Assembly: GCF_020595125.1 (NCBI RefSeq)
Contig: NZ_JACNMS010000001.1
Coordinates: forward strand, 558,001-622,000
Length of the DNA: 64,000 nucleotides
Direction of reading: 5' to 3'
Origin: Jeotgalibacillus aurantiacus
GTDB taxonomy: Bacteria; Bacillota; Bacilli; Bacillales; Jeotgalibacillaceae
Both the position numbers and the translations under genes were made by a program. Shown in pieces: positions 1-64,000 of the stretch. Below the pieces are notes generated by a model. It searched no databases. It was not told the origin of the DNA and saw only the letters and a program-made list of their open reading frames with translations. Within the stretch, counting starts at the first letter, position 1. Every line of letters begins with the position of its first letter.

Positions 1-95
1 ACCTCCTCGGCTTTCTCACGATCCTTCCCGACCGGCTTAAACCAGTCGTCCGGAATTTGTTTTTTATGTGTGTCCTGAGAAGATACTTGTCTCAT
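1..95 (-). CDS. dppC: Dipeptide/oligopeptide ABC transporter permease, N-terminal fragment
   Basis: Only the first 31 codons are inside the window; the gene runs off the left edge. The ATG at 95-93 is preceded by GGGAGGAGAG, which lies inside the end of the upstream permease gene, so only 2 bp separate the two. The visible N-terminus has a QIPDDWFKPV segment followed by charged residues, as in the cytoplasmic N-terminus of OppC/DppC proteins. It follows dppA and dppB in the same direction, which fits the second inner-membrane permease of a peptide importer. The assignment to DppC rather than OppC rests on this context. Confidence 0.75.
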   Translation of the reverse strand, partial: MRQVSSQDTHKKQIPDDWFKPVGKDREKAEE

Positions 96-97
96 TC

Positions 98-1030
98 CTA
101 CTCTCCTCCCTTCTTCGCCAGCTTGATTCGAGGATCAAGCAGCGTATATGCTACGTCAACAAGGAAGAGCATAAAGACCAGAATGGAACTGTAAAACACT
201 GTCGTGCCCATAATGACCGGATAGTCACGATTATTAATGCTGTCAACGAAATACTTGCCCATGCCCGGTATTGCAAAAATCTTTTCAATGACAAAGGTTC
301 CTGTTAAAATTCCTGCAAGTAATGTACCTAAAATCGTTACGACAGGGAGCATGGCATTTTTCAGTGCATGCTTGACGACAATCTTAAATGGTGTCAACCC
401 TTTGGCACGCGCCATTTTTATGTAATCCTGCGTTAAGACCTCGAGCATGCTGGAACGCGTCAGACGGGCAATAATCGCCATTGGTCCCGTAGCCAGGGCA
501 ATGACCGGTAGAACCATATGCATCGGACTGGACCACGTGGCAGCCGGGAGTATCTGCCAGTTTACTGCAAACTGCTGAATCACAAGTGTTGCCAGTACAA
601 AGTTCGGGATGGAGATACCCAGCACAGCGAGCGTCATCGCCATATAATCGACAATGCCGTTGTGCTTTAGTGCGGCAATGATCCCTAACGTAATACCTGA
701 CACAAGCGCAACCAGCACCGTCACGATCCCGAGTTCAAATGAAATTGGAAAGCCGCGTCCAAGCAGATCATTGACCGTCTGATCAGGGTTCTTGATAGAT
801 GGTCCGAAATCAAAGGTTGCGATACTCTTCAGGTAAACGCCGTATTGTACATACCAGGGCTGATCAAGACCAAAATGAGCCTCCAGGTTCGCCTGAACCG
901 CTTCACTCGTTCCACGGTCCTGATTAAACGGTGAACCCGGAATGCCTTTCATGAGGAAGAAGGTCAGCGTTGCAATCACCAGCACCGTGATGATCATGAT
1001 AAAAAACCGTTTAACAATATATGTAGTCAA
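98..1030 (-). CDS. dppB: Dipeptide ABC transporter permease DppB
   Basis: A 310-residue integral membrane protein of the DppB/OppB family. It forms one of the two transmembrane subunits of a peptide importer. The N-terminus is the typical first helix (YIVKRFFIMIITVLVIATLTFFL) followed by the extracellular loop. The ABC-permease EAA loop is visible around residues 205-225 (ARAKGLTPFKIVVKHALKNA), where the ATPase docks. The start is TTG at 1030-1028, with AGGGGG about 8 nt upstream; no better ATG exists. It lies 12 bp after dppA and 2 bp before dppC, so the genes are one operon. Confidence 0.9.
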   Translation of the reverse strand: MTTYIVKRFFIMIITVLVIATLTFFLMKGIPGSPFNQDRGTSEAVQANLEAHFGLDQPWYVQYGVYLKSIATFDFGPSIKNPDQTVNDLLGRGFPISFELGIVTVLVALVSGITLGIIAALKHNGIVDYMAMTLAVLGISIPNFVLATLVIQQFAVNWQILPAATWSSPMHMVLPVIALATGPMAIIARLTRSSMLEVLTQDYIKMARAKGLTPFKIVVKHALKNAMLPVVTILGTLLAGILTGTFVIEKIFAIPGMGKYFVDSINNRDYPVIMGTTVFYSSILVFMLFLVDVAYTLLDPRIKLAKKGGE

Positions 1031-1042
1031 TGACTGATCCCC

Positions 1043-1867
1043 CTAACAAAATGTTGTACGCATCGCAAGCTCTGTCATGACCAGCATCGCCTGATACGCT
1101 TCTAAGATGTTTTTCGCTTCGTATGACACGATGCAGGTCCCCGGCTCAAGCACGGTCCCAGGCATTAAAGCTGCCCATTCCGCCTCACCATAATTGGTAA
1201 ACTCAATTTTCAGCACCGGAGCATCTGACGCAGTGACAGGCTGAACGGATTGGCGTGCTGATAACGCCTCCCCCGTTGCGAGCTTTAACTTTTCCCGAGC
1301 CTTTGCCGGCGTCAGGCTTTTAACAGATGACCTTGAGATTGTTTCTTTTACTGCGACCGTTTTAACGTTCTTAATCAGCTTATGCGCCTCTTCAGCTGCA
1401 CAGTCATCCCCTGCTACCATCACAACCGGAACTCCATAATGACCGGCTACCATCGCATTAAACCCAAGCTCTCCAATCAGGTGGTTATCAATCCACATAT
1501 TGCGCACACCCCAGGTCATCGCGTGCGACATCACACCCTTTTGCCCCGCTCGTGCATGATAGCCAACAAAAATAGCCGCATCGAAGTCCGCGGTAAGTCC
1601 CTGGACCATTGAAAACGGCTTAACATCTCCGGTGATCAGCTGCGCTTCCTGGTGTAGTTCCTCAATGATGATGTTATTCATTTTTGAGTGAGAATCGTTA
1701 ACAACTACCTCAGTGGCTCCCGCTTCAAAAGCTGCTTCAATGACGGCATTTGCTTCGCGCGTCATGATCATTCGTCCACGTTCATAGTTTTTTTCATTTG
1801 AACTCACGTATGTATAATCTGGAAGGCCTGTGATTCCTTCCATGTCCACAGACAAATAAACCTTCAT
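1043..1867 (-). CDS. dppA: D-aminopeptidase DppA (M55 family)
   Basis: Zinc-dependent D-aminopeptidase that releases N-terminal D-amino acids such as D-Ala from small peptides; in B. subtilis it is the first gene of the dpp operon. With the start at 1867 the protein is 274 residues and begins MKVYLSVDMEG, placing the zinc ligands Asp8 and Glu10 exactly as in B. subtilis DppA. The further conserved NDSHSKMNN and GYHARAG...GVMSHAM segments carry the remaining ligand and catalytic histidines. An in-frame ATG two codons upstream (1873) sits too close to the AAGGGG ribosome site, so 1867 is preferred. The gene suggests peptide or cell-wall peptide use as nutrients. A partial CodY-like half site (AATTTTCA) near 1921 is too weak to claim. 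Confidence 0.93.
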   Translation of the reverse strand: MKVYLSVDMEGITGLPDYTYVSSNEKNYERGRMIMTREANAVIEAAFEAGATEVVVNDSHSKMNNIIIEELHQEAQLITGDVKPFSMVQGLTADFDAAIFVGYHARAGQKGVMSHAMTWGVRNMWIDNHLIGELGFNAMVAGHYGVPVVMVAGDDCAAEEAHKLIKNVKTVAVKETISRSSVKSLTPAKAREKLKLATGEALSARQSVQPVTASDAPVLKIEFTNYGEAEWAALMPGTVLEPGTCIVSYEAKNILEAYQAMLVMTELAMRTTFC

Positions 1868-2131
1868 CCCCATAATCCCCTTTTCTTCTCTCTCTTTCTA
1901 ATAAACAGGACAACTATCATAATTTTCAAACTACTATAGCAAAATAATCATGATCTATCAAATGAAGGAAGGACTGTTTTTAGTTGGTACAGATGGGTTC
2001 TGAAGGAATGGATGATGGCTCGAAACAGCGATAAATCAACTATTTCGGGTAGGAAAATAGTTTGGTAAATGAATGCAGAAAAAATTTATTTTTATGTTGA
2101 ATGAGAGGATATTTATTCATCTGATTTTATA
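1868..2131. other. Spacer upstream of dppA; no gene seen
   Basis: This AT-rich spacer lies between dppA and the terminator of the cation antiporter gene. Both flanking genes read leftward, so it should hold the dpp promoter. I found no convincing gene, phased repeat or palindrome. The stretch AATTTTCAAACTACT near 1921 matches only the first half of a CodY-box-like sequence. Confidence 0.4.
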
Positions 2132-2175
2132 CAAAAAGCCGAACAACCCAATAAGAACATAGGGTGTCCGGCTTT
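2132..2175 (-). terminator. Rho-independent terminator of the cation antiporter gene
   Basis: On the minus strand, right after the stop at 2178, AAAGCCGGACACCC pairs with GGGTTGTTCGGCTTT and is followed by TTTTTG. Confidence 0.85.
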
Positions 2176-2177
2176 CC

Positions 2178-3179
2178 TCAACTGTTAATGAAAATCAGGT
2201 ATGAAGTTGTAAAGTAAACAATGACGATCAGGATGGACGGGAGCATATATTTAAGCGAGGACGTTGCCTTCTTCATCAGAACAGCCCATATTGCAATGAC
2301 TGACAGAATCGTCACACCCACAGCAGTCAGCAGATGCGAGTCGGATACAGAAGCAATGATCGCACCTTCGCGGTAAATCACGTCCGAACCGGCAAGGATG
2401 AGCATGTTAAAAATATTACTTCCGAGAATGGAGCCCATGGCAAGATTGATATTTTTCAGTCTTAGCGCTACGAACACAGACACTGCCTCTGGAAGTGAGG
2501 TTGTTGCCGCTACAAGAAAGCTTCCGATAAAACTTGAACCCAGTCCGGTGATCACGGCGATCTGATCACCCATAATCGATAACACAGTTCCCGCACCCAT
2601 GATCACGATCGCAGCGATAATAAAACCGATCACAGCATGCCTTACAGTCATCGTGAAATTAGAGGCAGTCTTATCAATCGGCTCGTGTGACTCAACCGCT
2701 TCAACTGTCTGATTGCTTTTTGAAATGCGGCCGATGACCACAATCCCAACAACGTAAATAATGGCAATCAGCAGCGAATCAAGGCCGATGCCCAGAATCG
2801 TAAAATCAAGACGCAGAATTAAGGCGGCCATGACCAGCAAGGTTAACAGTAAACCGAGACCCGCTGTATATAAGTGATCGTTACTTGCCTGCAGGAAAAG
2901 CTTTCTCTTCCGGTAATACAAGTCAAAGCAGGCAAGGATAAAGACGTTAAATAAGTTTGAACCAAGTACATTTCCAATCGCAATATCATTATTTCCGATC
3001 AGCACCGCTGAAAGGCTCGTCGTCACCTCAGGCAGCGATGTTGCCCCGGCAAGCAGAAGCGTACCGACAAGCAGCCCGCCCATTGCGGTTTTCGTGCTAA
3101 TCACATCAGCGTAGGAAGAAAGCTTCATCGCCGCATAAACCGTTACAACAGCCGCCAGCAAAAACCAGACGAATACCAT
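2178..3179 (-). CDS. CaCA-family Na+(K+)/Ca2+ or cation antiporter
   Basis: A 333-residue membrane antiporter made of two homologous halves. Each half carries the alpha-repeat signature: GATSLPEVTTSLSAV with GNVLGSNLFN in the first, and AATTSLPEAVSVFVA with GSILGSNIFN in the second. These acidic and asparagine residues form the cation site in NCX-type exchangers. About ten membrane helices are visible, with a short charged loop near residues 155-175. The family extrudes Ca2+ in exchange for Na+ or H+; the exact ion cannot be read from sequence. The ATG at 3179 has GAGGGAGTG upstream. It is a single gene with its own terminator, next to the mpfA-like divalent cation transporters. Confidence 0.85.
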   Translation of the reverse strand: MVFVWFLLAAVVTVYAAMKLSSYADVISTKTAMGGLLVGTLLLAGATSLPEVTTSLSAVLIGNNDIAIGNVLGSNLFNVFILACFDLYYRKRKLFLQASNDHLYTAGLGLLLTLLVMAALILRLDFTILGIGLDSLLIAIIYVVGIVVIGRISKSNQTVEAVESHEPIDKTASNFTMTVRHAVIGFIIAAIVIMGAGTVLSIMGDQIAVITGLGSSFIGSFLVAATTSLPEAVSVFVALRLKNINLAMGSILGSNIFNMLILAGSDVIYREGAIIASVSDSHLLTAVGVTILSVIAIWAVLMKKATSSLKYMLPSILIVIVYFTTSYLIFINS

Positions 3180-3256
3180 TATGTATTCACTCCCTCAAAG
3201 AGATTAAGAATAAACCCGTATGATTTATTCTCCCCAATATCTTTTACTTCGAAACC

Positions 3257-3291
3257 AAATCAGACTGCCTGACGAATCGGCAGTCTGATTT
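3257..3291 (-). terminator. Terminator after the CorC/HlyC-type gene
   Basis: A perfect 13-bp inverted repeat (AAATCAGACTGCC / GGCAGTCTGATTT) directly follows the stop codon at 3292. The T-tract on the minus strand is short. Confidence 0.7.
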
Positions 3292-4623
3292 TTACACTTC
3301 TTCAGAAGCAGCGTCATGTTCTTCTTTTTCAACTTTGATGTGAACTCTTTCGATACGGTTCTCTGAAACCTCAAGCACCTTGAAAACTGTGTTTTTGTAT
3401 TTAAATATCGGCTTCTCATGGTCAGCAGGAATATAACCCAGCTCATGAATCATAAATCCGCTGATTGTATCGAGATCCTTTGATGGAAGACTGACATGAA
3501 TGATCTCCTCCAGCTCCCAAAGGCGGAAGGTTCCTTCAGCCTCGTATTCACCAGGTGCCAGCTCAGTAATTTCCTGTTCAGAAAAACCAGGTTCAAGGCT
3601 CTCACTGAGAATTTCTCCAACAATCTCTTCAATGACATCCTCAATCGTGATTAAGCCCTCCGTACCGCCATATTCATCAATCACGATGGCGATATGTGTG
3701 TTACTTTTTTGCATAGAAGCAAATAATACGTCAATCGGCTGGGATTCTAAAACGAAAAATGGCTTACGGATGACATTTTTTAAATGAAACGGTTCGTCAC
3801 GGCCCACATACTGAAAAAGATCCTTCGCGTGTAGCACTCCGACAATTTTATCAATTTCCCCCTCATATATAGGGAAACGCGTGTAACGCTCTTTATTAAC
3901 AAGAGTCAGCACGTCTTCAAACGACGCATCAATCGGCAGTGCAGACATATCCCGGCGGTGCGTAATAATATCTGAAGCAATTTTATCGTTAAATTCGAAG
4001 ATATTATTGATCATTGTTTTTTCTTCGGGATTGATAGTGCCTCTTTCACGTCCCACATCTACAAGCATCCGGATATCTTCTTCTGTAGCTTCTTCATTTT
4101 TAGCATTCGGATCCACCCCGAACAGGCGGACTACCGTGTTAGTAGACCATGTCAAAATCTTTACTACCGGTGCACTCACCTTTGCTAAAAAGGATAAAGG
4201 GCCGGCTGCAACATTAGAAATCGCTTCTGCTTTTTGCAGTGCCAGATGTTTTGGAACCAGCTCCCCAAACACCAGCGTGAAATAAGATAGGATAATCGTG
4301 ATCGCTACGACTGAGATCGTATTTAATACACCGAGTGATAACGGAACACCGAGATCCACAAGACTTTCAGCTAACGGCCCCGCAAAAAAATCAGCAGCAA
4401 AGGCACTCGATAAAAATCCGGCCAGTGTAATACCGATCTGAATCGTACTTAGGAAAAGACTCGGCTGAGAAATCAAATTGTAGAGTGTTTTTGCTTTTGC
4501 ATCTCCATTATCAGCTGCTCTTTTTACCTTGTTATCATTCAGGTTAACAAGCGCCAGCTCAGATGCAGCAAAAAAGGCATTAATAATAATCAGAACGACG
4601 AGTGTAATCAAGGCGACGGTCAA
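3292..4623 (-). CDS. CNNM/CorC-HlyC family transporter (DUF21, CBS pair, CorC_HlyC)
   Basis: A 443-residue membrane protein with a DUF21 (CNNM) transmembrane domain at about 1-190, a pair of CBS domains at about 205-330, including the DEYGGTEGLITIEDVIEEIVGEI signature, and a C-terminal CorC_HlyC domain at about 345-430. Proteins of this class export or balance Mg2+ and related divalent cations. The start is TTG at 4623 with GGAGGAG upstream; no ATG fits. It is a paralogue of the next gene, 40 bp away in the same direction, so the two probably share the MerR-led operon. Old annotations call these 'hemolysin'; there is no sequence reason to expect a toxin. Confidence 0.88.
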   Translation of the reverse strand: MTVALITLVVLIIINAFFAASELALVNLNDNKVKRAADNGDAKAKTLYNLISQPSLFLSTIQIGITLAGFLSSAFAADFFAGPLAESLVDLGVPLSLGVLNTISVVAITIILSYFTLVFGELVPKHLALQKAEAISNVAAGPLSFLAKVSAPVVKILTWSTNTVVRLFGVDPNAKNEEATEEDIRMLVDVGRERGTINPEEKTMINNIFEFNDKIASDIITHRRDMSALPIDASFEDVLTLVNKERYTRFPIYEGEIDKIVGVLHAKDLFQYVGRDEPFHLKNVIRKPFFVLESQPIDVLFASMQKSNTHIAIVIDEYGGTEGLITIEDVIEEIVGEILSESLEPGFSEQEITELAPGEYEAEGTFRLWELEEIIHVSLPSKDLDTISGFMIHELGYIPADHEKPIFKYKNTVFKVLEVSENRIERVHIKVEKEEHDAASEEV

Positions 4624-4663
4624 TGCTTAACTCCTCCATGAATATCATTTTGATGAATCACTT

Positions 4664-5974
4664 TTACTGTGCCTGCTTCAAAACTTGCAATTCGACAACG
4701 AGAATCTGATGGTTATCCATTTCTTTTACCGTCCACTTATGTTCTTCATCATTCAGCACGGTCGTTCCTTCCGTAATATCATCCTGATGATGCTGAAGCC
4801 AGCCAGCAATGGTATCCACTTCTTCTCCGTTCTCAAACTCAATGCCAAATCTTTCTTCCAGGTCCTCAAGTAATACGCGTCCATTAATCGCATAAGTCAG
4901 CTCGGCGGTTTCTTCGATATCTGAACGTTCATCTTCATCGAATTCATCGCGAATCTCACCGACGATTTCTTCCAAAATGTCTTCAAGTGTTAATAGTCCG
5001 GAGGTTCCGCCATATTCATCAATCACCAGTGCCATATGGACTCTCTCAAGCTGCATTTTGAGCATCGCATCCTGAAGAGAAGTCTGTTCATTGATCAGTA
5101 CAATATTGTGGAGCCCATTTTCGAGTTTGTATTGACGGTCTTTTACCACACTCGTCAGCAACTCTTTTACATTAACAAACCCGACGATGTGATCTTTATC
5201 GTAGTCCTGTGTCACAGGAAATCTCGTATATTGATGCTCATCAATCAGGCTTAAAATCTCATCTACACCCATGGAAAGATCAAGTGTCTCCATTTGTACA
5301 CGTGGAACCATAATGTCCTTTGCTACTCTTTCATCAAAAGCAAAGATATTTTCCATAAATGAGAGCTCTGTCTCATTTATCTCCCCGCTCTGAAAGCTTT
5401 GCGTCATAATAATTTTCAATTCTTCTTCCGAATGGGCCTGCTCATGTCCTGCAGGCTGCACGCCAAATGCGCGAAGCAAAAGTCTGGCAGAACCATTCAA
5501 AGTCCAAATGGCAGGAAACATGATTTTTCCGAACCAGTATAGCGGTCTCGCTAAAAGCAGTGTCATCTTCTCAGCAAATTGAATCGCCAGTGTCTTTGGT
5601 GCAAGCTCACCAATCACAACGTGTAAAAACGTCACCAATGCAAAAGCTACTGCAAAGCTGACAATCGTTGAAAGAGAGTCCGGAAAACCAAAACTGTCAA
5701 ACACGGGATGCAATATCTTTTCAACAGTTGGTTCACCTAACCACCCGAGACCAAGTGCTGTCACCGTAATACCGAGCTGACAGGCTGATAAATAATAGTC
5801 CAGATCCGTGACCAGTCTTTTAACGATTGGTGCTGTTTTATTTCCTTCCGCAATCAGCTGATCGACACGGGACATTCTCACTTTGACAACCGCAAATTCC
5901 GAGCCCACAAAAAAGGCCGTTAATCCTATCAATACTGCCACTAGAACAAGGTTAAGAATCAATATACTGTCCAA
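4664..5974 (-). CDS. mpfA: MpfA/YhdP-like Mg2+ efflux family protein
   Basis: The same architecture as its downstream paralogue: DUF21 membrane domain (about 1-190), CBS pair with DEYGGTSGLLTLEDILEEIVGEI, and an acidic CorC_HlyC tail. It resembles B. subtilis YhdP (MpfA), which is implicated in Mg2+ efflux and also sits beside a MerR gene (yhdQ). A GTG at 6001 is in frame, but its G overlaps the GGAGG ribosome site. A TTG at 5974 has AGGGGA at good spacing and gives a YhdP-like N-terminus, so 5974 is chosen; 6001 stays possible. A CCCCTTTTTCAGGGG hairpin lies between the two candidate starts. Confidence 0.82.
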   Translation of the reverse strand: MDSILILNLVLVAVLIGLTAFFVGSEFAVVKVRMSRVDQLIAEGNKTAPIVKRLVTDLDYYLSACQLGITVTALGLGWLGEPTVEKILHPVFDSFGFPDSLSTIVSFAVAFALVTFLHVVIGELAPKTLAIQFAEKMTLLLARPLYWFGKIMFPAIWTLNGSARLLLRAFGVQPAGHEQAHSEEELKIIMTQSFQSGEINETELSFMENIFAFDERVAKDIMVPRVQMETLDLSMGVDEILSLIDEHQYTRFPVTQDYDKDHIVGFVNVKELLTSVVKDRQYKLENGLHNIVLINEQTSLQDAMLKMQLERVHMALVIDEYGGTSGLLTLEDILEEIVGEIRDEFDEDERSDIEETAELTYAINGRVLLEDLEERFGIEFENGEEVDTIAGWLQHHQDDITEGTTVLNDEEHKWTVKEMDNHQILVVELQVLKQAQ

Positions 5975-6013
5975 TAAGTTCCCCTGAAAAAGGGGATTCA
6001 CCTCCGAAATTTT

Positions 6014-6406
6014 TCAACTTAACAGAGTCGTGATCATTTGCAAAACAGGGACCATCTTCAACTGGATTTCCTGCGCAGCATAGCGTCTCTCTTCTGGAGA
6101 TGCATGCTCTAGCTCAGATTGAAGTGATGCCAGTTTTGATTGCAAATGCTCAAGCTCTTCATTCACTTCGTTTAACTTTGGAGCTGTTGCCTTCTCTTCT
6201 TTGCAAGCCATGATTTTTTTAATTTCCTGTAAAGTCATTCTGGCCTCTTTCAGCTTCTGTATGTGTTCAATTTTATCCAGAACGGATTCCGGATATAATC
6301 TGTAGTTTGCTTCAGAGCGCGAATAAGATAAGAGCCCCATCTGTGTATAGTAATCAATCGTCCGGGTTGAAAGTCCACTGCGCTTTGCAACCGTTCCGAT
6401 TCGTAT
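6014..6406 (-). CDS. MerR-family regulator (YhdQ/CueR-like) with no canonical start codon
   Basis: The reading frame encodes RIGTVAKRSGLSTRTIDYYTQMGLL, a complete MerR winged-helix N-terminus, then a coiled-coil dimerisation helix (about 75-115). The first ATG (6340) would delete the helix-turn-helix. In-frame codons between the upstream stop and 6340 contain no ATG, GTG or TTG. The best start by homology and by the GGAAGGAG site is ATA at 6406 (or ATC at 6400). A five-codon ORF (ATG 6420 to TAA 6406) ends on the first base of that ATA, suggesting translational coupling. It precedes mpfA and resembles B. subtilis yhdQ. A frameshift or sequence error is the alternative. Confidence 0.72.
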   Translation of the reverse strand: MRIGTVAKRSGLSTRTIDYYTQMGLLSYSRSEANYRLYPESVLDKIEHIQKLKEARMTLQEIKKIMACKEEKATAPKLNEVNEELEHLQSKLASLQSELEHASPEERRYAAQEIQLKMVPVLQMITTLLS

Positions 6407-6420
6407 TAGCTCCTTCCCAT
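6406..6420 (-). other. Five-codon leader ORF overlapping the presumed MerR start
   Basis: ATGGGAAGGAGCTAA reads as MGRS followed by stop, with GAGAGGAAG 8 nt upstream. Its last base is the first base of the in-frame ATA codon of the MerR gene, and it contains the GGAAGGAG that would serve that start. This is a possible reinitiation device, seen in sequence only. Confidence 0.4.
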
Positions 6421-6455
6421 CGAACCATCTTCCTCTCTTTTATCAAATTAAGAAA

Positions 6456-6484
6456 ACTATACAGTATAACGTGCTGCTTTACAA
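6456..6484 (-). promoter_or_regulatory. Promoter with small palindrome before the MerR gene
   Basis: On the minus strand TTGTAA and TATAGT are 17 bp apart. The palindrome TATACAGTATA (6458-6468) covers the -10 box and could be the autoregulatory operator. The 17-bp spacing is shorter than the 19-20 bp typical of MerR-activated promoters, so repression is as likely as activation. Confidence 0.5.
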
Positions 6485-6504
6485 TCGAATTGTTTGTAAA
6501 CATT

Positions 6505-6536
6505 AAAAAACTGCAGGAGATATAACCCTGCAGTTT
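6505..6536 (-). terminator. Terminator of the isomerase-like gene
   Basis: On the minus strand AAAACTGCAGG pairs with CCTGCAGTTTT around a short loop, ending in TTTTTTA. Confidence 0.85.
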
Positions 6537-6544
6537 TCCATCAA

Positions 6545-7291
6545 TTATAACCAGCCCTTCACAACCGCAGCACTTGGCTGCACTTCATCAACCGGTTCTC
6601 CGTCAAAATGCTCCTGCTCAACGACAAGCCAGTCTAATTGCACGGCACCTGCATACGATTGAAGAGGCAGTGAGCCTTTACCGACTGCCGCAGTCCGCGT
6701 TTCCCCTTCTCTTTTTTCAAGATCTTTCAGGTGAATAGAGAAAATCCGGCCGCGCAGGCGTTCGAGTAAATCATATGTATTCACACCCGAATACTCCGTC
6801 CAATACACATCGATCTCGAAATAAACAGGATGGTCAGTGGTATGCTTCTCAAGGATCTCCCATCCGGTACGTCCATCTTCAAGCTTCGCAAACTCGAAAT
6901 CATGGTGATGATAACCAACTCTGATGCCTTCTTTTTCAGCTGCCTGTGAAGCCTCGTTTAACAGCCTGGCTGCCTCTTCATACTTGTCGGCAGTGCGCCA
7001 GTCTTCATCTAAATATGGCATGATTAGTTTCGTATTTCCAATCTCCTTGGAGAACGTAATCCATTTCTTAAATTTTTCAGGGTCCTGGAAGTTTTCCACA
7101 GGAACATGAATACCGGCAGGCTTCAGGTTATTTTCATAGAATAATTCATTCCACCGGTTACTCGTTAATCCATAGTCACCTGCAAGCTGCACACCTTCGT
7201 ACCCTGCTTTGCTAAGCTGTTTTAACGTCCCTTCAAGATTCTCTTCCATCGCTTCTTTAACAGACCATAATTGAATCGCCACTTTTGACAT
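6545..7291 (-). CDS. Sugar phosphate isomerase/epimerase-like TIM-barrel protein
   Basis: A 248-residue protein of the AP-endonuclease-2/xylose-isomerase-like TIM-barrel family. It begins VAIQLWSVKEAMEENLEGTLKQLSKAGYEGVQLAG, the usual first strand and helix. Metal-site candidates are the HHHDFEF segment (about 135-142), YFEIDVYW (about 165) and the IHLKD motif (about 198) near the barrel end. Family members isomerise or epimerise sugars and inositols, but the substrate cannot be named here. The start at 7291 has AAAAGGAGGCGG at good spacing; a longer in-frame start at 7315 lacks a site. It is a single gene with its own terminator. Confidence 0.75.
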   Translation of the reverse strand: MSKVAIQLWSVKEAMEENLEGTLKQLSKAGYEGVQLAGDYGLTSNRWNELFYENNLKPAGIHVPVENFQDPEKFKKWITFSKEIGNTKLIMPYLDEDWRTADKYEEAARLLNEASQAAEKEGIRVGYHHHDFEFAKLEDGRTGWEILEKHTTDHPVYFEIDVYWTEYSGVNTYDLLERLRGRIFSIHLKDLEKREGETRTAAVGKGSLPLQSYAGAVQLDWLVVEQEHFDGEPVDEVQPSAAVVKGWL

Positions 7292-7412
7292 AAAAATCCG
7301 CCTCCTTTTCCACAAGCGTACGCTGAAAACCTTTTCAAATCAATTGTGTAACTTTATCTGTTACTTGTTCGTCATATTTATAACAAATCATTCCAACAGG
7401 AGGATCTTAATA

Positions 7413-9584
7413 ATGGCTTATAAAAAATGGCTGTTTGCTGCAGCGGTGTTGCTGATCGCCGGCGGAGGAATTACTGCTTTTTTTCTTACATCAAAACCCG
7501 AACTGACAGGAACTGCATCAAGTGCTTCTTCTAAAATGGTATTCCCCGATCATACGTGGACATTCTATTTCACTGAGAAGATGAACAGTGACTCGATTAA
7601 TCAAGATACGGTGTTCATTGAAGATTCAGAAGGAAACAAGGTTGAGGTCTCCCTGACGCTGATCAATGAGAATCGATCGTTGAGAGTGGCTCCTCCTGAA
7701 GAAGGCTACACAGTCGGAGAGACCTATACGATGAGCTTTTCAGATGAATTGAAATCCTCTCTAGGGCTGAAGCTGAAGGAATCATCTTTCACCTTCACAA
7801 TTGTCGATGATCTCCCTTCCTTTCAGTCTGAAGAGGAAGTGAAGAATTACTTTGCTGCTGCGATGGAGAAACAAAGAGTGTTTATGGAATCAGATATGAT
7901 GGTTGAAGAGTCTTCTGCCGAGAGCTCAAACAGCTCCGCTGACATGGCTTCCAGCGGCGGCGAAGGAAGCGGAGGATACTCTGAAACGAACAATCAGGTG
8001 GAAGGGGTGAATGAAGCAGATATTGTCAAAACAGATGGTTCCTACATTTATCACCTGAACCAGAATCAGGATCTTTTAATTCACCGTATTCTGGAGTCTG
8101 GTGAGACAGAAAGAATTCAGGTGTTGTCATTTGAGCAGGCAAATTTCTACGGCAATCAGCTCTTCTTACATGAAAATACGTTAGTTGTTCTTGGAGATGC
8201 ATGGAGTGAAGTTGCAAAGAATGGACTCCCGGCGCATTCCGGAGTTACAAGTGCCTATATTTACGATGTCAGCGACCCTGCCAATCCTCAGCTACAGAGA
8301 GAGGTTGCCGCACAGGGACATATGATGAACGCACGAATGATTGGTGACAATCTCTATTTCATTACCGGTCATTACCCTGATGTGTGGCTTATGCAGGAGG
8401 AGCCTGAGAAGGTTGAAGTACTGCCATTCTTTAAGGATTCTACTGTATCAGAGGAGTACCAGAAGACGGCGGCTGAATCGATTAAGGTGTTCCCTGAATC
8501 CGAGGAGATAAATTACTCCACGATCACTTCCGTCAATGTTGCGGATCTGACCTTACCCGCTAAAACACAATCTTACCTTGGCGGCAGTGGAGAACTTTAT
8601 ATGTCGCAAAGTCACCTGTATATGGCTGCTTATTCATATGATATTCCTGAAAACACAGAAGCCTCCGATACTGCTGACACTTCGATGGATATCATGCCTG
8701 CAGGACGCTTTAACGCCAACACGAAGATTTATAAATTTGCGATTAACGATCTCGATGTTCAATTCGTGGCAGAAGGAACGGTTCGCGGGACAATTTTAAA
8801 CCAGTTTTCAATGGATGAGCATGAAGGCTACTTCCGCATCGTGACCACTGATGGTTCCACGTTTGGTGAGAACCGGGATTCAACGAATAACCTGTTTATT
8901 TTAGATGAGGGTATGAACATCACAGGCTCCGTTGAGGATCTGGCAATCGGTGAAAGAATCTATTCCGCACGGTTTATGGGTGATAAAGCGTATATGGTCA
9001 CCTTCCGGGAAACGGATCCGCTATTTGTCATCGATACAGCCGATCCAGCCAATCCTGAAGTACTCGGCGAATTGAAAATCCCGGGTTTCAGCAACTACCT
9101 GCATCCACTTGATGAAAATCATCTGATCGGGTTCGGTAATGAAACGTCCCTTTCGGCGACTAAACCGGGTGAACCACCACTCGTTTTACAGGAAGGAATG
9201 AAGATTTCTCTCTTTGATGTAACGGACTTCTCCAATCCTGTTGAAAAAGACGTTGAAGTCATTGGCGGCCGTGGTACGTATTCACCTATTATGCACGACC
9301 ACAAAGCACTGTTTCAGCATAAAGAAAGAAATCTGTACGGCTTTCCGATTAATCTGTATAACCAGGAAGACCTGAATAGTGAAATGGAATTTGTCGGTCA
9401 GGGTGCCATGGTGTATAAGATTACAACAGATGGAATCGAGCTTGCTGAAGAATATATTCAGGAAAAAGAGCCGAACCAGATGTATGAGGAGTACGAATCA
9501 ATGGTTCAGAGAATGATTTATGTTGATGACACGCTTTACACCATCAGCATGAAAGGCATTAATCATTATCCGCTGCCTGAATAA
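7413..9584 (+). CDS. Membrane-anchored beta-propeller protein with Ig-like domain
   Basis: A 723-residue exported protein. Residues about 5-25 form an uncleaved signal anchor. Residues about 30-120 resemble an SbsA-type Ig-like (Big_5) domain (VFPDHTWTFYFTEKMNSDSI...). After a low-complexity Ser/Gly linker (about 165-190), the rest is a C-terminal 'beta propeller' family region opening with NNQVEGVNEADIVKTDGSYIY, the family signature. It should sit on the outer face of the membrane; its function is unknown. The start at 7413 is chosen for AGGAGG 8 nt upstream; an upstream in-frame start adds a non-conserved segment. It has its own terminator. Confidence 0.8.
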   Translation: MAYKKWLFAAAVLLIAGGGITAFFLTSKPELTGTASSASSKMVFPDHTWTFYFTEKMNSDSINQDTVFIEDSEGNKVEVSLTLINENRSLRVAPPEEGYTVGETYTMSFSDELKSSLGLKLKESSFTFTIVDDLPSFQSEEEVKNYFAAAMEKQRVFMESDMMVEESSAESSNSSADMASSGGEGSGGYSETNNQVEGVNEADIVKTDGSYIYHLNQNQDLLIHRILESGETERIQVLSFEQANFYGNQLFLHENTLVVLGDAWSEVAKNGLPAHSGVTSAYIYDVSDPANPQLQREVAAQGHMMNARMIGDNLYFITGHYPDVWLMQEEPEKVEVLPFFKDSTVSEEYQKTAAESIKVFPESEEINYSTITSVNVADLTLPAKTQSYLGGSGELYMSQSHLYMAAYSYDIPENTEASDTADTSMDIMPAGRFNANTKIYKFAINDLDVQFVAEGTVRGTILNQFSMDEHEGYFRIVTTDGSTFGENRDSTNNLFILDEGMNITGSVEDLAIGERIYSARFMGDKAYMVTFRETDPLFVIDTADPANPEVLGELKIPGFSNYLHPLDENHLIGFGNETSLSATKPGEPPLVLQEGMKISLFDVTDFSNPVEKDVEVIGGRGTYSPIMHDHKALFQHKERNLYGFPINLYNQEDLNSEMEFVGQGAMVYKITTDGIELAEEYIQEKEPNQMYEEYESMVQRMIYVDDTLYTISMKGINHYPLPE

Positions 9585-9599
9585 ATCACCCATTTAACA

Positions 9600-9632
9600 A
9601 GCCCGGATCGAGTTGAAGATCCGGGCTTTTAT
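9600..9632 (+). terminator. Terminator of the beta-propeller gene
   Basis: AGCCCGGATC pairs with GATCCGGGCT around an 8-nt loop, followed by TTTATC. Confidence 0.9.
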
Positions 9633-9742
9633 CAATTGATATCAACAGATTCCAGATTTGCAATGCGCGTTCTTTGGTGTAAGAGGATCAAATTAATTAG
9701 TCACGAAATAAGATGGTTCATTGGGGAGCCCATACATTGAAC

Positions 9743-10412
9743 GCGCATCGACAGATTCCTGGATGGGATTGACAGTTTCTCCGGCGTTTGCGACAAAAAT
9801 GAAACAGCTAACAACAGAAAAGCAGGCTCAATCGACAAATTAGACTCACGCTGCAAGTGCTAACGACAGATTCAATCAGGCTAACGACAGAAAAGTGCAT
9901 GCTAGCGACAGAAAGTTTTAACGGAGTTTGCTCTTTCACAAAAAGAGACAATCTTTGACTCGAGAAGCGGACTGGACGGAAACGCCATGAGCGCATCGAC
10001 AGATTCCTGGATCCGGTCAACAGTTTCTCCGGCATTTACGACAAAAACGAAACAGCTAACAACAGAAAAGCAGGCTCAATCGACAAATTAGACTCACGCT
10101 GCAAGTGCTAACGACAGATTCAATCAGGCTAACGACAGAAAAGTGCATGCTAGCGACAGAAATTTTTAAGGGAGGAGTTTTCTCTTTCACAAAAGCAGAC
10201 AATCTTTGACTCGAGAAGCGGACTGGACGGAAACGCCATGAGCGCATCGACAGATTCCCGGATCCGGTCAACAGTTTCTCCGGCATTTACGACAAAAATG
10301 AAACAGCTAACAACAGAAAAGCAGGCTCAATCGACAAATTAGGCTCACGCTACAGGTGCTAACGACAGATTCAAACCGGCTAACAACAGAAAAGTGCATG
10401 GTTGCGACAGAA
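9743..10412. repeat. Three tandem ~250-bp copies, each holding a phased 5+3 core array
   Basis: Near-identical copies start at 9743, 9991 and 10242 (steps 248 and 251 bp); the third loses similarity after about 10412. Within each copy a core of the form ATCGACAG (variants AACGAC, GTCAAC, TACGAC) recurs. Copy 1 cores start at 9747, 9768, 9789, 9810, 9831, then 9862, 9883, 9904; copy 2 at 9995, 10016, 10037, 10058, 10079, then 10110, 10131, 10152; copy 3 at 10246, 10267, 10288, 10309, 10330, then 10361, 10382, 10403. That is five cores at 21 bp, one 31-bp step, then three at 21 bp, every time. Copies 1-2 and 2-3 are separated by a shared ~70-bp linker holding CTCGAGAAGCGGACTGGACG. A remnant (ATCAACAGATTCC) lies at 9641. 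No coding role is apparent. Confidence 0.9.
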
Positions 10413-10513
10413 ATCACAGCTATTGATCAGCTCGCCGTGTGGTCTCATCCTTCTTCTGAAGTCCCCATAAACCCACACGAATCCGGGCTTCTCTCTTGTC
10501 CTCTCTCCCCCTT

Positions 10514-10541
10514 TTGCCTTACAATATAGAGATTGTATAGA
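10514..10541 (+). promoter_or_regulatory. Promoter of the HAD-rsuA pair
   Basis: TTGCCT (10514) and TATAGA (10536) are 16 bp apart. GAAGGAG and the ATG at 10561 follow directly. Confidence 0.55.
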
Positions 10542-10560
10542 CAAGAAGGAGCTACTTACT

Positions 10561-11364
10561 ATGACATATAAAATGATTGTTTTAGATATGGATGACACTT
10601 TACTGCAGGATGATCACACGATTTCCGACCGCACAAAACAGGCCCTTTTACAGGCACAGAAGCAGGGTGTAAAGGTCGTACTTGCCTCCGGGCGCCCGAC
10701 TTATGCGATGTGGGATACCGCGCGTGAGCTGGAGCTTGCTGATTATGGAAGCTATATTTTATCGTTCAACGGGGCAAATATTTATAATGCAAAAACAAAA
10801 GAGCTTTTGTTTAAAAGTACACTCTCTCCTGAAACGGTTCACCGTCTGTACGACCTGAGCAAACGTGAAAACGTGGGGATTCAGACGTACGTTGGGGATG
10901 CCATCGTGACGGAACAGGATAATCCTTATACGCAGATCGAAGCCGATATCACCGGGCTTCCTGTTGAGATTGTTGAAGACTTCAAAGCAGCGGTTCAGGA
11001 GCCGGTTGTAAAGGTGCTCATGCTTGAAGAAGGTCCGTTCCTGGCTGAGGTTGAAAAAACGCTGAAAAAAGAACTTGAGGGTGAGCTTGCGGTTTACCGT
11101 TCAAAGCCTTATTTCCTTGAGTTCACAGAAGACGGCGTCACAAAAGGCTCCAGCCTGTCTCAGCTGATCGAAAAGCTGGGAATCAAACGTGAGGAAGTGA
11201 TTGCTTGCGGTGACAGCTATAATGATCTTGAGATGATCAAGTTCGCAGGCCTTGGTGTTGCCATGGGCAATGCACCTGAGGATATTCGTGCGGCCGCTGA
11301 TTTTGTTACAGAAAGCAACATGAATCACGGTGTAGCTCATGTAGTCGAAAAATTCATCCTGTAA
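10561..11364 (+). CDS. Cof-type HAD-IIB sugar-phosphate phosphatase
   Basis: A 267-residue cytoplasmic HAD phosphatase. Motif I is VLDMDDTLL (nucleophile and acid Asp near residues 9 and 11), motif II is LASGRP (about 41), the conserved Lys lies in the EDGVTKGSSL segment (about 195), and motif IV is CGDSYNDLEMI (about 217). The C2B cap between about 85 and 190 marks subclass IIB, as in B. subtilis YxeH/YwpJ-type proteins that hydrolyse sugar phosphates or FMN-like substrates. The substrate is not predictable. The ATG at 10561 has GAAGGAG upstream. rsuA follows after 13 bp in the same operon. Confidence 0.88.
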   Translation: MTYKMIVLDMDDTLLQDDHTISDRTKQALLQAQKQGVKVVLASGRPTYAMWDTARELELADYGSYILSFNGANIYNAKTKELLFKSTLSPETVHRLYDLSKRENVGIQTYVGDAIVTEQDNPYTQIEADITGLPVEIVEDFKAAVQEPVVKVLMLEEGPFLAEVEKTLKKELEGELAVYRSKPYFLEFTEDGVTKGSSLSQLIEKLGIKREEVIACGDSYNDLEMIKFAGLGVAMGNAPEDIRAAADFVTESNMNHGVAHVVEKFIL

Positions 11365-11377
11365 CGGAGGTCAGGCT

Positions 11378-12058
11378 GTGCACATTCAATCGTACTTAAG
11401 TCAGTGTGGCGCTTTTTCACGAAGAGAAACGGCACGTCTTTTAAAAGCGGGGCGCGTGACAATTAACGGCGAAACCGGTCATGAGCGGAGCACTGTGGCG
11501 GAGTCCGACCTTGTTCTTGTAGATGGGACGCCCCTGCCTTCTCCCGCTGAACCTGTCTATCTCGCTTTTCACAAGCCGCGCGGTATTACATGCACAGCAC
11601 AGTCCTCTGTTGAAGGAAATTTATCTGATTACCTAAACTGGCCGACCAGGATTTTCCCAGTAGGCCGGCTCGATAAGGATTCAGACGGGCTTCTGCTGCT
11701 GACCAATGATGGCACAATCGTTAACCAGTTGATGAAGGAAGAACAGCAGAAGCAGAAGGAATATCTCGTAACCGTTAAGAGGCCGATTACAGATGACATG
11801 CTTGAACGTATGCGTGCCGGCGGCATCTTGATCAAAGGACGTGCCGCCTCGGCCGCAACCGTCGAAAAATTGGATGACTTCAGCTTCCGCATCGTATTAA
11901 TGCAGGGGCTGAACCGGCAGATCCGGCGAATGTGCCGAGCTTGCGGAAATGAGGTTTTGACCTTAACGCGCGTGAGAATTGAGCATATTGAGCTCGGGAG
12001 CCTCCCATCAGGTGAGTGGCGCGCATTAACTGAATCAGAGATTACACTTTTGACATAA
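11378..12058 (+). CDS. rsuA: 16S rRNA pseudouridine synthase RsuA family
   Basis: A 226-residue RNA-modifying enzyme. It has an N-terminal S4 RNA-binding domain (about 1-55, QSYLSQCGAFSRRETARLLKAGRVTING) and a pseudouridine synthase domain with the catalytic signature GRLDKDSDGLLLLTNDG (catalytic Asp near 103) and the C-terminal LNRQIRRMCRACG segment typical of RsuA/RluB/RluE/RluF. Length and S4 domain favour RsuA, which modifies one 16S rRNA uridine. The start is GTG at 11378 with ACGGAGG upstream, 13 bp after the HAD gene. The operon ends in a strong terminator. Confidence 0.88.
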   Translation: MHIQSYLSQCGAFSRRETARLLKAGRVTINGETGHERSTVAESDLVLVDGTPLPSPAEPVYLAFHKPRGITCTAQSSVEGNLSDYLNWPTRIFPVGRLDKDSDGLLLLTNDGTIVNQLMKEEQQKQKEYLVTVKRPITDDMLERMRAGGILIKGRAASAATVEKLDDFSFRIVLMQGLNRQIRRMCRACGNEVLTLTRVRIEHIELGSLPSGEWRALTESEITLLT

Positions 12059-12086
12059 CCGGTGCCTGGTGCACCGGTTTTTTTTG
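12058..12086 (+). terminator. Terminator of rsuA
   Basis: The inverted repeat ACCGGTGC / GCACCGGT is followed by eight T residues. Confidence 0.9.
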
Positions 12087-12111
12087 CGGTGTAAGTTCTT
12101 TCAGATGGCCG

Positions 12112-12221
12112 TTCACAGGATTAAGGGGATGTTTCACAAAATTTGAATGACGGTTCTAATAATACGACGTTGGTTTCGCAAGATTTTGCTCAAGCTTCGC
12201 AGCATTTCACACCGCTTTCGT
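12112..12221. repeat. Phased six-core array, TTCGC (GCGAA) family
   Basis: TTCNN cores start at 12112, 12133, 12154, 12175, 12196 and 12217, exactly 21 bp apart. The best unit reads GGTTTCGCAAGATTTTG; degenerate units read TTCAC, TTCTA and TTCGT. The array begins about 25 bp after the rsuA terminator and fills most of the spacer before the MscS gene. Read on the minus strand the core is GCGAA, the same as in the arrays at 57820 and 59098. Confidence 0.8.
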
Positions 12222-12346
12222 AAAATCGTGACAAAAGACCCCCTCAATATCGCGATCAAAATTTATAAAATTCTATCAATTTTTGTTTCTATTTGTCAGC
12301 ACTAGGGAATTAAAAAGGTGATTACTCACTTTCAAGGAGGGATAGA

Positions 12347-14209
12347 ATGAACAACCTGTTTTACGATGGCGGATTTAATACAAGTGCTTTTTTAAATTCA
12401 CTTGGAAACCTTTTGCTGGCTGTCATTGTTCTGATTATTGGTTATTTTATCGCGAAAGCCATTGGAACTGCAGTCGAAAAGCTTCTCAAAAAAACGGGTG
12501 TCATCCGTAAATACGGGTCTCCACGCAGCTCCACACGGATGAGCACTGCGACAAGAGAAGGAAAAGAGGGTGAGTCAAAAAACAAGTGGCCGCCCGAAAA
12601 GATTGCCGGAAAGATTGTATTCTGGATTCTGATGGTCTTTGTCTTTATCTTATTCTTCAATATACTTAACCTGAATATTATCGCTTCTCCACTTGTCGAT
12701 ATGATGAGTACCATTCTTGCCTTTATTCCAAATGTCCTGACTGCTGCGCTGGTTCTTCTTTTAGCGTATGTCATCGCGCTTGTACTGAAGTTCCTGGTCG
12801 TTAAAGTCGGGTCCCGTCTTGTTAAAAACCGCAAAGTCCAGGAAAGCAACTATGTAAAAGACAGATCCAATCTTCAAGGCTATGTCGAAAATGCCGGCAC
12901 GATTGTGTTCTATATCGTTCTATTAATGTTCCTGCCTGGCATTCTCGGTGCACTTGGTATTGAAGCAGTATCAGGTCCTTTCAGCGGCATGCTGGAAAGC
13001 TTCCTGGCATTTATTCCAAGGCTCGTTGCCGCTGCACTGATCTTTGTCGTCGGCTGGATTGTCGCTAAAATCGTCCGCGATATTGTCACTAATTTTCTTC
13101 ATGCAATTGGTACAGATAAATTAGGAAGCAAATTAGGATTAAGTAATTTCCTGAAGGATACGTCTATTTCTTCAATCGTCGGGACGGTTGTCTTTATTCT
13201 AATTATGATTCCTGTTACCGTTTCAGCTTTGGATCAGCTCCAGATTGCCGGCATTACTGAACCGGCCATTAACATGCTGAATGATGCCATGGCGATGATT
13301 CCGAACATTATTATCGCGATTATCCTGATCCTTGTAGGTTTGTGGATCGGAAAATGGGCTCGCCGTTTTGTGTCAGATTTGCTCGCAAGACTCAGCTTTA
13401 ATAACGTCACGAGTCACCTTCGTGTAGGGGGCTGGAAAGCATCAGGCACAAGTATGACCCCTGCTGACATTGTTGGATATCTTGTTCAAATTGTGATTGT
13501 GATTCTATTTATTGTAGAGGCTTTCAACGTTGTAGGCCTGAGTTTCCTTGTAGACCTTGGAACTGCTGTACTTGCCTTCCTTCCAAGCGTCATCACAGCG
13601 ATTGTGATTCTGGGGCTCGGCATTATTTTAGGCAACATCGTCAAGCGTGTGCTGGACAGTTTGTTCAGCGGATCAGAGCTTTCCATGCTCAGCTCTGTTG
13701 CCAAATATGCGATTATGGCGCTGGCACTTTTCATGGCACTCGATCAGCTGGGTGTAGCAGACACAATCGTTAACTCTGCGTTCATTCTGATTCTTGGAGC
13801 TGTTGCGCTGGCGTTCGGCCTTGCCTTTGGACTTGGCGGACGTGACAATGCATCACGCTATCTCGATAAGCTTGAGCGTAAAGCAGCCAACACAGAAATA
13901 AATACTGAAAAAGCAAAGCAGACACGGGAGGATATCAAACGTGAAACACGTGAAGAATCCGCTCGTTATGAAAACAAATCCACATCGGATCATAACAACC
14001 GTCCTGTTGTAAATGACTGGTCACAGGATGAAAAAGTAAATGAAGATCTCTCAAATGATACGTCAGCCTGGGAAAATTCAAACGAAGATCTCTCAAACGA
14101 CACATCGGCCTGGGATGACGTAAACAGTGCAGATGATTTCCCGGAAGAAGACAAACGGAATGAAAACCCGTTCGCCCCGGATGATTTTGACGACGATCGC
14201 AGAAGTTAA
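12347..14209 (+). CDS. MscS-related mechanosensitive channel with repeated TM-helix motifs
   Basis: A 620-residue membrane protein. It contains at least four repeats of the conserved 'TM_helix' unit, such as LGNLLLAVIVLIIGYFIAKAIGTAVEKLL, MLESFLAFIPRLVAAALIFVVGWIVAKIV and AMAMIPNIIIAIILILVGLWIGKWA, each a small-residue-rich helix followed by a basic end. This architecture is typical of CmpX-like small-conductance channels related to MscS. The C-terminal ~120 residues are cytoplasmic, highly charged and contain a near-duplicate DLSNDTSAW. It presumably acts in osmotic downshift or envelope stress; no direct evidence here. The ATG at 12347 follows CAAGGAGGG. Confidence 0.82.
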   Translation: MNNLFYDGGFNTSAFLNSLGNLLLAVIVLIIGYFIAKAIGTAVEKLLKKTGVIRKYGSPRSSTRMSTATREGKEGESKNKWPPEKIAGKIVFWILMVFVFILFFNILNLNIIASPLVDMMSTILAFIPNVLTAALVLLLAYVIALVLKFLVVKVGSRLVKNRKVQESNYVKDRSNLQGYVENAGTIVFYIVLLMFLPGILGALGIEAVSGPFSGMLESFLAFIPRLVAAALIFVVGWIVAKIVRDIVTNFLHAIGTDKLGSKLGLSNFLKDTSISSIVGTVVFILIMIPVTVSALDQLQIAGITEPAINMLNDAMAMIPNIIIAIILILVGLWIGKWARRFVSDLLARLSFNNVTSHLRVGGWKASGTSMTPADIVGYLVQIVIVILFIVEAFNVVGLSFLVDLGTAVLAFLPSVITAIVILGLGIILGNIVKRVLDSLFSGSELSMLSSVAKYAIMALALFMALDQLGVADTIVNSAFILILGAVALAFGLAFGLGGRDNASRYLDKLERKAANTEINTEKAKQTREDIKRETREESARYENKSTSDHNNRPVVNDWSQDEKVNEDLSNDTSAWENSNEDLSNDTSAWDDVNSADDFPEEDKRNENPFAPDDFDDDRRS

Positions 14210-14213
14210 TGAA

Positions 14214-14246
14214 GTAAGGCGCTCCTATTGGGGCGTCTTTTTTCAT
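14214..14246 (+). terminator. Terminator of the MscS-like gene
   Basis: AAGGCGCTCC pairs with GGGGCGTCTT around TATT, followed by TTTTC. Confidence 0.85.
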
Positions 14247-14273
14247 GTGCAAAAATAATTTTTTCCAAATGTA

Positions 14274-14323
14274 TTGACTTTTCAGCCGTATGGTTTTATG
14301 GTTAATTACATAAGTAACTAACC
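14274..14323 (+). promoter_or_regulatory. Promoter and palindromic operator of the GntR-ABC operon
   Basis: TTGACT (14274) and TATGGT (14297) are 17 bp apart. A 24-bp imperfect palindrome at 14300-14323, with outer arms GGTTA and TAACC and inner arms TTAC and GTAA, overlaps the -10 box and transcription start; 10 of 12 positions pair. It is the natural operator for the GntR protein encoded 19 bp downstream, giving autorepression. Confidence 0.7.
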
Positions 14324-14341
14324 AAAGAGGCAGGCGGGATT

Positions 14342-14716
14342 ATGGACGAAAAATTACGAGATGATATACCTATTTTTCAACAGATCGCCGAAACGATTGA
14401 GTCAGGCATCCTGGAGGGTTCATACAGCATCGGAGATCGTGTTCCATCCACAAACGAATTTGCAAAGTTTTATCAGATCAACCCGGCAACAGCAGCCAAG
14501 GGCATTAATCAGCTGGTGGAGCAGGAAATTCTTTTTAAGAAAAGAGGAATTGGAATGTTTGTAGGGGATAACGCACGAAACATTATTTTGTCTAAACGGA
14601 AAGAACGCTTCTATCATGATTATGTTGTTCCGTTAAGAACAGAAGCTGCACGTCTAGGCATTTCAGAGGATGAACTAAATGACTGGATCAGAAAGGGTGA
14701 TCGTGATGAAAATTGA
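14342..14716 (+). CDS. GntR-family regulator (YhcF/YtrA type)
   Basis: A 124-residue DNA-binding protein. Residues about 8-75 are a GntR winged helix (IFQQIAETIESGILEGSYSIGDRVPSTNEFAKFYQINPATAAKGINQLVEQEILFKKRGIGMFV). The short C-terminal helical tail without a large effector domain marks the YtrA/YhcF subfamily, whose members usually repress a downstream ABC operon and respond to envelope stress or cell-wall-active compounds. The effector here is unknown. The ABC ATPase start overlaps its last codons and a palindromic operator lies upstream. Confidence 0.88.
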   Translation: MDEKLRDDIPIFQQIAETIESGILEGSYSIGDRVPSTNEFAKFYQINPATAAKGINQLVEQEILFKKRGIGMFVGDNARNIILSKRKERFYHDYVVPLRTEAARLGISEDELNDWIRKGDRDEN

Positions 14717-15578
14717 GCTGTTGGAAACCTCAAAGTCATATGGATCCAAGCAGGCGTTAAAGTCCGTCAGCACGACAATTGAACCAAACAAAATTGTTGG
14801 TTTACTTGGAAGAAACGGTGCCGGAAAAACAACCATGCTTCAGATCTTAGCCGGACATATCAAGCCATCAGACGGCCGTGTTCTAATCAACGGTCTGGAA
14901 CCTTTTAATAACCGGAAAGCACTTCAGCATATATGTCTGATCAGCGAAGCAAATAACTTCAAGCGAAAGCTGAAAATTCGTGAAGTGTTAAAAACGGTCA
15001 GCCGTTTCTACCTGAATTGGTCCCAGGAGACAACTGAACGGCTATTGAAGACGTTTAATCTTGATCCGGGTATGAGTGCAAAAGGGTTATCTAAAGGAAT
15101 GGAGTCTGCATTAAGTATTACGATTGGTCTTGCGAGCCATACTTCCATTACGATCTTTGATGAGCCTTATATCGGAATGGATGCCAGTGCACGCTATAAG
15201 TTCTATGATGTGCTTCTCGAAGAGTATGAATCCTATCCAAGAACGTTTATCATATCTACTCATTTAATCGATGAAGTGAGCAGCCTTTTTGAAGAGATCA
15301 TCCTAATGAAGGAAGGAAAAATTCTAACGCATGAATCTGCAGAAGAGTTAAAGCTTAAAAGCTTGCAGATCAGCGGTCCTAGAGCAAAAGTAGATGATTT
15401 CATTGAAGGCAGACAGGTTATTCACGCTGCAGAAATCATGGGACAGAAAACTGCCCTCTTATACGGTGAGGGACTTGACCTTAATAAAGCAAAAGCAATG
15501 GGGCTTTTGACAGAACGAAGCTCTATTCAGGAATTGATGGTTCATTTAACGGAAAAGGAGGAAAAATTGTATGTTTAA
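14706..15578 (+). CDS. ABC transporter ATP-binding protein
   Basis: A 290-residue ATPase. Walker A is GLLGRNGAGKTT (about 35), the signature region is degenerate (LSKGMESALSI instead of LSGGQ, about 130), Walker B is ITIFDEP (about 150) and the switch His is in ISTHLIDE. It probably pairs with the membrane protein encoded next. The start at 14706 (ATG inside GTGATCGTGATGAAA) gives MKIELLETSKSYG; a longer start at 14679 would overlap the GntR gene more deeply. It overlaps the GntR stop by 11 nt and the next gene by 8 nt, so translation is coupled. Confidence 0.88.
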   Translation: MKIELLETSKSYGSKQALKSVSTTIEPNKIVGLLGRNGAGKTTMLQILAGHIKPSDGRVLINGLEPFNNRKALQHICLISEANNFKRKLKIREVLKTVSRFYLNWSQETTERLLKTFNLDPGMSAKGLSKGMESALSITIGLASHTSITIFDEPYIGMDASARYKFYDVLLEEYESYPRTFIISTHLIDEVSSLFEEIILMKEGKILTHESAEELKLKSLQISGPRAKVDDFIEGRQVIHAAEIMGQKTALLYGEGLDLNKAKAMGLLTERSSIQELMVHLTEKEEKLYV

Positions 15579-16287
15579 ACAAATGATGGCGCTCATTCGT
15601 TTTTTCTTGATTGATATGCGTTTTTCGATTTTGCTATTCTGGTCAATTTACATGATAAGCCTCATTCCGGTAAGTGTTTTATCTGCTGCGGCTGATGGAA
15701 ATGTTTATATTTCCTCTACCATTGCTATTCTTATATTCTGCGGCATTTCAGGTTTTATTTTACTGAAAGAAACATTCTCCTACACCATTAGGTTAGGGGT
15801 AACACGTCTAGAATATGCGATCTCCGGAGTTATTTTCGCAGCTGTTTTAGCATTTATTATGAGCAGCACAGGGATCATCATTAACATGATTTTTTCTGCT
15901 TTAATGGAGTGGGTTGGGTGGTCACATGTTCAGCTGATCAATATTTCCGATATGATCGGGACTCAAAGTACGATGCTTGCTGAATTTGGTTTACTAATGT
16001 TGTTTAGTTTTATCACCCTGATTGCCAGCTTCTTTCTTAGCACAGTATTTCACAGGTTCGGCCTGGTTGGCGGACTGAGTGTTGTAGCTCTCCTATTTAT
16101 TACTATTCTTATTGAATCTCTTCGCACAGAAGTAATTGATTGGTTTGTAAAGGATATGGAGCTTGGTATGATGCCTATCCATATCACACTTAATTATCTC
16201 AGCCTTTCTATACTGGCTGCCTCTTTTCTGACTCTGAGCATGCTCGTATTATGGAAAGCGTCAATCCATCCTGGAGCAGCCAGATAA
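15571..16287 (+). CDS. ABC-2-like membrane protein, partner of the GntR-linked ATPase
   Basis: A 238-residue integral membrane protein with six predicted helices, including segments at about 15-35, 50-67, 90-115, 135-165, 170-190 and 205-228, and no soluble domain. I do not recognise a specific family beyond the general ABC-2 permease shape. Its position as last gene of a GntR-ATPase operon, overlapping the ATPase gene by 8 nt, makes it the membrane half of that transporter. The substrate is unknown. Confidence 0.7.
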   Translation: MFKQMMALIRFFLIDMRFSILLFWSIYMISLIPVSVLSAAADGNVYISSTIAILIFCGISGFILLKETFSYTIRLGVTRLEYAISGVIFAAVLAFIMSSTGIIINMIFSALMEWVGWSHVQLINISDMIGTQSTMLAEFGLLMLFSFITLIASFFLSTVFHRFGLVGGLSVVALLFITILIESLRTEVIDWFVKDMELGMMPIHITLNYLSLSILAASFLTLSMLVLWKASIHPGAAR

Positions 16288-16326
16288 AAAACCGTGCCGG
16301 CTCTCTCTGACCCGGCACGGTTTTTC
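16286..16326. terminator. Bidirectional terminator between convergent operons
   Basis: AAAAAACCGTGCCGG pairs with CCGGCACGGTTTTT. It serves the rightward ABC operon and overlaps the stop codon of the leftward sugar ABC permease gene. Confidence 0.9.
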
Positions 16327-17353
16327 AATCCTTCTTCCTGAAATAAGTCAGCGCCAGCGCACCAACAAGAATACCACCTTTAATAATATCCTGTGCATAA
16401 TACGGCACATTCATCATCGTTAACCCGTTTAACAGGATACCGATAATAATCGCCCCGATAAACGTACCAATGACATTCGGCTTCCCTGCGCCAAACACAG
16501 AATAACCGATCAATGCAGCAGCCACTCCGTCCATGAGCAGCGGATCACCTGCTGAAACCTGCCCCGTTCCGATACGGGCAGCAAGCACAATGCCGGCCAA
16601 TGCAGCAAACACACCACTGATCACGTATGCATAAGTACGGTAACGGTTTACCGGAACACCGGAAAGTCGCGCTGCCTCCTTGTTGCCTCCCGTAATATAG
16701 AACAGACGGCCGGCACGGGTATACTGCAGGAATAAATGAACAAGTGCCACAATCACGACCATCAGAATAACCGGAAACGGGATATTAAAAATTTCACCCT
16801 GCCCGATAAACTGAAAAGCGGGAATAAAAATACCCGGTGCCGTCCCGCTGCCATCCGGAAGCGGCATATTGCTGTAAATGGAGTAACCCTTTGTATACGT
16901 TAAATGGACGCCGTTAATGATATACATGACGGCAAGCGTCCCGATTAAATCAGGAATTCTGATTTTTACAGTAATGAAAGCATTCAGCAGCCCAATTAAT
17001 GCGCCTAAAATCAAGGGCACAATGAGGACGACCAACAGCTCCTGGCTGTACCAGACGAGCAGTGCACCACTCGCTACTGTTGCCAGACTGACTGTTGAAC
17101 CTACCGATAAATCAAATCCACCTACAATCATCGAAAAAGTGACCCCGATCGCAACAAGCGTCACGATCGAAATCGACCTTAAAATCTCAGTAATGTTGCC
17201 ATAAGTTAAAAACTGTTCATTCGTTAAGCTGAAAATAAGGATTATCAGCGCCAGTGCAAGGATGGTGCCGAATTTCATAAAGAAGTTGACGATCCGCTCC
17301 TTTTTACTGATGGTGTCCTGCTGCGGATAATCGCTGATATTTAGCTGTTTCAT
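16325..17353 (-). CDS. Sugar-type ABC transporter permease (RbsC family), putative methylthioribose importer
   Basis: A 342-residue membrane permease of the ribose/galactose family (BPD_transp_2), with about eight to ten helices and the conserved GGFDLSVGSTVSLATVASGAL segment (about 80-100) and a GVAAALIGYSVFGAG region (about 280). It moves the substrate together with the upstream ATPase and binding lipoprotein. The start at 17353 is preferred because GGAGG is about 8 nt upstream; an ATG two codons earlier is too close. It overlaps the ATPase gene by 50 nt. Location downstream of mtnK-mtnA suggests methylthioribose as substrate. Confidence 0.85.
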   Translation of the reverse strand: MKQLNISDYPQQDTISKKERIVNFFMKFGTILALALIILIFSLTNEQFLTYGNITEILRSISIVTLVAIGVTFSMIVGGFDLSVGSTVSLATVASGALLVWYSQELLVVLIVPLILGALIGLLNAFITVKIRIPDLIGTLAVMYIINGVHLTYTKGYSIYSNMPLPDGSGTAPGIFIPAFQFIGQGEIFNIPFPVILMVVIVALVHLFLQYTRAGRLFYITGGNKEAARLSGVPVNRYRTYAYVISGVFAALAGIVLAARIGTGQVSAGDPLLMDGVAAALIGYSVFGAGKPNVIGTFIGAIIIGILLNGLTMMNVPYYAQDIIKGGILVGALALTYFRKKD

Positions 17354-18845
17354 CGGCATTCCCTCCTGTTGCTGCGGTCATCAGGCGCTCCTGAGTCGCC
17401 TCCTGATTTGTTACTTCATCGACGATTTCCCCATCTGCCATCACCAGAATCCGGTCAGCAATTTGCAAAAGCTCGTCAAATTCACTTGTAAAATAAATAA
17501 TGCCTTTTCCCTGATCTGCCAGTGATGTGATCAGGCGGAACACATCATTTTTTGCCCCTACATCAATTCCCTTTGTCGGCTCATCAAAAATAAAAACGTC
17601 ACTGTCTCTATTCAGCCATTTGCCGATTGAGACTTTTTGCTGATTCCCGCCGCTCAAATGCTTAAGAAGGGCTTTGGGTGAGGAAGCAACGATGCCAAGG
17701 TCTTTGATCTGGTCAAGCGCAGTCGTTTTCTCTTTGGAACGGCTGATCCATCCAGCTTTTGTATAAGATTCGAGAGCCGGGAGTGACAGGTTCTCCTGAA
17801 CAGAAAAGTCAATTAAAATACCACTTTTGCGGCGCTCTTCAGGGATAAAGGAAATACCGGCCTTTACAGCATGTCGGGGATTTTTGATTGCTTGCTTCTT
17901 CCCATTTACGCTCCAATCACCCTTCGCACCGGATGCACCAAACAGAGCGTTCGCGGTTTCTGACTTTCCTGCTCCCACCAGTCCTGCGATGCCTAAAATT
18001 TCACCTGATCTTACTGAAAGATCGATGGTCTTGTCCGTCTCCGGCACCTCAAGTCCTTTGACCTCAAGCGCTATTTTACTGCTGAAGCCGCGCTGCTGAT
18101 AGTCCGCTTTGTGCAGCTGTCTGCCGAGCATCGTCTGAATAATTTCTTCAGTGGATACTGCACCTGTTTGATGAACAGCTACCACTTTCCCGTCACGCAT
18201 AATCGTCATCCGATCAGCAATCTGATGAATTTCATTCATACGGTGAGAAATATAGATCATTGCAATGCCCTGTTTCTTCAATTCACTAATCACGTGAAAC
18301 AATTTAGCTGTTTCGTTTTCACTTAGAGGAGCAGTTGGTTCATCGAAAATGATCAGCTTTGCATTGGAGGCAATCGCTCTCGCCAGCAAAATCATCTGTT
18401 TTTCAGATAAGCTGCAGTTCTCGACAAGTCTGTTTAATGGGATTTTTGTTTGCACTTTTTCAAGACGCTCTTCCGCCAGCTGCTTCCTTTTGCGCCAGCT
18501 GATTGGCTTCAGGTTTTTGCCTTCTACCGTTACATCCAATGTGACATTCTCAGCGACTGACAGGTTTTGAATCAGTGCCGTATCTACCTCCTGAACGACA
18601 ATCGCAATGCCTTTTCTCTGCGAATCGGCAGGCTCTGTAAAATGAACATCCTCACCGTTTACGAGAATGGCTCCCCCATCCTTTTCATAATCACCGGATA
18701 AAATTTTGACCAAGGTGCTCTTCCCGGCACCATTTACACCGAGAAGGGCATGAACTTCGCCAGGCTCAACGGAGAAGTCCACCTGTTTTAACACCTTTAC
18801 GGGACCAAATGATTTCGTCAGCTGTTGAACCTGTAGATAACTCAT
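17304..18845 (-). CDS. Sugar-type ABC transporter ATPase, two ABC domains (RbsA family)
   Basis: A 513-residue ATPase with two ABC cassettes. The first has Walker A GVNGAGKST (about 37), CSLSEKQ signature and LIIFDEPT; the second has a degenerate Walker A GLVGAGKSE (about 290), LSGGNQQK and VFIFDEPTKGID. This asymmetry is normal for RbsA/MglA proteins. The start at 18845 overlaps the binding-protein stop in ATGA and has GGAGGCG upstream; a longer in-frame start lacks a site. It is coupled to both neighbours and probably powers methylthioribose uptake. Confidence 0.88.
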   Translation of the reverse strand: MSYLQVQQLTKSFGPVKVLKQVDFSVEPGEVHALLGVNGAGKSTLVKILSGDYEKDGGAILVNGEDVHFTEPADSQRKGIAIVVQEVDTALIQNLSVAENVTLDVTVEGKNLKPISWRKRKQLAEERLEKVQTKIPLNRLVENCSLSEKQMILLARAIASNAKLIIFDEPTAPLSENETAKLFHVISELKKQGIAMIYISHRMNEIHQIADRMTIMRDGKVVAVHQTGAVSTEEIIQTMLGRQLHKADYQQRGFSSKIALEVKGLEVPETDKTIDLSVRSGEILGIAGLVGAGKSETANALFGASGAKGDWSVNGKKQAIKNPRHAVKAGISFIPEERRKSGILIDFSVQENLSLPALESYTKAGWISRSKEKTTALDQIKDLGIVASSPKALLKHLSGGNQQKVSIGKWLNRDSDVFIFDEPTKGIDVGAKNDVFRLITSLADQGKGIIYFTSEFDELLQIADRILVMADGEIVDEVTNQEATQERLMTAATGGNADETAKYQRLSAAGHHQ

Positions 18846-19984
18846 TGTGCGTTTTTCGCCTCCAGTGCGTCCATCCATGGGGAACGCGCTACATTCGGTG
18901 AGCCCCATCCCTCAATAAATTCTCCAACGTTCGCCATCGTCACCGGCTCATCCGGCAGATCACTTACATTGACGACAGAAGGATCAAGCGAATAGATGGA
19001 TGGTGTTTCTTCTCCGGCGATTTTCTGATAAAGGAATCGCACCTGAACGGCCGCTACCTCAGCAGGATCCGTTGCTGCCGTCGTCACCCACGGACTGTTT
19101 TCAGCCTGCATGATCTGAAGGTCCTCATCACTTAAATCAATGCCATAAACCTTGATCTCATCGCGTCCCGCCTGCTGAATCGCACGTGTAACACCTTTAG
19201 CGAATTCATCATATGGTGCAAAAACAGCATCGATTGAGCCTTCCTCAGGATACTTCTTCAAAACAGCTTCCATCTGGCTTTGTGAGTCAAGTGCTGTATT
19301 GTTGCTTACACTTCCAAAACGCGCGATTTCCTTCACATTCGGATAATGCTCTAAAAACGCTTCATAAATCACGTTACGTCTTTCCATCGGCGTGAACCCG
19401 CCTGCCCATACATAAACGATATTTCCTTCTCCATCAATATCCTGTGCCATTTTCTTCAGCGTACCCCAGGCAAGACTGTAGTCATCCTGACTAATCGAGG
19501 TCACACCCTCAAGTGAAATGTCATTGTCAAACGTGACAACGGGAATTCCCTTATCCAGTGCTTCCTGAACACCAGGATTCAGTGCTTCTGCACGACCATG
19601 GTCAATCAGAATGCCATCAACTCCCTGATTAATCGCTGTCTGAAGGTGGTTGGCCATTTTTGACAGATCATTACTCGCGTTGTAAACCTGAACCTCTCCA
19701 CCAAACTTGGCGATTTGAGATTCAAGTCCGCTTACATACTGAGATGCGAACGTTCCTGTAGAGAATTCCATGATCGCCGCAATTTTAAGTGGTTGATCTA
19801 CTGCTTCCGGAATGTCAGCCGTTGCACCCTGTGAGGACTGCTCCTCTGTATTATCTGTTTCTGCTTCCGCCACTTCTGTATCTGCCGGCGGTTCTTCCTC
19901 TGTTTGTGAAGAAGGCTGTTGGTTGGTGCAGGCTGCCAGCGCCAGCGTGAAAATAAGTAAGAGTAAAAGTGCTGTTTTTTTCAT
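18842..19984 (-). CDS. Sugar-binding lipoprotein of the ABC importer
   Basis: A 380-residue periplasmic-binding-protein family member (Peripla_BP_4) with a lipoprotein signal; the lipobox LAAC puts the acylated Cys near residue 19. A Glu/Thr-rich linker (about 20-60) tethers the domain, which begins LKIAAIMEFSTGTFASQYVSGLE. AAGGAGAAAAGAAC precedes the ATG. It lies 82 bp after mtnA in the same direction with only a weak 5-bp hairpin between them, so read-through from the S-box operon is plausible. Sugar-type family plus mtn context suggests methylthioribose; ribose or another pentose is the alternative. Confidence 0.83.
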   Translation of the reverse strand: MKKTALLLLLIFTLALAACTNQQPSSQTEEEPPADTEVAEAETDNTEEQSSQGATADIPEAVDQPLKIAAIMEFSTGTFASQYVSGLESQIAKFGGEVQVYNASNDLSKMANHLQTAINQGVDGILIDHGRAEALNPGVQEALDKGIPVVTFDNDISLEGVTSISQDDYSLAWGTLKKMAQDIDGEGNIVYVWAGGFTPMERRNVIYEAFLEHYPNVKEIARFGSVSNNTALDSQSQMEAVLKKYPEEGSIDAVFAPYDEFAKGVTRAIQQAGRDEIKVYGIDLSDEDLQIMQAENSPWVTTAATDPAEVAAVQVRFLYQKIAGEETPSIYSLDPSVVNVSDLPDEPVTMANVGEFIEGWGSPNVARSPWMDALEAKNAQ

Positions 19985-20066
19985 GTTCTTTTCTCCTTTA
20001 AAAGGTTAATTGATTAAAGTATCAGGCGGCACAGGCCCTGAAAAAGAATCCCATCCCGTGCTATTG

Positions 20067-21110
20067 TTAAAATAATTTTTGTAATTCCTGCTGATAATCT
20101 CCTCTGATCACGCCTTTTTCGGTAATGATGGCAGTAATCAGTTCGTTTGGCGTGACGTCAAACGAGGGGTTAAATACCTGAACGCCTTCCGGGGCAATGC
20201 GCTGACCTCCAAGATGCGTAACCTCTTCCGCTTTGCGCTCTTCAATCACGATGTCCTCTCCGGTTGCTGTATCCAGATCAATCGTAGATAAAGGTGCTGC
20301 GATGTAGAACGGAATGTCGTGGGCTTTTGCCAAAAGCGCAAGGCCGTATGTGCCGATTTTATTCGCCGTATCTCCATTTGCCGTAATCCGGTCAGCGCCT
20401 ACAATAATCGCATCGATATTTTTCGTTTTCAGCACGTGGGCAGCCATATTATCCGTAATCAGCGTGACGTCAATATCAGCCTGCTGAAGCTCCCATGCCG
20501 TCAGTCTCGCTCCCTGTAAAACGGGTCTCGTTTCTGTCGCATAGACGTGGATTTCATTACCACGTTCCTTTGCAATGTAAAATGCGCCGAGTGCTGTACC
20601 ATATTTAGAGGTTGCGATTGCACCCGTATTACAGTGGGTTAACACATTGGCTCCCTCGGGTAAAAGAGAATAGCCGTTTTCCCCGATCAGGCGGCACGTT
20701 TCCTCGTCCTCGCGCTGGATGGCAATTGCCTCAAGCTCGAGTTTACCTTTGATCGAAGGAATCGTTGACTGCTGCTCAGCCACCCGCACAAGCCGGTGAA
20801 GCGCCCATGCAAGATTGACCGCTGTAGGGCGTGCAGAGTTGAGATAGTCTGCCGTCTTCTTTAAGCTTTGTAACAGTTCTTCCGTTGTTTCTGCTTCACT
20901 ATTTTTCGCCCATAGCGCAAGACCATAAGCAGCTGTAATGCCAATCGCCGGAGCTCCGCGTACCTTCAGCTCAACGATGGCATCCCATACATCTTCTGCT
21001 GTCGTTAAAAAAATATATTCCACACTTCCAGGAAGCTTTTGCTGATTCAACAGCTTGATTGATTCACCTTCCCAGATGACCGGTTTAATAAAATCCTGCT
21101 TGACTGTCAT
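20067..21110 (-). CDS. mtnA: S-methyl-5-thioribose-1-phosphate isomerase
   Basis: A 347-residue enzyme converting methylthioribose-1-phosphate to methylthioribulose-1-phosphate in methionine salvage. Family signatures seen: [16 protein letters not shown] (about 50), [11 protein letters not shown] (about 95), [11 protein letters not shown] with the catalytic Cys (about 160) and VGADRI with the catalytic Asp (about 240). The start at 21110 overlaps the mtnK stop in ATGA and has AAGGAG upstream; an N-terminal extension in the same frame is not conserved. It belongs to the leftward S-box operon. Confidence 0.95.
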
Positions 21111-22324
21111 GGCTGCACCAGCTCCTTTAAGTAAGCAGTCCAGTCTGATGGAGATTGCCACTGCTGACGGTTAAAAATCAAGTGACGGCCGGTCTCGATC
21201 GCGCGTTTTTGAGCACGAAGTCTCGACTCATCATCCTCAATCCCGTCAATGTCCTCTACATGAGCAAGACCTATAATGCGGCGAATCGTTTTACAGCCTG
21301 CGAAGCCAAGCGTATCCTGCCAGATTTTCTTCACAATGTAATCAGCATATTCATCTGACTTGTAGCGTTCTTCCACTGCATGCTCTTTCAGCAGCTCACG
21401 GTAGCGCTGCTCAAACACTGCCCACGTTTGTTCGATTGCCTCAAGCAGATAAGCACTGATTTCCTGACGATCTCCCTCTGAAGAACGCTCCTGCTGGGCA
21501 ATAAAGTTCAGCGTAAGATTGGCCAAAAATGCGCCGGCATCAAACCCGGCAGGTCCAAAAAAAGCGAATTCCGGATCAATGACTTTCGTTTCGCCACTTG
21601 TGACAAATACACTGCCCGTATGGAGATCACCATGCAGCAGTGCCTCACCCTCCGTCAGGAATTGTTTTTTCAATTTTGCGACTTCAAAAAGCAGAGCATC
21701 GTCCTGCCAAAGCTCATTTACCGTCTCCTCAAGAGTTTCAGCGTATGAATTGGATTCAGCGTTGAAGTAAGGATCCGTGAATACGAGCTTTTCTGTAATA
21801 TCACACAGATCAGGATTCACAAATTGACGCGCCAGCTTCTTCTTCTCAACCGGCCCAAGTGCCTCGTCCGAAGAATGGAAAAGCGTCTCTGCAAGATACC
21901 GTCCAATGTGCTCCGCAAGATTCACATAACGGTTCCCTTCAATCAGGCCTTTCCGCAAAATCACATAATCAGACAGATCCTCCATGACCGTAATCGCAAA
22001 CGTGTCATCATAGTCGTACACTTCAGGCACAAGATGAGGGACATGCTTTGCCGCCTCCTGCAGTGCCTGCCGCTCAATCCGCGCACGGTCCAGTGACAGC
22101 GGCCAGCTTTCCCCTACCACTTTTGCATATGGCAATGCCTGCTTCACCACAATGGATCGATCTGTCGTGTTGTCACGAACGATAAACACATAATTTAAAT
22201 TTCCATCACCGACCTCTTTGCAGTCAGCTTCCTTGCGATCTTTAATGAATCCTTTTTGCTCTAAGTAAACGAGGACTGATTCCTCTGTAAATGGCTGATA
22301 CGTTTTTTCCTGCAGTACTGTCAT
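21107..22324 (-). CDS. mtnK: S-methyl-5-thioribose kinase
   Basis: A 405-residue cytoplasmic kinase that phosphorylates methylthioribose. The aminoglycoside-phosphotransferase fold is shown by the ATP-binding N-lobe ([15 protein letters not shown], about 40-60), the catalytic loop [13 protein letters not shown] (about 230-245) and the metal-binding [15 protein letters not shown] (about 250). The start at 22324 has AAAGGAGAGAA; a longer frame to 22369 would overlap the upstream gene. It follows the Mo enzyme after 16 bp and couples to mtnA. Confidence 0.95.
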
Positions 22325-22340
22325 GATGCGATTCTCTCCT

Positions 22341-23003
22341 TTAATCAAATTCTTTTTTATGCCATTCATCCTCCGGAATATCTAAATCCTCTCCGGAAAA
22401 ACGCTCTTCTTCAAATACATCTCCATAATTATGAAAACCATTACGCTCCCAAAAGCCGGGGCGATCCTCTGTCAGAAACTCAATGCCTCTGATCCACTTC
22501 ACACTCTTCCAGAAATACAAATGTGGAACGATCAGACGGAAAGGATAACCGTGCTTTGGCGTTAAAGGCTTACCGTCATAAGAGTGTGCAAGGAGAATGT
22601 CCTCCTTCAGTAAATCCTCAATCGGCAAATTCGTCTCATAATCATAGTCGCCGTAAATCATCACGTGGCGTACGTTTTCTGGAATCTCAACGTCTTTCAA
22701 CAGCTCGCGAATCGTCACACCCGTAAACGCATTATCAAACTTCGACCACCTCGTTACACAGTGAATATCTTTGACAATCGTCGTCTGAGGAAGGTTTAAT
22801 AATTCGTCATATGTAAAGCGTTTCTCTTTTATACCATTTCCAAAAAGGCGGAAATCCCAAAGCTTGAGATCGTATTCCGGCACCTCACCCTCATGAAGAA
22901 TCGGAAACTTTTCCGTCAGGGTCTGCCCCGGTGGCAGGCGGCCTCCATATGTGTCTTTTTGTACGGGCGGCTTTGCTTTTTTTAAACGCTCTGCTTTTCC
23001 CAT
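22341..23003 (-). CDS. Sulfite-oxidase-like molybdopterin oxidoreductase
   Basis: A 220-residue protein consisting of a single oxidoreductase molybdopterin domain (about 55-195). The conserved IHCVTRWSKFDN carries the Cys that would bind molybdenum (near residue 95), followed by GDYDYETNLPIED and PLTPKHGYPFRLIVPHLYFWKSVKWIRGIEF. It lacks a Tat signal, a haem domain and the dimerisation domain of full sulfite oxidases, like B. subtilis YuiH. The start at 23003 has AAAGGAG; an upstream frame is ignored. It is the first gene under an S-box riboswitch, so a role in sulfur compound oxidation or reduction linked to methionine is likely, but the substrate is unknown. Confidence 0.85.
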   Translation of the reverse strand: MGKAERLKKAKPPVQKDTYGGRLPPGQTLTEKFPILHEGEVPEYDLKLWDFRLFGNGIKEKRFTYDELLNLPQTTIVKDIHCVTRWSKFDNAFTGVTIRELLKDVEIPENVRHVMIYGDYDYETNLPIEDLLKEDILLAHSYDGKPLTPKHGYPFRLIVPHLYFWKSVKWIRGIEFLTEDRPGFWERNGFHNYGDVFEEERFSGEDLDIPEDEWHKKEFD

Positions 23004-23032
23004 CCGGCTGCTCCTTTCCTGGTGGATTAACA

Positions 23033-23066
23033 ATAAAAAAGCCTCTTTCCATGATAGAAAGAGGCA
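23033..23066 (-). terminator. S-box riboswitch terminator (leftward)
   Basis: GCCTCTTTC pairs with GAAAGAGGC and is followed by TTTTTT on the minus strand. It is the expression platform of the adjacent S-box. Confidence 0.9.
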
Positions 23067-23082
23067 GAATAAATCGGATTCG

Positions 23083-23211
23083 ACCTCTTATCTCTCAGAC
23101 AAAAAATGTCTGTTGGATGTAGCACCGTGTCCCTGTTACCAAAATGGTAAACAGGGCCGGTTGCCGGGCTTCACAGGGCCAATTCCCTCAGCCAACTCTC
23201 GATAAGAGAAG
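23083..23211 (-). promoter_or_regulatory. SAM-I (S-box) riboswitch, leftward, mtnKA operon
   Basis: On the minus strand the aptamer shows P1 (CTTATC / GATAAG), GAGAGTTGGCTGAGGGA, the conserved GAAGCCCGGCAACC, a long P3 hairpin and GGTGCTACATCC. The terminator at 23033-23066 follows. High SAM should stop transcription of the Mo enzyme, mtnK, mtnA and perhaps the ABC importer. Confidence 0.95.
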
Positions 23212-23256
23212 GTATTCAGTTGGTGTTTTCTGGTTCATTTGAAATTCATAATTGCA

Positions 23257-23286
23257 AGTTTACGGAATAGGATTCCATTTTGTCAA
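23257..23286 (-). promoter_or_regulatory. Promoter of the leftward S-box operon
   Basis: On the minus strand TTGACA and TAAACT are 18 bp apart, just upstream of the S-box aptamer. Confidence 0.7.
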
Positions 23287-23323
23287 CGCATTTTTTAAAT
23301 AAAAAATTTTTTCTGAAAAGTTA

Positions 23324-23352
23324 TTGACCTGCACAATTTTTTTTGCGATAAT
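23324..23352 (+). promoter_or_regulatory. Promoter of the rightward S-box operon
   Basis: TTGACC (23324) and GATAAT (23347) are 17 bp apart, about 40 bp before the rightward S-box aptamer. Confidence 0.7.
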
Positions 23353-23390
23353 TCGAAACATGAATTTAATTCCAACTGAATACGTATGAA

Positions 23391-23503
23391 CTCTTATAAA
23401 GAGCAGGTGGAGGGACGAGCCCGATGAAACCCGGCAACCTGTTTCAGCTTAACCGCTGATTCAAGGTGCTAATTCTCACAGCAATGGCTGAAGGATAAGA
23501 GGA
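23391..23503 (+). promoter_or_regulatory. SAM-I (S-box) riboswitch, rightward, mtnWXBD operon
   Basis: The aptamer shows CTCTTATAAAGAGCAGGTGGAG at its 5' end, then GATGAAACCCGGCAACC, AAGGTGCTAATTC and the closing GGATAAGAGG. An intrinsic terminator follows at 23522. It controls mtnW and the genes behind it. Confidence 0.95.
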
Positions 23504-23521
23504 AGAACGTTTACTGTAAAT

Positions 23522-23553
23522 GTCCGCTTCCTCTTTTGGAGCGGACTTTTTGT
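23522..23553 (+). terminator. S-box riboswitch terminator (rightward)
   Basis: GTCCGCT pairs with AGCGGAC around TCCTCTTTTGG, followed by TTTTTG. Confidence 0.9.
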
Positions 23554-23566
23554 TTATTCATATTGT

Positions 23567-23653
23567 GATGGGTGAATGAACGCGTATATGGATTTGTCTT
23601 AAACAGGTGGGTGAACGAAGTCAGCTGGATCTTGCTTAGTCAGGTGGGTGAAC
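23567..23653 (+). repeat. Three GGTGGGTGAAC-type repeats in the mtnW leader
   Basis: GATGGGTGAATGAAC (23567), GGTGGGTGAAC (23606) and GGTGGGTGAAC (23643) are 37-39 bp apart. They lie just before the phased array at 23670. No function is known. Confidence 0.5.
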
Positions 23654-23669
23654 AGTGCCGAAGGGATTT

Positions 23670-23852
23670 GTACTGTTTGAGTGAGTTATTGTATCGAATC
23701 AGCTTTTTATTGTACTGTTTCACTGCTTAATTCAATCGAATGAAGATTTTTTTGTACTGATACGACTTCACACCTTCATTTTTGTACTGTTCCTCACCCT
23801 TTTTGTACTGATCCGAATCATATTTGTATCGTTCCAACTTATCATTGTATTG
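23670..23852 (+). repeat. Phased 5+4 core array, GTACTG family
   Basis: Cores of the form TTTTTGTACTG or GTATCG start at 23670, 23691, 23712, 23733, 23754, then after 30 bp at 23784, 23805, 23826 and 23847. All other steps are 21 bp. The 23733 copy (CAATCG) is the most degenerate. The array lies between the S-box terminator and the mtnW ribosome site, so it is part of the mtnW mRNA leader when the riboswitch is open. Confidence 0.85.
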
Positions 23853-23906
23853 TTCAGTCCCCACCGCTCTCAAAATACTGATTTTATCACTGAAAGGATG
23901 CTTATC

Positions 23907-25124
23907 ATGTCTCAGATTACGGCTACATACCTTGTACACGATGCGAAAGGCAACTTAGAGAAAAAGGCAGAGTCGATTGCCCTCGGCTTGACGGTTGGAT
24001 CATGGACCGACCTTCCGGCTGTGGATCAGGAGCAGTTAAAGAAACATAAGGGTGAGGTGCTTTCTGTTCAGGAGGTTCCCGCACTGGAATCAGCTTCTCA
24101 TTTAGGACAACGAAAAGCAGGCCTGATCAAAATTGCGTATCCGGCTGCAAATTTCAGCTCTGATATTCCGGCGATTTTAACAACGATTTTCGGAAAGCTG
24201 TCCCTGGACGGGGAAGTGAAGCTGATTGATATTGAGCTGGACACAGAGCTTGAAAAACAGTTCCCTGGACCACAGTTTGGCATTGAGACCATCAGACAAA
24301 CATTAAATGTTCACGACCGTCCGCTCCTGATGAGCATTTTCAAAGGTATGATCGGACGCGGCACTGATCTTTTTACTGAACAGCTTCGCGCGCAGGCTGC
24401 CGGTGGTGTGGATCTTGTGAAGGATGATGAAATTCTGTTTGACAATCCACTTACACCATTTGAAAAACGGGTGGAACTTGGCGTGCAGGTACTAAACCAA
24501 GAATATGAGCGTTCCGGACACCGTACACTGTATGCAGTCAATCTTTCCGGAAGAACGTTTGATTTAAAAGACAAAGCGAAGCGTGCGGTTGAACTGGGAG
24601 CGAATGCGTTACTATTTAACGTTTTTGCTTACGGTCTTGATACCCTGCAAAGTCTCGCTGAAGACCCGGACATTCATGTGCCGATCATGGCGCACCCTGC
24701 TGTGTCCGGTGCATTGACGGCTTCACCCCTTTACGGTATTTCAAACCAGGTACTGTTAGGTAAGCTGTTGAGACTTGCCGGAGCTGATTTTGTCCTGTTC
24801 CCTTCTCCATACGGCAGTGTGGCTATGGAAAAAAGTGAAACACTGGCGATCAGAGATGCACTTCGCTCTGACAGCAGACTGAAACGGGCATTCCCTGTTC
24901 CATCTGCCGGCATTCACCCCGGACTTGTTCCTCAGCTGATCGAGGACTTTGGCACAGATTCGATTATCAATGCAGGCGGCGGTATTCACGGTCATCCGGA
25001 CGGAGCAGCTGCCGGAGCGAAAGCCTTCCGTGATGCGATTGATGAAGTCGTTGCAGGTGGCAGCCTTCAAACAGCTGCCTCTAAATCTCCGGAGCTTGAA
25101 AAAGCACTGGCACTTTGGGGGTAA
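23907..25124 (+). CDS. mtnW: 2,3-diketo-5-methylthiopentyl-1-phosphate enolase (RuBisCO-like)
   Basis: A 405-residue form IV RuBisCO-like protein that enolises 2,3-diketo-5-methylthiopentyl-1-phosphate in the mtnW/mtnX variant of methionine salvage. Visible family features are [31 protein letters not shown] at the N-terminus, [21 protein letters not shown] (about 170-190) containing the metal-site Lys-Asp-Asp-Glu segment, [20 protein letters not shown] (about 255) and [19 protein letters not shown] (about 355). The start at 23907 ([12 protein letters not shown]) has GAAAGG upstream. It heads the rightward S-box operon, with mtnX 4 bp behind. Confidence 0.95.
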
Positions 25125-25128
25125 AGGC

Positions 25129-25794
25129 ATGTCCAAAATGATTTTTTGCGACTTTGATGGGACGATTACAAAATCAGACAACATTATTTCCATCATGCGT
25201 CACTTTAATCCTCCTGGCTGGGAGCCGATTAAAGACCAGATTCTTTCCCGGGAAATAACGATCCGGGAAGGAGTGGGAAATATGTTTGCCATGCTTCCCT
25301 CATCACTGAAAGAAGACATTATCCAATACGTTGTCGAAACAGCTGAAATTCGCGATGGCTTCGGGGAATTTGTCGCCTATACAAGAAAGGAAAATGTCCC
25401 TTTAAACATTGTCAGCGGCGGCATTGATTTCTTTGTGAAACCGATGCTTGCACCGTTTCAGCTTGATGACCAGCTGTATTGTAACGACAGTGACTTTTCA
25501 GACGACACGATCCGGATTACCTGGCCTCACACATGTGACAGCCAGTGCTCTAACGATTGTGGCTGCTGTAAACCGAGTATCATTCGAAGGCTCGCCGGGG
25601 ATGATGTACAGAAAATCGTGATTGGCGATTCTGTCACGGACCTTGAAGCCGCTAAATTGGCGGATCTCGTTTTTGTCTGCGGTGAATATCTGGAAGAAAA
25701 ATGCCGGGAATTAAACCTTCCTTATCAAAGATTTGAAGATTTTAATGAGATCATTCAGTATCTCGAACAGCAACAGGAGGTGGTGCAGCGATGA
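25129..25794 (+). CDS. mtnX: 2-hydroxy-3-keto-5-methylthiopentenyl-1-phosphate phosphatase
   Basis: A 221-residue HAD phosphatase that dephosphorylates the MtnW product to the acireductone. Motif [13 protein letters not shown] is at the N-terminus (Asp nucleophile at about 7), motif II is [13 protein letters not shown] (about 100), and motif IV is [16 protein letters not shown] (about 166). A Cys-rich [15 protein letters not shown] loop (about 137-152) is typical of MtnX. The start at 25129 lies 4 bp after mtnW; upstream codons in this frame belong to mtnW territory. It overlaps mtnB in ATGA. Confidence 0.93.
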
Positions 25795-26456
25795 GTGATG
25801 TGACGACACGCTGGAATGAACTGGCGGATGTAAAGGACACGCTTGGCGCGCGCGGCTGGTTCCCCGGAACGAGCGGTAATCTGTCTATTAAAGTCTCAGA
25901 TTCCCCTCTTCAGTTTCTTGTGACAGCAAGCGGAAAAGATAAATACAAAAGGACTGACGAAGATTTTCTGTTAGTAGATGCAAATAGCCGTCCGGTTCAT
26001 GATACTCATTTAAAGCCTTCCGCTGAAACACTGCTGCACCAGAAAGTATATGAGCTGACAGATGCCGGATGCTCGCTTCACGTTCATACCGTCAGTAACA
26101 ATGTAATCTCAGAACTTTATGCCAAACAGGGAGAGATCACCTTTCAGGGGCAGGAGCTGATCAAAGCATTTAACCTTTGGGATGAAGACGCAATACTTCG
26201 CATTCCGATCATTGAAAATCCGGCCCACATCCCTGATCTGGCTGAGCAGCTTGCCGGCAGGATCGAGGAAGGCATCTATGGCATTCTGATCCGAAACCAT
26301 GGCATCACAGCCTGGGGGCGTAATGCCTTTGAAGCCAAAAAACATCTTGAAGCGTTCGAATTTCTATTTGAGACACATTTAGCCTTACGACTACACACTC
26401 AAGGAGGAATATCACATGGCAACAATCACAATCAGAGATACTCAGGAAGTTATTAA
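25791..26456 (+). CDS. mtnB: Methylthioribulose-1-phosphate dehydratase
   Basis: A 221-residue class II aldolase-fold dehydratase. Zinc-site histidines are visible in LHVHTVSNN (about 97-105) and RNHGITAWG (about 168); the N-terminal [14 protein letters not shown] and TASGKDK segments bind phosphate in this family. The start overlaps the mtnX stop (ATGA). Its stop lies 41 nt inside mtnD, so the last ~14 residues ([15 protein letters not shown]) are encoded over the mtnD ribosome site and start. That tail is unlikely to be conserved; the overlap may couple translation. Confidence 0.93.
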
Positions 26457-26958
26457 AGGTGAAGAGCAGGTACAAGCATTTTTAGCAGAGCAAGGTGTGC
26501 TTTACGAGAAATGGGATCCATCAAAGCTCCCTTCTGCACTGCAAAACGAAACAGGATTAAATGACGAAGATAAAGAAACCGTTCTATCAGTATTTGATGA
26601 AGAAATCCGATCTCTTGCTGAGCGTCGCGGCTATCATAACTGGGATGTCATTGCACTAAATGAACAGACACCGGGCCTTGATGATCTGCTTAAGAAGTTT
26701 GAACAGGTTCATACACATACAGAAGATGAAGTGCGTGCCATCACTGCCGGATCCGGAATCTTCATTATTAAGAGCGAGGAAAAAGGTTACTTTGATGTGA
26801 ACCTGACGCCGGGAGATGTGATTTCAGTTCCGGTTAACACGCCACACTTCTTTACTTTGACAGATGAGCGCGAGGTTGTGGCTGTTCGTCTCTTTATTGA
26901 AAAAGAAGGCTGGGTAGCCCACCCGTTTCACGATCCTGAGTTTGAAGAAGCGAAATAA
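26416..26958 (+). CDS. mtnD: Acireductone dioxygenase
   Basis: A 180-residue cupin that converts acireductone and O2 to the methionine keto acid (Fe form) or the off-pathway acid (Ni form). The metal ligands are in [14 protein letters not shown] (HxHxxxxE, about 96-102) and the third His in [11 protein letters not shown] (about 140). The start at 26416 follows AAGGAGGAATATCAC. It is the last gene of the rightward S-box operon and ends in a terminator. The transaminase and nucleosidase steps of the pathway are not in this window. Confidence 0.95.
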
Positions 26959-26967
26959 GAACAGATC

Positions 26968-26996
26968 ACCGCATCCTTCCCGGGTGCGGTTTTTTG
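26968..26996 (+). terminator. Terminator of the mtnWXBD operon
   Basis: CCGCATCC pairs with GGGTGCGG around TTCCC, followed by TTTTTT. Confidence 0.9.
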
Positions 26997-27147
26997 ATGG
27001 GCAATATGGTGTCGCGGGTTTGTGCGGAGATGGTTTATGGGTATTATAAGTCATATCGCTTAAATGAACGGACACCTTTTGATCACCGTTTTCCTTTCTC
27101 GATCCCCTTGTCATACGTTAAAATAATGAGAGTTAGGGGGAAGTGCC

Positions 27148-28293
27148 TTGAGAAAATTACTGCTGTTGATTGTCATCGTCCTTGGCCTATTTCTCACAAA
27201 GCCGTTCTGGGAAGAAGCTGTACCTGAGTCGGTGAATCTGTCGTTTATGGACCGGATTTCAGGCAGTGTTGTGTCTGCTGTGAACGGCAGCGCTATAGAG
27301 GATTCATGGAATTCAATGCTTGAATCTGTTACTTCTTTTATTATCGATATCAATGAGGTCGTACAAAATGCACCTGAAATATCGACTGAAAATGAAACGG
27401 CTGCGATTGCAAAACCGGATTTAGAGGTGCCGACGAACGAAATTTTTTCCGTGCATAATGTTCAGCTTGGTGATTCCGAGAGTTCAGTAGTGGAGAAAGC
27501 AGGACAGGCTGACCGGATGTCAATGAATGAATTTGGTGTGGAGTGGCACACGTATCACGAAAATTATCAAAACTTCTTTATGGCTTCCTATAATGAAAAT
27601 GGAGAAGTGAATGGCTTGTTCACGAATCAGGACCTGATTTCCTCTTCCCTCCCTTTACAAATGGGAAGCACCCGTGAAGAGGTTCGTGCCGAGCTTGGCG
27701 AACCACTGACTTATTTACAAAAAGGAATGGTCCGCTATCAGCTTCAAACGGACGGAGAATATGATATGTTCGCTTTCAATGGGGCGTATATCACCGTATT
27801 TTATGATTTACACGAAGAACAGACTGTAACAGCTATCCAAATCATTAACGACCGTCTCGAGGATCAGCGAGAAACGCTATATGCTGAACCTTCAGCTGAG
27901 CTTGAAGAGGGCTTTAAATATCAGCTGTTTGATCTGACCAATGCGGCACGCGTCGTACATGGCCAGTCTGTGCTGGAGTGGGACGAAGCCATCAGCGGTA
28001 CCGCTAAAAAGCACAGTACAGACATGGCGGAAAATAATTTCTTTTCCCATGATAACCTGGAAGGCCAGTCACCATTTGACCGGATGGATGAGGATGGAAT
28101 CGACTATGCCATAGCTGGTGAAAACCTTGCTTACGGGCAGTACAGCAGCGTTTTTGCCCACGAAGGTCTGATGAATTCCCTTGGACACCGTGAGAATATC
28201 CTGAAATCCGATTACGCCTACCTTGGCATCGGAGTTGACTTCAACGAAGACAGCCAGCCATTTTTCACAGAGCTGTTTTTCGATACATTCTAA
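27148..28293 (+). CDS. Secreted or membrane-anchored CAP-domain protein (YlbC-like)
   Basis: A 381-residue protein with an N-terminal signal/anchor helix (LLLLIVIVLGLFL, about 4-17). Residues about 105-245 resemble a CAP-associated N domain (VQLGDSESSVVEKAGQADR ... LQMGSTREEVRAELGEP). Residues about 255-381 are a CAP/SCP domain with HSTDMAENNFFSHDNLEGQSPFDRM, GENLAYG and LMNSLGHRENIL, carrying the two conserved histidines and glutamate. This matches the layout of B. subtilis YlbC. Extracytoplasmic role unknown. The start is TTG at 27148 with AGGGGGAAG; no ATG fits. Confidence 0.85.
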   Translation: MRKLLLLIVIVLGLFLTKPFWEEAVPESVNLSFMDRISGSVVSAVNGSAIEDSWNSMLESVTSFIIDINEVVQNAPEISTENETAAIAKPDLEVPTNEIFSVHNVQLGDSESSVVEKAGQADRMSMNEFGVEWHTYHENYQNFFMASYNENGEVNGLFTNQDLISSSLPLQMGSTREEVRAELGEPLTYLQKGMVRYQLQTDGEYDMFAFNGAYITVFYDLHEEQTVTAIQIINDRLEDQRETLYAEPSAELEEGFKYQLFDLTNAARVVHGQSVLEWDEAISGTAKKHSTDMAENNFFSHDNLEGQSPFDRMDEDGIDYAIAGENLAYGQYSSVFAHEGLMNSLGHRENILKSDYAYLGIGVDFNEDSQPFFTELFFDTF

Positions 28294-28317
28294 ATGAAAC
28301 AATCTAATCACAAGAAG

Positions 28318-28370
28318 ACCCCGGGCTCATTCTTCGGTCGTGAGAGGAGCATAGCCTGGCACGGTTTTTC
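28318..28370 (+). terminator. Possible terminator after the CAP gene
   Basis: CCGGGCT and AGCCTGG pair around a long loop and are followed by CACGGTTTTTC. The hairpin is weak, and a stronger shared terminator lies at 28396. Confidence 0.35.
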
Positions 28371-28395
28371 TTATAATCCCCATATAAAAACCATG

Positions 28396-28425
28396 CAAAA
28401 AGCGGAGCAAATTGCTCCGCTTTTT
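28396..28425. terminator. Bidirectional terminator between the CAP gene and the sqd operon
   Basis: AAAAAGCGGAGCAA and TTGCTCCGCTTTTT form a near-perfect palindrome with T-tracts on both strands. Confidence 0.9.
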
Positions 28426-28843
28426 ATCGTCTGAACACAAACCACTTCATAAAGAAAAAGCTCGACAAAGAAGACAACAGCATCGAAAGCCCTTTTGCTG
28501 TGTTCGTTTCCGCCCAGTCCGGCAAAATCGCGAGTGCATCCATGATCCATATGCCTCCGATAAAAACGCCATTTGCTATAAAAAGACTGGCTGTTGCCTG
28601 CAGAATAAACCCCACGAACTGCTTCTTATTTTTTTGCACATTAAACGTATAGCGCGAATTCCATACATAACTGTTCAAAATCGCCGCTGTATAAGCCACT
28701 GTATTAAACGTGGTCAGCCACCCCGCATCCTGCGTCGGGAAGGCAAACAGCAAAGCGTTTAATACGCCAATATCAATTAATGCACAGCTGAGTCCAATCA
28801 GAGCGTATTTATAAAATTGGGTCAATCCCTGGTTGTTCTTCAT
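28424..28843 (-). CDS. GtrA-family membrane protein
   Basis: A 139-residue GtrA-like protein with four membrane helices (about 10-32, 42-62, 80-100 and 110-135). It contains the family elements FYKYALIGLSCALIDIGVLNALL, AYTAAILNSYVWNSRYTF and FFMKWFVF. GtrA proteins are thought to flip or help export polyprenyl- or lipid-linked sugars. It is the last gene of the operon with the SqdX- and SqdB-like genes, 21 bp downstream, so it may act on the glycolipid made by them. The substrate is inferred from context. Confidence 0.85.
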   Translation of the reverse strand: MKNNQGLTQFYKYALIGLSCALIDIGVLNALLFAFPTQDAGWLTTFNTVAYTAAILNSYVWNSRYTFNVQKNKKQFVGFILQATASLFIANGVFIGGIWIMDALAILPDWAETNTAKGLSMLLSSLSSFFFMKWFVFRR

Positions 28844-28864
28844 TAATCACACCATCTATTTAAG

Positions 28865-29995
28865 TCATTTTGCTGCCTTATTATGATGCAGTTCCAGTGT
28901 TTGCATGTAATAGTCGTACAGTTGACTGGACTGATCATCCCATCCGACAGACTGGATGCCTTCATGGGCACGCACGCCCATTTTAACACGGTCTTCCTTA
29001 TTTTTCAGTTTTTCAACCGTGTTAAACAAGCCGTCCGGATGTGTTGCATGATACAGGAGCCCATTCACGCCGTCCTCAATCTGTTCCCCTGTAGGTCCGC
29101 TATCTGCAGAAATTACCGGGAGACCGGCAGCCATGGCTTCCATTAACACAAGCCCCAGCGTTTCAGTTGTAGAAGGGAATACGAATAAATCAGAAGATGC
29201 ATAAGCACTTGCCAAATCATCTCCATGCAGAAAGCCGGTAAAAATCGTATTGGTCCCTTTAAAATGCTTTTCAAGAAAGCTGCGATGTGGACCGTCTCCT
29301 ACAATTGCAAGGCAATAATCGTTGGATTTCTCCAAAACAGATTTAATTTTCTCCACTTCTTTTTCCGGCGCCAGTCTGCCTACGAATAATAGCAGCGTTT
29401 TTTCAGGTTGTCCGTTACTTAGACGATTCCGCATATCCTGTGAGAAATAGGAAGGATGGAACTGCTTCGTATCCACTCCGCGTTTCCAGTGATGCAGGTT
29501 ATGAAAGTTCTTCTCCTCCAGCTCTTTCAGCACCGCTTTCGATGTACATAAGTTGAGGCTCGCCTGATCATGGAGTTTTTTAAAGTACTTCCACATCGCG
29601 GGTTTCAAAAAGGAAAAGTGGTAGTAATCCGCATATTTTGGAACGTGGGTATGGTAAGAGGCCATCAGCGGCAGTTTCAGTTTTTTCGTATAATAAATGC
29701 CTGTGGCACCCAAAAAAGCAGGATTTACAGCATGCACAAGATCAGGCTGAAAATCTTTTAAATAAGCCTTTACCTTTTTTGAGAAAAAGGACAGCTTTTT
29801 ATCCTTATACAGAAAAAAAGTATAAGCGGGTACCCCCGCTACTTTGACTCCCTCAAAATCAGACACACCAAGATCCGGTGCGATCACAAGGATTTCATGC
29901 CCCTGCTTTTTCAGCCACCGGATGGATGCGCATAGTCTTGTGACAACGCCGTCTGTTGATGGAAGGAAGGTTTCTGTTATGATAGCTATTTTCAT
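28865..29995 (-). CDS. sqdX: GT4 glycosyltransferase, SQD2/SqdX-like sulfoquinovosyltransferase
   Basis: A 376-residue GT-B glycosyltransferase family 4 enzyme. It matches Arabidopsis SQD2 in several long blocks as I recall that sequence: LMASYHTHVPKYADYY (about 115-130), LKPAMWKYFKKLHDQA, the HHWKRGVDTKQFHP block continuing into MRNRLSNGQPE (about 178-205), and the donor-site SSDLFVFPSTTETLGLVLMEAMAAGLPV (about 275-300) with the EX7E pair. SQD2/SqdX transfers sulfoquinovose from UDP-sulfoquinovose to diacylglycerol. The SqdB-like gene directly upstream supports this over the related glucosyl- or mannosyl-transferases. GGAGGGAGG precedes the ATG. Confidence 0.82.
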   Translation of the reverse strand: MKIAIITETFLPSTDGVVTRLCASIRWLKKQGHEILVIAPDLGVSDFEGVKVAGVPAYTFFLYKDKKLSFFSKKVKAYLKDFQPDLVHAVNPAFLGATGIYYTKKLKLPLMASYHTHVPKYADYYHFSFLKPAMWKYFKKLHDQASLNLCTSKAVLKELEEKNFHNLHHWKRGVDTKQFHPSYFSQDMRNRLSNGQPEKTLLLFVGRLAPEKEVEKIKSVLEKSNDYCLAIVGDGPHRSFLEKHFKGTNTIFTGFLHGDDLASAYASSDLFVFPSTTETLGLVLMEAMAAGLPVISADSGPTGEQIEDGVNGLLYHATHPDGLFNTVEKLKNKEDRVKMGVRAHEGIQSVGWDDQSSQLYDYYMQTLELHHNKAAK

Positions 29996-30019
29996 AAAAT
30001 GATTCCTCCCTCCTTGACT

Positions 30020-31276
30020 TCAGCTCTGTACTGCCTGTTCAGTAAGTGGTTGTTTGTTTTCAGGAACACCTGGCTGCTGCTGTTTCGTCCATGTGCTTCT
30101 TGCCGGAATTTTCGAGTGATCAGCCCGGTGAGCATATTTTCTGGCGACCTCCGTTACTTCCTCAAGCAGCCCTTTATTTAATGTGATTGGATTTAATCCT
30201 TTTGATAAAAACAGTTCGTTTTTTACGTGCAGCTCATTCTCGGCTGCTTCTTTGCGCGGATTAGGGACATATGCAATTTCCCCGCCTGTCATCTCTGCCA
30301 CCATTTCAGCCAGATCACGGACGCGGTGAGTTTCTGTCATCTGATTAAAAATCATCACAAGATCACCTGCTGCAGGCGGGTTTTCAATCGCCAGCTGCAC
30401 ACATCTCACGGTATCCTGAATATGAATAAAGGCTCGAGTCTGACCGCCCGTTCCGTGAACCGTAATCGGATGTCCAAGGGCCGCCTGCATTAAAAAGCGG
30501 TTTAAAACGGTACCGTAATCACCGTCATAATCAAAACGATTGATCAGCCGCTCGTCCAGATTCGTCTCATGTGTGTTCGTACCCCAGACAATCCCCTGGT
30601 GAAGATCCGTAATCCGAAGCTGATCGTTTTTATTATAGTATTGAAAGAGCAGCTGATCCTGTGACTTTGTCATGTGATACACAGAACCCGGGTTCGTTGG
30701 ATAAAGAATTTGCTGCTCCACCCGTTCACCTGACTCCGTTTTAACTTCCACATCGAGATACCCTTCCGGAATTTTGACGCCTGCTGTTCCATAACCGTAT
30801 ACACCCATTGTTCCCAAATGCACAAGATGGATATCCATCCCGCTTTCCACAATGGCACAAAGGACATTGTGTGTTGCATTCATATTGTTATTCACTGTAT
30901 AACGTTTATGGCGCGGAGATTTCATTGAATAAGGAGCGGATCGCTGCTCGGCAAAATGAACGATGGCATCCGGTTTCTCTTCAAGGAGCATCTGAAGGAA
31001 ACGGTCATAGTCTTCTGCAAGATTGATATTAATATGCTTCATTTTTTGCCCCGAAACTTCTTCCCAGGCCTGAATTCTTACACCTAATGGCTGAATCGGC
31101 GTCAGGGATTCCACTTCAAGTTCATTGTCAATATTACGTCGTGACAGGTTATCAATGATGATCACTTCATATCCCTGTTTGGATAAATGAAGGCTCGTCG
31201 GCCAGCCGCAAAAGCCGTCTCCCCCGAGAACGATTACCTTTTTATGCTGATTAATAGAACGAATTTCTGCAGTCAA
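30020..31276 (-). CDS. sqdB: UDP-sulfoquinovose synthase (SqdB/SQD1-like)
   Basis: A 418-residue extended SDR/epimerase-fold enzyme. It closely follows Arabidopsis SQD1: VIVLGGDGFCGWPTSLHLSKQGYEVIIIDNLSRR (NAD-binding), VESLTPI, VHFAEQRSAPYSMKSP, LVHLGTMGVYG (catalytic Thr), YHMTKSQDQ (catalytic Tyr-x3-Lys), DLHQGIVWG, RFDYDGDYGTVLNRF, GGQTRAFIHIQDTVRCV and VPNPRKEA. SQD1 makes UDP-sulfoquinovose from UDP-glucose and sulfite. The start is taken as TTG at 31276 (AAAGGG with 8-nt spacing); a GTG at 31285 abuts the site. It heads the leftward operon sqdB-sqdX-gtrA. Confidence 0.88.
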   Translation of the reverse strand: MTAEIRSINQHKKVIVLGGDGFCGWPTSLHLSKQGYEVIIIDNLSRRNIDNELEVESLTPIQPLGVRIQAWEEVSGQKMKHININLAEDYDRFLQMLLEEKPDAIVHFAEQRSAPYSMKSPRHKRYTVNNNMNATHNVLCAIVESGMDIHLVHLGTMGVYGYGTAGVKIPEGYLDVEVKTESGERVEQQILYPTNPGSVYHMTKSQDQLLFQYYNKNDQLRITDLHQGIVWGTNTHETNLDERLINRFDYDGDYGTVLNRFLMQAALGHPITVHGTGGQTRAFIHIQDTVRCVQLAIENPPAAGDLVMIFNQMTETHRVRDLAEMVAEMTGGEIAYVPNPRKEAAENELHVKNELFLSKGLNPITLNKGLLEEVTEVARKYAHRADHSKIPARSTWTKQQQPGVPENKQPLTEQAVQS

Positions 31277-31531
31277 TGTCTTCACCCTTTACTATGTCGT
31301 TTTCACTATTAATAAATGTGCTGGAGCATTGCTAACTTGATGATCTTTCTTCATCTTTACCCTGATTTTATTATGATTATATCTGTTTTGAGGAAACTTT
31401 TAAAATGGTCAGACCACGGTGTTTTATTATGATAACAGATAGACGGAGTTTTTTTGTTGAGGAGATGTAAAGATTGGATTGAGTCAGAGAAATTCGGATG
31501 ATTATATGGAGCTGTCCGTGGTTTACTTGTC

Positions 31532-31717
31532 ATTCCTTCACAACACGAATTGATTCAGTCTTTTCAGCATTTTATTAAGTTCTTCCAGATTACATTTCCT
31601 TCTTTCCGGAATTTAATTCCTTCAATACAGCTTTTGAAGCTCATTTTCACTTCACTACAATTGCGGATTCCTTCTTTTCAACATTGGGATTCCTTCATTT
31701 CCGCCATTATTCCCTTC
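31532..31717 (+). repeat. Phased 5+4 core array, ATTCCTTC family
   Basis: Cores of the form ATTCCTTC start at 31532, 31553, 31574, 31595, 31616, then after 30 bp at 31646, 31667, 31689 and 31709/31710. Apart from a 1-bp wobble at the end, all short steps are 21 bp. Units 2 and 3 (ATTCAGTC, ATTAAGTT) are degenerate. The array follows the terminator of the leftward ABC operon and lies upstream of sqdB. Confidence 0.8.
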
Positions 31718-31719
31718 AA

Positions 31720-31783
31720 GTAAAAAACAGACGCGGAGCCATGTCAGCAGGTCCAACAGGACTGCCGGCATACGTTCCGCATC
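31720..31783 (-). terminator. Terminator of the leftward ABC exporter operon
   Basis: On the minus strand GCGGAACGTATGCCGGCAG and CTGCTGACATGGCTCCGC form a long hairpin with a few mismatches, followed by TGTTTTTTAC. Confidence 0.75.
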
Positions 31784-31786
31784 TGA

Positions 31787-32053
31787 TCAATTTTCGTATT
31801 TATCCGGATTCTTTTCCATTTCAATCTTCTTCTGTTTACGGATCCAGAACATGCCCGATACAGTCACAATGAAAAACAGCACATAAATGCCGAGTTCAAC
31901 GTTGCTGACGGTTTGCATCGTAATGTCATCCTTCATCAGCACGTTGATAAGCCTGAAATTCAGACCGAGTGCGCCGCCGATCAATAGGCCAAGAAAGATT
32001 TTTTCACGTGATTTTAACGTATCCATTCTTGTAGGTTGAGGTGAGTTGTTCAT
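31787..32053 (-). CDS. Small two-helix membrane protein
   Basis: An 88-residue protein I do not recognise. Helix 1 is about residues 18-38 (IFLGLLIGGALGLNFRLI), helix 2 about 53-72 (LGIYVLFFIVTVSGMFWI); the C-terminus is basic and charged (RKQKKIEMEKNPDKYEN). AAAGGAAC precedes the ATG, and the start overlaps the upstream gene's stop in ATGA. It is the last gene of the ABC exporter operon, so it may be an accessory subunit. Confidence 0.7.
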   Translation of the reverse strand: MNNSPQPTRMDTLKSREKIFLGLLIGGALGLNFRLINVLMKDDITMQTVSNVELGIYVLFFIVTVSGMFWIRKQKKIEMEKNPDKYEN

Positions 32054-32787
32054 GTTGATTGTTCCTTTCGTGATAATGCTGAGATGGAGTCACTGATGAT
32101 GTATGCAAGCTTCAGTCTGACGGTCCATGCATCGATGTCAGACTGGGGATTCCCTTTATTTTGTTCAAGGTACTGCAGGCCGGCCGTTTCATACGTACCA
32201 ATGGAGGACAGACCCCATTGATTTAAAATGAGCATCGGCCATTCCCCGTCCGTCATCATAGCATCAGATTGACTGGTAATCAGTTCCGCTGCCCTTTTAC
32301 TAAACCCGCAGGAACCGGCTGTTATATCTGCGGCTTTACCTAACACAATAGAAAATACACGGTTGGCTATCTTTTCTGTCTCCTGCCATTCTACCGGATG
32401 CGAAGCAAAGGCTTCTGCCTTCCGTCCGATAATCGTGTAATCCCTCTTTACTATGTTTCGCTTTATGTCCGGAATTTCCTGCTTATTGGTCTGAAACCAC
32501 GTGACGAGACGATCGAGGTCGCAATAATGATAGTAGTCATGCGGAAGAACAGATGCCCACTTAGCAGCGCGTCTTCTTGCATCAGCGACCCCTCTTTTCG
32601 GAATACGCCGAATGTGAAAACCCGCTTCTGTTAACAGGTGCTCAACAGAGGGATGAGTTTCCTCGCTCAGTAAAACATATTTATGCGTATAAGCGTTTGC
32701 CAAGTCTGTTGTGACCTGTGCAAGAGATCCGGTAATTTCTCCTGATGGATCGTGAAAAATAGTCAGTAAAGCTGGTTCATGTTTCAA
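32050..32787 (-). CDS. Uncharacterised protein with glycosyltransferase-A-like features
   Basis: A 245-residue soluble protein not assigned to a named family. It starts with a predicted beta strand (LLTIFHDPSG), has a mid-region DYYHYCDLDRLVTWF with a D-x-D pattern (about 85-100), and a later AGSCGFSKRAAELI ... DGEWPMLILNQWG region. This order (DxD after a short N-terminal domain, then an acceptor-side acidic loop) is reminiscent of GT-A glycosyltransferases, but it is only a resemblance. The start is TTG at 32787 with AGGAGG 7 nt upstream, overlapping the permease stop by 11 nt. It is in the middle of an ABC exporter operon. Confidence 0.6.
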   Translation of the reverse strand: MKHEPALLTIFHDPSGEITGSLAQVTTDLANAYTHKYVLLSEETHPSVEHLLTEAGFHIRRIPKRGVADARRRAAKWASVLPHDYYHYCDLDRLVTWFQTNKQEIPDIKRNIVKRDYTIIGRKAEAFASHPVEWQETEKIANRVFSIVLGKAADITAGSCGFSKRAAELITSQSDAMMTDGEWPMLILNQWGLSSIGTYETAGLQYLEQNKGNPQSDIDAWTVRLKLAYIISDSISALSRKEQST

Positions 32788-34405
32788 ATCGGATCCTCCT
32801 AAAACCAAGTGTCCATACAATCATCATAGCGAGCAACAGGATAACCGCATAGATCTCAAGCCCAAATGCCCAGTTCTTAAACAGAACGTGCATTAAACAG
32901 AAGCCACCGATCACAAGCATCATGATCACTGCCTTGATGCCCTCCTGATGCTGTGCGACCGAAAAAGGCTGGCTGAACGGCAAGCTTTTCCCATTTAGTG
33001 CAAGTGTACAGATTGCAGCATACAAAATCGCCGTCGCAATGATCACAACAAGATCAAGCCAGATTCTTCCTGAGAAAATCCAGATGAAAACAGGCGCAAG
33101 AACCAGCATGATCGGCAGATAGAACATCACCAGCACACTTTTCGTCAGACCTCTGTCAATTAACACGCGATCTTTTAAAGGCATCGCGGCATAAATCCAG
33201 GACCCTTTATAGGTACCCGAGTATTTCACCATCGAAATCACGGTTGGAATCACAAGCAGCGTAAAATAAAACAAATAATAGGAATTGCCTTCTCTAAGCG
33301 CTTCAAAAGACCCGTCTCCAGTCGTTGTAAACATAAACAAAAACGGAATCACGAATGTAAATCCAACCTGAGGATAAACCTTCAGCTTGAATTCACGTTC
33401 ATTTTTCATCATTGCAAAAGAGAAGTTCATAAAATTCCTCTCCTCCTGATCAGGTGCGATGAAGCGAAGAAAGGCTTGCTTCAAACGATTGGTTCGCTTC
33501 TCTTTCCCCTGCTCAACCGTAGAGAGTTTATGAAGAGAGGATTCAAAGGCAGGAATCAATTTGATATAAAGAATCATGGACATCACAGGGGTAATCACGG
33601 CTAAAGCCGCCAGTACAATGACAAATAAGCTCCGCTCTCCACTCAACAGCGCTTCATGCAGTGCGCCAAACCATACGGGCGGGATGAAAAGCTGCCACCA
33701 GGCTGGATTGAAGGTCCAATCCAGTTCTGTAAATTGAAAAGAACGCGCCACAAGCTGGTAACCAATAATGATTCCGAGTGTTAAAGCAATCTGCATAAAG
33801 TTAATGACATTTTTCAATTTTTCCCCATCGAAAAATTGAAGGATCGAAAAATAAACGAGAGCGGTCATCATCAGGATGAGAAAATTCAGCAGGATTAGCT
33901 CTGCCAGAAATAGCAGGAAAAAGCCGAAACCATTTACATAAAGTGAGACAAACAACGGAATGCCAGCCGTAGCAATGGTTAATAAGGACATATACAAAGT
34001 AATATGAAGCATTTTCGCCGTGCTGATCGTGCGTTGGTCCACCGGTTTTGGCAACATCATATTACGGTCTCTGACATCAAGCAGAACAGATGAAAAGTCA
34101 GAGACCATTGAGGTCATCAGAATAAACATCAAAATGCCAAAAATAATACTCATCTGAAAGAAATAATCATCGAAAAATAAAAATGGAATAATCGTTAGTC
34201 CATATAACGCATAAATCCAGAGTGATCTGATAAAGTAGTTTTTCCCATCCTTAACCTTTGACTGGGCGAAAACGGTCGGCACCCTTCTCGTATCCATCGT
34301 CAGCTTGATGCCAAGAATCAGCCGCAGCATCGGATAATCGATCCCAGCACGCCTGAAAAGCGGGGCGAAACGGTCGAGCAGTCTGAGCGTGGCAAAATTG
34401 TTCAT
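32777..34405 (-). CDS. ABC-2-type transporter permease (YthQ-like)
   Basis: A 542-residue integral membrane protein with about ten to twelve helices in two groups (about 50-225 and 345-535). They flank a basic cytoplasmic segment (about 280-320) with KEKRTNRLKQAFLRF. It has no soluble enzymatic domain. Size and pairing with an upstream Nat-type ATPase resemble B. subtilis YthP/YthQ. It probably exports a hydrophobic substrate; which one cannot be read. The ATG at 34405 overlaps the ATPase stop in ATGA and follows CAGGAGG. Confidence 0.75.
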   Translation of the reverse strand: MNNFATLRLLDRFAPLFRRAGIDYPMLRLILGIKLTMDTRRVPTVFAQSKVKDGKNYFIRSLWIYALYGLTIIPFLFFDDYFFQMSIIFGILMFILMTSMVSDFSSVLLDVRDRNMMLPKPVDQRTISTAKMLHITLYMSLLTIATAGIPLFVSLYVNGFGFFLLFLAELILLNFLILMMTALVYFSILQFFDGEKLKNVINFMQIALTLGIIIGYQLVARSFQFTELDWTFNPAWWQLFIPPVWFGALHEALLSGERSLFVIVLAALAVITPVMSMILYIKLIPAFESSLHKLSTVEQGKEKRTNRLKQAFLRFIAPDQEERNFMNFSFAMMKNEREFKLKVYPQVGFTFVIPFLFMFTTTGDGSFEALREGNSYYLFYFTLLVIPTVISMVKYSGTYKGSWIYAAMPLKDRVLIDRGLTKSVLVMFYLPIMLVLAPVFIWIFSGRIWLDLVVIIATAILYAAICTLALNGKSLPFSQPFSVAQHQEGIKAVIMMLVIGGFCLMHVLFKNWAFGLEIYAVILLLAMMIVWTLGFRRIRFET

Positions 34406-35190
34406 GCCGATTCCTCCTGGACGATCGCCACAAACTCTTCTGCAATTTCCTTATGCTGATTAAAACCGGTAAGACTATTGAAAATATCCTGAAGAGATCC
34501 CTTCTGATTCTGTTCCTTCAGCTCATCAAAGGTACCGTCAGCAGCAATACGCCCACCTGAAATCAACACAATCCGGTTGCTGATCTTTTCGACAATATCC
34601 ATGATGTGCGACGAGTAAAAAATCGTTTTTCCCTGTGCCGACAACTGGGCAAGAATCTCTCTTACAATCAGCATACTGTTTGCATCCAGTCCGCTCAGCG
34701 GTTCATCGAGAAATAAGACATCCGGATTGTGCAGCAGGCTCGAGATAATCAGCACCTTTTGCCGCATTCCTTTAGAAAAAGAGGACAGTCTGGCATTCAT
34801 AACGTGATCAATCTCAAACTTCATCATCAAACGATACGCTTTTTCACGCGCCAGTCCCTCATCAAGACCATAAAGCCCTGCAATAAAGGCGAGGTATTCC
34901 TGTGCCGTCAGTGAATCATAGAGCTCCGCATTTTCCGGCACATAGCCAATCCTTCTCTTATATGTATGATCCTGATATTTCAGATTTTCTCCGAAGATAA
35001 AGATTTTGCCCTCGTACCCATCCACAAGTCCAAGCATCATTTTCACTGTGGTACTTTTCCCTGCTCCGTTCGGTCCGATGTATCCAATAATATCCCCTTC
35101 ATAAACGGAGAGATCAATATTCTCCAACACAAGCTTATCCCCAAATCGTTTCGTTACGTTTTCGAGCCGGATGACTTCCTGACGCTCCAT
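34402..35190 (-). CDS. ABC exporter ATP-binding protein
   Basis: A 262-residue ATPase with Walker A GYIGPNGAGKST (about 38), a slightly altered signature SSFSKGMRQKV (about 135), Walker B VLFLDEPLSGLD (about 158) and switch His in YSSHIMD. This type drives ABC-2 exporters. The start is ATG at 35190 with AGAAGGGAG; a TTG directly before it is possible. It is the first gene of the four-gene operon running to 31787. Confidence 0.87.
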   Translation of the reverse strand: MERQEVIRLENVTKRFGDKLVLENIDLSVYEGDIIGYIGPNGAGKSTTVKMMLGLVDGYEGKIFIFGENLKYQDHTYKRRIGYVPENAELYDSLTAQEYLAFIAGLYGLDEGLAREKAYRLMMKFEIDHVMNARLSSFSKGMRQKVLIISSLLHNPDVLFLDEPLSGLDANSMLIVREILAQLSAQGKTIFYSSHIMDIVEKISNRIVLISGGRIAADGTFDELKEQNQKGSLQDIFNSLTGFNQHKEIAEEFVAIVQEESA

Positions 35191-35204
35191 CAAAAAACTC
35201 CCTT

Positions 35205-35726
35205 CTAGTCTTTAATCCAGTACCTTCTAATGACCGTACCGTCTTCTTCTATTTCGTCCTGATCCCTTACACCGCCGTTTGCTTCAATGGCTTTGGCAGA
35301 ACCGATATTGTCATCGTTACACGTGACAAGAACTTCCTTTATTCCTAGTTTACGGACTTCTACGAGTGATTGTTTCAAAATTTCTGTTGCGTATCCTTTT
35401 TGCCGTTCGCTTGGACGGACGCCGTATCCAACGTGACCGCCGACCTTCAACAGATCCTCTGTCAGATCATGGCGGATATGGGATGCGCCTAAAATGCGAC
35501 CTTTCTCATCAACGAGAAAAAATACCGAAGCCTTTACCCAGCCAGGTGGAATATTGGTGCCTGTTTCATCGTTATCCCAGCCAATTAATCTTTCTGCGAA
35601 TGGTACAGGCGCAGGCTGAGTCGCCGTTGGAATCATTTTCTCCCCTGCCTGCGTCCATTCCTCCTGGTATTGCTGATACGCATCTGCCAGTGCTGCAGAT
35701 GGCTTTACTAATGTCACTTTACTCAT
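35205..35726 (-). CDS. GNAT-family N-acetyltransferase
   Basis: A 173-residue acetyltransferase. The GNAT core lies at about 75-160: GRILGASHIRHDLTEDLLKVGGHVGYGVRPSERQKGYATEIL supplies motif A (R/Q-x-x-G-x-A), and VTCNDDNIGSAKAIEANGG supplies motif B with the typical N-x-x-S-x-x-x-x-x-x-N-G. The acceptor is unknown. The start at 35726 has GTGAGGT; an extension to 35774 has no site. It ends 14 bp before the ABC operon and may be read through into it. Confidence 0.85.
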   Translation of the reverse strand: MSKVTLVKPSAALADAYQQYQEEWTQAGEKMIPTATQPAPVPFAERLIGWDNDETGTNIPPGWVKASVFFLVDEKGRILGASHIRHDLTEDLLKVGGHVGYGVRPSERQKGYATEILKQSLVEVRKLGIKEVLVTCNDDNIGSAKAIEANGGVRDQDEIEEDGTVIRRYWIKD

Positions 35727-35809
35727 ATGTATAACCTCACTTTTTATGAAACTCTGAACTTTCAGTAACTTCATGGTATCCTAGAATAAGGCAGAAAGGA
35801 AGATGTCTT

Positions 35810-36658
35810 ATGGTAAATGAACAGGAGTTTTTCCGGGTTCTTCTCCCCTTTGCTCAAAAAGAACCGGCTATTGAAGGTGTCCTGCTCACGAGCTCACGGG
35901 CAAATCCCCATGCGTTTCGTGATGAATGGACTGATTTTGATATAGAGCTTTTTGTAAACGATTTCACATTATTTCAGACAGATGACTGGCTGAATACATT
36001 CGGTGAGCTTGCGGCAGCTGTTCCTAAAATGCCTGAAAAAAGTGAGGAGCACATGACCCGGCTGACTTTATTTCAAGATGGAACAAAAGTGGATTTTCAA
36101 ATCCTCCACGTTTCAACCAGTAAAAAGCTAAACCCTCTTCCCCTCGAGTATGATGTCGGCTATCGCATTCTACTCGATAAGACAGGTGTGTTCAAAAATA
36201 TGCCGCATCCAACTCATCAGGCCTACCGGATCCAGCCGCCAACAGAGGTTGAGTTTGCAGAAACCGTGAACAGCTTCTGGTGGGATACATCCTATATTTC
36301 TAAAAGTCTGCGCAGAGACGAACTGTTTTTCGCGAAATTCATTTCAGAAAGTGCGCTGAGACTGAATTTTTTCCAGCCGCTTATTGAATGGAGAATCGGC
36401 TCCAAACACGATTGGAATGTGAATCCGAATAAAATGGGGCGTTGGTTCAAGCGGTATTTATCGAAAGAGGATTGGGAGTGGATTGAGCGGACATATGCAG
36501 GTCCGGATCTCGAGGATAACTGGCGCGCGTTGTTTCACATGATGGATGTGTATCATGATTGGGCCACGGAACTCGCGACAGAGCTCGGGTACCCTTACGA
36601 CCTGCAAACGGAACAAAATATGCGGGCATACAGCTTAAAACTTTATCACGAAAGGTAG
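35810..36658 (+). CDS. Aminoglycoside 6-adenylyltransferase family protein
   Basis: A 282-residue nucleotidyltransferase of the ANT(6)/AadK family. The active-site segment VLLTSSRANPHAFRDEWTDFDIELFV (about 25-50) supplies the Ser-Arg and the two metal-binding Asp residues. The C-terminal half keeps family blocks such as TVNSFWWDTSYISKSLRRDELFFAKF and LIEWRIGSKHDWNVNPNKMGRWFKRYL. The length matches chromosomal AadK (about 284). Streptomycin adenylylation is the known activity; whether this copy confers resistance is unknown, and other substrates are possible. AGAAAGGAAG precedes the ATG; the SDR gene follows after 6 bp. Confidence 0.82.
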   Translation: MVNEQEFFRVLLPFAQKEPAIEGVLLTSSRANPHAFRDEWTDFDIELFVNDFTLFQTDDWLNTFGELAAAVPKMPEKSEEHMTRLTLFQDGTKVDFQILHVSTSKKLNPLPLEYDVGYRILLDKTGVFKNMPHPTHQAYRIQPPTEVEFAETVNSFWWDTSYISKSLRRDELFFAKFISESALRLNFFQPLIEWRIGSKHDWNVNPNKMGRWFKRYLSKEDWEWIERTYAGPDLEDNWRALFHMMDVYHDWATELATELGYPYDLQTEQNMRAYSLKLYHER

Positions 36659-36664
36659 ATCATC

Positions 36665-37435
36665 ATGAACAAAAGATTAGCACTTATCACAGGTGTCGGC
36701 CGTAAAGAAGGCATTGGCGCTGCCATTTGCAAGCAGCTTGCGGCAGATGGCATGGACATACTGTTTACCTACTGGCATGCTTATGACCGGGAAGTCATGC
36801 AGCACGAGCGCAGTGAGGATCCGGAGAAAATCAGAGAGGCCTGCCGCGCTTTTGGTGTCCGTGCAGAAATCATTGAACTGAACCTGGCAGATCCACGCTC
36901 AATCGAAGAATTATACGCCTACAGCATGACCGTTTTTGGACGTTATCCGGATACTCTTGTTCATAATGCGGCTGTATCGATTAATGATTCTATCGAGACC
37001 ATAACAGCGGATGGGCTTGATCGTCATTACGAGATTAACACAAGAGCCGTCACGCTTTTGACGCAGACCTTTTTAAAGCATTTCGATTACGAATATGGCC
37101 GCATTATTTGTATCACAACAGGTTGGGAAGTCGGGCCAATGCCGGACGAGCTCTCTTACGTGTTAACAAAGTCCACAATGGACACACTGGCCTTTACACT
37201 CGCACCAAGGCTGGCAGCTAAAAAGATTACGATTAACTGCATTAACCCGGGGCCAACTGACACAGGATGGATGAATGAAGAGCTGAAGAAAGTGCTGCTC
37301 GAGCGTTCACCTCAGGGTAGACTCGGCCGCCCCGAAGATGCCGCAAAGCTTGCAGGTATTCTGGCAAGTGAGCAATCACAGTGGATCACCGGGCAGACGA
37401 TTCACTCAGAAGGCGGCTTTATCAACCATTTTTAA
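36665..37435 (+). CDS. Short-chain dehydrogenase/reductase
   Basis: A 256-residue classical SDR. The NAD(P)-binding start is ALITGVGRKEGIGAAICKQLA (a divergent TGxxxGxG with an inserted charged stretch), NAA is in LVHNAAVSINDSIE, and the active site is YVLTKSTM (Tyr-x3-Lys, about 162) followed by INPGPTDTGWMNEEL. The end WITGQTIHSEGGF is typical. The serine of the triad is replaced in the ITTGWEVG region, where Thr may serve. The substrate is unknown. It follows the ANT(6)-like gene after 6 bp. Confidence 0.83.
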   Translation: MNKRLALITGVGRKEGIGAAICKQLAADGMDILFTYWHAYDREVMQHERSEDPEKIREACRAFGVRAEIIELNLADPRSIEELYAYSMTVFGRYPDTLVHNAAVSINDSIETITADGLDRHYEINTRAVTLLTQTFLKHFDYEYGRIICITTGWEVGPMPDELSYVLTKSTMDTLAFTLAPRLAAKKITINCINPGPTDTGWMNEELKKVLLERSPQGRLGRPEDAAKLAGILASEQSQWITGQTIHSEGGFINHF

Positions 37436-37443
37436 TTTTGGGG

Positions 37444-37472
37444 TTGTGCTGACGGGCGACAGAGCGTATACT
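37444..37472 (+). promoter_or_regulatory. Promoter of argS
   Basis: TTGTGC (37444) and TATACT (37467) are 17 bp apart, immediately before the T-box leader. Confidence 0.7.
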
Positions 37473-37478
37473 GTTAAA

Positions 37479-37731
37479 AATTATAAATGATTCAAGGATC
37501 AGGAGAGTACAAAATCAGATGGTGGCAAGCGAGTCAGGGCTGGTGGGAGCTGACACACACATCGTTTTTGGAAGCGCACCTGTGAGAAGGAAAACTGAAT
37601 TCAGTAGGTTTTCCCGCAGACGGCAGCGATAACGTCGGTAGCAGGAAGAGCATTAGTCTCTTCAATAAGAGTGGTACCGCGGATGTAAGCATTCGTCTCT
37701 TGCCTTTATGGCAGAGACGGGTGCTTTTTTT
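37479..37731 (+). promoter_or_regulatory. T-box leader, arginine-type, upstream of argS
   Basis: The leader has the T-box sequence AGAGTGGTACCGCGG (37668-37682), a specifier-loop AGAGTAC on the 5' side, and GAAGCGCACC on the 3' side. Reading the codon just before ACC gives CGC (37575-37577), an arginine codon, which agrees with the downstream gene. Uncharged tRNA-Arg should promote read-through. Confidence 0.9.
37689..37731 (+). terminator. T-box terminator of argS
   Basis: GCATTCGTCTCTTGCC pairs with GGCAGAGACGGGTGC and is followed by TTTTTTT. The 5' strand can instead pair with the T-box bulge region as antiterminator. Confidence 0.88.
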
Positions 37732-37759
37732 ATTGAATCAATCTTCAGGAGGAATGTTA

Positions 37760-39436
37760 ATGAAACAGCATATTGCACAAGCATTGAAAGAACAATTACC
37801 CCCGCATTTAGCGGAGCATGACATTGAACAGCTGCTCGAAGCACCACGTTTTCAGGAGCAGGGCGACCTTGCCTTCCCCTGCTTCCGTCTGGCAAAAGCA
37901 CTCAGAAAAAATCCTGCACAGATTGCTGCAGAGCTGGCTGAGTCATTCACGTGCAGCGGTGTACAGGAAGTAAAGGCGATCGGCGGCTATGTGAACTTTT
38001 ATTTTCATATTCCAACACAGGCTGAGTCTGTACTTTCAGAGATTTTAGCGAAGGGAGCTGATTATGGAACAGCTGCTTCAAAGGGAGAAATCATTGCGAT
38101 TGATTTTTCTTCACCAAATATCGCGAAACCCTTTTCCATGGGCCACCTGCGTTCAACCGTCATCGGTCAGTCCATGTCCCTGATCTCTGCCAAATCAGGC
38201 TATCAGGTCGAAAAGATCAATCACCTTGGAGACTGGGGTACCCAGTTCGGAAAGCTGATGGCTGCCTACACCCATTGGGGAAATGAAGAACTGGTCAAAG
38301 CCGATCCGATTACCGAACTCCATAAGCTGTATGTTCGTTTCCATGACGAGGCCACTAACAATGAAAATCTGAACGAGCAGGGCCGCAGCTGGTTTAAAAT
38401 GCTCGAAGACGGCGATGAACAGGCTGTTCGTCTATGGACGTGGTTCCGTGATGTTTCACTCGATGCCTTTGAACAGATTTATGAGCTGATGGGTGTATCC
38501 TTTGACTCCTATCAGGGAGAAGCTTTTTACAATGATAAGATGCATGAGGTTGTGGAAAAGCTTGACGAGTCGGGATTACTGGAGGAATCAGACGGTGCAA
38601 GAGTGGTCAGACTGGATGAATTGAACCTTCCACCATGCCTCATCCAAAAATCCGACGGAGCCACTCTTTATGCGACTCGTGATTTAGCCGCAGCCTATTA
38701 TCGTGTAAACACATTAAAGGCTGACAAATTATTTTATGTTGTTGGAAATGAACAGTCCCTGCATTTCAAACAGCTGAAGGAAGTACTGAAAAGACTTGGG
38801 GAGAACTGGGCTGATGAACTGACACATATCCCGTTTGGCATGATGCTCAAGGACGGCAAAAAAATGTCAACACGAAAAGGCAAAGTCGTTTTACTGGAAA
38901 ATGTATTGAAGGAATCGATTGAGCTTGCAGCGAAAACGATTGAAGAGAAAAACCCTTCCCTGCCAGATAAAGAAAAGGTGGCAAAACAGGTCGGAATCGG
39001 CGCCGTCTTTTTCCACGATCTGAAGGTGTTCCGTCAGAATGATGTTGAATTTTCACTGGAGAACATGCTGCGGTTTGAAGGAGAAACCGGGCCATATGTG
39101 CAGTACACACATGCACGCGCCAGCGCGATTTTGCGTAAAGCAGAAGGACAGTCAACTGTTGAATCATTCTCTTCCTTTGGCGAGGCAGAACGTCCACTCG
39201 TACAGCTGCTGGCCGCATTTCCAGACAAAATCGCGCAAGCCTTTCACCAGCTTGATCCTTCTATTATTGCGAAATATGTCGTGCAAACTGCACAGGCATT
39301 CAACCAGTATTACGCACATGAAGCGATCCTGAACCATGAACATTCCGCTGAACGACTGGCTTTGGTGAAGGCTGTCGTGACAGTGCTTGATGAAGGATTA
39401 AGGTTGCTTGGATTGGAAGCGCCTGAGGAGATGTAA
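37760..39436 (+). CDS. argS: Arginyl-tRNA synthetase
   Basis: A 558-residue class I aminoacyl-tRNA synthetase. It has an N-terminal tRNA-recognition domain (about 1-105), the HIGH equivalent in FSSPNIAKPFSMGHLRSTVIG (about 120), KKMSTRKGKVV as KMSKS equivalent (about 375) and a C-terminal anticodon-binding DALR domain (about 440-558). The ATG at 37760 has CAGGAGG at good spacing; an ATG at 37754 abuts the site. T-box control is unlike the best-known B. subtilis argS, so this may be a second, stress-responsive copy; whether another argS exists cannot be judged here. Confidence 0.95.
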   Translation: MKQHIAQALKEQLPPHLAEHDIEQLLEAPRFQEQGDLAFPCFRLAKALRKNPAQIAAELAESFTCSGVQEVKAIGGYVNFYFHIPTQAESVLSEILAKGADYGTAASKGEIIAIDFSSPNIAKPFSMGHLRSTVIGQSMSLISAKSGYQVEKINHLGDWGTQFGKLMAAYTHWGNEELVKADPITELHKLYVRFHDEATNNENLNEQGRSWFKMLEDGDEQAVRLWTWFRDVSLDAFEQIYELMGVSFDSYQGEAFYNDKMHEVVEKLDESGLLEESDGARVVRLDELNLPPCLIQKSDGATLYATRDLAAAYYRVNTLKADKLFYVVGNEQSLHFKQLKEVLKRLGENWADELTHIPFGMMLKDGKKMSTRKGKVVLLENVLKESIELAAKTIEEKNPSLPDKEKVAKQVGIGAVFFHDLKVFRQNDVEFSLENMLRFEGETGPYVQYTHARASAILRKAEGQSTVESFSSFGEAERPLVQLLAAFPDKIAQAFHQLDPSIIAKYVVQTAQAFNQYYAHEAILNHEHSAERLALVKAVVTVLDEGLRLLGLEAPEEM

Positions 39437-39472
39437 TGCTGAAGCAAGTGTGCGGTTGGTCCGCTGCGGAGG

Positions 39473-39582
39473 TTCGTGGGATTTTGGGGGAGGTTCACAG
39501 AATTTTGGCCGGGGTTCATAAGATTTTCAGGATGGTTCGCGAGATTCTGCTGATGGTTCGCAAGATTTCCGCACACGTTCGC
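39473..39582. repeat. Phased six-core array, GGTTCGC family, after argS
   Basis: TTCGC/TTCAC/TTCAT cores start at 39473, 39494, 39515, 39536, 39557 and 39578, exactly 21 bp apart. The better units read GGTTCGCAAGATTTC. It starts about 40 bp after the argS stop, with no separate argS terminator between. Because 21 bp is seven codons, its frames give spurious seven-residue repeat peptides. Confidence 0.88.
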
Positions 39583-39643
39583 GAAATTGTACCAAAAGAC
39601 CTATACACTCATCACCTTAAATAGAGGTCAAAAACGCAGTAAT

Positions 39644-39805
39644 GTCGATAGCGCAGTCACGCCTGTTGATAGAAACATGATTTACGTCGATAGCTTTTTA
39701 AAGAAAGCATGAATTGTCAATATTAGACCGCGTCTTGTTGATCGACACTTGAATTCTATCGATAGCGAACCTCAAAATGTGGATAGCAGCAAAGTTATTG
39801 TTAAT
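39644..39805. repeat. Phased 3+5 core array, GTCGATAG family
   Basis: GTCGAT-type cores start at 39644, 39665, 39686, then after 30 bp at 39716, 39737, 39758, 39779 and 39800, with all other steps 21 bp. On the minus strand this reads five cores (ATCGAC), a 30-bp step, three cores, as in the array at 9747. It follows the six-core array in the same convergent spacer. Confidence 0.88.
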
Positions 39806-39869
39806 AGAAAAACACCTGCTTAAGCATGCACACGAGCTGTTAAAAGTACATTCCTTCAACATAGTATAA

Positions 39870-39894
39870 GCCGGAAAACAATCGTTTTCCGGCT
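39870..39894. terminator. Palindrome at the end of the M48 gene
   Basis: GCCGGAAAAC pairs with GTTTTCCGGC around a 4-nt loop. There is no T-tract on the minus strand, so terminator function is uncertain. Confidence 0.5.
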
Positions 39895-39905
39895 CCCAAC
39901 ATTCT

Positions 39906-41171
39906 TCAGCTAGTATAATACCTGTAATCCTCAATCAGCCTTTTTTCAACATCCTGCTGATAAGGCGCAAGCTCACGCTGAATCTGCTCCTCTGTCCGAA
40001 CGTCAGGCTCTCTTCCAGAAGTGGATCCTCTCCTGGAATCCACATACTTCATTCTGAAATAAGTAGGGGGATGCGTGTCGTCCACCTTTGATTTTTCAAG
40101 CTCTGCAATTTTCAACATACGACGCTTTTCCTTATCGGGCATGTTTACCATTTGCTCGATTAGAAGATCAAAGAACGAATTTTTTCCTGGTGACAAAGCC
40201 GCTTTCCTGACTGCATACATATATGTCTGGTCATACTGGACCTTTGTCAAAAGACCGTTCACCCCATCTGCGCCTGCATGCTTCACTGCCACATCATCAG
40301 CGTAATACTCTGCACGCTGGGAATTGAAAAACAGCAGGTACAGCAATGTGAAGAATAACGTTTTCGGGAAAAATGCCAGTCCTTTTTGAAAGACGATACT
40401 CACCCAGACCAGAAACGGATCTTCAAACTCACCATCAGCATCATCAGGCTCCGTTAAATCCCACCATGTATAAGCCGTAAAAAGTGCCGTTCCAATATAA
40501 GTCCCTCTCGCCAGATCACCGTTTACTAAATGACCTAACTCATGAGAAAGCAGTGCGGTCAATTCATTTTTATCAAGCGACGCAATAAGCGGAAGACCAA
40601 TCCACATAATCACTTGACGTTTCAAGCCGACGGTTCCGATTGAGGCATTGTATTCACCATTTAGTACAATCCCGTCCACTTTCTTTGTTCCGATCTCACC
40701 GCTCAGCTGATCAAGATATGAAAAAAGCGCGGGTAAGTCCTCCCTTGTTAATACACGCTCGTCTTTACTAATTTTGGGAATGCGTGGTCGCGTCAGCCAT
40801 GAAATCCCCATAAGCAAAACGCCACCAATTAGTCCTGCAATATGATCCCACTGAAACAGGAGCAAATACAAAGAAGTAAGTAAAAACAGAGCACTCACAA
40901 GATGGATCCCTGTTGATAAAACATATGCTGCGGCTGTGCTTATCGTCAGTGAAGGCTTTTCAGCATTCTGATGAATCACCTGCTCTAACAGTTTTTCTCC
41001 ATTGCGCCTGCCAAGCTCTTCATATTTTCTCTGCATCCAGGTCTGCTTCTCTTTTTGATCTACAGGATTCAAGTTGTCTAAACAGTGTTCACACCACTTT
41101 ACATAACCCGGAATGTAGTCTATTGATTTTCCGCAGGAGTGACAAGTTTCAAATTGTTGAACTGCTTCCAT
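39906..41171 (-). CDS. M48-family membrane metalloprotease with N-terminal zinc ribbon
   Basis: A 421-residue protein. Residues about 7-30 hold two Cys pairs (CHSCGKS ... WCEHCLDN), a small zinc ribbon. Helices at about 85-125 precede an M48 peptidase domain with LLSHELGHLVNGD (HExxH, about 215), a membrane segment near 265-300, and the third ligand region QRAEYYADDVAVKHAG (about 305). This is the HtpX-like layout of membrane protein quality control, though the zinc ribbon sets it apart. The start at 41171 has GGGAGG 7 nt upstream; an earlier ATG abuts the site. Confidence 0.85.
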   Translation of the reverse strand: MEAVQQFETCHSCGKSIDYIPGYVKWCEHCLDNLNPVDQKEKQTWMQRKYEELGRRNGEKLLEQVIHQNAEKPSLTISTAAAYVLSTGIHLVSALFLLTSLYLLLFQWDHIAGLIGGVLLMGISWLTRPRIPKISKDERVLTREDLPALFSYLDQLSGEIGTKKVDGIVLNGEYNASIGTVGLKRQVIMWIGLPLIASLDKNELTALLSHELGHLVNGDLARGTYIGTALFTAYTWWDLTEPDDADGEFEDPFLVWVSIVFQKGLAFFPKTLFFTLLYLLFFNSQRAEYYADDVAVKHAGADGVNGLLTKVQYDQTYMYAVRKAALSPGKNSFFDLLIEQMVNMPDKEKRRMLKIAELEKSKVDDTHPPTYFRMKYVDSRRGSTSGREPDVRTEEQIQRELAPYQQDVEKRLIEDYRYYTS

Positions 41172-41331
41172 ACGCATACCTCCCGTAACACTTTTTTCCA
41201 TTATAAATTAATTCTTATATTAATTGAAGATAGAAAACTGATTTTTGATAACTTTCAGTTAGCTTAATTTAGCTAAAAACCGCGACATTTTTCCCTATTA
41301 TTCGTTTTACTAAAAAATATTAGTTAAAATA

Positions 41332-41360
41332 TTTACACAATTCTCACAATACACTATGAT
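41332..41360 (+). promoter_or_regulatory. Promoter of cstA
   Basis: TTTACA (41332) and TATGAT (41355) are 17 bp apart. An untranslated leader of about 75 nt follows. Confidence 0.65.
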
Positions 41361-41440
41361 GAGTAATGACATTGGAAGCCTTTTCATCCATTTCATATCT
41401 CTAATGTCAGCTACTATACATATTTAGAGGGGGTTGTCAG

Positions 41441-43180
41441 ATGAATGCAATAGCATTAGCCGCGATTGGACTTTTCATTTTTGTTATTGGTTACCGCTTT
41501 TATTCGAAATTCGTGGCTGAAAAGATCTACCGGCTGGATCCGAATTATGTAACGCCGGCGCACCGTTTTAAAGACGGCGTGGATTTTGTACCGACGAACA
41601 AGTTTGTATTGTGGGGTCACCATTTTACTTCTGTAGCAGGTGCCGCACCGATTCTTGGACCTGCAATTGCCGTGTACTGGGGATGGCTGCCGGCTGTTCT
41701 GTGGGTTGTACTCGGAACAGTTTTTGCAGCGGGGGTGCATGACTTCGGAACACTCGTTGTTTCAGTAAGAAACAAAGGGCAATCAATGGGGACACTGGCC
41801 AATAAGCTCGTTGGTCAGCGTGCGAAAATTCTGTTCCTGTTTATTATTCTGATTCTTGTATTGATGGTTAACGCTGTGTTTGCCTGGGTAATTGCCAACC
41901 TGTTTGTCACTTTCCCATCAAGCGTTCTTCCTGTATTCATTCAGATTCCTTTAGCAATCTGGATTGGTCATGCCGTTTATAAAAAGAATGCTAAAATGCT
42001 TGTCCCATCTTTAATTGCACTTGCCGTTATGTATCTTGTTGCGGTTCTGGCTGCTGAATATCAGGTACTGCAAATTGACCTTGTACGCTACTTCGGCGGG
42101 GAGGATGGAGCAGGGCTGTTTGGTTTAGGTGCGATTTCAAGTGCGTTCTTTATCTGGATTATTGTTTTAATGATTTATGTGTATATCGCGTCTACGCTTC
42201 CGGTTTGGAAGCTGCTTCAGCCGCGTGATTTTATTAATTCACATCAGCTGGTAGTGGGCTTAGGTATCCTGTACCTTGGACTTTTATTTACAAATCCAGA
42301 GGTAACAGCACCGATTACAAACCCTGATACGAATGATGTTTCATGGTTCCCGTTACTGTTCATTACCATTGCCTGTGGTGCCATTTCAGGTTTCCACGGG
42401 CTCGTTTCTTCCGGTACATCTTCAAAACAGCTGAATAAAGAAACGGATGCGCGTTTTGTCGGTTACTTTGGGGCTGTTGGTGAAGGGGTTCTGGCGTTAA
42501 TCTCAATTATTGCCGTTATTACGTTTTTCCCGACAGCTGATGCGTTTAAAGAAGCATATAACAGCTTCGGTGCTGCAAGTGGCGGAGGACTCGGAAACTT
42601 CGTTCAGGGCGCGAGCCAGCTTGCAACCGGACTTGGGATCCCGGCTGATATTGCGGCTACCATTGTATCTATTATTGTGGTCAGCTTTGCGGCGACAACG
42701 CTTGATACATCCGTTCGTCTGATGAGATACATCATTTCAGAGCTGGGTACGGAATATAAGGTACCGGCACTTGAAAAGACACACGTCGCGACAACGATTG
42801 CGGTTGTTTCAAGTGCGGCACTTGTATTAATTCCTGAAGGCCCTAACGGTTTCGGCTCAGGCGGATACCTGCTCTGGCCGTTATTTGGAACGTCCAACCA
42901 GCTTCTTGCAGGGATCAACCTGCTGCTCATTTCAGTCTGGCTGAAACGTCTTGGACGAAACTATCTGATCACATTGATCCCGATGATCTTCCTGATGTTC
43001 ATGACGCTGTATGCGATGATTATTCAGGTCTTTACGCAATGGGCCTTCTGGAATGAATCATCAAGCACACTGCTGTTTGTTTTCGGCGCGATCATTCTTG
43101 GGTTTGCGCTATGGATCAGTATTACAGCTTTATCAGCTCTTTTAAATAAAAACCTGCCAAAGCTTGATCCAAACGAATAA
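41441..43180 (+). CDS. cstA: CstA-family transporter (pyruvate/peptide uptake)
   Basis: A 579-residue membrane protein of the carbon-starvation CstA family with about 16 helices. Conserved parts are the N-terminal TPAHRFKDGVDFVPTNKFVLWGHHFTSVAGAAPILGPAIAVYWGW (about 40-85), GFHGLVSSGTSSKQLNKETDARFVGYFGAVGEGVLALI (about 315-355) and WPLFGTSNQLLAGINLLL (about 480). Relatives take up pyruvate (CstA/BtsT) or peptides. This is the shorter Gram-positive form. AGAGGGGG precedes the ATG, and a strong terminator follows. Confidence 0.9.
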   Translation: MNAIALAAIGLFIFVIGYRFYSKFVAEKIYRLDPNYVTPAHRFKDGVDFVPTNKFVLWGHHFTSVAGAAPILGPAIAVYWGWLPAVLWVVLGTVFAAGVHDFGTLVVSVRNKGQSMGTLANKLVGQRAKILFLFIILILVLMVNAVFAWVIANLFVTFPSSVLPVFIQIPLAIWIGHAVYKKNAKMLVPSLIALAVMYLVAVLAAEYQVLQIDLVRYFGGEDGAGLFGLGAISSAFFIWIIVLMIYVYIASTLPVWKLLQPRDFINSHQLVVGLGILYLGLLFTNPEVTAPITNPDTNDVSWFPLLFITIACGAISGFHGLVSSGTSSKQLNKETDARFVGYFGAVGEGVLALISIIAVITFFPTADAFKEAYNSFGAASGGGLGNFVQGASQLATGLGIPADIAATIVSIIVVSFAATTLDTSVRLMRYIISELGTEYKVPALEKTHVATTIAVVSSAALVLIPEGPNGFGSGGYLLWPLFGTSNQLLAGINLLLISVWLKRLGRNYLITLIPMIFLMFMTLYAMIIQVFTQWAFWNESSSTLLFVFGAIILGFALWISITALSALLNKNLPKLDPNE

Positions 43181-43189
43181 CTGACTGAT

Positions 43190-43236
43190 CAGGCTGGAAC
43201 ATCACACTTTTAAAGGTGAATGTTCCAGCCTTTTCT
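43190..43236 (+). terminator. Terminator of cstA
   Basis: AGGCTGGAACATTCACC-type arms (AGGCTGGAACATCACACTTT / AAAGGTGAATGTTCCAGCCT) form a long hairpin followed by TTTTCT. Confidence 0.85.
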
Positions 43237-43296
43237 AAATGTTGTATCCGTTTCTCAAACTTGAGACAATAAACATAAATAAGGGAGTGATGTCTG

Positions 43297-43554
43297 ATGA
43301 TCGACAAGATGAAACAGCTGATCGCATATTACGAAGAAGTGCTCAGCATGCCGCACAGACAGGAAATTGCCCGTGAACTGAGAAATGAAGATGACCTGTT
43401 TCTGCTGCTGCTTTATTCTGAAATGATCGGCATTCCAAATCCGGTTTATTATTATACGCTGGAGCTTTATCCGCATATGATCGAGAAATTTCACGACTGG
43501 CATTTACGGATGGGAATGGACAAGTCCCCTCTCTCCGGCATCCGCTGCTGTTAA
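43297..43554 (+). CDS. Small CC-terminal protein (cory-CC-star type)
   Basis: An 85-residue protein ending in ...SGIRCC directly before the stop. The Cys-Cys end and the RNEDDLFLLLLYSEMIGIPNPVYYYTLELYPHMIEKFHDWHLRMGMDKSPLSG region fit the small family NCBI names 'cory-CC-star protein', whose function is unknown. AAGGGAGTGATG precedes the ATG at 43297. The ArsA-like ATPase gene follows after 14 bp, a pairing I recall as recurrent for this family. Confidence 0.78.
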   Translation: MIDKMKQLIAYYEEVLSMPHRQEIARELRNEDDLFLLLLYSEMIGIPNPVYYYTLELYPHMIEKFHDWHLRMGMDKSPLSGIRCC

Positions 43555-43568
43555 AAGGAGTTTTTAAA

Positions 43569-44498
43569 ATGGATTTATTAAAGCACAATATTTTATTCGT
43601 GGGTGGAAAAGGCGGCGTCGGCAAATCGACATCAGCCGCTGCGATCGCATGGAAATCTGCCCAAAAAGGCTACCGTACCCTGCTTGTGTCAACCGATCCT
43701 GCTCACAATACAGGCGATATATTCGACCGGAAAATCGGCGGCAAAAACACTGAAATTGCCCCTAATCTCTATGGACTTGAAATTGATCCGGAAATAGAAA
43801 CAGCCAATTATATTAAAGGTGTAAAAGCGAATATAAAGGGTGTCGTTCATGCAGGCATGATGGAGGAAGTTCACCGTCAGCTGGATACCGCAAAAGCTTC
43901 TCCCGGTGCGGATGAAGCCGCCCTTTTTGATAAATTGATATCCATTGTGCTTGAGGAGCGTGAGCACTTCGATAAAATTGTCTTTGATACCGCGCCAACC
44001 GGCCATACGATCCGTCTACTCACTCTTCCGGAGCTTATGGGGATCTGGATAGAGGGGCTGCTCGAAAAACGCCGTAAAACGAATGAGAACTACTCTGCCC
44101 TTTTGAACGATGGTGAGCCGGTAGAGGATCCGATTTATGATGTATTAAGAACACGCCAGGATCGATTTTCACGCGCCAGAGAGCTGCTTTTGAACCCTAA
44201 GGAAACTGGATTTGTATTCGTTTTGAACCCCGAGAGGCTGCCGATTCTCGAAACAGAAAAAGCTTTGAAGCTGCTTAGTCAGTATGACCTTCATGTGAAA
44301 ACACTTATTGTGAATAAGGTGCTGCCTGATGAGGTAGAGGGATCGTTTATGGCTGAACGGAAGAAGCATGAAAAGCCTAATCTTGAAAGAATTCGGGAAA
44401 CATTTCGTAAACAGGATTTGATTTACGTTCCTTTTTCTTCTCAGGATATTATGAATAAAGAGCTTTTAGAGTGGTTTAGTAATCGATTAGATCAATAA
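43569..44498 (+). CDS. ArsA/GET3-family ATPase
   Basis: A 309-residue soluble P-loop ATPase. The deviant Walker A is VGGKGGVGKSTSAAAIA (about 11-22), then LLVSTDPAHNTGDIFD (switch I, Asp at about 41), and VFDTAPTGHTIRLLTLPELM (Walker B/switch II with the A-loop, about 140-160). It is a single-domain form, unlike the double ArsA of arsenite pumps, and no arsB/arsR is nearby. Bacterial relatives have unclear roles, perhaps membrane-protein or metal handling. It forms a two-gene operon with the CC-terminal protein. Confidence 0.87.
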   Translation: MDLLKHNILFVGGKGGVGKSTSAAAIAWKSAQKGYRTLLVSTDPAHNTGDIFDRKIGGKNTEIAPNLYGLEIDPEIETANYIKGVKANIKGVVHAGMMEEVHRQLDTAKASPGADEAALFDKLISIVLEEREHFDKIVFDTAPTGHTIRLLTLPELMGIWIEGLLEKRRKTNENYSALLNDGEPVEDPIYDVLRTRQDRFSRARELLLNPKETGFVFVLNPERLPILETEKALKLLSQYDLHVKTLIVNKVLPDEVEGSFMAERKKHEKPNLERIRETFRKQDLIYVPFSSQDIMNKELLEWFSNRLDQ

Positions 44499-44537
44499 AA
44501 AATCCGGAACGGCTGGCGGCCGTTCCGGATTTTTTTG
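44497..44537. terminator. Bidirectional terminator between the ArsA and ycsG genes
   Basis: AAAAAATCCGGAACGGC and GCCGTTCCGGATTTTTTT pair nearly perfectly, with T-tracts on both strands. Confidence 0.9.
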
Positions 44538-44582
44538 AACGAATTACTTTTTTATACGGATCTCCCGTCAATTCCCAGCACA

Positions 44583-45776
44583 TTACGAGAATAGCGTAGG
44601 CAGTTGGTTAATCATCGTGTAACCGCCCATATAAGCCATCACAATCACAATTAACACCCCAAATACCGTTAACCAGATCGGGTGCTTGTAATCACCGATG
44701 ATTTTTTTATTGTGTGCAGCTAAGAGCATCACACCAAGCGAGATCGGCAGGATGAGTCCATTTAGTGCACCAACAAGAATCAATATGGTCACTGGCTGAC
44801 CGATCAAAGCAAAGATGAGTGTTGAAATCGTAATAAAGCCGATGATGACCCATTTTTCAACGCGTGCAATGGCAGGGCTGAAGGTTTTAATAAAGGATAC
44901 AGATGTGTAAGCTGCTCCGACAACAGAGCTGACAGCTGCTGACCACATGACGACACCAAAGATTTTATATCCGACGTTCCCTGCCGCCAGTTGAAATACT
45001 GATGCAGGCGGGTTGTCAGGGTTAATTTGCAGCCCCTGTGCAACGATCCCAAAGGTTGCAAGGAACAGGAAAATTCTCATGATTGAAGCGATCCCGATGG
45101 CTGACACAGAGCTTGTCGTCACCTGTCGCAGGTTTTCCTGTCCTTTAATTCCTGCATCAAGAAGACGGTGTCCACCGGCAAAGGTGATATAACCGCCGAC
45201 CGTTCCTCCTACAAGTGTCACGATCGCCAGAAAATCAACCGTTTCCGGGATAAATGTCCGCGTCACGGCTTCACCGATTGGTGGCTGTGATTGGAACATA
45301 ACGAAAATCGTTAAACCGATCATAAGGAATCCGAGCACCTGTGTGAAGCGGTCCATCAGTCTGCCCGCTTCTTTTACAAGGAAGATACCGATGGCTACGA
45401 TACCTGAGAATACTGCTCCAGCTTGAGGAGAGACACCGAACAATACGTTTGTTCCTAATCCGGCACCACCGATGTTTCCAATATTAAAGGCGAGTCCCCC
45501 TAATACAACAAGTGCGGCAAGGAATACACCAAGGCCCGGCAGCACATCATTTGCAATCTCCTGAGCCCGTTTGCCGGAAACCGTGATGATTCTCCAAATA
45601 TTCATCTGCGCGCCAATATCAATGATAATGGAAACTAAAATAACAAAACCAAAACTTGCAGCGAGCGTCTGGGTAAACGTTGTCGTCTGGGTAAGGAACC
45701 CAGGCCCGATCGCGGATGTTGCCATTAAAAATGCTGCCCCGAGCAAAATACTACGGGTTGATTCCTGCTTCTTCAT
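44583..45776 (-). CDS. ycsG: NRAMP-family transporter of the 5-oxoprolinase operon (YcsG-like)
   Basis: A 397-residue membrane protein of the NRAMP superfamily with eleven helices. It opens with LLGAAFLMATSAIGPGFLTQTTTFTQTLAASFGFVILVSIIIDIGAQMNIWR. The first-helix DPG-type metal motif of true Mn2+/Fe2+ NRAMPs is replaced by SAIGPGF, so metal transport is doubtful. B. subtilis ycsG likewise sits with pxpA; 5-oxoproline or a related organic anion is a reasonable guess. The start at 45776 has GAAGGGAAG; the frame stays open upstream through a structured spacer but that part is not conserved-looking. Confidence 0.82.
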   Translation of the reverse strand: MKKQESTRSILLGAAFLMATSAIGPGFLTQTTTFTQTLAASFGFVILVSIIIDIGAQMNIWRIITVSGKRAQEIANDVLPGLGVFLAALVVLGGLAFNIGNIGGAGLGTNVLFGVSPQAGAVFSGIVAIGIFLVKEAGRLMDRFTQVLGFLMIGLTIFVMFQSQPPIGEAVTRTFIPETVDFLAIVTLVGGTVGGYITFAGGHRLLDAGIKGQENLRQVTTSSVSAIGIASIMRIFLFLATFGIVAQGLQINPDNPPASVFQLAAGNVGYKIFGVVMWSAAVSSVVGAAYTSVSFIKTFSPAIARVEKWVIIGFITISTLIFALIGQPVTILILVGALNGLILPISLGVMLLAAHNKKIIGDYKHPIWLTVFGVLIVIVMAYMGGYTMINQLPTLFS

Positions 45777-45803
45777 CGTGTCTGTCTTCCCTTCATGATG
45801 GAT

Positions 45804-45898
45804 TCCAGCTCTTGATGCCTTCAGGTAACAATGCTGTTGCCCAAAGGCATGAAGGGCTGGTATAAGGTCAGCCTGGTTCGCCTGACTGACCCGGATAA
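45804..45898. promoter_or_regulatory. Structured spacer between pxpA and ycsG
   Basis: Arms CCAGCTCTTGATGCCTT (45804) and AAGGCATGAAGGGCTGG (45844) pair over 17 positions with one mismatch and one wobble. A 7-bp inner hairpin (GGTAACA / TGTTGCC) extends it. A second hairpin (GGTCAG / CTGACC, 45867-45892) follows. On plus-strand RNA the imperfect pairs become G-U wobbles, on minus-strand RNA they become A-C mismatches. It matches no riboswitch I know. Confidence 0.5.
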
Positions 45899-45900
45899 GT

Positions 45901-46659
45901 TTACTTGAATGACTTGATGTCAATTCCTTCATCAGCGAGCGTCCGGTTAATTTTCCGGGCAAAAGTCAGTGCGTGTGCACCGTCTCCGTGAATGCAGACC
46001 GTATGTGCTTCAATCGGGACATCATTTCCGGATGTATCCATAACAATGCCCTCCTTCACCATACGAATGACCTGCGCCACGGCTTTTTCATCTTCTGTAA
46101 TGAGTGCATTTGGCTGTGTGCGCGGTGTAAGACTGCCATCCGGCTGATAAGTCCGGTCCGCAAACACCTCAGAAGCAGTTTGTAATCCCACTTCCTTTCC
46201 GGCACGGATCAGTTCTCCACCGGATAATCCGAATAAGATCAGTTCTTCGTCCAGATCCCGGACCGCCCTTGCAATGGCACCTGCTAATACCGGATCCTTC
46301 GCTGCCATATTGTAAAGGGCACCATGGGGCTTCACGTGCTGCATCTTGCTGCCCTGTGCCTTTACAAAGCCATACAGTGCTCCTACCTGGTATAACGTGA
46401 AGTCATAGGCTTCCTGTTCGCTGACGGATAGATTTCTCCGTCCAAACCCGCTTAGATCCGGAAAACCTGGATGCGCACCTATGGCAACTCCTTTTTCAAG
46501 CGCACGCTCAACAGTTGTTCTCATGACCGACGGATCCCCTGCATGGAATCCGCACGCAATATTGGCAGAGGAAACAGAGGCCAGAATTTCATCATCATTC
46601 CCCATCTGCCAGGCGCCAAAGCTTTCACCCATGTCACAATTTAAATCGATTTTTAGCAT
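45901..46659 (-). CDS. pxpA: 5-oxoprolinase subunit A (LamB/YcsF family)
   Basis: A 252-residue LamB/YcsF-family protein, with the family opening [34 protein letters not shown] (about 32-42), [15 protein letters not shown] (about 63) and [10 protein letters not shown] (about 103), all near-invariant. PxpA works with PxpB and PxpC in ATP-dependent opening of 5-oxoproline to glutamate. The ATG at 46659 follows pxpC by 4 bp, with GGAGGC inside pxpC. The same operon continues to ycsG. Confidence 0.95.
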
Positions 46660-46663
46660 GCTG

Positions 46664-47650
46664 TTATGCCTCCTTCAATTTTTTGTTGATGATCCACTTT
46701 AATTCCTGCCACTCCTGCTCGCGTTTTTTGAAGAGCAGCTGCGCTTCTTTCACCGTGATCCATTTAAAACGGACGCTTTCACCCGGCTTTTTCTGAATCA
46801 GGGCAGGCAGATCCACTGAGGCCACCTGTCCGATCTTCGGATATCCGCCAAGTGTCTGACGGTCTGCGAGTAAAATGATCGGCTGTCCATCTGACGGCAC
46901 CTGAATCGTGCCAAAGGCAACTCCTTCTGAGAGGATGTCCTCATCAGTCGTCCGTTCCAGAGGCTCTCCTTCCATCCGGAATCCCATCCGGTCAGACTGT
47001 TTGGATAGTTTGTAAGTGGAATTTGTAAAGGTCCGTTTACTTTCCTCAGTAAATTCGTCAAATTGCAGACCCGGCATTACCCGGATAAATTCTGGTGAAT
47101 ACACGCTCTCAGTGTAAGCACCCGATACAGACCAGGTAAACGGTGACTCTTCAGCGCGCTTAAAGGTTGCTTCTGATTCCTTACCCGGATCTCCAATTGG
47201 AAGGACATCCTCTTTATCAAGTGCCCTTCCTTTAAAGCCGCCGATTCCTGCCCGCAGATAAGTGGACTTACTGCCAAATACGTCAGGAACATCAAATCCG
47301 CCGGCAACAGCTATGACCCCTCTGCAGCCGGTTTTAGAAAACCGCATATGAAGGGTACTGCCTTTTTTTACGACGACAGGTCTCCACAGCGGAGCAGGCG
47401 CACCATCAATTTCAGCAGAGAAATCCGCCCCACACAACGCAATCAGGTGATCCTCTGTAAATTCCAGTGTAGGACCCGTTAACGTCAGCTCCAGCACACC
47501 CTCACTTTCGTTATTTCCAACCAGTGTATTGGCAATCCGCAATGTAAATGTATCCATGACACCGGACTGAATCACACCGGATTCCTGATAGCCTGTCCGG
47601 CCGTTATCCTGAATGGAGGACAGCAGGCCGGCTTCAATTACTTTTATCAT
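46664..47650 (-). CDS. pxpC: 5-oxoprolinase subunit C (biotin-dependent carboxyltransferase family, KipA)
   Basis: A 328-residue protein of the AHS2/KipA family. Signatures include [29 protein letters not shown] (about 3-30), [25 protein letters not shown] (about 35-60) and [31 protein letters not shown] (about 260-290). The start at 47650 overlaps the pxpB stop (ATGA) and has GAGGAG at 8 nt; a GTG at 47659 is less well placed. Confidence 0.94.
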
Positions 47651-48339
47651 TCCTGCCACTCCTCATATTCTTTTTCTGTAATCGGATAAAATTCGATCTT
47701 ATCCCCTGCTCTCAAAAGGAAAGAAGGGTTTTTGGTCATATCAAACAGTTTCTCAGGCGTGCGGCCAATAATTTGCCAGCCACCAGGTGTTTCAATGGAA
47801 TAAACGCCTGTCTGTTGTCCCGCAATGCCGACTGATCCTGCCGGAATGGCACTTCGCGGATTCTTTTTTCTCGGTGTGGCGATGGACGCATCCAAACCGC
47901 CTATGTATGGAAATCCGGGCGCAAATCCGAGCATGTAAACCGTATAATCTCCGTCCGTATGACGTTTTACAACCTCATCCGGTGTGAGCTGATGACAATC
48001 TGCCACCTCTTTAAGATCAGGTCCATACTCTCCACCATAACAAACAGGGATCCGTACGACACGCTGTTCGGGCGGATCACTATTCTTTGAAGCAGCTACT
48101 TTTTCTTTTAGAAAGCCGATCACGACTGCTTCTGCACTCTCAGCATCAAGCAGCTGTTTCAAATCATAATGAACCGTAATGGAAGCATAGGCCGGAACCG
48201 CTTCAATTAACCACTCAGGAGCGTCTGATTTAATCTCCTGATACACACACTGAACATCCGATAGAATCTCTGGGCTCACTTCCTGCTCAAACTCAAGCAG
48301 AACCGCCTGATCTCCCAGTGGATAGTACGATACCTTCAT
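47647..48339 (-). CDS. pxpB: 5-oxoprolinase subunit B (KipI family)
   Basis: A 230-residue AHS1/KipI-family protein. It shows YPLGDQAVLLEFEQEVSPEI at the N-terminus, VVRIPVCYGGEYGPDLKEVA (about 92-112), YMLGFAPGFPYIGGLDASIATPRK (about 135-158) and GSVGIAGQQTGVYSIETPGGWQIIGRTP (about 168-195), the cyclophilin-like fold hallmark. B. subtilis KipI was also described as a KinA inhibitor. It heads the operon pxpB-pxpC-pxpA-ycsG; no kipR-type regulator is adjacent. GGAGGC precedes the ATG. Confidence 0.94.
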   Translation of the reverse strand: MKVSYYPLGDQAVLLEFEQEVSPEILSDVQCVYQEIKSDAPEWLIEAVPAYASITVHYDLKQLLDAESAEAVVIGFLKEKVAASKNSDPPEQRVVRIPVCYGGEYGPDLKEVADCHQLTPDEVVKRHTDGDYTVYMLGFAPGFPYIGGLDASIATPRKKNPRSAIPAGSVGIAGQQTGVYSIETPGGWQIIGRTPEKLFDMTKNPSFLLRAGDKIEFYPITEKEYEEWQE

Positions 48340-48370
48340 CCAAACGCCTCCTATTTAAATAGATTCGTTG

Positions 48371-48390
48371 TTTTGCATTTTATCGCAAAA
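48371..48390 (-). promoter_or_regulatory. 20-bp palindrome upstream of pxpB
   Basis: TTTTGC and GCAAAA flank an 8-bp centre, about 32 bp before the pxpB start. A similar TTTTTTGC...GCAAAAAA pair recurs at 48464-48491. This could be an operator for the pxp operon. Confidence 0.45.
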
Positions 48391-48454
48391 CGAAAAGTGC
48401 CGCAAATACGCCCGTGAATAGGGCCTCTCTTGAAAAGCATTAAAATAAACAAAA

Positions 48455-48508
48455 AGTGCCTGATTTTTTTGCAGACTCATGTCGCAAAAAAGACCAGACA
48501 CAGTTTTT
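48455..48508. terminator. Long hairpin with T-tracts between vanZ and pxpB
   Basis: GTGCCTGATTTTTTTGC pairs with GCAAAAAAGACCAGACAC with a few mismatches. On the minus strand it ends in TTTTTG, on the plus strand in TTTTTTG. It would end leftward transcripts from vanZ after they pass the repeat array. Confidence 0.6.
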
Positions 48509-48566
48509 TGATTGAATGATTAGGACATAAAGGTCATGCATTGAGAGCAGCCGAGTGGCATCGTCT

Positions 48567-48749
48567 ATTCACAGCTTTACCGGCTCTATGAACAGAAATG
48601 AAGTTGCTATCAACAGAAAAGAAGTGCCTATTGACGTAACTTACCCCTCTACCGACAACTTCTAACTGCTTAATCACACTATCGACAATAACCAGCCCTG
48701 TATCGACAGAACGGCGTGATCTTACGACGATTTGATTCATTCTTTCAAC
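48567..48749. repeat. Phased 5+4 core array, ATCGACAG family
   Basis: Cores related to CTATCGACAGAA start at 48567, 48588, 48609, 48630, 48651, then after 30 bp at 48681, 48702, 48723 and 48744; the other steps are 21 bp. It lies downstream of the vanZ gene, opposite to its direction of transcription. The best units are 48609 (CTATCAACAGAAA) and 48702 (GTATCGACAGAA). Confidence 0.85.
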
Positions 48750-48842
48750 ACTTATCCGCTTATCTTAATTTACTCAAATTACAAATGCCCGACTTCTCTT
48801 AGGATTTTTATTAAGAGGAGAGATACCGAGCAAGCGAAGCAC

Positions 48843-49391
48843 CTAATTTAACGCGCTTCGCACCAGCCACCGAAAGAGCCTTGCAATCAAATAAGCTAAA
48901 AACCCTCCTGCTGTATTCACAATCAGGTCATCCGTGTTAAAGCCTCTCATCCACGCAATCCCTACATAAGACAGAACAAGCTGAGAAAGCTCAATCGTCA
49001 GACTCACCGCAAAAATCGTAAAAAAGGCTTTCCAGAACGGCTTCAATTTAAATAAAACAGCCATATAAATCCCAAGCGGCATCAGCATAATAAAGTTGAA
49101 GAATGTCAGCCTCGCATTGTTAAAGAATGACCAGCTGTAAAAATCCTCATAAGTCTGCCACTCGTCAATAAAATAAAGCGGTTCAAGCTGAATGCGCATC
49201 GGTGCATTTTCCTCCGGCGGAAGATGAAAATAGCCAAGTGTTAAATGAGCAACCGCCACAAGATAAATCAGAAAACTGATATAAAAAAACCGCTCCCAGG
49301 CTGATCTTTTTACCTTTCTATAATCCCGTATAAGAAATATAAATCCGATGATCGCAGCCACTGCGGCTGCCGGAATGAATAAACGTTCCAT
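48843..49391 (-). CDS. VanZ-family membrane protein
   Basis: A 182-residue protein with four to five helices and the VanZ-family pattern FNFIMLMPLGIYMAVLF (about 97-113), SLTIELSQLVLSYVGIAWMRGFNTDDLIVNTAGGFLAYLIARLF (about 130-174). The ELSQ and RGFNTDDLIVNTAGG blocks are the conserved core. VanZ proteins can lower teicoplanin susceptibility, but most genomic members have no known role. GCGAGGAAAG precedes the ATG. Confidence 0.85.
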   Translation of the reverse strand: MERLFIPAAAVAAIIGFIFLIRDYRKVKRSAWERFFYISFLIYLVAVAHLTLGYFHLPPEENAPMRIQLEPLYFIDEWQTYEDFYSWSFFNNARLTFFNFIMLMPLGIYMAVLFKLKPFWKAFFTIFAVSLTIELSQLVLSYVGIAWMRGFNTDDLIVNTAGGFLAYLIARLFRWLVRSALN

Positions 49392-49532
49392 TGTCTTTCC
49401 TCGCTGTCAGTTTTCTTCTATCCTATTCGATTTCACATGAAAAATAAACAGTTACCTTTTTTCTGACAATACTGAAACTTTTTCCTTTTTTATCCGTCTA
49501 ATAGGTATGACAAGAAAAAAGGAGTGAGTGTG

Positions 49533-49736
49533 ATGATGGAACAAACCAACAGATGGCTGGTCACTTCATTTTATGCAGCTATTATTGCTATTTTGCTTAT
49601 TTTAATCGCTGCATTTGCCTTTAGAGGGGATTTGATGGAGTTTGTGATTGGTTTTTTTCAGGAACAGCCTATTGTAGAAGATGACAGCGCTGCTTTTCAC
49701 GTACATATGAATGACGATCATTTTTTTAATACATAA
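49533..49736 (+). CDS. Small single-pass membrane protein
   Basis: A 67-residue protein with one helix (about 10-32, FYAAIIAILLILIAAFAF), then an amphipathic stretch and an acidic, His-rich tail (DDSAAFHVHMNDDHFF). I do not recognise the family. The start at 49533 is chosen for AAAAAGGAG 9 nt upstream; GTG codons at 49524 and 49530 are alternatives. It is a single gene with a shared terminator; the His/Asp tail could bind metal, which is speculation. Confidence 0.6.
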   Translation: MMEQTNRWLVTSFYAAIIAILLILIAAFAFRGDLMEFVIGFFQEQPIVEDDSAAFHVHMNDDHFFNT

Positions 49737-49774
49737 AAGCGCTTTTGAGGATGGTTCCCCAAAAGCGCATAAAA
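49737..49774. terminator. Bidirectional terminator
   Basis: AGCGCTTTTGAGG pairs with CCCCAAAAGCGC, flanked by A and T runs. Confidence 0.8.
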
Positions 49775-49775
49775 A

Positions 49776-50552
49776 TTATTGAGCCGTATACCCTCCGTCG
49801 AGTGCGACCGCCTGACCTGTGATCCCTTTGGCTTTATCGCTGGCAAGAAACATCGTATAGTCTGCAATTTCCTGAACGTCAAGCAGACGTTTTTGAGGGA
49901 CAAGTGGATAGATGACCTCCTCGAGTACTTTTTCAAGTGAAACCCCTCTATTGGCCGCCAGATCCTCCAGTTGATTGCGTACAAGTGGCGTATCCACATA
50001 TCCAGGACACATCGCATTTACTGTAATGCCATGTGCAGCTCCTTCCAAAGCCGCTACCTTCGTTAAGCCGATCACGCCATGCTTGGCACTGTTGTAGGCA
50101 GCCTTACCTGCAAAACCAACAAGGCCATTGATAGAGGACATATTAATAATACGGCCCCAACCCTGCTTTTTCATAATCGGAAATACGTGCTTTGTAGCAA
50201 CAAATGGAGCTGTCAGCATGATATTCGTCAACAGCTGAAATTTCTCTGTCGGGAAATCCTCTAAAGAAGAGACATACTGCATGCCGGCATTGTTAATAAG
50301 GACATCCAGACGGCCAAAATGAGAGACCGTTTGATCGATCGTCGTTTTTAACTGCTCCTCTTTCGTTACGTCACACGTTAAACCGATACATTCATACCCT
50401 TGCTGATTTAATTGTTCTGCAGCATCAACCACTGCTTCTTCGTTAATATCCGTTAAAGCGATCTTAGCACCTGCTTTTGCAAATTCAACGGCAATCTCAT
50501 AGCCGATTCCACTTGCAGCACCTGTAATATAAACGACTTTATCCTTCACCAT
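49776..50552 (-). CDS. 3-hydroxybutyrate dehydrogenase
   Basis: A 258-residue SDR. It has YITGAASGIGYEIAVEFAKAG (NAD site), NNAGMQYVSSLEDFPTEKF (about 88-106), the Ser in INMSSINGL (about 140), YNSAKHGVIGLTK (Tyr-x3-Lys, about 153) and NAMCPGYVDTPLV. The NAGMQYVSPIE-like and YVDTPLVRNQ segments are characteristic of D-3-hydroxybutyrate dehydrogenases. It oxidises 3-hydroxybutyrate to acetoacetate, which the CoA transferase in the same operon activates. It follows the GntP permease by 18 bp. Confidence 0.88.
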   Translation of the reverse strand: MVKDKVVYITGAASGIGYEIAVEFAKAGAKIALTDINEEAVVDAAEQLNQQGYECIGLTCDVTKEEQLKTTIDQTVSHFGRLDVLINNAGMQYVSSLEDFPTEKFQLLTNIMLTAPFVATKHVFPIMKKQGWGRIINMSSINGLVGFAGKAAYNSAKHGVIGLTKVAALEGAAHGITVNAMCPGYVDTPLVRNQLEDLAANRGVSLEKVLEEVIYPLVPQKRLLDVQEIADYTMFLASDKAKGITGQAVALDGGYTAQ

Positions 50553-50570
50553 GACGATCCCTCCAAACTG

Positions 50571-51890
50571 TTAAATCCCAAATCCAAGTGAAAATAATGC
50601 AATGGCAACAGCAAGACCGATTAACGGTACAATTACGGTTACGGCAGCCACTGGTCCGTAAGCATCCTTATGGGTCTCTCCACAGATTCCGCGGATCGTT
50701 GTGACCACATATCCATTGTGCGGAAGCGAATCAAGCGCACCTGATGAAATCGCCACCGTTCTGTGAAGCGCTTCCTGATTCACACCTGCATCAATATAGC
50801 CTGGCGCAAGCAGTGGCAGGGCAATCGTCTGTCCGCCTGAGGCTGAACCGGTCATCCCCGCAATCACACTGACCGCAATCGCCCCACCAATCAGCGGACT
50901 CCCAGGAATACTCGCCATCGCATCAACAGCTACATTAAAGGCTGGAACGGCTTTCGCCACGCCGCCAAAACCAACAACTGCTGCCGTGTTACCAATGGCA
51001 ATTAATGCACCAATCGTTCCATCTGATAAAGCCTTACTGAAGTCGTTAAAATAACGGCGATTTAATACGTAAGTTGTAATAACACCGCCTAATAAAGCGA
51101 TAATCAGCGCAGATGTACCAAGGTCGTGGTGGAAAATAAAGCTGATCGCAAGTACAACAATCAATGGGATCAGACCCATCCACGGGTTCGGCAAATCGCG
51201 CTCAAGTGAGGTTGGATCATTTTCACGCGCTTCAAACCGCTCTCCTTTGCCAACCGCTTTATTGATCATACGTTTCAACCACCAATAACCTAAAATCATC
51301 ATTAAAATAGCCACTAGAAGACTGACTTCCCAGCCTGCATAAGGCGTTGTATCAAGATAATCCATCGGAATCCAGTTTTGAATCTCAGGTGATCCTGCTG
51401 AGGTCATCGTGAATGTTACTGATCCGAATGCCAGTGCCGCCGGAATAAATCGTCGTGGCAGATCAGCCTGTTTAAATAAACTTAGAGCCATCGGATAAAC
51501 GGAGAATGCTACAACAAACAAACTGACTCCGCCGTACGTTAACACGGCACAGGCGATGACAATCGCAAGGACCGCATACTTTAATCCAAATGCATTCACA
51601 AGCGCTTTCGATACACTGTCTGCAGCGCCGCTGTCCTCCATTACCTTTCCGAAAATAGCCCCTAAAAGAAACATCGGAAACCACGACATAATAAAGCTCG
51701 TAAAGCCACCCATATAGCTCGTTAAAAAGTTGACGCCGCCTTCTTCCACCAGCTGCGGAAATAACGGCAACCCGCTCATCAGCGCGACAAACAGCGCACA
51801 TAACGGCGCAGCGACTAATAAGTTCATCCCCTTCATGGTGAAATAAATCAGCAGTCCCAATCCCGCAATTAACCCAATCATACTAAGCAT
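50571..51890 (-). CDS. GntP-family permease, probable 3-hydroxybutyrate transporter
   Basis: A 439-residue membrane protein of the GntP/ion-transporter superfamily with about 12 helices. Conserved regions are FGKVMEDSGAADSVSKALV (about 85-103), GMTGSASGGQTIALPLLAPGYI (about 345-366) and SSGALDSLPHNGYVVTTI (about 380-397). The position between a CoA transferase and a 3-hydroxybutyrate dehydrogenase points to uptake of 3-hydroxybutyrate rather than gluconate. AGGGGGAAC precedes the ATG. Confidence 0.85.
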   Translation of the reverse strand: MLSMIGLIAGLGLLIYFTMKGMNLLVAAPLCALFVALMSGLPLFPQLVEEGGVNFLTSYMGGFTSFIMSWFPMFLLGAIFGKVMEDSGAADSVSKALVNAFGLKYAVLAIVIACAVLTYGGVSLFVVAFSVYPMALSLFKQADLPRRFIPAALAFGSVTFTMTSAGSPEIQNWIPMDYLDTTPYAGWEVSLLVAILMMILGYWWLKRMINKAVGKGERFEARENDPTSLERDLPNPWMGLIPLIVVLAISFIFHHDLGTSALIIALLGGVITTYVLNRRYFNDFSKALSDGTIGALIAIGNTAAVVGFGGVAKAVPAFNVAVDAMASIPGSPLIGGAIAVSVIAGMTGSASGGQTIALPLLAPGYIDAGVNQEALHRTVAISSGALDSLPHNGYVVTTIRGICGETHKDAYGPVAAVTVIVPLIGLAVAIALFSLGFGI

Positions 51891-51915
51891 GTTCGTTCCC
51901 CCTTGTCCGTTTCAA

Positions 51916-52590
51916 TCAATAAGCGTTCTCTTTAAAATCAGCATGCAGCTGTAAAGGAGCTTCAGTTGAGGACTTTACCTCCTCAGCTGACCATCCCTCA
52001 GCTGTTTCGATTAACACCAGTCCACCTTCTGTTACGTCCATCACCGCACGCTCTGTAATAATCCTGTTCACGACGCCTTTACCTGTGAGAGGCAGCGTGC
52101 ACTCTTTTAAAATTTTGGATTCTCCCGCTTTGTTTACGTGCTCCATAATAACAACCGTCTTTCTTGCACCGTGAACGAGGTCCATGGCGCCTCCCATTCC
52201 CTTAATCATCTTACCCGGGATCATCCAGTTTGCGAGATCTCCGTTTTCAGCAACTTCCATTCCGCCTAAAATGGCAATATCAATATGACCCCCGCGGATC
52301 ATGGCAAAGGATTCGGCACTGTCAAAATAAGAGGCTCCTTTAATCGCTGTTACCGTTTCTTTTCCCGCATTAATCAGATCCGGATCAAGTTCAGTTTCAG
52401 TCGGATACGCGCCGATTCCCAGCAGTCCGTTTTCAGATTGCAGCACAACCTGTTTATGGTCTGAAATATAATTCGCAATCAATGTTGGCATGCCAATGCC
52501 GAGATTGACGTAAAATCCGTCCTGTATTTCCTGTTCCGCTCTGCGGGCAATTTTCTCACGCACCGCTTTTTTATCTAATTCTACAGCCAT
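51916..52590 (-). CDS. scoB: 3-oxoacid CoA-transferase subunit B
   Basis: A 224-residue CoA transferase beta subunit. It contains [15 protein letters not shown] (about 29-43) and the catalytic SENGLLGIG motif (Glu near 54), then [45 protein letters not shown]. With ScoA it transfers CoA from succinyl-CoA to acetoacetate. TAGGAGG precedes the ATG; scoA lies 12 bp upstream. Confidence 0.93.
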
Positions 52591-52602
52591 GTATGGATCC
52601 TC

Positions 52603-53295
52603 CTATCCCTGACGTGTGGTTATACGTTCAATTCGTTTTTCCTGATCTCCCTGAATCAGCCCCTGCACATAAATACCGGGCGAATGAATGCGATCCGGAT
52701 CGATCTGTCCTGTCTCTACAAGCTCTTCCACTTCAGCAATCGTGACCTTCCCGGCCGCTGCAATCATCGGATTAAAGTTACGTGCAGTCTTGTTATAGAC
52801 CAGGTTCCCCGCATGATCCGCTTTTGCTGCTCTGACAAAGCTGAAGTCAGCTGTCAACGCTTCTTCGAGTACATATTCCTTACCGTTGAAGCTCCTGATC
52901 TCTTTACCTTCTGCTACAGGCGTTCCTACACCAGCAGGAGTGAAAAAGGCTGGAATGCCCGCTCCGCCTGCACGGATTTTTTCAGCGAGAGTACCCTGAG
53001 GTGTCAGCTCAACCTCCAATTCTCCTGAAAGCACCTGACGCTCAAACTCTTTGTTTTCACCAACATAGGATCCAATCATTTTTTTAATCTGCTTGTTTTT
53101 CAACAAAAGACCGAGACCCCAGTCATCCACACCACAGTTGTTAGAGATCACTGTTAAGTTCTTCACGCCCGATCGCTGCAGTGCCAGAATCAGATTTTCC
53201 GGAATACCCACGAGTCCGAACCCTCCCACCATAATGGTTGCACCGTCTTTCACTTCTTTTACAGCTTCATCAAAATCATGATAAATCGGTTTCAT
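52603..53295 (-). CDS. scoA: 3-oxoacid CoA-transferase subunit A
   Basis: A 230-residue CoA transferase alpha subunit, with [21 protein letters not shown] (about 15-35), [14 protein letters not shown] (about 53), and [23 protein letters not shown] (about 110-132). The start at 53295 has AAAAGGGGCGG; a longer open frame to 53406 is not conserved. It is the first gene of the leftward ketone-body operon scoA-scoB-permease-dehydrogenase and is divergent from a LysR gene. A cre-like site lies 16 bp upstream of the start. Confidence 0.93.
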
Positions 53296-53310
53296 ATGAT
53301 CCGCCCCTTT

Positions 53311-53324
53311 TGCAAACGCTTTCT
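53311..53324. promoter_or_regulatory. Catabolite-responsive element-like site before scoA
   Basis: TGCAAACGCTTTCT differs at one base from the site before the pullulanase gene (TGCAAACGCTTTCA). The position just before scoA suggests repression by CcpA when glucose is present. Confidence 0.6.
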
Positions 53325-53462
53325 TTTTGATGTAAACAAAAAGCCACATGAATTGTGGCAAAATTATGACGTTTTTACGTTTTTCAGTGTACCTTGTCTT
53401 TTTCAATAGGTAAAATGAATAATAATTATAATACTCATAGATAAAAGTTATAGGAGGTTCGT

Positions 53463-54347
53463 ATGGATATCCGTCAGCTACAATATTTCAGTGAAGTTGC
53501 AAAGCAGCGAAGCTTTACTAAAGCAGCCAGACAGCTTCACGTCACACAGCCTACACTGAGTAAAATGGTCAAAAATTTAGAGGATGAACTTGAAGTAACA
53601 TTGATAGACCGTACAGCTAGAAACATTTCACTGACAGATGCCGGTGAGATTGTTTTTGAACAGGCACAAAAAGTGATCAACAGCATTGAGGACCTTTCTG
53701 TTTCTTTGTATGACACGATGAATGTAAAAAAAGGAAAAATCACCATCGGCCTTCCTCCTGTGATCAGCACTCTGTTCTTTCCAAGGATCATTGCTGAATG
53801 CCAAAAACGATTCCCGGAGGTGACGATTTCACTGATAGAAGTAGGTGCTCAAAAGGTGGAACAGAAAGTACTAGAAGGTGAAGTGGATTTCGGCTTTGTA
53901 CTGCTGCCTGTTGATGAGGAAAGATTTGATGTCATTGAATTTGTTCACCAGGAAATTAAACTGCTTGTTCACAAGTCCCATCCCCTTGCAGACCGCGAGC
54001 AGATTGACCTGATTGAATTGAAAGAGGATGCTTTTCTGTTGTTAAGCAAGGAATTTACTTTGAACAGCCGGACGATTGAGGTTTGTATTAACGCAGGTTT
54101 CACACCAAAGATTGCTTACGAAAGCTCACAGTGGGATTTTATCGTCGGGATGGTTTCAAAGAATCTCGGAGTCACCCTGATGCCGGAGCAAATCGGCCGA
54201 CGCGTCACAGACCCCGACGTCAGAATGATTCATCTTTCAAAACCATTCCCCTGGGTGCTCGGCATGATCCTCGCAAAAAACCGTTATGTCACTTATGCAG
54301 GAAAGGAATTTATTAAGACAGTGAAGGAATTGCATGAGGGCTGGTGA
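53463..54347 (+). CDS. LysR-family regulator of the ketone-body operon
   Basis: A 294-residue LysR protein. The winged helix is at about 1-60 ([43 protein letters not shown]), and the substrate-binding domain starts at about 90 ([20 protein letters not shown]). It resembles CidR/YwbI-type regulators. It is divergent from scoA across 167 bp, the usual setting for a LysR activator of its neighbour; 3-hydroxybutyrate or acetoacetate would be a logical inducer, which is inference. AGGAGG precedes the ATG. Confidence 0.9.
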
Positions 54348-54415
54348 TGAATTCCAATTTAATAACATTTAACCCACTAAATAAAATTATAGTTCATTAG
54401 ACTTATATTTCACCG

Positions 54416-54458
54416 CAAAAAGAGGGACCTGATTAAAGAACCAGATCCCTCTTTTTAT
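54416..54458. terminator. Bidirectional terminator after the LysR gene
   Basis: AAAAAGAGGGA pairs with TCCCTCTTTTT around CCTG...CCAG; T-tracts on both strands serve both convergent genes. Confidence 0.88.
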
Positions 54459-54634
54459 TCTGGATTTCTTTCCTTTAAATATCGATCATATGAATCCTTC
54501 ACTTTATCTTTCGGCTCTTTTTGTTTTATTAATATAATAATCTGCAAGGTTAAGATTATAGAACATGCAATCATTGTGCCAAAAAACATACCTCCAAATG
54601 TAAATATTACAAAAGAAATCAGCATTAACATCAT
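54455..54634 (-). CDS. Small membrane protein, function unknown
   Basis: A 59-residue protein with one or two hydrophobic stretches (LMLISFVIFTFGGMFFGTMIACSIILTLQIIILI, about 2-36) and a highly charged tail (KQKEPKDKVKDSYDRYLKERNPE). I do not recognise it. The start at 54634 has GGAAGGAGGTGGGAGC. The strong ribosome site and terminator support a real gene. Confidence 0.6.
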   Translation of the reverse strand: MMLMLISFVIFTFGGMFFGTMIACSIILTLQIIILIKQKEPKDKVKDSYDRYLKERNPE

Positions 54635-54750
54635 GCTCCCACCTCCTTCCAATTACACTAACATAAATTCTTAATCAACCGAAGCAATGCCTGATGTAAA
54701 TATTCACAAAATTAAAACTAGTCCATTCGGTGTGTTTTGTGCAACTTTTG

Positions 54751-54764
54751 TGCAAACGCTTTCA
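54751..54764. promoter_or_regulatory. Catabolite-responsive element (cre) before the pullulanase gene
   Basis: TGCAAACGCTTTCA fits the CcpA consensus at all but one position. It lies about 60 bp before the pullulanase start, consistent with glucose repression. Confidence 0.75.
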
Positions 54765-54822
54765 CTAATGTTGATTAAACCTTATAATGCTTGTGATACC
54801 AATTTTAAGGAGGTCAAAATCG

Positions 54823-57735
54823 TTGAAAAGTAAAAAGTTTTTAGCAGGCTGGTTAGCGATCATGATGGTGCTTTCTTTATTGCCGATCGTGCAACCGTTT
54901 GCTCCAACAGCTAAAGCAGAGGGCACTACATATTCTACGCTTATTGTGCATTATCAGCAGGACCCTGCCTCAACACTCGACTGGAATATTTGGGCATGGC
55001 CGGAGGGCGGTGACGGAGCTGCCTATGACTTTACCGGTGAGGATGAATTCGGCAAAATCGCCACGATTGATTTTGAAGGCTCACATGAACGCATCGGATT
55101 TATCGTACGGACAGATGCCTGGGAAAAAGACGGTGGTGACCGCTGGGCTGAAGTAGATGCCGGCGTTGCTGAAGTCTGGATTAAGGCTGGGGACGATACG
55201 GTTTATACAGAGCCACCCGATGGTGAATACCGTGAATTTCCTGAATTTAATGAAGTAGATGTTACCCTGCACTATTACCGTTTTGATGGAAACTATGAAG
55301 GCTGGAACCTGTGGGCTTGGCCAAATGGTGCTGACGGTCAGGAAATCGAATTTACAGAGGAAGATGATTTCGGTAAAATAGCGAATTTCACCGTATCAAG
55401 CGATGAGCTGTTTGACCGTGTCGGCTTTATTGTGAAAAAGCGTGAAGGTGATAATGCCTGGGCTGACCAGGAATTTGGCGACCGCTTCATCAGACAGATC
55501 AATGAAGATGGTACGGCTGAAATCTGGATTGTGCAAAGCGATCAGGGCATTTATTATGACACGAAATATATTGATTCAACGCCACGTATTATCAGCGCAG
55601 CGATTGACGGTGTGAACGAAATTACGTTAACGACAAACCTGCCAATCGATACGGCTTCTGAAGATCCTGGCATCCGTTTAACAGGCGGACTGGAAATCGC
55701 AGAGATCCGTCCTTTTGAGGGCGAGGAGCCTGTTACAAATAAAGTAACGATCGAAACGACTGAAGAAATTGACTTAACTAAAACTTATACAATCGAAACG
55801 GATTTCTTTGGAGAAGCAACGATTCAGGTCGGAAAAGTGATTCGAACAGAAGCCTTTGATGAGATGTACTTTTATGAAGGTGACGATTTAGGAAATACGT
55901 ATTCTACGGAAAAAACAGATTTCCGTCTATGGGCACCAACTGCCGGTGAAGCAAAGCTTGTGCTCTATGATGCATGGGATGCAACGTCAGGTGAAGAAAT
56001 AACAATGGAAGCATCTGAAAAAGGTACGTGGACAGCAAGTGTTGAAGGCGACCTTCACAATCAGTTATACACATACAAAGTAAAAATCGGAGACGAATGG
56101 CGCGAAGCCGTTGACCCTTACGTACGCTCCACTTCTGTTAATGGAGACAAAGGAGCTGTCATTGATTTAGACCGCACAAATCCTGAAGGCTGGTCAGAAG
56201 AGCGATTTGCAGCTTCTGAAAATCCTGAGGATGCGATTATTTATGAGCTGCACGTCCGCGACCTTTCCATTCAACCGGAAAGCGGCATTGAAAACAAAGG
56301 TAAGTATCTTGGCGTAGCAGAAAAAGGTACAACCGGCCCTGAAGGTGAATCAACAGGCCTTGACCACATTCTTGACCTTGGCGTTTCACACGTTCAGTTC
56401 CTGCCGATTTATGATTATCGTACAGTAGATGAATCAAAGCTTGATACACCACAGTTTAACTGGGGCTATGATCCAAAGAACTACAACACGCCTGAAGGAT
56501 CTTACTCAACGGATCCTTATAACCCGGAAGTTCGCGTGAAGGAACTGAAAGAAATGATTCAGACGCTTCATGAAGAAGATCTTGGCGTGATCATGGACGT
56601 TGTCTACAACCATATGTACGCTGTAAACGAATCAAACTTTAATCAGCTTGTACCGGGCTATTATTTCCGTTACAACGAGGATGGCTCGCTTGCAAATGGT
56701 ACAGGTGTTGGAAACGATACGGCTTCTGAGCGTAAAATGATGCAGAAGTTTATCGTGGACTCTGTTTCTTACTGGGCTGATGAATATCAGATGGATGGAT
56801 TCCGTTTTGACCTGATGGGCATTCACGATACTGAAACAATGAATCAGGTGCGCGCTGCCCTTGATGAGATTGATCCATCTATCATTGTCCTTGGAGAAGG
56901 CTGGGATTTGAATACGCCACTTGATCCTGACCTGAAAGCAAACCAGAAAAATGCAGAAGATATGGAGCGCGTTGCCCACTTTAACGACACTCTTCGCGAT
57001 GGTGCAAAAGGAAGCGTCTGGGAAGATGCCGATCCAGGATTTATTAATGGTAAACAGGACATGGAAGACATTATGCGCCAGAGTGTAGCAGGCGGTCTTG
57101 CATATGATGACAGCTTTGCGACCTACCGTGATCCGGATCAGGTTGTTCAGTATGTTGAAGCACACGATAACCTGACACTCTGGGATAAACTCGAAAAAAC
57201 AAATCCTGATGCAACTGAAGAAGAAATGAAATCAATGCACAAGCTTGGTTCATCAATCGTCCTGACTTCTCAGGGAATCTCCTTTATCCATGCCGGACAG
57301 GAGTTCATGAGAACAAAAGGCGGCGATCATAACAGCTATCAGTCCCCTGATTCTGTGAACCAGCTTGACTGGGCGCGCCGCGCAACATTTGATGACGAAG
57401 TCGATTACATGACGGGTCTGATTAAGCTTCGCAACCAGTATGATGCATTCCGCCTGACAGACGCAGAAGCGATTGAAGAGCGTCTGACATTTGCTGAATC
57501 GCCAGAAAACACAGTTGCCTATACACTCCAGGAAAAGAAAAACCGTCACCTGTTTGTTGTGCATAATGCAAACAAAGAGGCAGTAACGGTTGATCTTCCT
57601 GGTAAAGGGATCTGGAAAGTGCTTGTCAACAGTGAAAAAGCCGGTACAAAGGTTCTTTCAGTGAAGCACGGTGATAAAATTCAGGTAGAAGGCTTGAGCA
57701 GCATGGTGTTATTGAAGGATGGAAAACTGAAGTAA
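54823..57735 (+). CDS. pulA: Secreted type I pullulanase
   Basis: A 970-residue exported enzyme cleaving alpha-1,6 links in pullulan and starch. Residues about 1-35 are a Sec signal (hydrophobic LAGWLAIMMVLSLLPIVQPF, cleavage near AKA). Two CBM41/PUD starch-binding domains follow (about 37-145 and 145-250), each with DWNIWAWPEGGDG or GWNLWAWPNGADG. A linker, CBM48 (about 360-450) and a GH13 catalytic domain complete it: VMDVVYNHMY, GFRFDLMGIH (nucleophile), GEGWDL (acid) and YVEAHDNLTLWDK. The start is TTG at 54823 with AAGGAGG; upstream codons are not signal-like. A cre site precedes it. Confidence 0.92.
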   Translation: MKSKKFLAGWLAIMMVLSLLPIVQPFAPTAKAEGTTYSTLIVHYQQDPASTLDWNIWAWPEGGDGAAYDFTGEDEFGKIATIDFEGSHERIGFIVRTDAWEKDGGDRWAEVDAGVAEVWIKAGDDTVYTEPPDGEYREFPEFNEVDVTLHYYRFDGNYEGWNLWAWPNGADGQEIEFTEEDDFGKIANFTVSSDELFDRVGFIVKKREGDNAWADQEFGDRFIRQINEDGTAEIWIVQSDQGIYYDTKYIDSTPRIISAAIDGVNEITLTTNLPIDTASEDPGIRLTGGLEIAEIRPFEGEEPVTNKVTIETTEEIDLTKTYTIETDFFGEATIQVGKVIRTEAFDEMYFYEGDDLGNTYSTEKTDFRLWAPTAGEAKLVLYDAWDATSGEEITMEASEKGTWTASVEGDLHNQLYTYKVKIGDEWREAVDPYVRSTSVNGDKGAVIDLDRTNPEGWSEERFAASENPEDAIIYELHVRDLSIQPESGIENKGKYLGVAEKGTTGPEGESTGLDHILDLGVSHVQFLPIYDYRTVDESKLDTPQFNWGYDPKNYNTPEGSYSTDPYNPEVRVKELKEMIQTLHEEDLGVIMDVVYNHMYAVNESNFNQLVPGYYFRYNEDGSLANGTGVGNDTASERKMMQKFIVDSVSYWADEYQMDGFRFDLMGIHDTETMNQVRAALDEIDPSIIVLGEGWDLNTPLDPDLKANQKNAEDMERVAHFNDTLRDGAKGSVWEDADPGFINGKQDMEDIMRQSVAGGLAYDDSFATYRDPDQVVQYVEAHDNLTLWDKLEKTNPDATEEEMKSMHKLGSSIVLTSQGISFIHAGQEFMRTKGGDHNSYQSPDSVNQLDWARRATFDDEVDYMTGLIKLRNQYDAFRLTDAEAIEERLTFAESPENTVAYTLQEKKNRHLFVVHNANKEAVTVDLPGKGIWKVLVNSEKAGTKVLSVKHGDKIQVEGLSSMVLLKDGKLK

Positions 57736-57744
57736 TGTTTTGAT

Positions 57745-57775
57745 GCCGGAATGACTTGTTCATTCCGGTATTTTT
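57745..57775 (+). terminator. Terminator of pulA
   Basis: CCGGAATGA pairs with TCATTCCGG, followed by TATTTTT. Confidence 0.9.
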
Positions 57776-57819
57776 GTGGAGAATAGCGGGCGATGGCGTA
57801 GGACTTAATGCCTTATTTT

Positions 57820-57929
57820 GCGAACCAGCCTCGACATTTTGCGAACAAAGGTGAAAATCTTTTGAACGTCCGTCAATATTCTACGAACCTTCTATAAAAT
57901 ATTGCGAACCTCCGGACAAATCTTATGAA
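57820..57929. repeat. Phased six-core array, GCGAACC family
   Basis: GCGAA-type cores start at 57820, 57841, 57862, 57883, 57904 and 57925, exactly 21 bp apart. The best units read TATTTTGCGAACC and AATATTGCGAACC; the variable base positions give TTGAA, ACGAA and ATGAA. It lies between the pulA terminator and the lactate dehydrogenase gene. Confidence 0.88.
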
Positions 57930-57961
57930 CCTCACCCGCCCCGTAACCTTACATTCTTTGA

Positions 57962-58975
<1,014 letters not shown>

Positions 58976-58984
58976 ATAATTTGG

Positions 58985-59026
58985 ACAGGTGAAAGAGTCA
59001 ATGTTGGCTTTATCACCTGTTTTTGT
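58985..59026 (+). terminator. Terminator of ldh
   Basis: ACAGGTGA pairs with TCACCTGT around a 20-nt loop that itself holds partly complementary arms, followed by TTTTG. Confidence 0.8.
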
Positions 59027-59097
59027 TTTGGTAGTTTGCCGCAGCATCCTGAGGATCTTTTTTTCGGTGCAAATAGTAGGTATATTCTCACTATCCG

Positions 59098-59207
59098 GCG
59101 AAACTGAGCTTAAATCTTGCGAAAGACTCACAACATTCTGCGAAACAGTCCGCATATTTTACGAACCTTACCCCAAATCTTATGAACCACCCGCAATATT
59201 CTGCGAA
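59098..59207. repeat. Phased six-core array, GCGAA family, first block
   Basis: Cores start at 59098, 59119, 59140, 59161, 59182 and 59203, exactly 21 bp apart. Units read AAATCTTGCGAAA, ACATTCTGCGAAA and CATATTTTACGAACC. It lies between the ldh terminator and a second block of the same kind. Confidence 0.9.
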
Positions 59208-59320
59208 CCCTCTTCCCCCTGTTTGCCGCGGAACCGGAATCGTTACAACCTCACTCTGCTCCGCGTCATCCTTATTGAACTTCCATCCGGATCACGTGGT
59301 GAGTATATCGTCACAACCCT

Positions 59321-59430
59321 GCGAAATATAGCTGACATTTTACGAACGAGGACGAATATCCTTTGAAACAGCCTGCATATGTTGCGAACCTCCAGCCAAA
59401 TCTTACGAACCACGGGCATCATTCTGCGAA
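59321..59430. repeat. Phased six-core array, GCGAA family, second block
   Basis: Cores start at 59321, 59342, 59363, 59384, 59405 and 59426, exactly 21 bp apart. It is not in phase with the first block (118 bp between nearest cores). The 59208-59320 stretch between them holds only loose matches. The array ends at the ABC exporter terminator. Confidence 0.9.
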
Positions 59431-59438
59431 CCTCCACA

Positions 59439-59474
59439 CAAAAAACGACCGAAGCCCAGCTCCGGTCGTTTTCT
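59439..59474 (-). terminator. Terminator of the ABC exporter gene
   Basis: On the minus strand AAAACGACCGGAGC pairs with CTTCGGTCGTTTT, followed by TTTTGTG. Confidence 0.85.
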
Positions 59475-59482
59475 CATCTTTT

Positions 59483-61201
59483 TTACACCTGTTCGTACTG
59501 CACGCGATGCAGATTCGCAAAAATGCCATCCTTCTCAAGCAGTTCGGCATGCGTGCCATCCTCTGCAATACCGTCCTCTGTCACCACGACGACCCTGTCT
59601 GCTTTACGAATCGTAGCAAGACGGTGGGCAATGACAAGGGTTGTCCGGCCTTTTGCCAGCTCTTCAATGGCTTCCTGGATAATCGATTCTGTTTCCGTAT
59701 CGAGTGCGGAGGTCGCTTCATCGAGAATCAGAATAGGCGGATTTTTAAGGAACATCCGCGCGAGGGCAATACGCTGCTTCTGCCCGCCCGAGAGCTTCAG
59801 GCCTCTCTCCCCGATCTGTGTATGGTAGCCGAGCGGAAGTGAATCGATGACTGATTCAAGGTTTGCTCGTCTTGCGGCTTCTACGATTTCTTCATCTGTC
59901 GCATCGAGCTTTCCGTACGCAATATTTTCACGGAGCGTCCCGGTGAACAGGAAGACATCCTGCTGTACGATTCCGATCTGTTTGCGCAGAGATTCAGTTG
60001 TCATGTCACGGATGTCGGTTCCGTCAATCCGGATCGCCCCCTTCTCCACATCATAAAAACGCGGAATGAGTGAACAGATCGTTGTTTTTCCTGCTCCGGA
60101 TGGTCCGACAAAAGCGACCGTTTCTCCACTGCGCAGGGAAAGTGAGATGTCATTTAATACAGGCTTTTTCTCATCATAACTGAATGAAACATGGTCAAAC
60201 TCGATGTCTCCATCTAAATGGCTGACCATTTTCGCATCAGGACGGTCCGTGATCACCGGCGCCTGATCCAGTAAACTCGTAAAACGTTTAAAACCGGCCA
60301 TGCCTTTTGGATACATTTCAAGCAGTGCGCTGATTTTATCAATCGGTTTAAATAACACATTTACATAAAGAACAAATCCGACAAGTTCACCGTAAGACAG
60401 CTCTCCTGTAAAGCTGAGCCACGCACCATACACAAGAACAACAAGGACAATCAGACGTGTCATGATATAAATCCCCGACAGACTGAACGACATCACCTTG
60501 TATGCGCCAATTTTAGACTGGCGGTACGTTTTGTTATCAATTGTGAAACGCTTGATTTCATGCTTTTCGTTTGTAAATGACTGAACAACACGCGCGCCGG
60601 ATACGCTGTCCTCCACGCGTGCATTGACCTCTGCAATGTTACTGTACATGGATTTCCACGCCTTATTCATCCGTACATTACAATAGGTAATCAGCCAGAT
60701 GAGAAACGGCACAACAATGATGGCAACGAGTGCCAGCTTAACGTTGATCGTCAGCATAATCCAGAACGCGCCGATAAAGGTCATAATCGCAATAAATAAA
60801 TCCTCAGGCCCGTGGTGAGCCATCTCCCCGATATCAAAAAGATCGTTTGTGATACGGCTCATGATATGTCCCGTTTTGGTATTATCAAAAAACGAGAATG
60901 ACTGTCGCTGAACGTGTTCGAACAGCTCCTGGCGCATATCTGTTTCAATATTAATGCCAAGTTTATGTCCCCAGTAGTTTACAACGTACTGAAGAGAGGT
61001 ACTTGTGAGATAGAGAAACAATAGCAAAAAACTCACCCATGTGATGGCCTGCCAGTTTCCTTCAGGCAGCAGGTCATCAATAAACCAGGCTACTGCAAGT
61101 GGAAAACCCAGCTCTAAAATACCGACTAACACCGCACAGCTGAAATCCACAGCGAACAGCTTACGATGGGGTTTGTAATAAGAGAAAAATCGCTGAAGCA
61201 T
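59483..61201 (-). CDS. ABC transporter, fused permease and ATPase (exporter)
   Basis: A 572-residue half-transporter. The six-helix ABC membrane domain spans about 15-300 and the ATPase domain about 330-572, with Walker A VAFVGPSGAGKTT (about 365), Q-loop IVQQDVFLFTGTLRENIAYG, signature LSGGQKQRIALAR (about 472), Walker B PILILDEATSALD and switch His in VIAHRLAT. It resembles multidrug/lipid exporters such as YfiB/YfiC or MsbA relatives, but the substrate is unknown. A single gene, so probably a homodimer. AAAGGAGGC precedes the ATG. Confidence 0.9.
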   Translation of the reverse strand: MLQRFFSYYKPHRKLFAVDFSCAVLVGILELGFPLAVAWFIDDLLPEGNWQAITWVSFLLLFLYLTSTSLQYVVNYWGHKLGINIETDMRQELFEHVQRQSFSFFDNTKTGHIMSRITNDLFDIGEMAHHGPEDLFIAIMTFIGAFWIMLTINVKLALVAIIVVPFLIWLITYCNVRMNKAWKSMYSNIAEVNARVEDSVSGARVVQSFTNEKHEIKRFTIDNKTYRQSKIGAYKVMSFSLSGIYIMTRLIVLVVLVYGAWLSFTGELSYGELVGFVLYVNVLFKPIDKISALLEMYPKGMAGFKRFTSLLDQAPVITDRPDAKMVSHLDGDIEFDHVSFSYDEKKPVLNDISLSLRSGETVAFVGPSGAGKTTICSLIPRFYDVEKGAIRIDGTDIRDMTTESLRKQIGIVQQDVFLFTGTLRENIAYGKLDATDEEIVEAARRANLESVIDSLPLGYHTQIGERGLKLSGGQKQRIALARMFLKNPPILILDEATSALDTETESIIQEAIEELAKGRTTLVIAHRLATIRKADRVVVVTEDGIAEDGTHAELLEKDGIFANLHRVQYEQV

Positions 61202-61379
61202 AAAGGGATGCCTCCTTTTTCAAAGAATCATGTTGCACTACTCATCTATTTTACAGCAAGTTTTGTGAACAACCACTACTTTTTTCGCGTGACGAAACAT
61301 CAACAAATAATTGTCAGAATGTTCAATACCTTTTATAATCAATCTATTCAAGATGCAGAACACTCAGGAGGAATGCCGG

Positions 61380-62837
61380 ATGGAACGTAACCACACCATG
61401 CTTCAATTTTTCGAATGGCACATTGCAGCGGACGGAGATCACTGGAAGCGGCTGCGTGATGCTGCAAAGGAATTAAAAGATAAAGGCATTGATGGCGTGT
61501 GGATTCCCCCTGTCACAAAAGGCGAATCAGATGCAGATGTAGGGTACGGGGTTTACGATCTTTATGATTTAGGTGAATTCGACCAGAAAGGAACCGTACG
61601 GACAAAATACGGTACGAAAGAAGAACTGCACGAAGCGATTAAAGCCTGTCAGGAGCAGGGGATTCAGGTTTACGTTGACATTGTGATGAATCATAAAGCA
61701 GGTGCAGATGAGAAAGAAACGTTTGAAGTCATTGAAGTCGATGCTGAAAACAGACTGGACGAAATTTCAGATCCGTTCGAAATAGAAGGATGGACGAAAT
61801 TCACGTTTCCGGGCCGGGAAGGCAAGTACTCCGACTTCGAGTGGAATTTCCATCATTTTAACGGCACCGACTATGATGCACGTGAAGAACGAACCGGATT
61901 CTTTAAGATCGTTGGTGAAAACAAAGACTGGAACGATGAGGTAGATGAGGAATTTGGAAACTATGACTATCTCATGTTTGCCAATATTGATTACAACCAT
62001 CCGGAGGTCCGTGATGAAATGATCAGCTGGGGTAAATGGATGATTGATACGCTACAGCATGATGGATACCGTCTGGACGCGATTAAGCATATCAGTTCAA
62101 GCTTTATCAACGACTTTATTAAATCTATGATGGCTCATCGTGATGGAAACTTTTATATCGTTGGTGAGTACTGGAATACAGACCTTGAAGCATGTGGGAA
62201 TTTCCTTGAAGAAACAGAGTATCAGCTTGATCTGTTTGATGTACAGCTTCACTATAAGCTTCACGAAGTCTCGGAAAAAGGCCGGGATGCTGATTTATCA
62301 GCTTTATTTAACGGTACTTTAGTGAAAGAATATCCAATGAATGCTGTAACGTTTGTGGACAATCACGATTCACAACCCGGTGAATCGCTGGAATCCTGGA
62401 TTCAGGACTGGTTTAAACAAAGTGCTTACGCCCTGATTCTGCTGAGAAAAGACGGCTATCCATGTGTCTTTTACGGTGATTATTTCGGTATTGACGGTGA
62501 AGAACCGATTGAAGATAAACGGGAAGCCATCGATCCTCTTATATACGCCCGCTATCACAAGGCATACGGCGAGCAGAATGACTACTTTGATCATCCGGCA
62601 ACGATCGGCTGGGTTCGTCGTGGCGTTGAAGAGATCCAGGGCTCCGGCTGTGCTGTAGTGGTAACCGTTGGAGACGAAGGAGAAAAACGCATGTTCGTGG
62701 GGCAACATCGTTCAGGCGAGCAGTGGAGAGATTATACCAACTCACGAGAAGAGCATGTGACCATTGATGAAGAAGGCTACGGAATATTCCCAGTCAATGC
62801 CGGCAGTGTCTCTGTATGGGCATTACCTGAAGAATAA
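61380..62837 (+). CDS. Cytoplasmic alpha-amylase (GH13)
   Basis: A 485-residue GH13 enzyme without signal peptide, starting MERNHTMLQFFEWHIAADGDHWKRL, typical of bacterial liquefying-type amylases. The four conserved regions are YVDIVMNHKAG (I), GYRLDAIKHI (II, nucleophile Asp), VGEYW (III, acid Glu) and FVDNHDSQPG (IV). A B-domain lies at about 105-205. Lack of export suggests it degrades internal or imported maltodextrins made by enzymes such as the secreted pullulanase 4 kb upstream. The start at 61380 has TCAGGAGG; an in-frame start at 61311 has none. Confidence 0.92.
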   Translation: MERNHTMLQFFEWHIAADGDHWKRLRDAAKELKDKGIDGVWIPPVTKGESDADVGYGVYDLYDLGEFDQKGTVRTKYGTKEELHEAIKACQEQGIQVYVDIVMNHKAGADEKETFEVIEVDAENRLDEISDPFEIEGWTKFTFPGREGKYSDFEWNFHHFNGTDYDAREERTGFFKIVGENKDWNDEVDEEFGNYDYLMFANIDYNHPEVRDEMISWGKWMIDTLQHDGYRLDAIKHISSSFINDFIKSMMAHRDGNFYIVGEYWNTDLEACGNFLEETEYQLDLFDVQLHYKLHEVSEKGRDADLSALFNGTLVKEYPMNAVTFVDNHDSQPGESLESWIQDWFKQSAYALILLRKDGYPCVFYGDYFGIDGEEPIEDKREAIDPLIYARYHKAYGEQNDYFDHPATIGWVRRGVEEIQGSGCAVVVTVGDEGEKRMFVGQHRSGEQWRDYTNSREEHVTIDEEGYGIFPVNAGSVSVWALPEE

Positions 62838-62867
62838 AAAAAGGCAGACCGCGGTCTGCCTTTTTTG
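62836..62867. terminator. Terminator of the alpha-amylase gene
   Basis: AAAAAGGCAGACC pairs directly with GGTCTGCCTTTTT around two bases, with T-tracts on both strands. Confidence 0.9.
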
Positions 62868-62886
62868 TGTGAGTTGATATTATATC

Positions 62887-63069
62887 GTTGATAGCACGCG
62901 AATTTCTGTCGATAGATGGAATATTTCTGTTGATAATATAGACATTAGTGTTGATGGAGTGTCCGGAAAAGCAAAAGTTGTTGATAGCACACAGCTTTCT
63001 GTCGATAGACGCTAGGATGCTGTCGATAACTCCTCTGTTTTTGTCGATAGCTTCCAAAAATCTGTTGAT
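62887..63069. repeat. Phased 4+5 core array, GTCGATAG family
   Basis: GTCGAT/GTTGAT cores start at 62887, 62908, 62929, 62950, then after 30 bp at 62980, 63001, 63022, 63043 and 63064; all other steps are 21 bp. Good units read TTTCTGTCGATAG. On the minus strand it is five cores, a 30-bp step and four cores, the mirror image of the array at 48567. It lies between the convergent amylase and aspartate kinase genes. Confidence 0.92.
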
Positions 63070-63135
63070 AGCTAAAAATTCGTCATGACCGCTCCCCTTC
63101 ACTCTCTAATGCGGACCATACATATCCAGCCTACT

Positions 63136-64000
63136 CTATACTGTCTCTTTCACTGGAAAGTAAATCCGGTACAGGCTTTGAACAGCCCGTTTCACATCCT
63201 TTACGTTTACACCAAACATCATGCTGACCTCACTTGATCCCTGGTTAATCATTTTAATATTCGCCCCAGCTTCAGCAAGTGCTGTGGTTGCTTTTGAAGC
63301 AATCCCTACCGTCTGATTCATGCCTTCTCCAACAACCATAATCATGGCAAGATCCCGCTCCACGTAAAGGTCGTCCACCTTCAATTCCTTTCGAATACGG
63401 TCGAGCACACGCTTCTCCTGTCCGTTATAAAGCTGATGATCACGCAGAATTACGGACATATTATCAATTCCTGACGGTGTATGTTCATATGAAATACCTT
63501 CATCTTCAAGAATGGCAAGCAGCTTTCGTCCAAAGCCGAGCTCCCGGTTCATCAGGTATTTTGTGATGTTGATACTGCAGAAGCCTTCATCACTGGCAAT
63601 ACCGATCACCGGTCTGCCATCCAGCTTTCTCTCATGCACAATTCTCGTACCTGGTGCCTCAGGACGATTCGTATTTTTTACGCACACCGGGATTCTTTTT
63701 TGAACGACCGGCTGCAGCGCTTCATCATGAAAAACAGAAAATCCCGAATACGCAAGCTCCCGCATTTCACGATATGTCAGCTCCTTCAGCTCGCGTGGCT
63801 GCTGGACCATTTTGGGACTCACACAGTAAATCGAATCCACATCCGTAAAGTTTTCATATTCCGTCGCATCGAGTCCCGCGGCAATAATAGAGCCTGTAAT
63901 ATCCGACCCCCCGCGCGGAAAAGTAACAATATTCCCTTCGTAGGAATATCCGAAAAAGCCAGGGATGACAAGCAGACCCGGATGATCTCTTAACTTCGCA
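63136..64000 (-). CDS. lysC: Aspartate kinase, C-terminal part (runs off the window)
   Basis: At least 288 residues are visible; the start lies beyond the right edge. The fragment begins in the kinase domain with GLLVIPGFFGYSYEGNIVTFPRGGSDITGSIIAAGLDATEYENFTDVDS, the conserved nucleotide/aspartate-binding region. It continues through PRELKELTYREMRELAYSGFSVFHDEALQPV, then two ACT domains (from about 63545 and 63345), for example GFCSINITKYLMNRELGFGRKLLAILEDEGI and VVGEGMNQTVGIASKATTALAEAGANIKMINQGSSEVSMMFGV. The ACT pair indicates amino-acid feedback control. It resembles aspartokinase III-type YclM, but paralogue choice is uncertain. Confidence 0.9.
   Translation of the reverse strand, partial: AKLRDHPGLLVIPGFFGYSYEGNIVTFPRGGSDITGSIIAAGLDATEYENFTDVDSIYCVSPKMVQQPRELKELTYREMRELAYSGFSVFHDEALQPVVQKRIPVCVKNTNRPEAPGTRIVHERKLDGRPVIGIASDEGFCSINITKYLMNRELGFGRKLLAILEDEGISYEHTPSGIDNMSVILRDHQLYNGQEKRVLDRIRKELKVDDLYVERDLAMIMVVGEGMNQTVGIASKATTALAEAGANIKMINQGSSEVSMMFGVNVKDVKRAVQSLYRIYFPVKETV

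Follow-up and report, generated by a model that had tools for sequence, protein, structure and literature searches.

A triplicated 21-bp direct-repeat array in Jeotgalibacillus aurantiacus and its place in a dispersed intergenic family scarcely represented in the terminus region

STAR elements of Staphylococcus aureus and Staphylococcus lugdunensis are dispersed intergenic direct repeats built on a short conserved core, T(G/A/T)TGTTG(G/T)GGCCC(C/A), which is 14 bp long and GC-rich. The repeats vary in number and lie at least 40 bp apart, their spacers are stable within a lineage and specific to a locus, and the elements undergo local expansion and contraction as well as species-specific amplification (PMC3532100). 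The sites recognized by Noc in Bacillus subtilis and by SlmA in Escherichia coli are sequence specific, occupy tens of chromosomal loci, and are underrepresented in Ter (PMC4726725). RacA ram and parS sites, likewise multiple and distant from the terminus, label the origin half of the chromosome, where they are clustered near oriC and not phased (PMC4949633), and REP/BIME sequences are intergenic, multicopy, foldable palindromes, enriched between convergent and codirectional genes and depleted between divergent ones; E. coli REPs are targets of gyrase (PMC3733652), and a supercoil-sink role has been proposed for gyrase at E. coli BIMEs.

The window analyzed here is a 64,000-nucleotide stretch of the J. 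aurantiacus genome (contig NZ_JACNMS010000001.1, positions 558,001 to 622,000), and between 9745 and 10413 a single member of a large array family is present in it three times over. The family is apparently undescribed: literature searches yielded no description of such arrays and nothing relevant on intergenic repeats in Jeotgalibacillus. Among known repeat classes STAR elements come closest, in that the arrays, too, are dispersed intergenic direct repeats with a short core and locus-specific spacers, and they likewise show changes in local copy number and amplification in particular species. The arrays differ from STAR elements in their 8-bp spacers, their fixed unit number and layout, the sharing of layouts by several cores, and their avoidance of the terminus, and their cores (CTATC[GA]ACAGAAA and others, at a 21-bp period) match the STAR consensus in neither sequence nor spacing. 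The likeness to Noc and SlmA sites is best taken as analogy and not as membership, since those sites are single 14-bp palindromes with one known, division-inhibiting protein each, whereas here several nonpalindromic cores stand in direct-repeat arrays of eight, nine, or six. In contrast to ram and parS sites, the arrays cover most of both chromosome arms, and unlike REP/BIME sequences they show no conserved fold or inverted repeats; no consensus pairs were found, and around the window cluster the inverted repeats were only short and scattered. In CRISPR arrays, which lie next to cas genes, repeats of about 23 to 47 bp alternate with unique spacers of comparable length; here, a 13-bp core and an 8-bp spacer recur in a fixed eight or nine units at at least 52 loci. 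Plasmid iterons are direct repeats about two helical turns apart that hold an initiator protein on one DNA face, and they occur once per replicon, beside the rep gene; unlike iterons, the arrays described here are found at dozens of chromosomal loci.

The triplicated stretch and its empty counterpart

TRF resolves positions 9743 to 10414 as a single tandem array (period 251, 2.7 copies, 93% matches), which bears out the original prediction of three nearly identical units. Copy 1 (9745 to 9914, plus strand) has cores at 9745, 9766, 9787, 9808, and 9829, then a 31-bp step, and further cores at 9860, 9881, and 9902. Copy 2 (9993 to 10162, plus strand) and copy 3 (10244 to 10413, plus strand) have the same layout, so that the core spacings are 21-21-21-21-31-21-21 bp in all three units, precisely the plan of five cores, a 31-bp step, and three cores that had been proposed. 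Between the copies lie linker 1 (78 bp, 9915 to 9992), which is specific to the window locus, and linker 2 (81 bp, 10163 to 10243), neither with an assigned strand. This CTCGAGAAGCGGACTGGACG-bearing linker thus occurs twice in the window, and the two linkers are 94% identical, in agreement with their predicted conservation. Copies 1 and 2 are 95% identical in the cores and 95% in the spacers, meaning that their cores are no better preserved than their spacers (0.952 versus 0.955); copies 1 and 3 are 92% identical in the cores and 88% in the spacers. The exact copy number may reflect assembly limits, but the copies differ at several percent of positions and hence are not artefacts of one copy. 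A decayed further copy, proposed to start at 9641, is unsupported: a single core-like 13-mer lies at 9639 (score 11.2), and the region from 9580 to 9740 contains no further unit and no homology to linker or array beyond 9-bp words.

Array and linker had also been regarded as one amplifying module with the linker setting its boundaries. Amplification as one piece does hold, and it recurs elsewhere: in the stretches read, tandem clusters with periods of 216 to 268 bp were present at nine loci, seven of them triplets (the window, six others) and two doublets; the clusters include those at L096, L097, L098, L104, L115, and the window locus. The linkers of the nine clusters, 46 to 99 bp long, are mutually unrelated and different at every locus, which marks them as co-duplicated local DNA and disposes of the linker as a boundary. 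The true unit is the element itself, five cores, a 30- or 31-bp step, and three or four more cores, which is single at most loci, rather than the array together with the window linker. The two alternatives named in the original prediction, a known mobile element and a coding repeat, were not borne out by searches of phages, plasmids, and Rfam or by a comparison of open frames with spacer-shuffled controls, and the 60-bp flanks of the elements show no conservation resembling the terminal inverted repeats of a transposon or MITE. The window triplication is therefore a local tandem duplication in which an element was copied along with the DNA beside it, and the expansion to three copies at 9745 to 10413 probably came about through replication slippage or unequal recombination.

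The sister species (G004), which is collinear with J. aurantiacus (G000) and about 92% identical to it, carries a single element at four loci where J. aurantiacus has three, and no element at all at the window locus. There, the stretch from 9629 to 10480 is missing and a single copy of the 10-bp sequence ATCCGGGCTT is kept. In J. aurantiacus, one copy of ATCCGGGCTT forms the left edge of the absent stretch (9619 to 9628), where it is the right arm of the upstream gene's terminator, and a second copy, without assigned strand, lies on the right (10481 to 10490). An insertion and a deletion between the repeats both fit this arrangement, the 10-bp repeat being either a target-site duplication or deletion microhomology, and at another empty site the edges carry only a 3-bp direct repeat. 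At the same intergenic site, the congeners G008 and G011 carry 21-bp arrays with GTAATCTCCTGAACC, and G007 carries another 21-bp array. Duplication on other scales was seen elsewhere. In the element at L110:9637-9827, units 1 to 4 resemble units 6 to 9, spacers included, at an offset of 114 bp, which suggests that the layout of five cores, a 30-bp step, and four cores can arise via duplication of half an element, and six-core CACGAACT arrays are tandemly amplified at L161:14404-15090 (about 194 bp, four copies) and at L114:3220-3680 (about 176 bp, three copies).

Cores, layouts, and conservation of the arrays

The family to which the triplicated element belongs, here called the CGACAG family, has a 13-bp core, CTATC[GA]ACAGAAA, followed by 8 bp without information (position weight matrix gCTATC[GA]ACAGAAA). 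Pairwise spacings between cores peak at 21, 30, 42, 51, 63, 72, 93, 114, and 135, as given by five cores 21 bp apart, one step of 30 bp (54 elements) or 31 bp (7 elements), and three or four more cores at 21 bp. Genome-wide, a two-core pattern with 21-bp spacing has 426 matches versus 106 for the reversed pattern, while the same pattern at a control spacing of 20 bp has 77 versus 66. A template of the layout found 61 elements in 850 kb of J. aurantiacus and 21 in 393 kb of the sister species, and none in 278 kb of other congeners, in 400 kb of relatives from the same order, or in shuffled or reversed sequence. A sequence-only model, scored on up to 150 candidates per genome so that its counts are lower bounds, matched at least 104 times in J. 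aurantiacus and at least 47 times in the sister species, with no match in ten other congeners; merging of its listed positions leaves at least 52 loci in J. aurantiacus. The existence of the family and its layout is thus virtually certain. The family is carried by 2 of 12 congeners and is absent from 10 of the 11 congeners of J. aurantiacus. BLASTN with the element returned nothing in 40 relatives, because only the cores are common between loci, and outside Jeotgalibacillus sp. R-1-5s-1, which carries a full array, a search of 84,980 genomes and of viral contigs with the exact two-core pattern gave only chance single pairs. Copies at different loci have no spacers in common, and spacers are no more alike within an element (0.277) than between elements (0.266), showing that the units did not arise from one another by recent copying. 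Besides the triplicate, the window contains three single CGACAG elements, at 39618 to 39807 (minus strand, between convergent genes, and present in the sister species), at 48565 to 48754 (plus strand, 30-bp break), and at 62882 to 63071 (minus strand, 30-bp break, between convergent genes).

Nearly all of the elements read in the sister species share their loci with J. aurantiacus. For 19 orthologous elements, identity was 0.888 in the cores, 0.793 in the spacers, and 0.703 in the flanks (core versus spacer, p = 6e-13), a comparison that somewhat favors the cores in that most pairs were chosen because both species have the element. Twenty arrays with other cores, picked from J. aurantiacus alone, gave 0.913 for cores and 0.841 for spacers (p = 8e-6). 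In the 19 orthologous elements, gap columns number 72 in about 3,200 inside the elements versus 411 in about 2,900 in the flanks, the ACA positions of the core are 95 to 100% identical between the two species, and core differences fall on both lineages (80 versus 62). These data point to purifying selection acting on core and phase at fixed loci.

The geometry is shared by other cores. A core-free scan for five-unit similarity at a fixed period found 119 peaks at period 21 in J. aurantiacus and 0 to 5 at each of the others between 17 and 25 bp. Over all genomes read, more than 100 such peaks have cores other than CGACAG, a few of which lie in coding or low-complexity sequence. Arrays with GAAGGAAT and TACAAT cores also follow the layout of five cores, a 30-bp step, and four cores, the former with one 22-bp step; in the window, this layout is seen with the core TTGTACTGTTC at 23661 to 23860 (plus strand) and with a third core, ATTCCTTC, at 31529 to 31710 (plus strand). 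Two SAM riboswitches (23085 to 23208, minus strand, and 23391 to 23501, plus strand) lie upstream of a TACAAT-type 21-bp array in the window, and a T-box leader lies at 37486 to 37703. A second layout consists of six cores at 21 bp, represented in the window by AAATCTTGCGAACC cores at 39471 to 39589 (minus strand) and by arrays of the same type at 12110 to 12228 (minus strand), 57813 to 57931, 59091 to 59209, and 59314 to 59432 (all plus strand). Of 33 layouts counted for GCGAACC cores, 25 consist of exactly six units spaced by 21 bp; CACGAACT and GACCACT cores form about six, and arrays of six units built on still other cores (TTTTCTAAGAACA) occur in G007 and G009. G015, which belongs to a different family of the same order, has similar 21-bp arrays with cores such as AAATnTnnCGCATAAAC (L237 and L248), and the phenomenon therefore extends beyond Jeotgalibacillus, although several other members of the order that were sampled had no 21-bp arrays. 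Steps of 20 to 22 bp and of 30 to 31 bp correspond to about two and three helical turns, and none near 26 bp was seen; judged from sequence, these lengths suggest recognition on one face of the DNA.

Placement among genes and along the chromosome

With ORF-based gene calls and a background drawn from the same stretches, 43 array loci are flanked by convergent genes in 22 cases, by codirectional genes in 20, and by divergent genes in 1, compared to 59, 134, and 62 for intergenic regions of at least 150 bp. Many arrays sit beyond terminators, and the arrays avoid divergent promoter regions.

In J. aurantiacus, dnaA is at C1:980869, and a Bacillus-type dif site, an exact match to the degenerate pattern, is at C2:342113. 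Contig C2 makes up 26.6% of the genome, and it carries 2 of the 52 CGACAG loci (p = 2e-5), none of the 40 GCGAACC loci (p = 4e-6), and none of the 45 GAAGGAAT loci (p = 9e-7). For the three families pooled, 2 of 137 loci are on C2 against 36.5 expected (p = 4.8e-16), an underrepresentation in the terminus region like that of Noc and SlmA sites. As a control, an unrelated GC-rich dispersed repeat has 14 of 50 matches on C2 (Fisher p = 1.6e-7 versus the arrays). This repeat, of about 257 bp, was noted at L114:10071-10327 (G000:C5:28071-28327); its 49 other matches are evenly spread, terminus contig included, and its copies are 72 to 100% identical, some in tandem pairs. In G007, another species, the chromosome is a single 3.52-Mb contig on which dif lies at 1,725,813, and the local core pattern there, from a family different from CGACAG, has 164 matches versus 2 for the control. 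Among the matches listed, which are complete for zero or one mismatch, all lie within 34 to 754 kb and 2354 to 3479 kb, leaving the 1.6 Mb around dif empty, with none closer than 628 kb to dif (p = 2.7e-6). Overall, hardly any arrays lie in the terminus region. Their loss from there could alternatively reflect a higher turnover in that region.

A candidate role and its rivals

The fixed layouts, the selection acting on cores and their phase, the location between genes, and the avoidance of the terminus are best explained if these are putative docking or binding-site arrays for a candidate nucleoid protein, with a distribution like that of Noc and SlmA sites, a reading to which we give a little less than an even chance. 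An element would be a row of sites on one helix face for a sequence-specific protein complex, the sites being spaced by two turns except for a single step of three, or forming an unbroken run of six, and the hundreds of such sites, spread over dozens of intergenic loci, would mark the non-terminus chromosome for the protein; candidate roles are nucleoid occlusion, compaction, or domain organization. For NBS/SBS arrays put into the terminus, delayed division or altered nucleoid shape has been reported. Recognition of the arrays at the level of DNA, as such, is probable, and a function tied to chromosome position is the more tentative part of the proposal, with the balance tilting slightly against it. 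The several core families per genome would need either several proteins or one protein with several specificities, and 10 of 11 congeners lack the CGACAG family, so that if the function is general, its sequence must turn over fast.

The arrays could instead be selfish repeats like STAR or REP that spread into silent intergenic DNA, without host function, the terminus gap then being a bias of insertion or loss. Dozens of dispersed copies, amplification in particular species (CGACAG in 2 of 12 congeners), a placement that is intergenic and shuns promoters, local changes in copy number, and an empty site bordered by a 10-bp direct repeat are what such repeats would leave behind. We nevertheless consider this account unlikely, though a serious competitor. 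The loci held in common with the sister species leave room for little recent movement, purifying selection on cores and phase at fixed loci is unexpected for a dead copy, spacers are not shared across loci, and the arrays show no conservation like that of terminal inverted repeats in their 60-bp flanks, no associated gene, and no match in BLASTN searches against phages and plasmids; moreover, an unrelated dispersed repeat does occur on the terminus contig. Placement could speak instead for transcription devices, that is, protein roadblocks or supercoil sinks that insulate convergent genes: the arrays favor convergent and downstream positions just past terminators and are almost lacking from divergent regions, multisite arrays would suit roadblocks, and REPs are placed likewise (PMC3733652). 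Genes also converge near the terminus, however, so that insulation alone leaves the exclusion of three families from C2 unexplained, and gyrase would need no family-specific 13-bp cores; we rate this possibility as rather improbable.

The remaining accounts concern the 21-bp period itself. The tandem duplicates in the window, and 21 bp as a plausible slippage unit, might suggest a neutral minisatellite that expanded through slippage and is now decaying. That explanation is contradicted by the spacers, which are as different within as between elements, by the identical cores and fixed layout at at least 52 loci, by the near absence of periods other than 21, and by the selection on cores, and it deserves very little credence. 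Equally remote is the idea that the arrays are transcribed as a repeat RNA or code for repeated units of seven residues. Both 21 and 30 are divisible by three, and two reading frames are open a little more often than in spacer-shuffled controls (uncorrected p = 0.045 and 0.02), but no frame is open in as many as half of the elements, TAA occurs in the core, and the 31-bp break in seven elements shifts the frame; with no clear excess of open frames over those controls, a coding repeat was rejected. As for an RNA, many arrays lie past terminators, Rfam has no match on them, and RNAalifold found no consensus pair and no consensus fold.

Even if the arrays were selfish, their exact, species-independent layout and their avoidance of a large share of the chromosome would still go beyond the predictions of current repeat models. 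Under the proposed docking-site reading, several parallel and fast-evolving sets of chromosome address labels would coexist in the genus under a common geometry, and a bait of 190 bp or 126 bp would be a direct handle for pulling down the protein. The arrays would also offer a natural test of how DNA-binding specificity changes together with hundreds of genomic sites. In its widest form, which we put forward as speculation that is possible but has the odds against it, Jeotgalibacillus, and probably other Caryophanales, would have a previously undescribed chromosome-marking system with two array classes (five cores, a 30-bp step, and four cores; six cores at 21 bp), whose fast-diverging cores would be read by cognate proteins that keep the same oligomeric geometry; by staying out of the terminus, the arrays may couple nucleoid layout to division or segregation.
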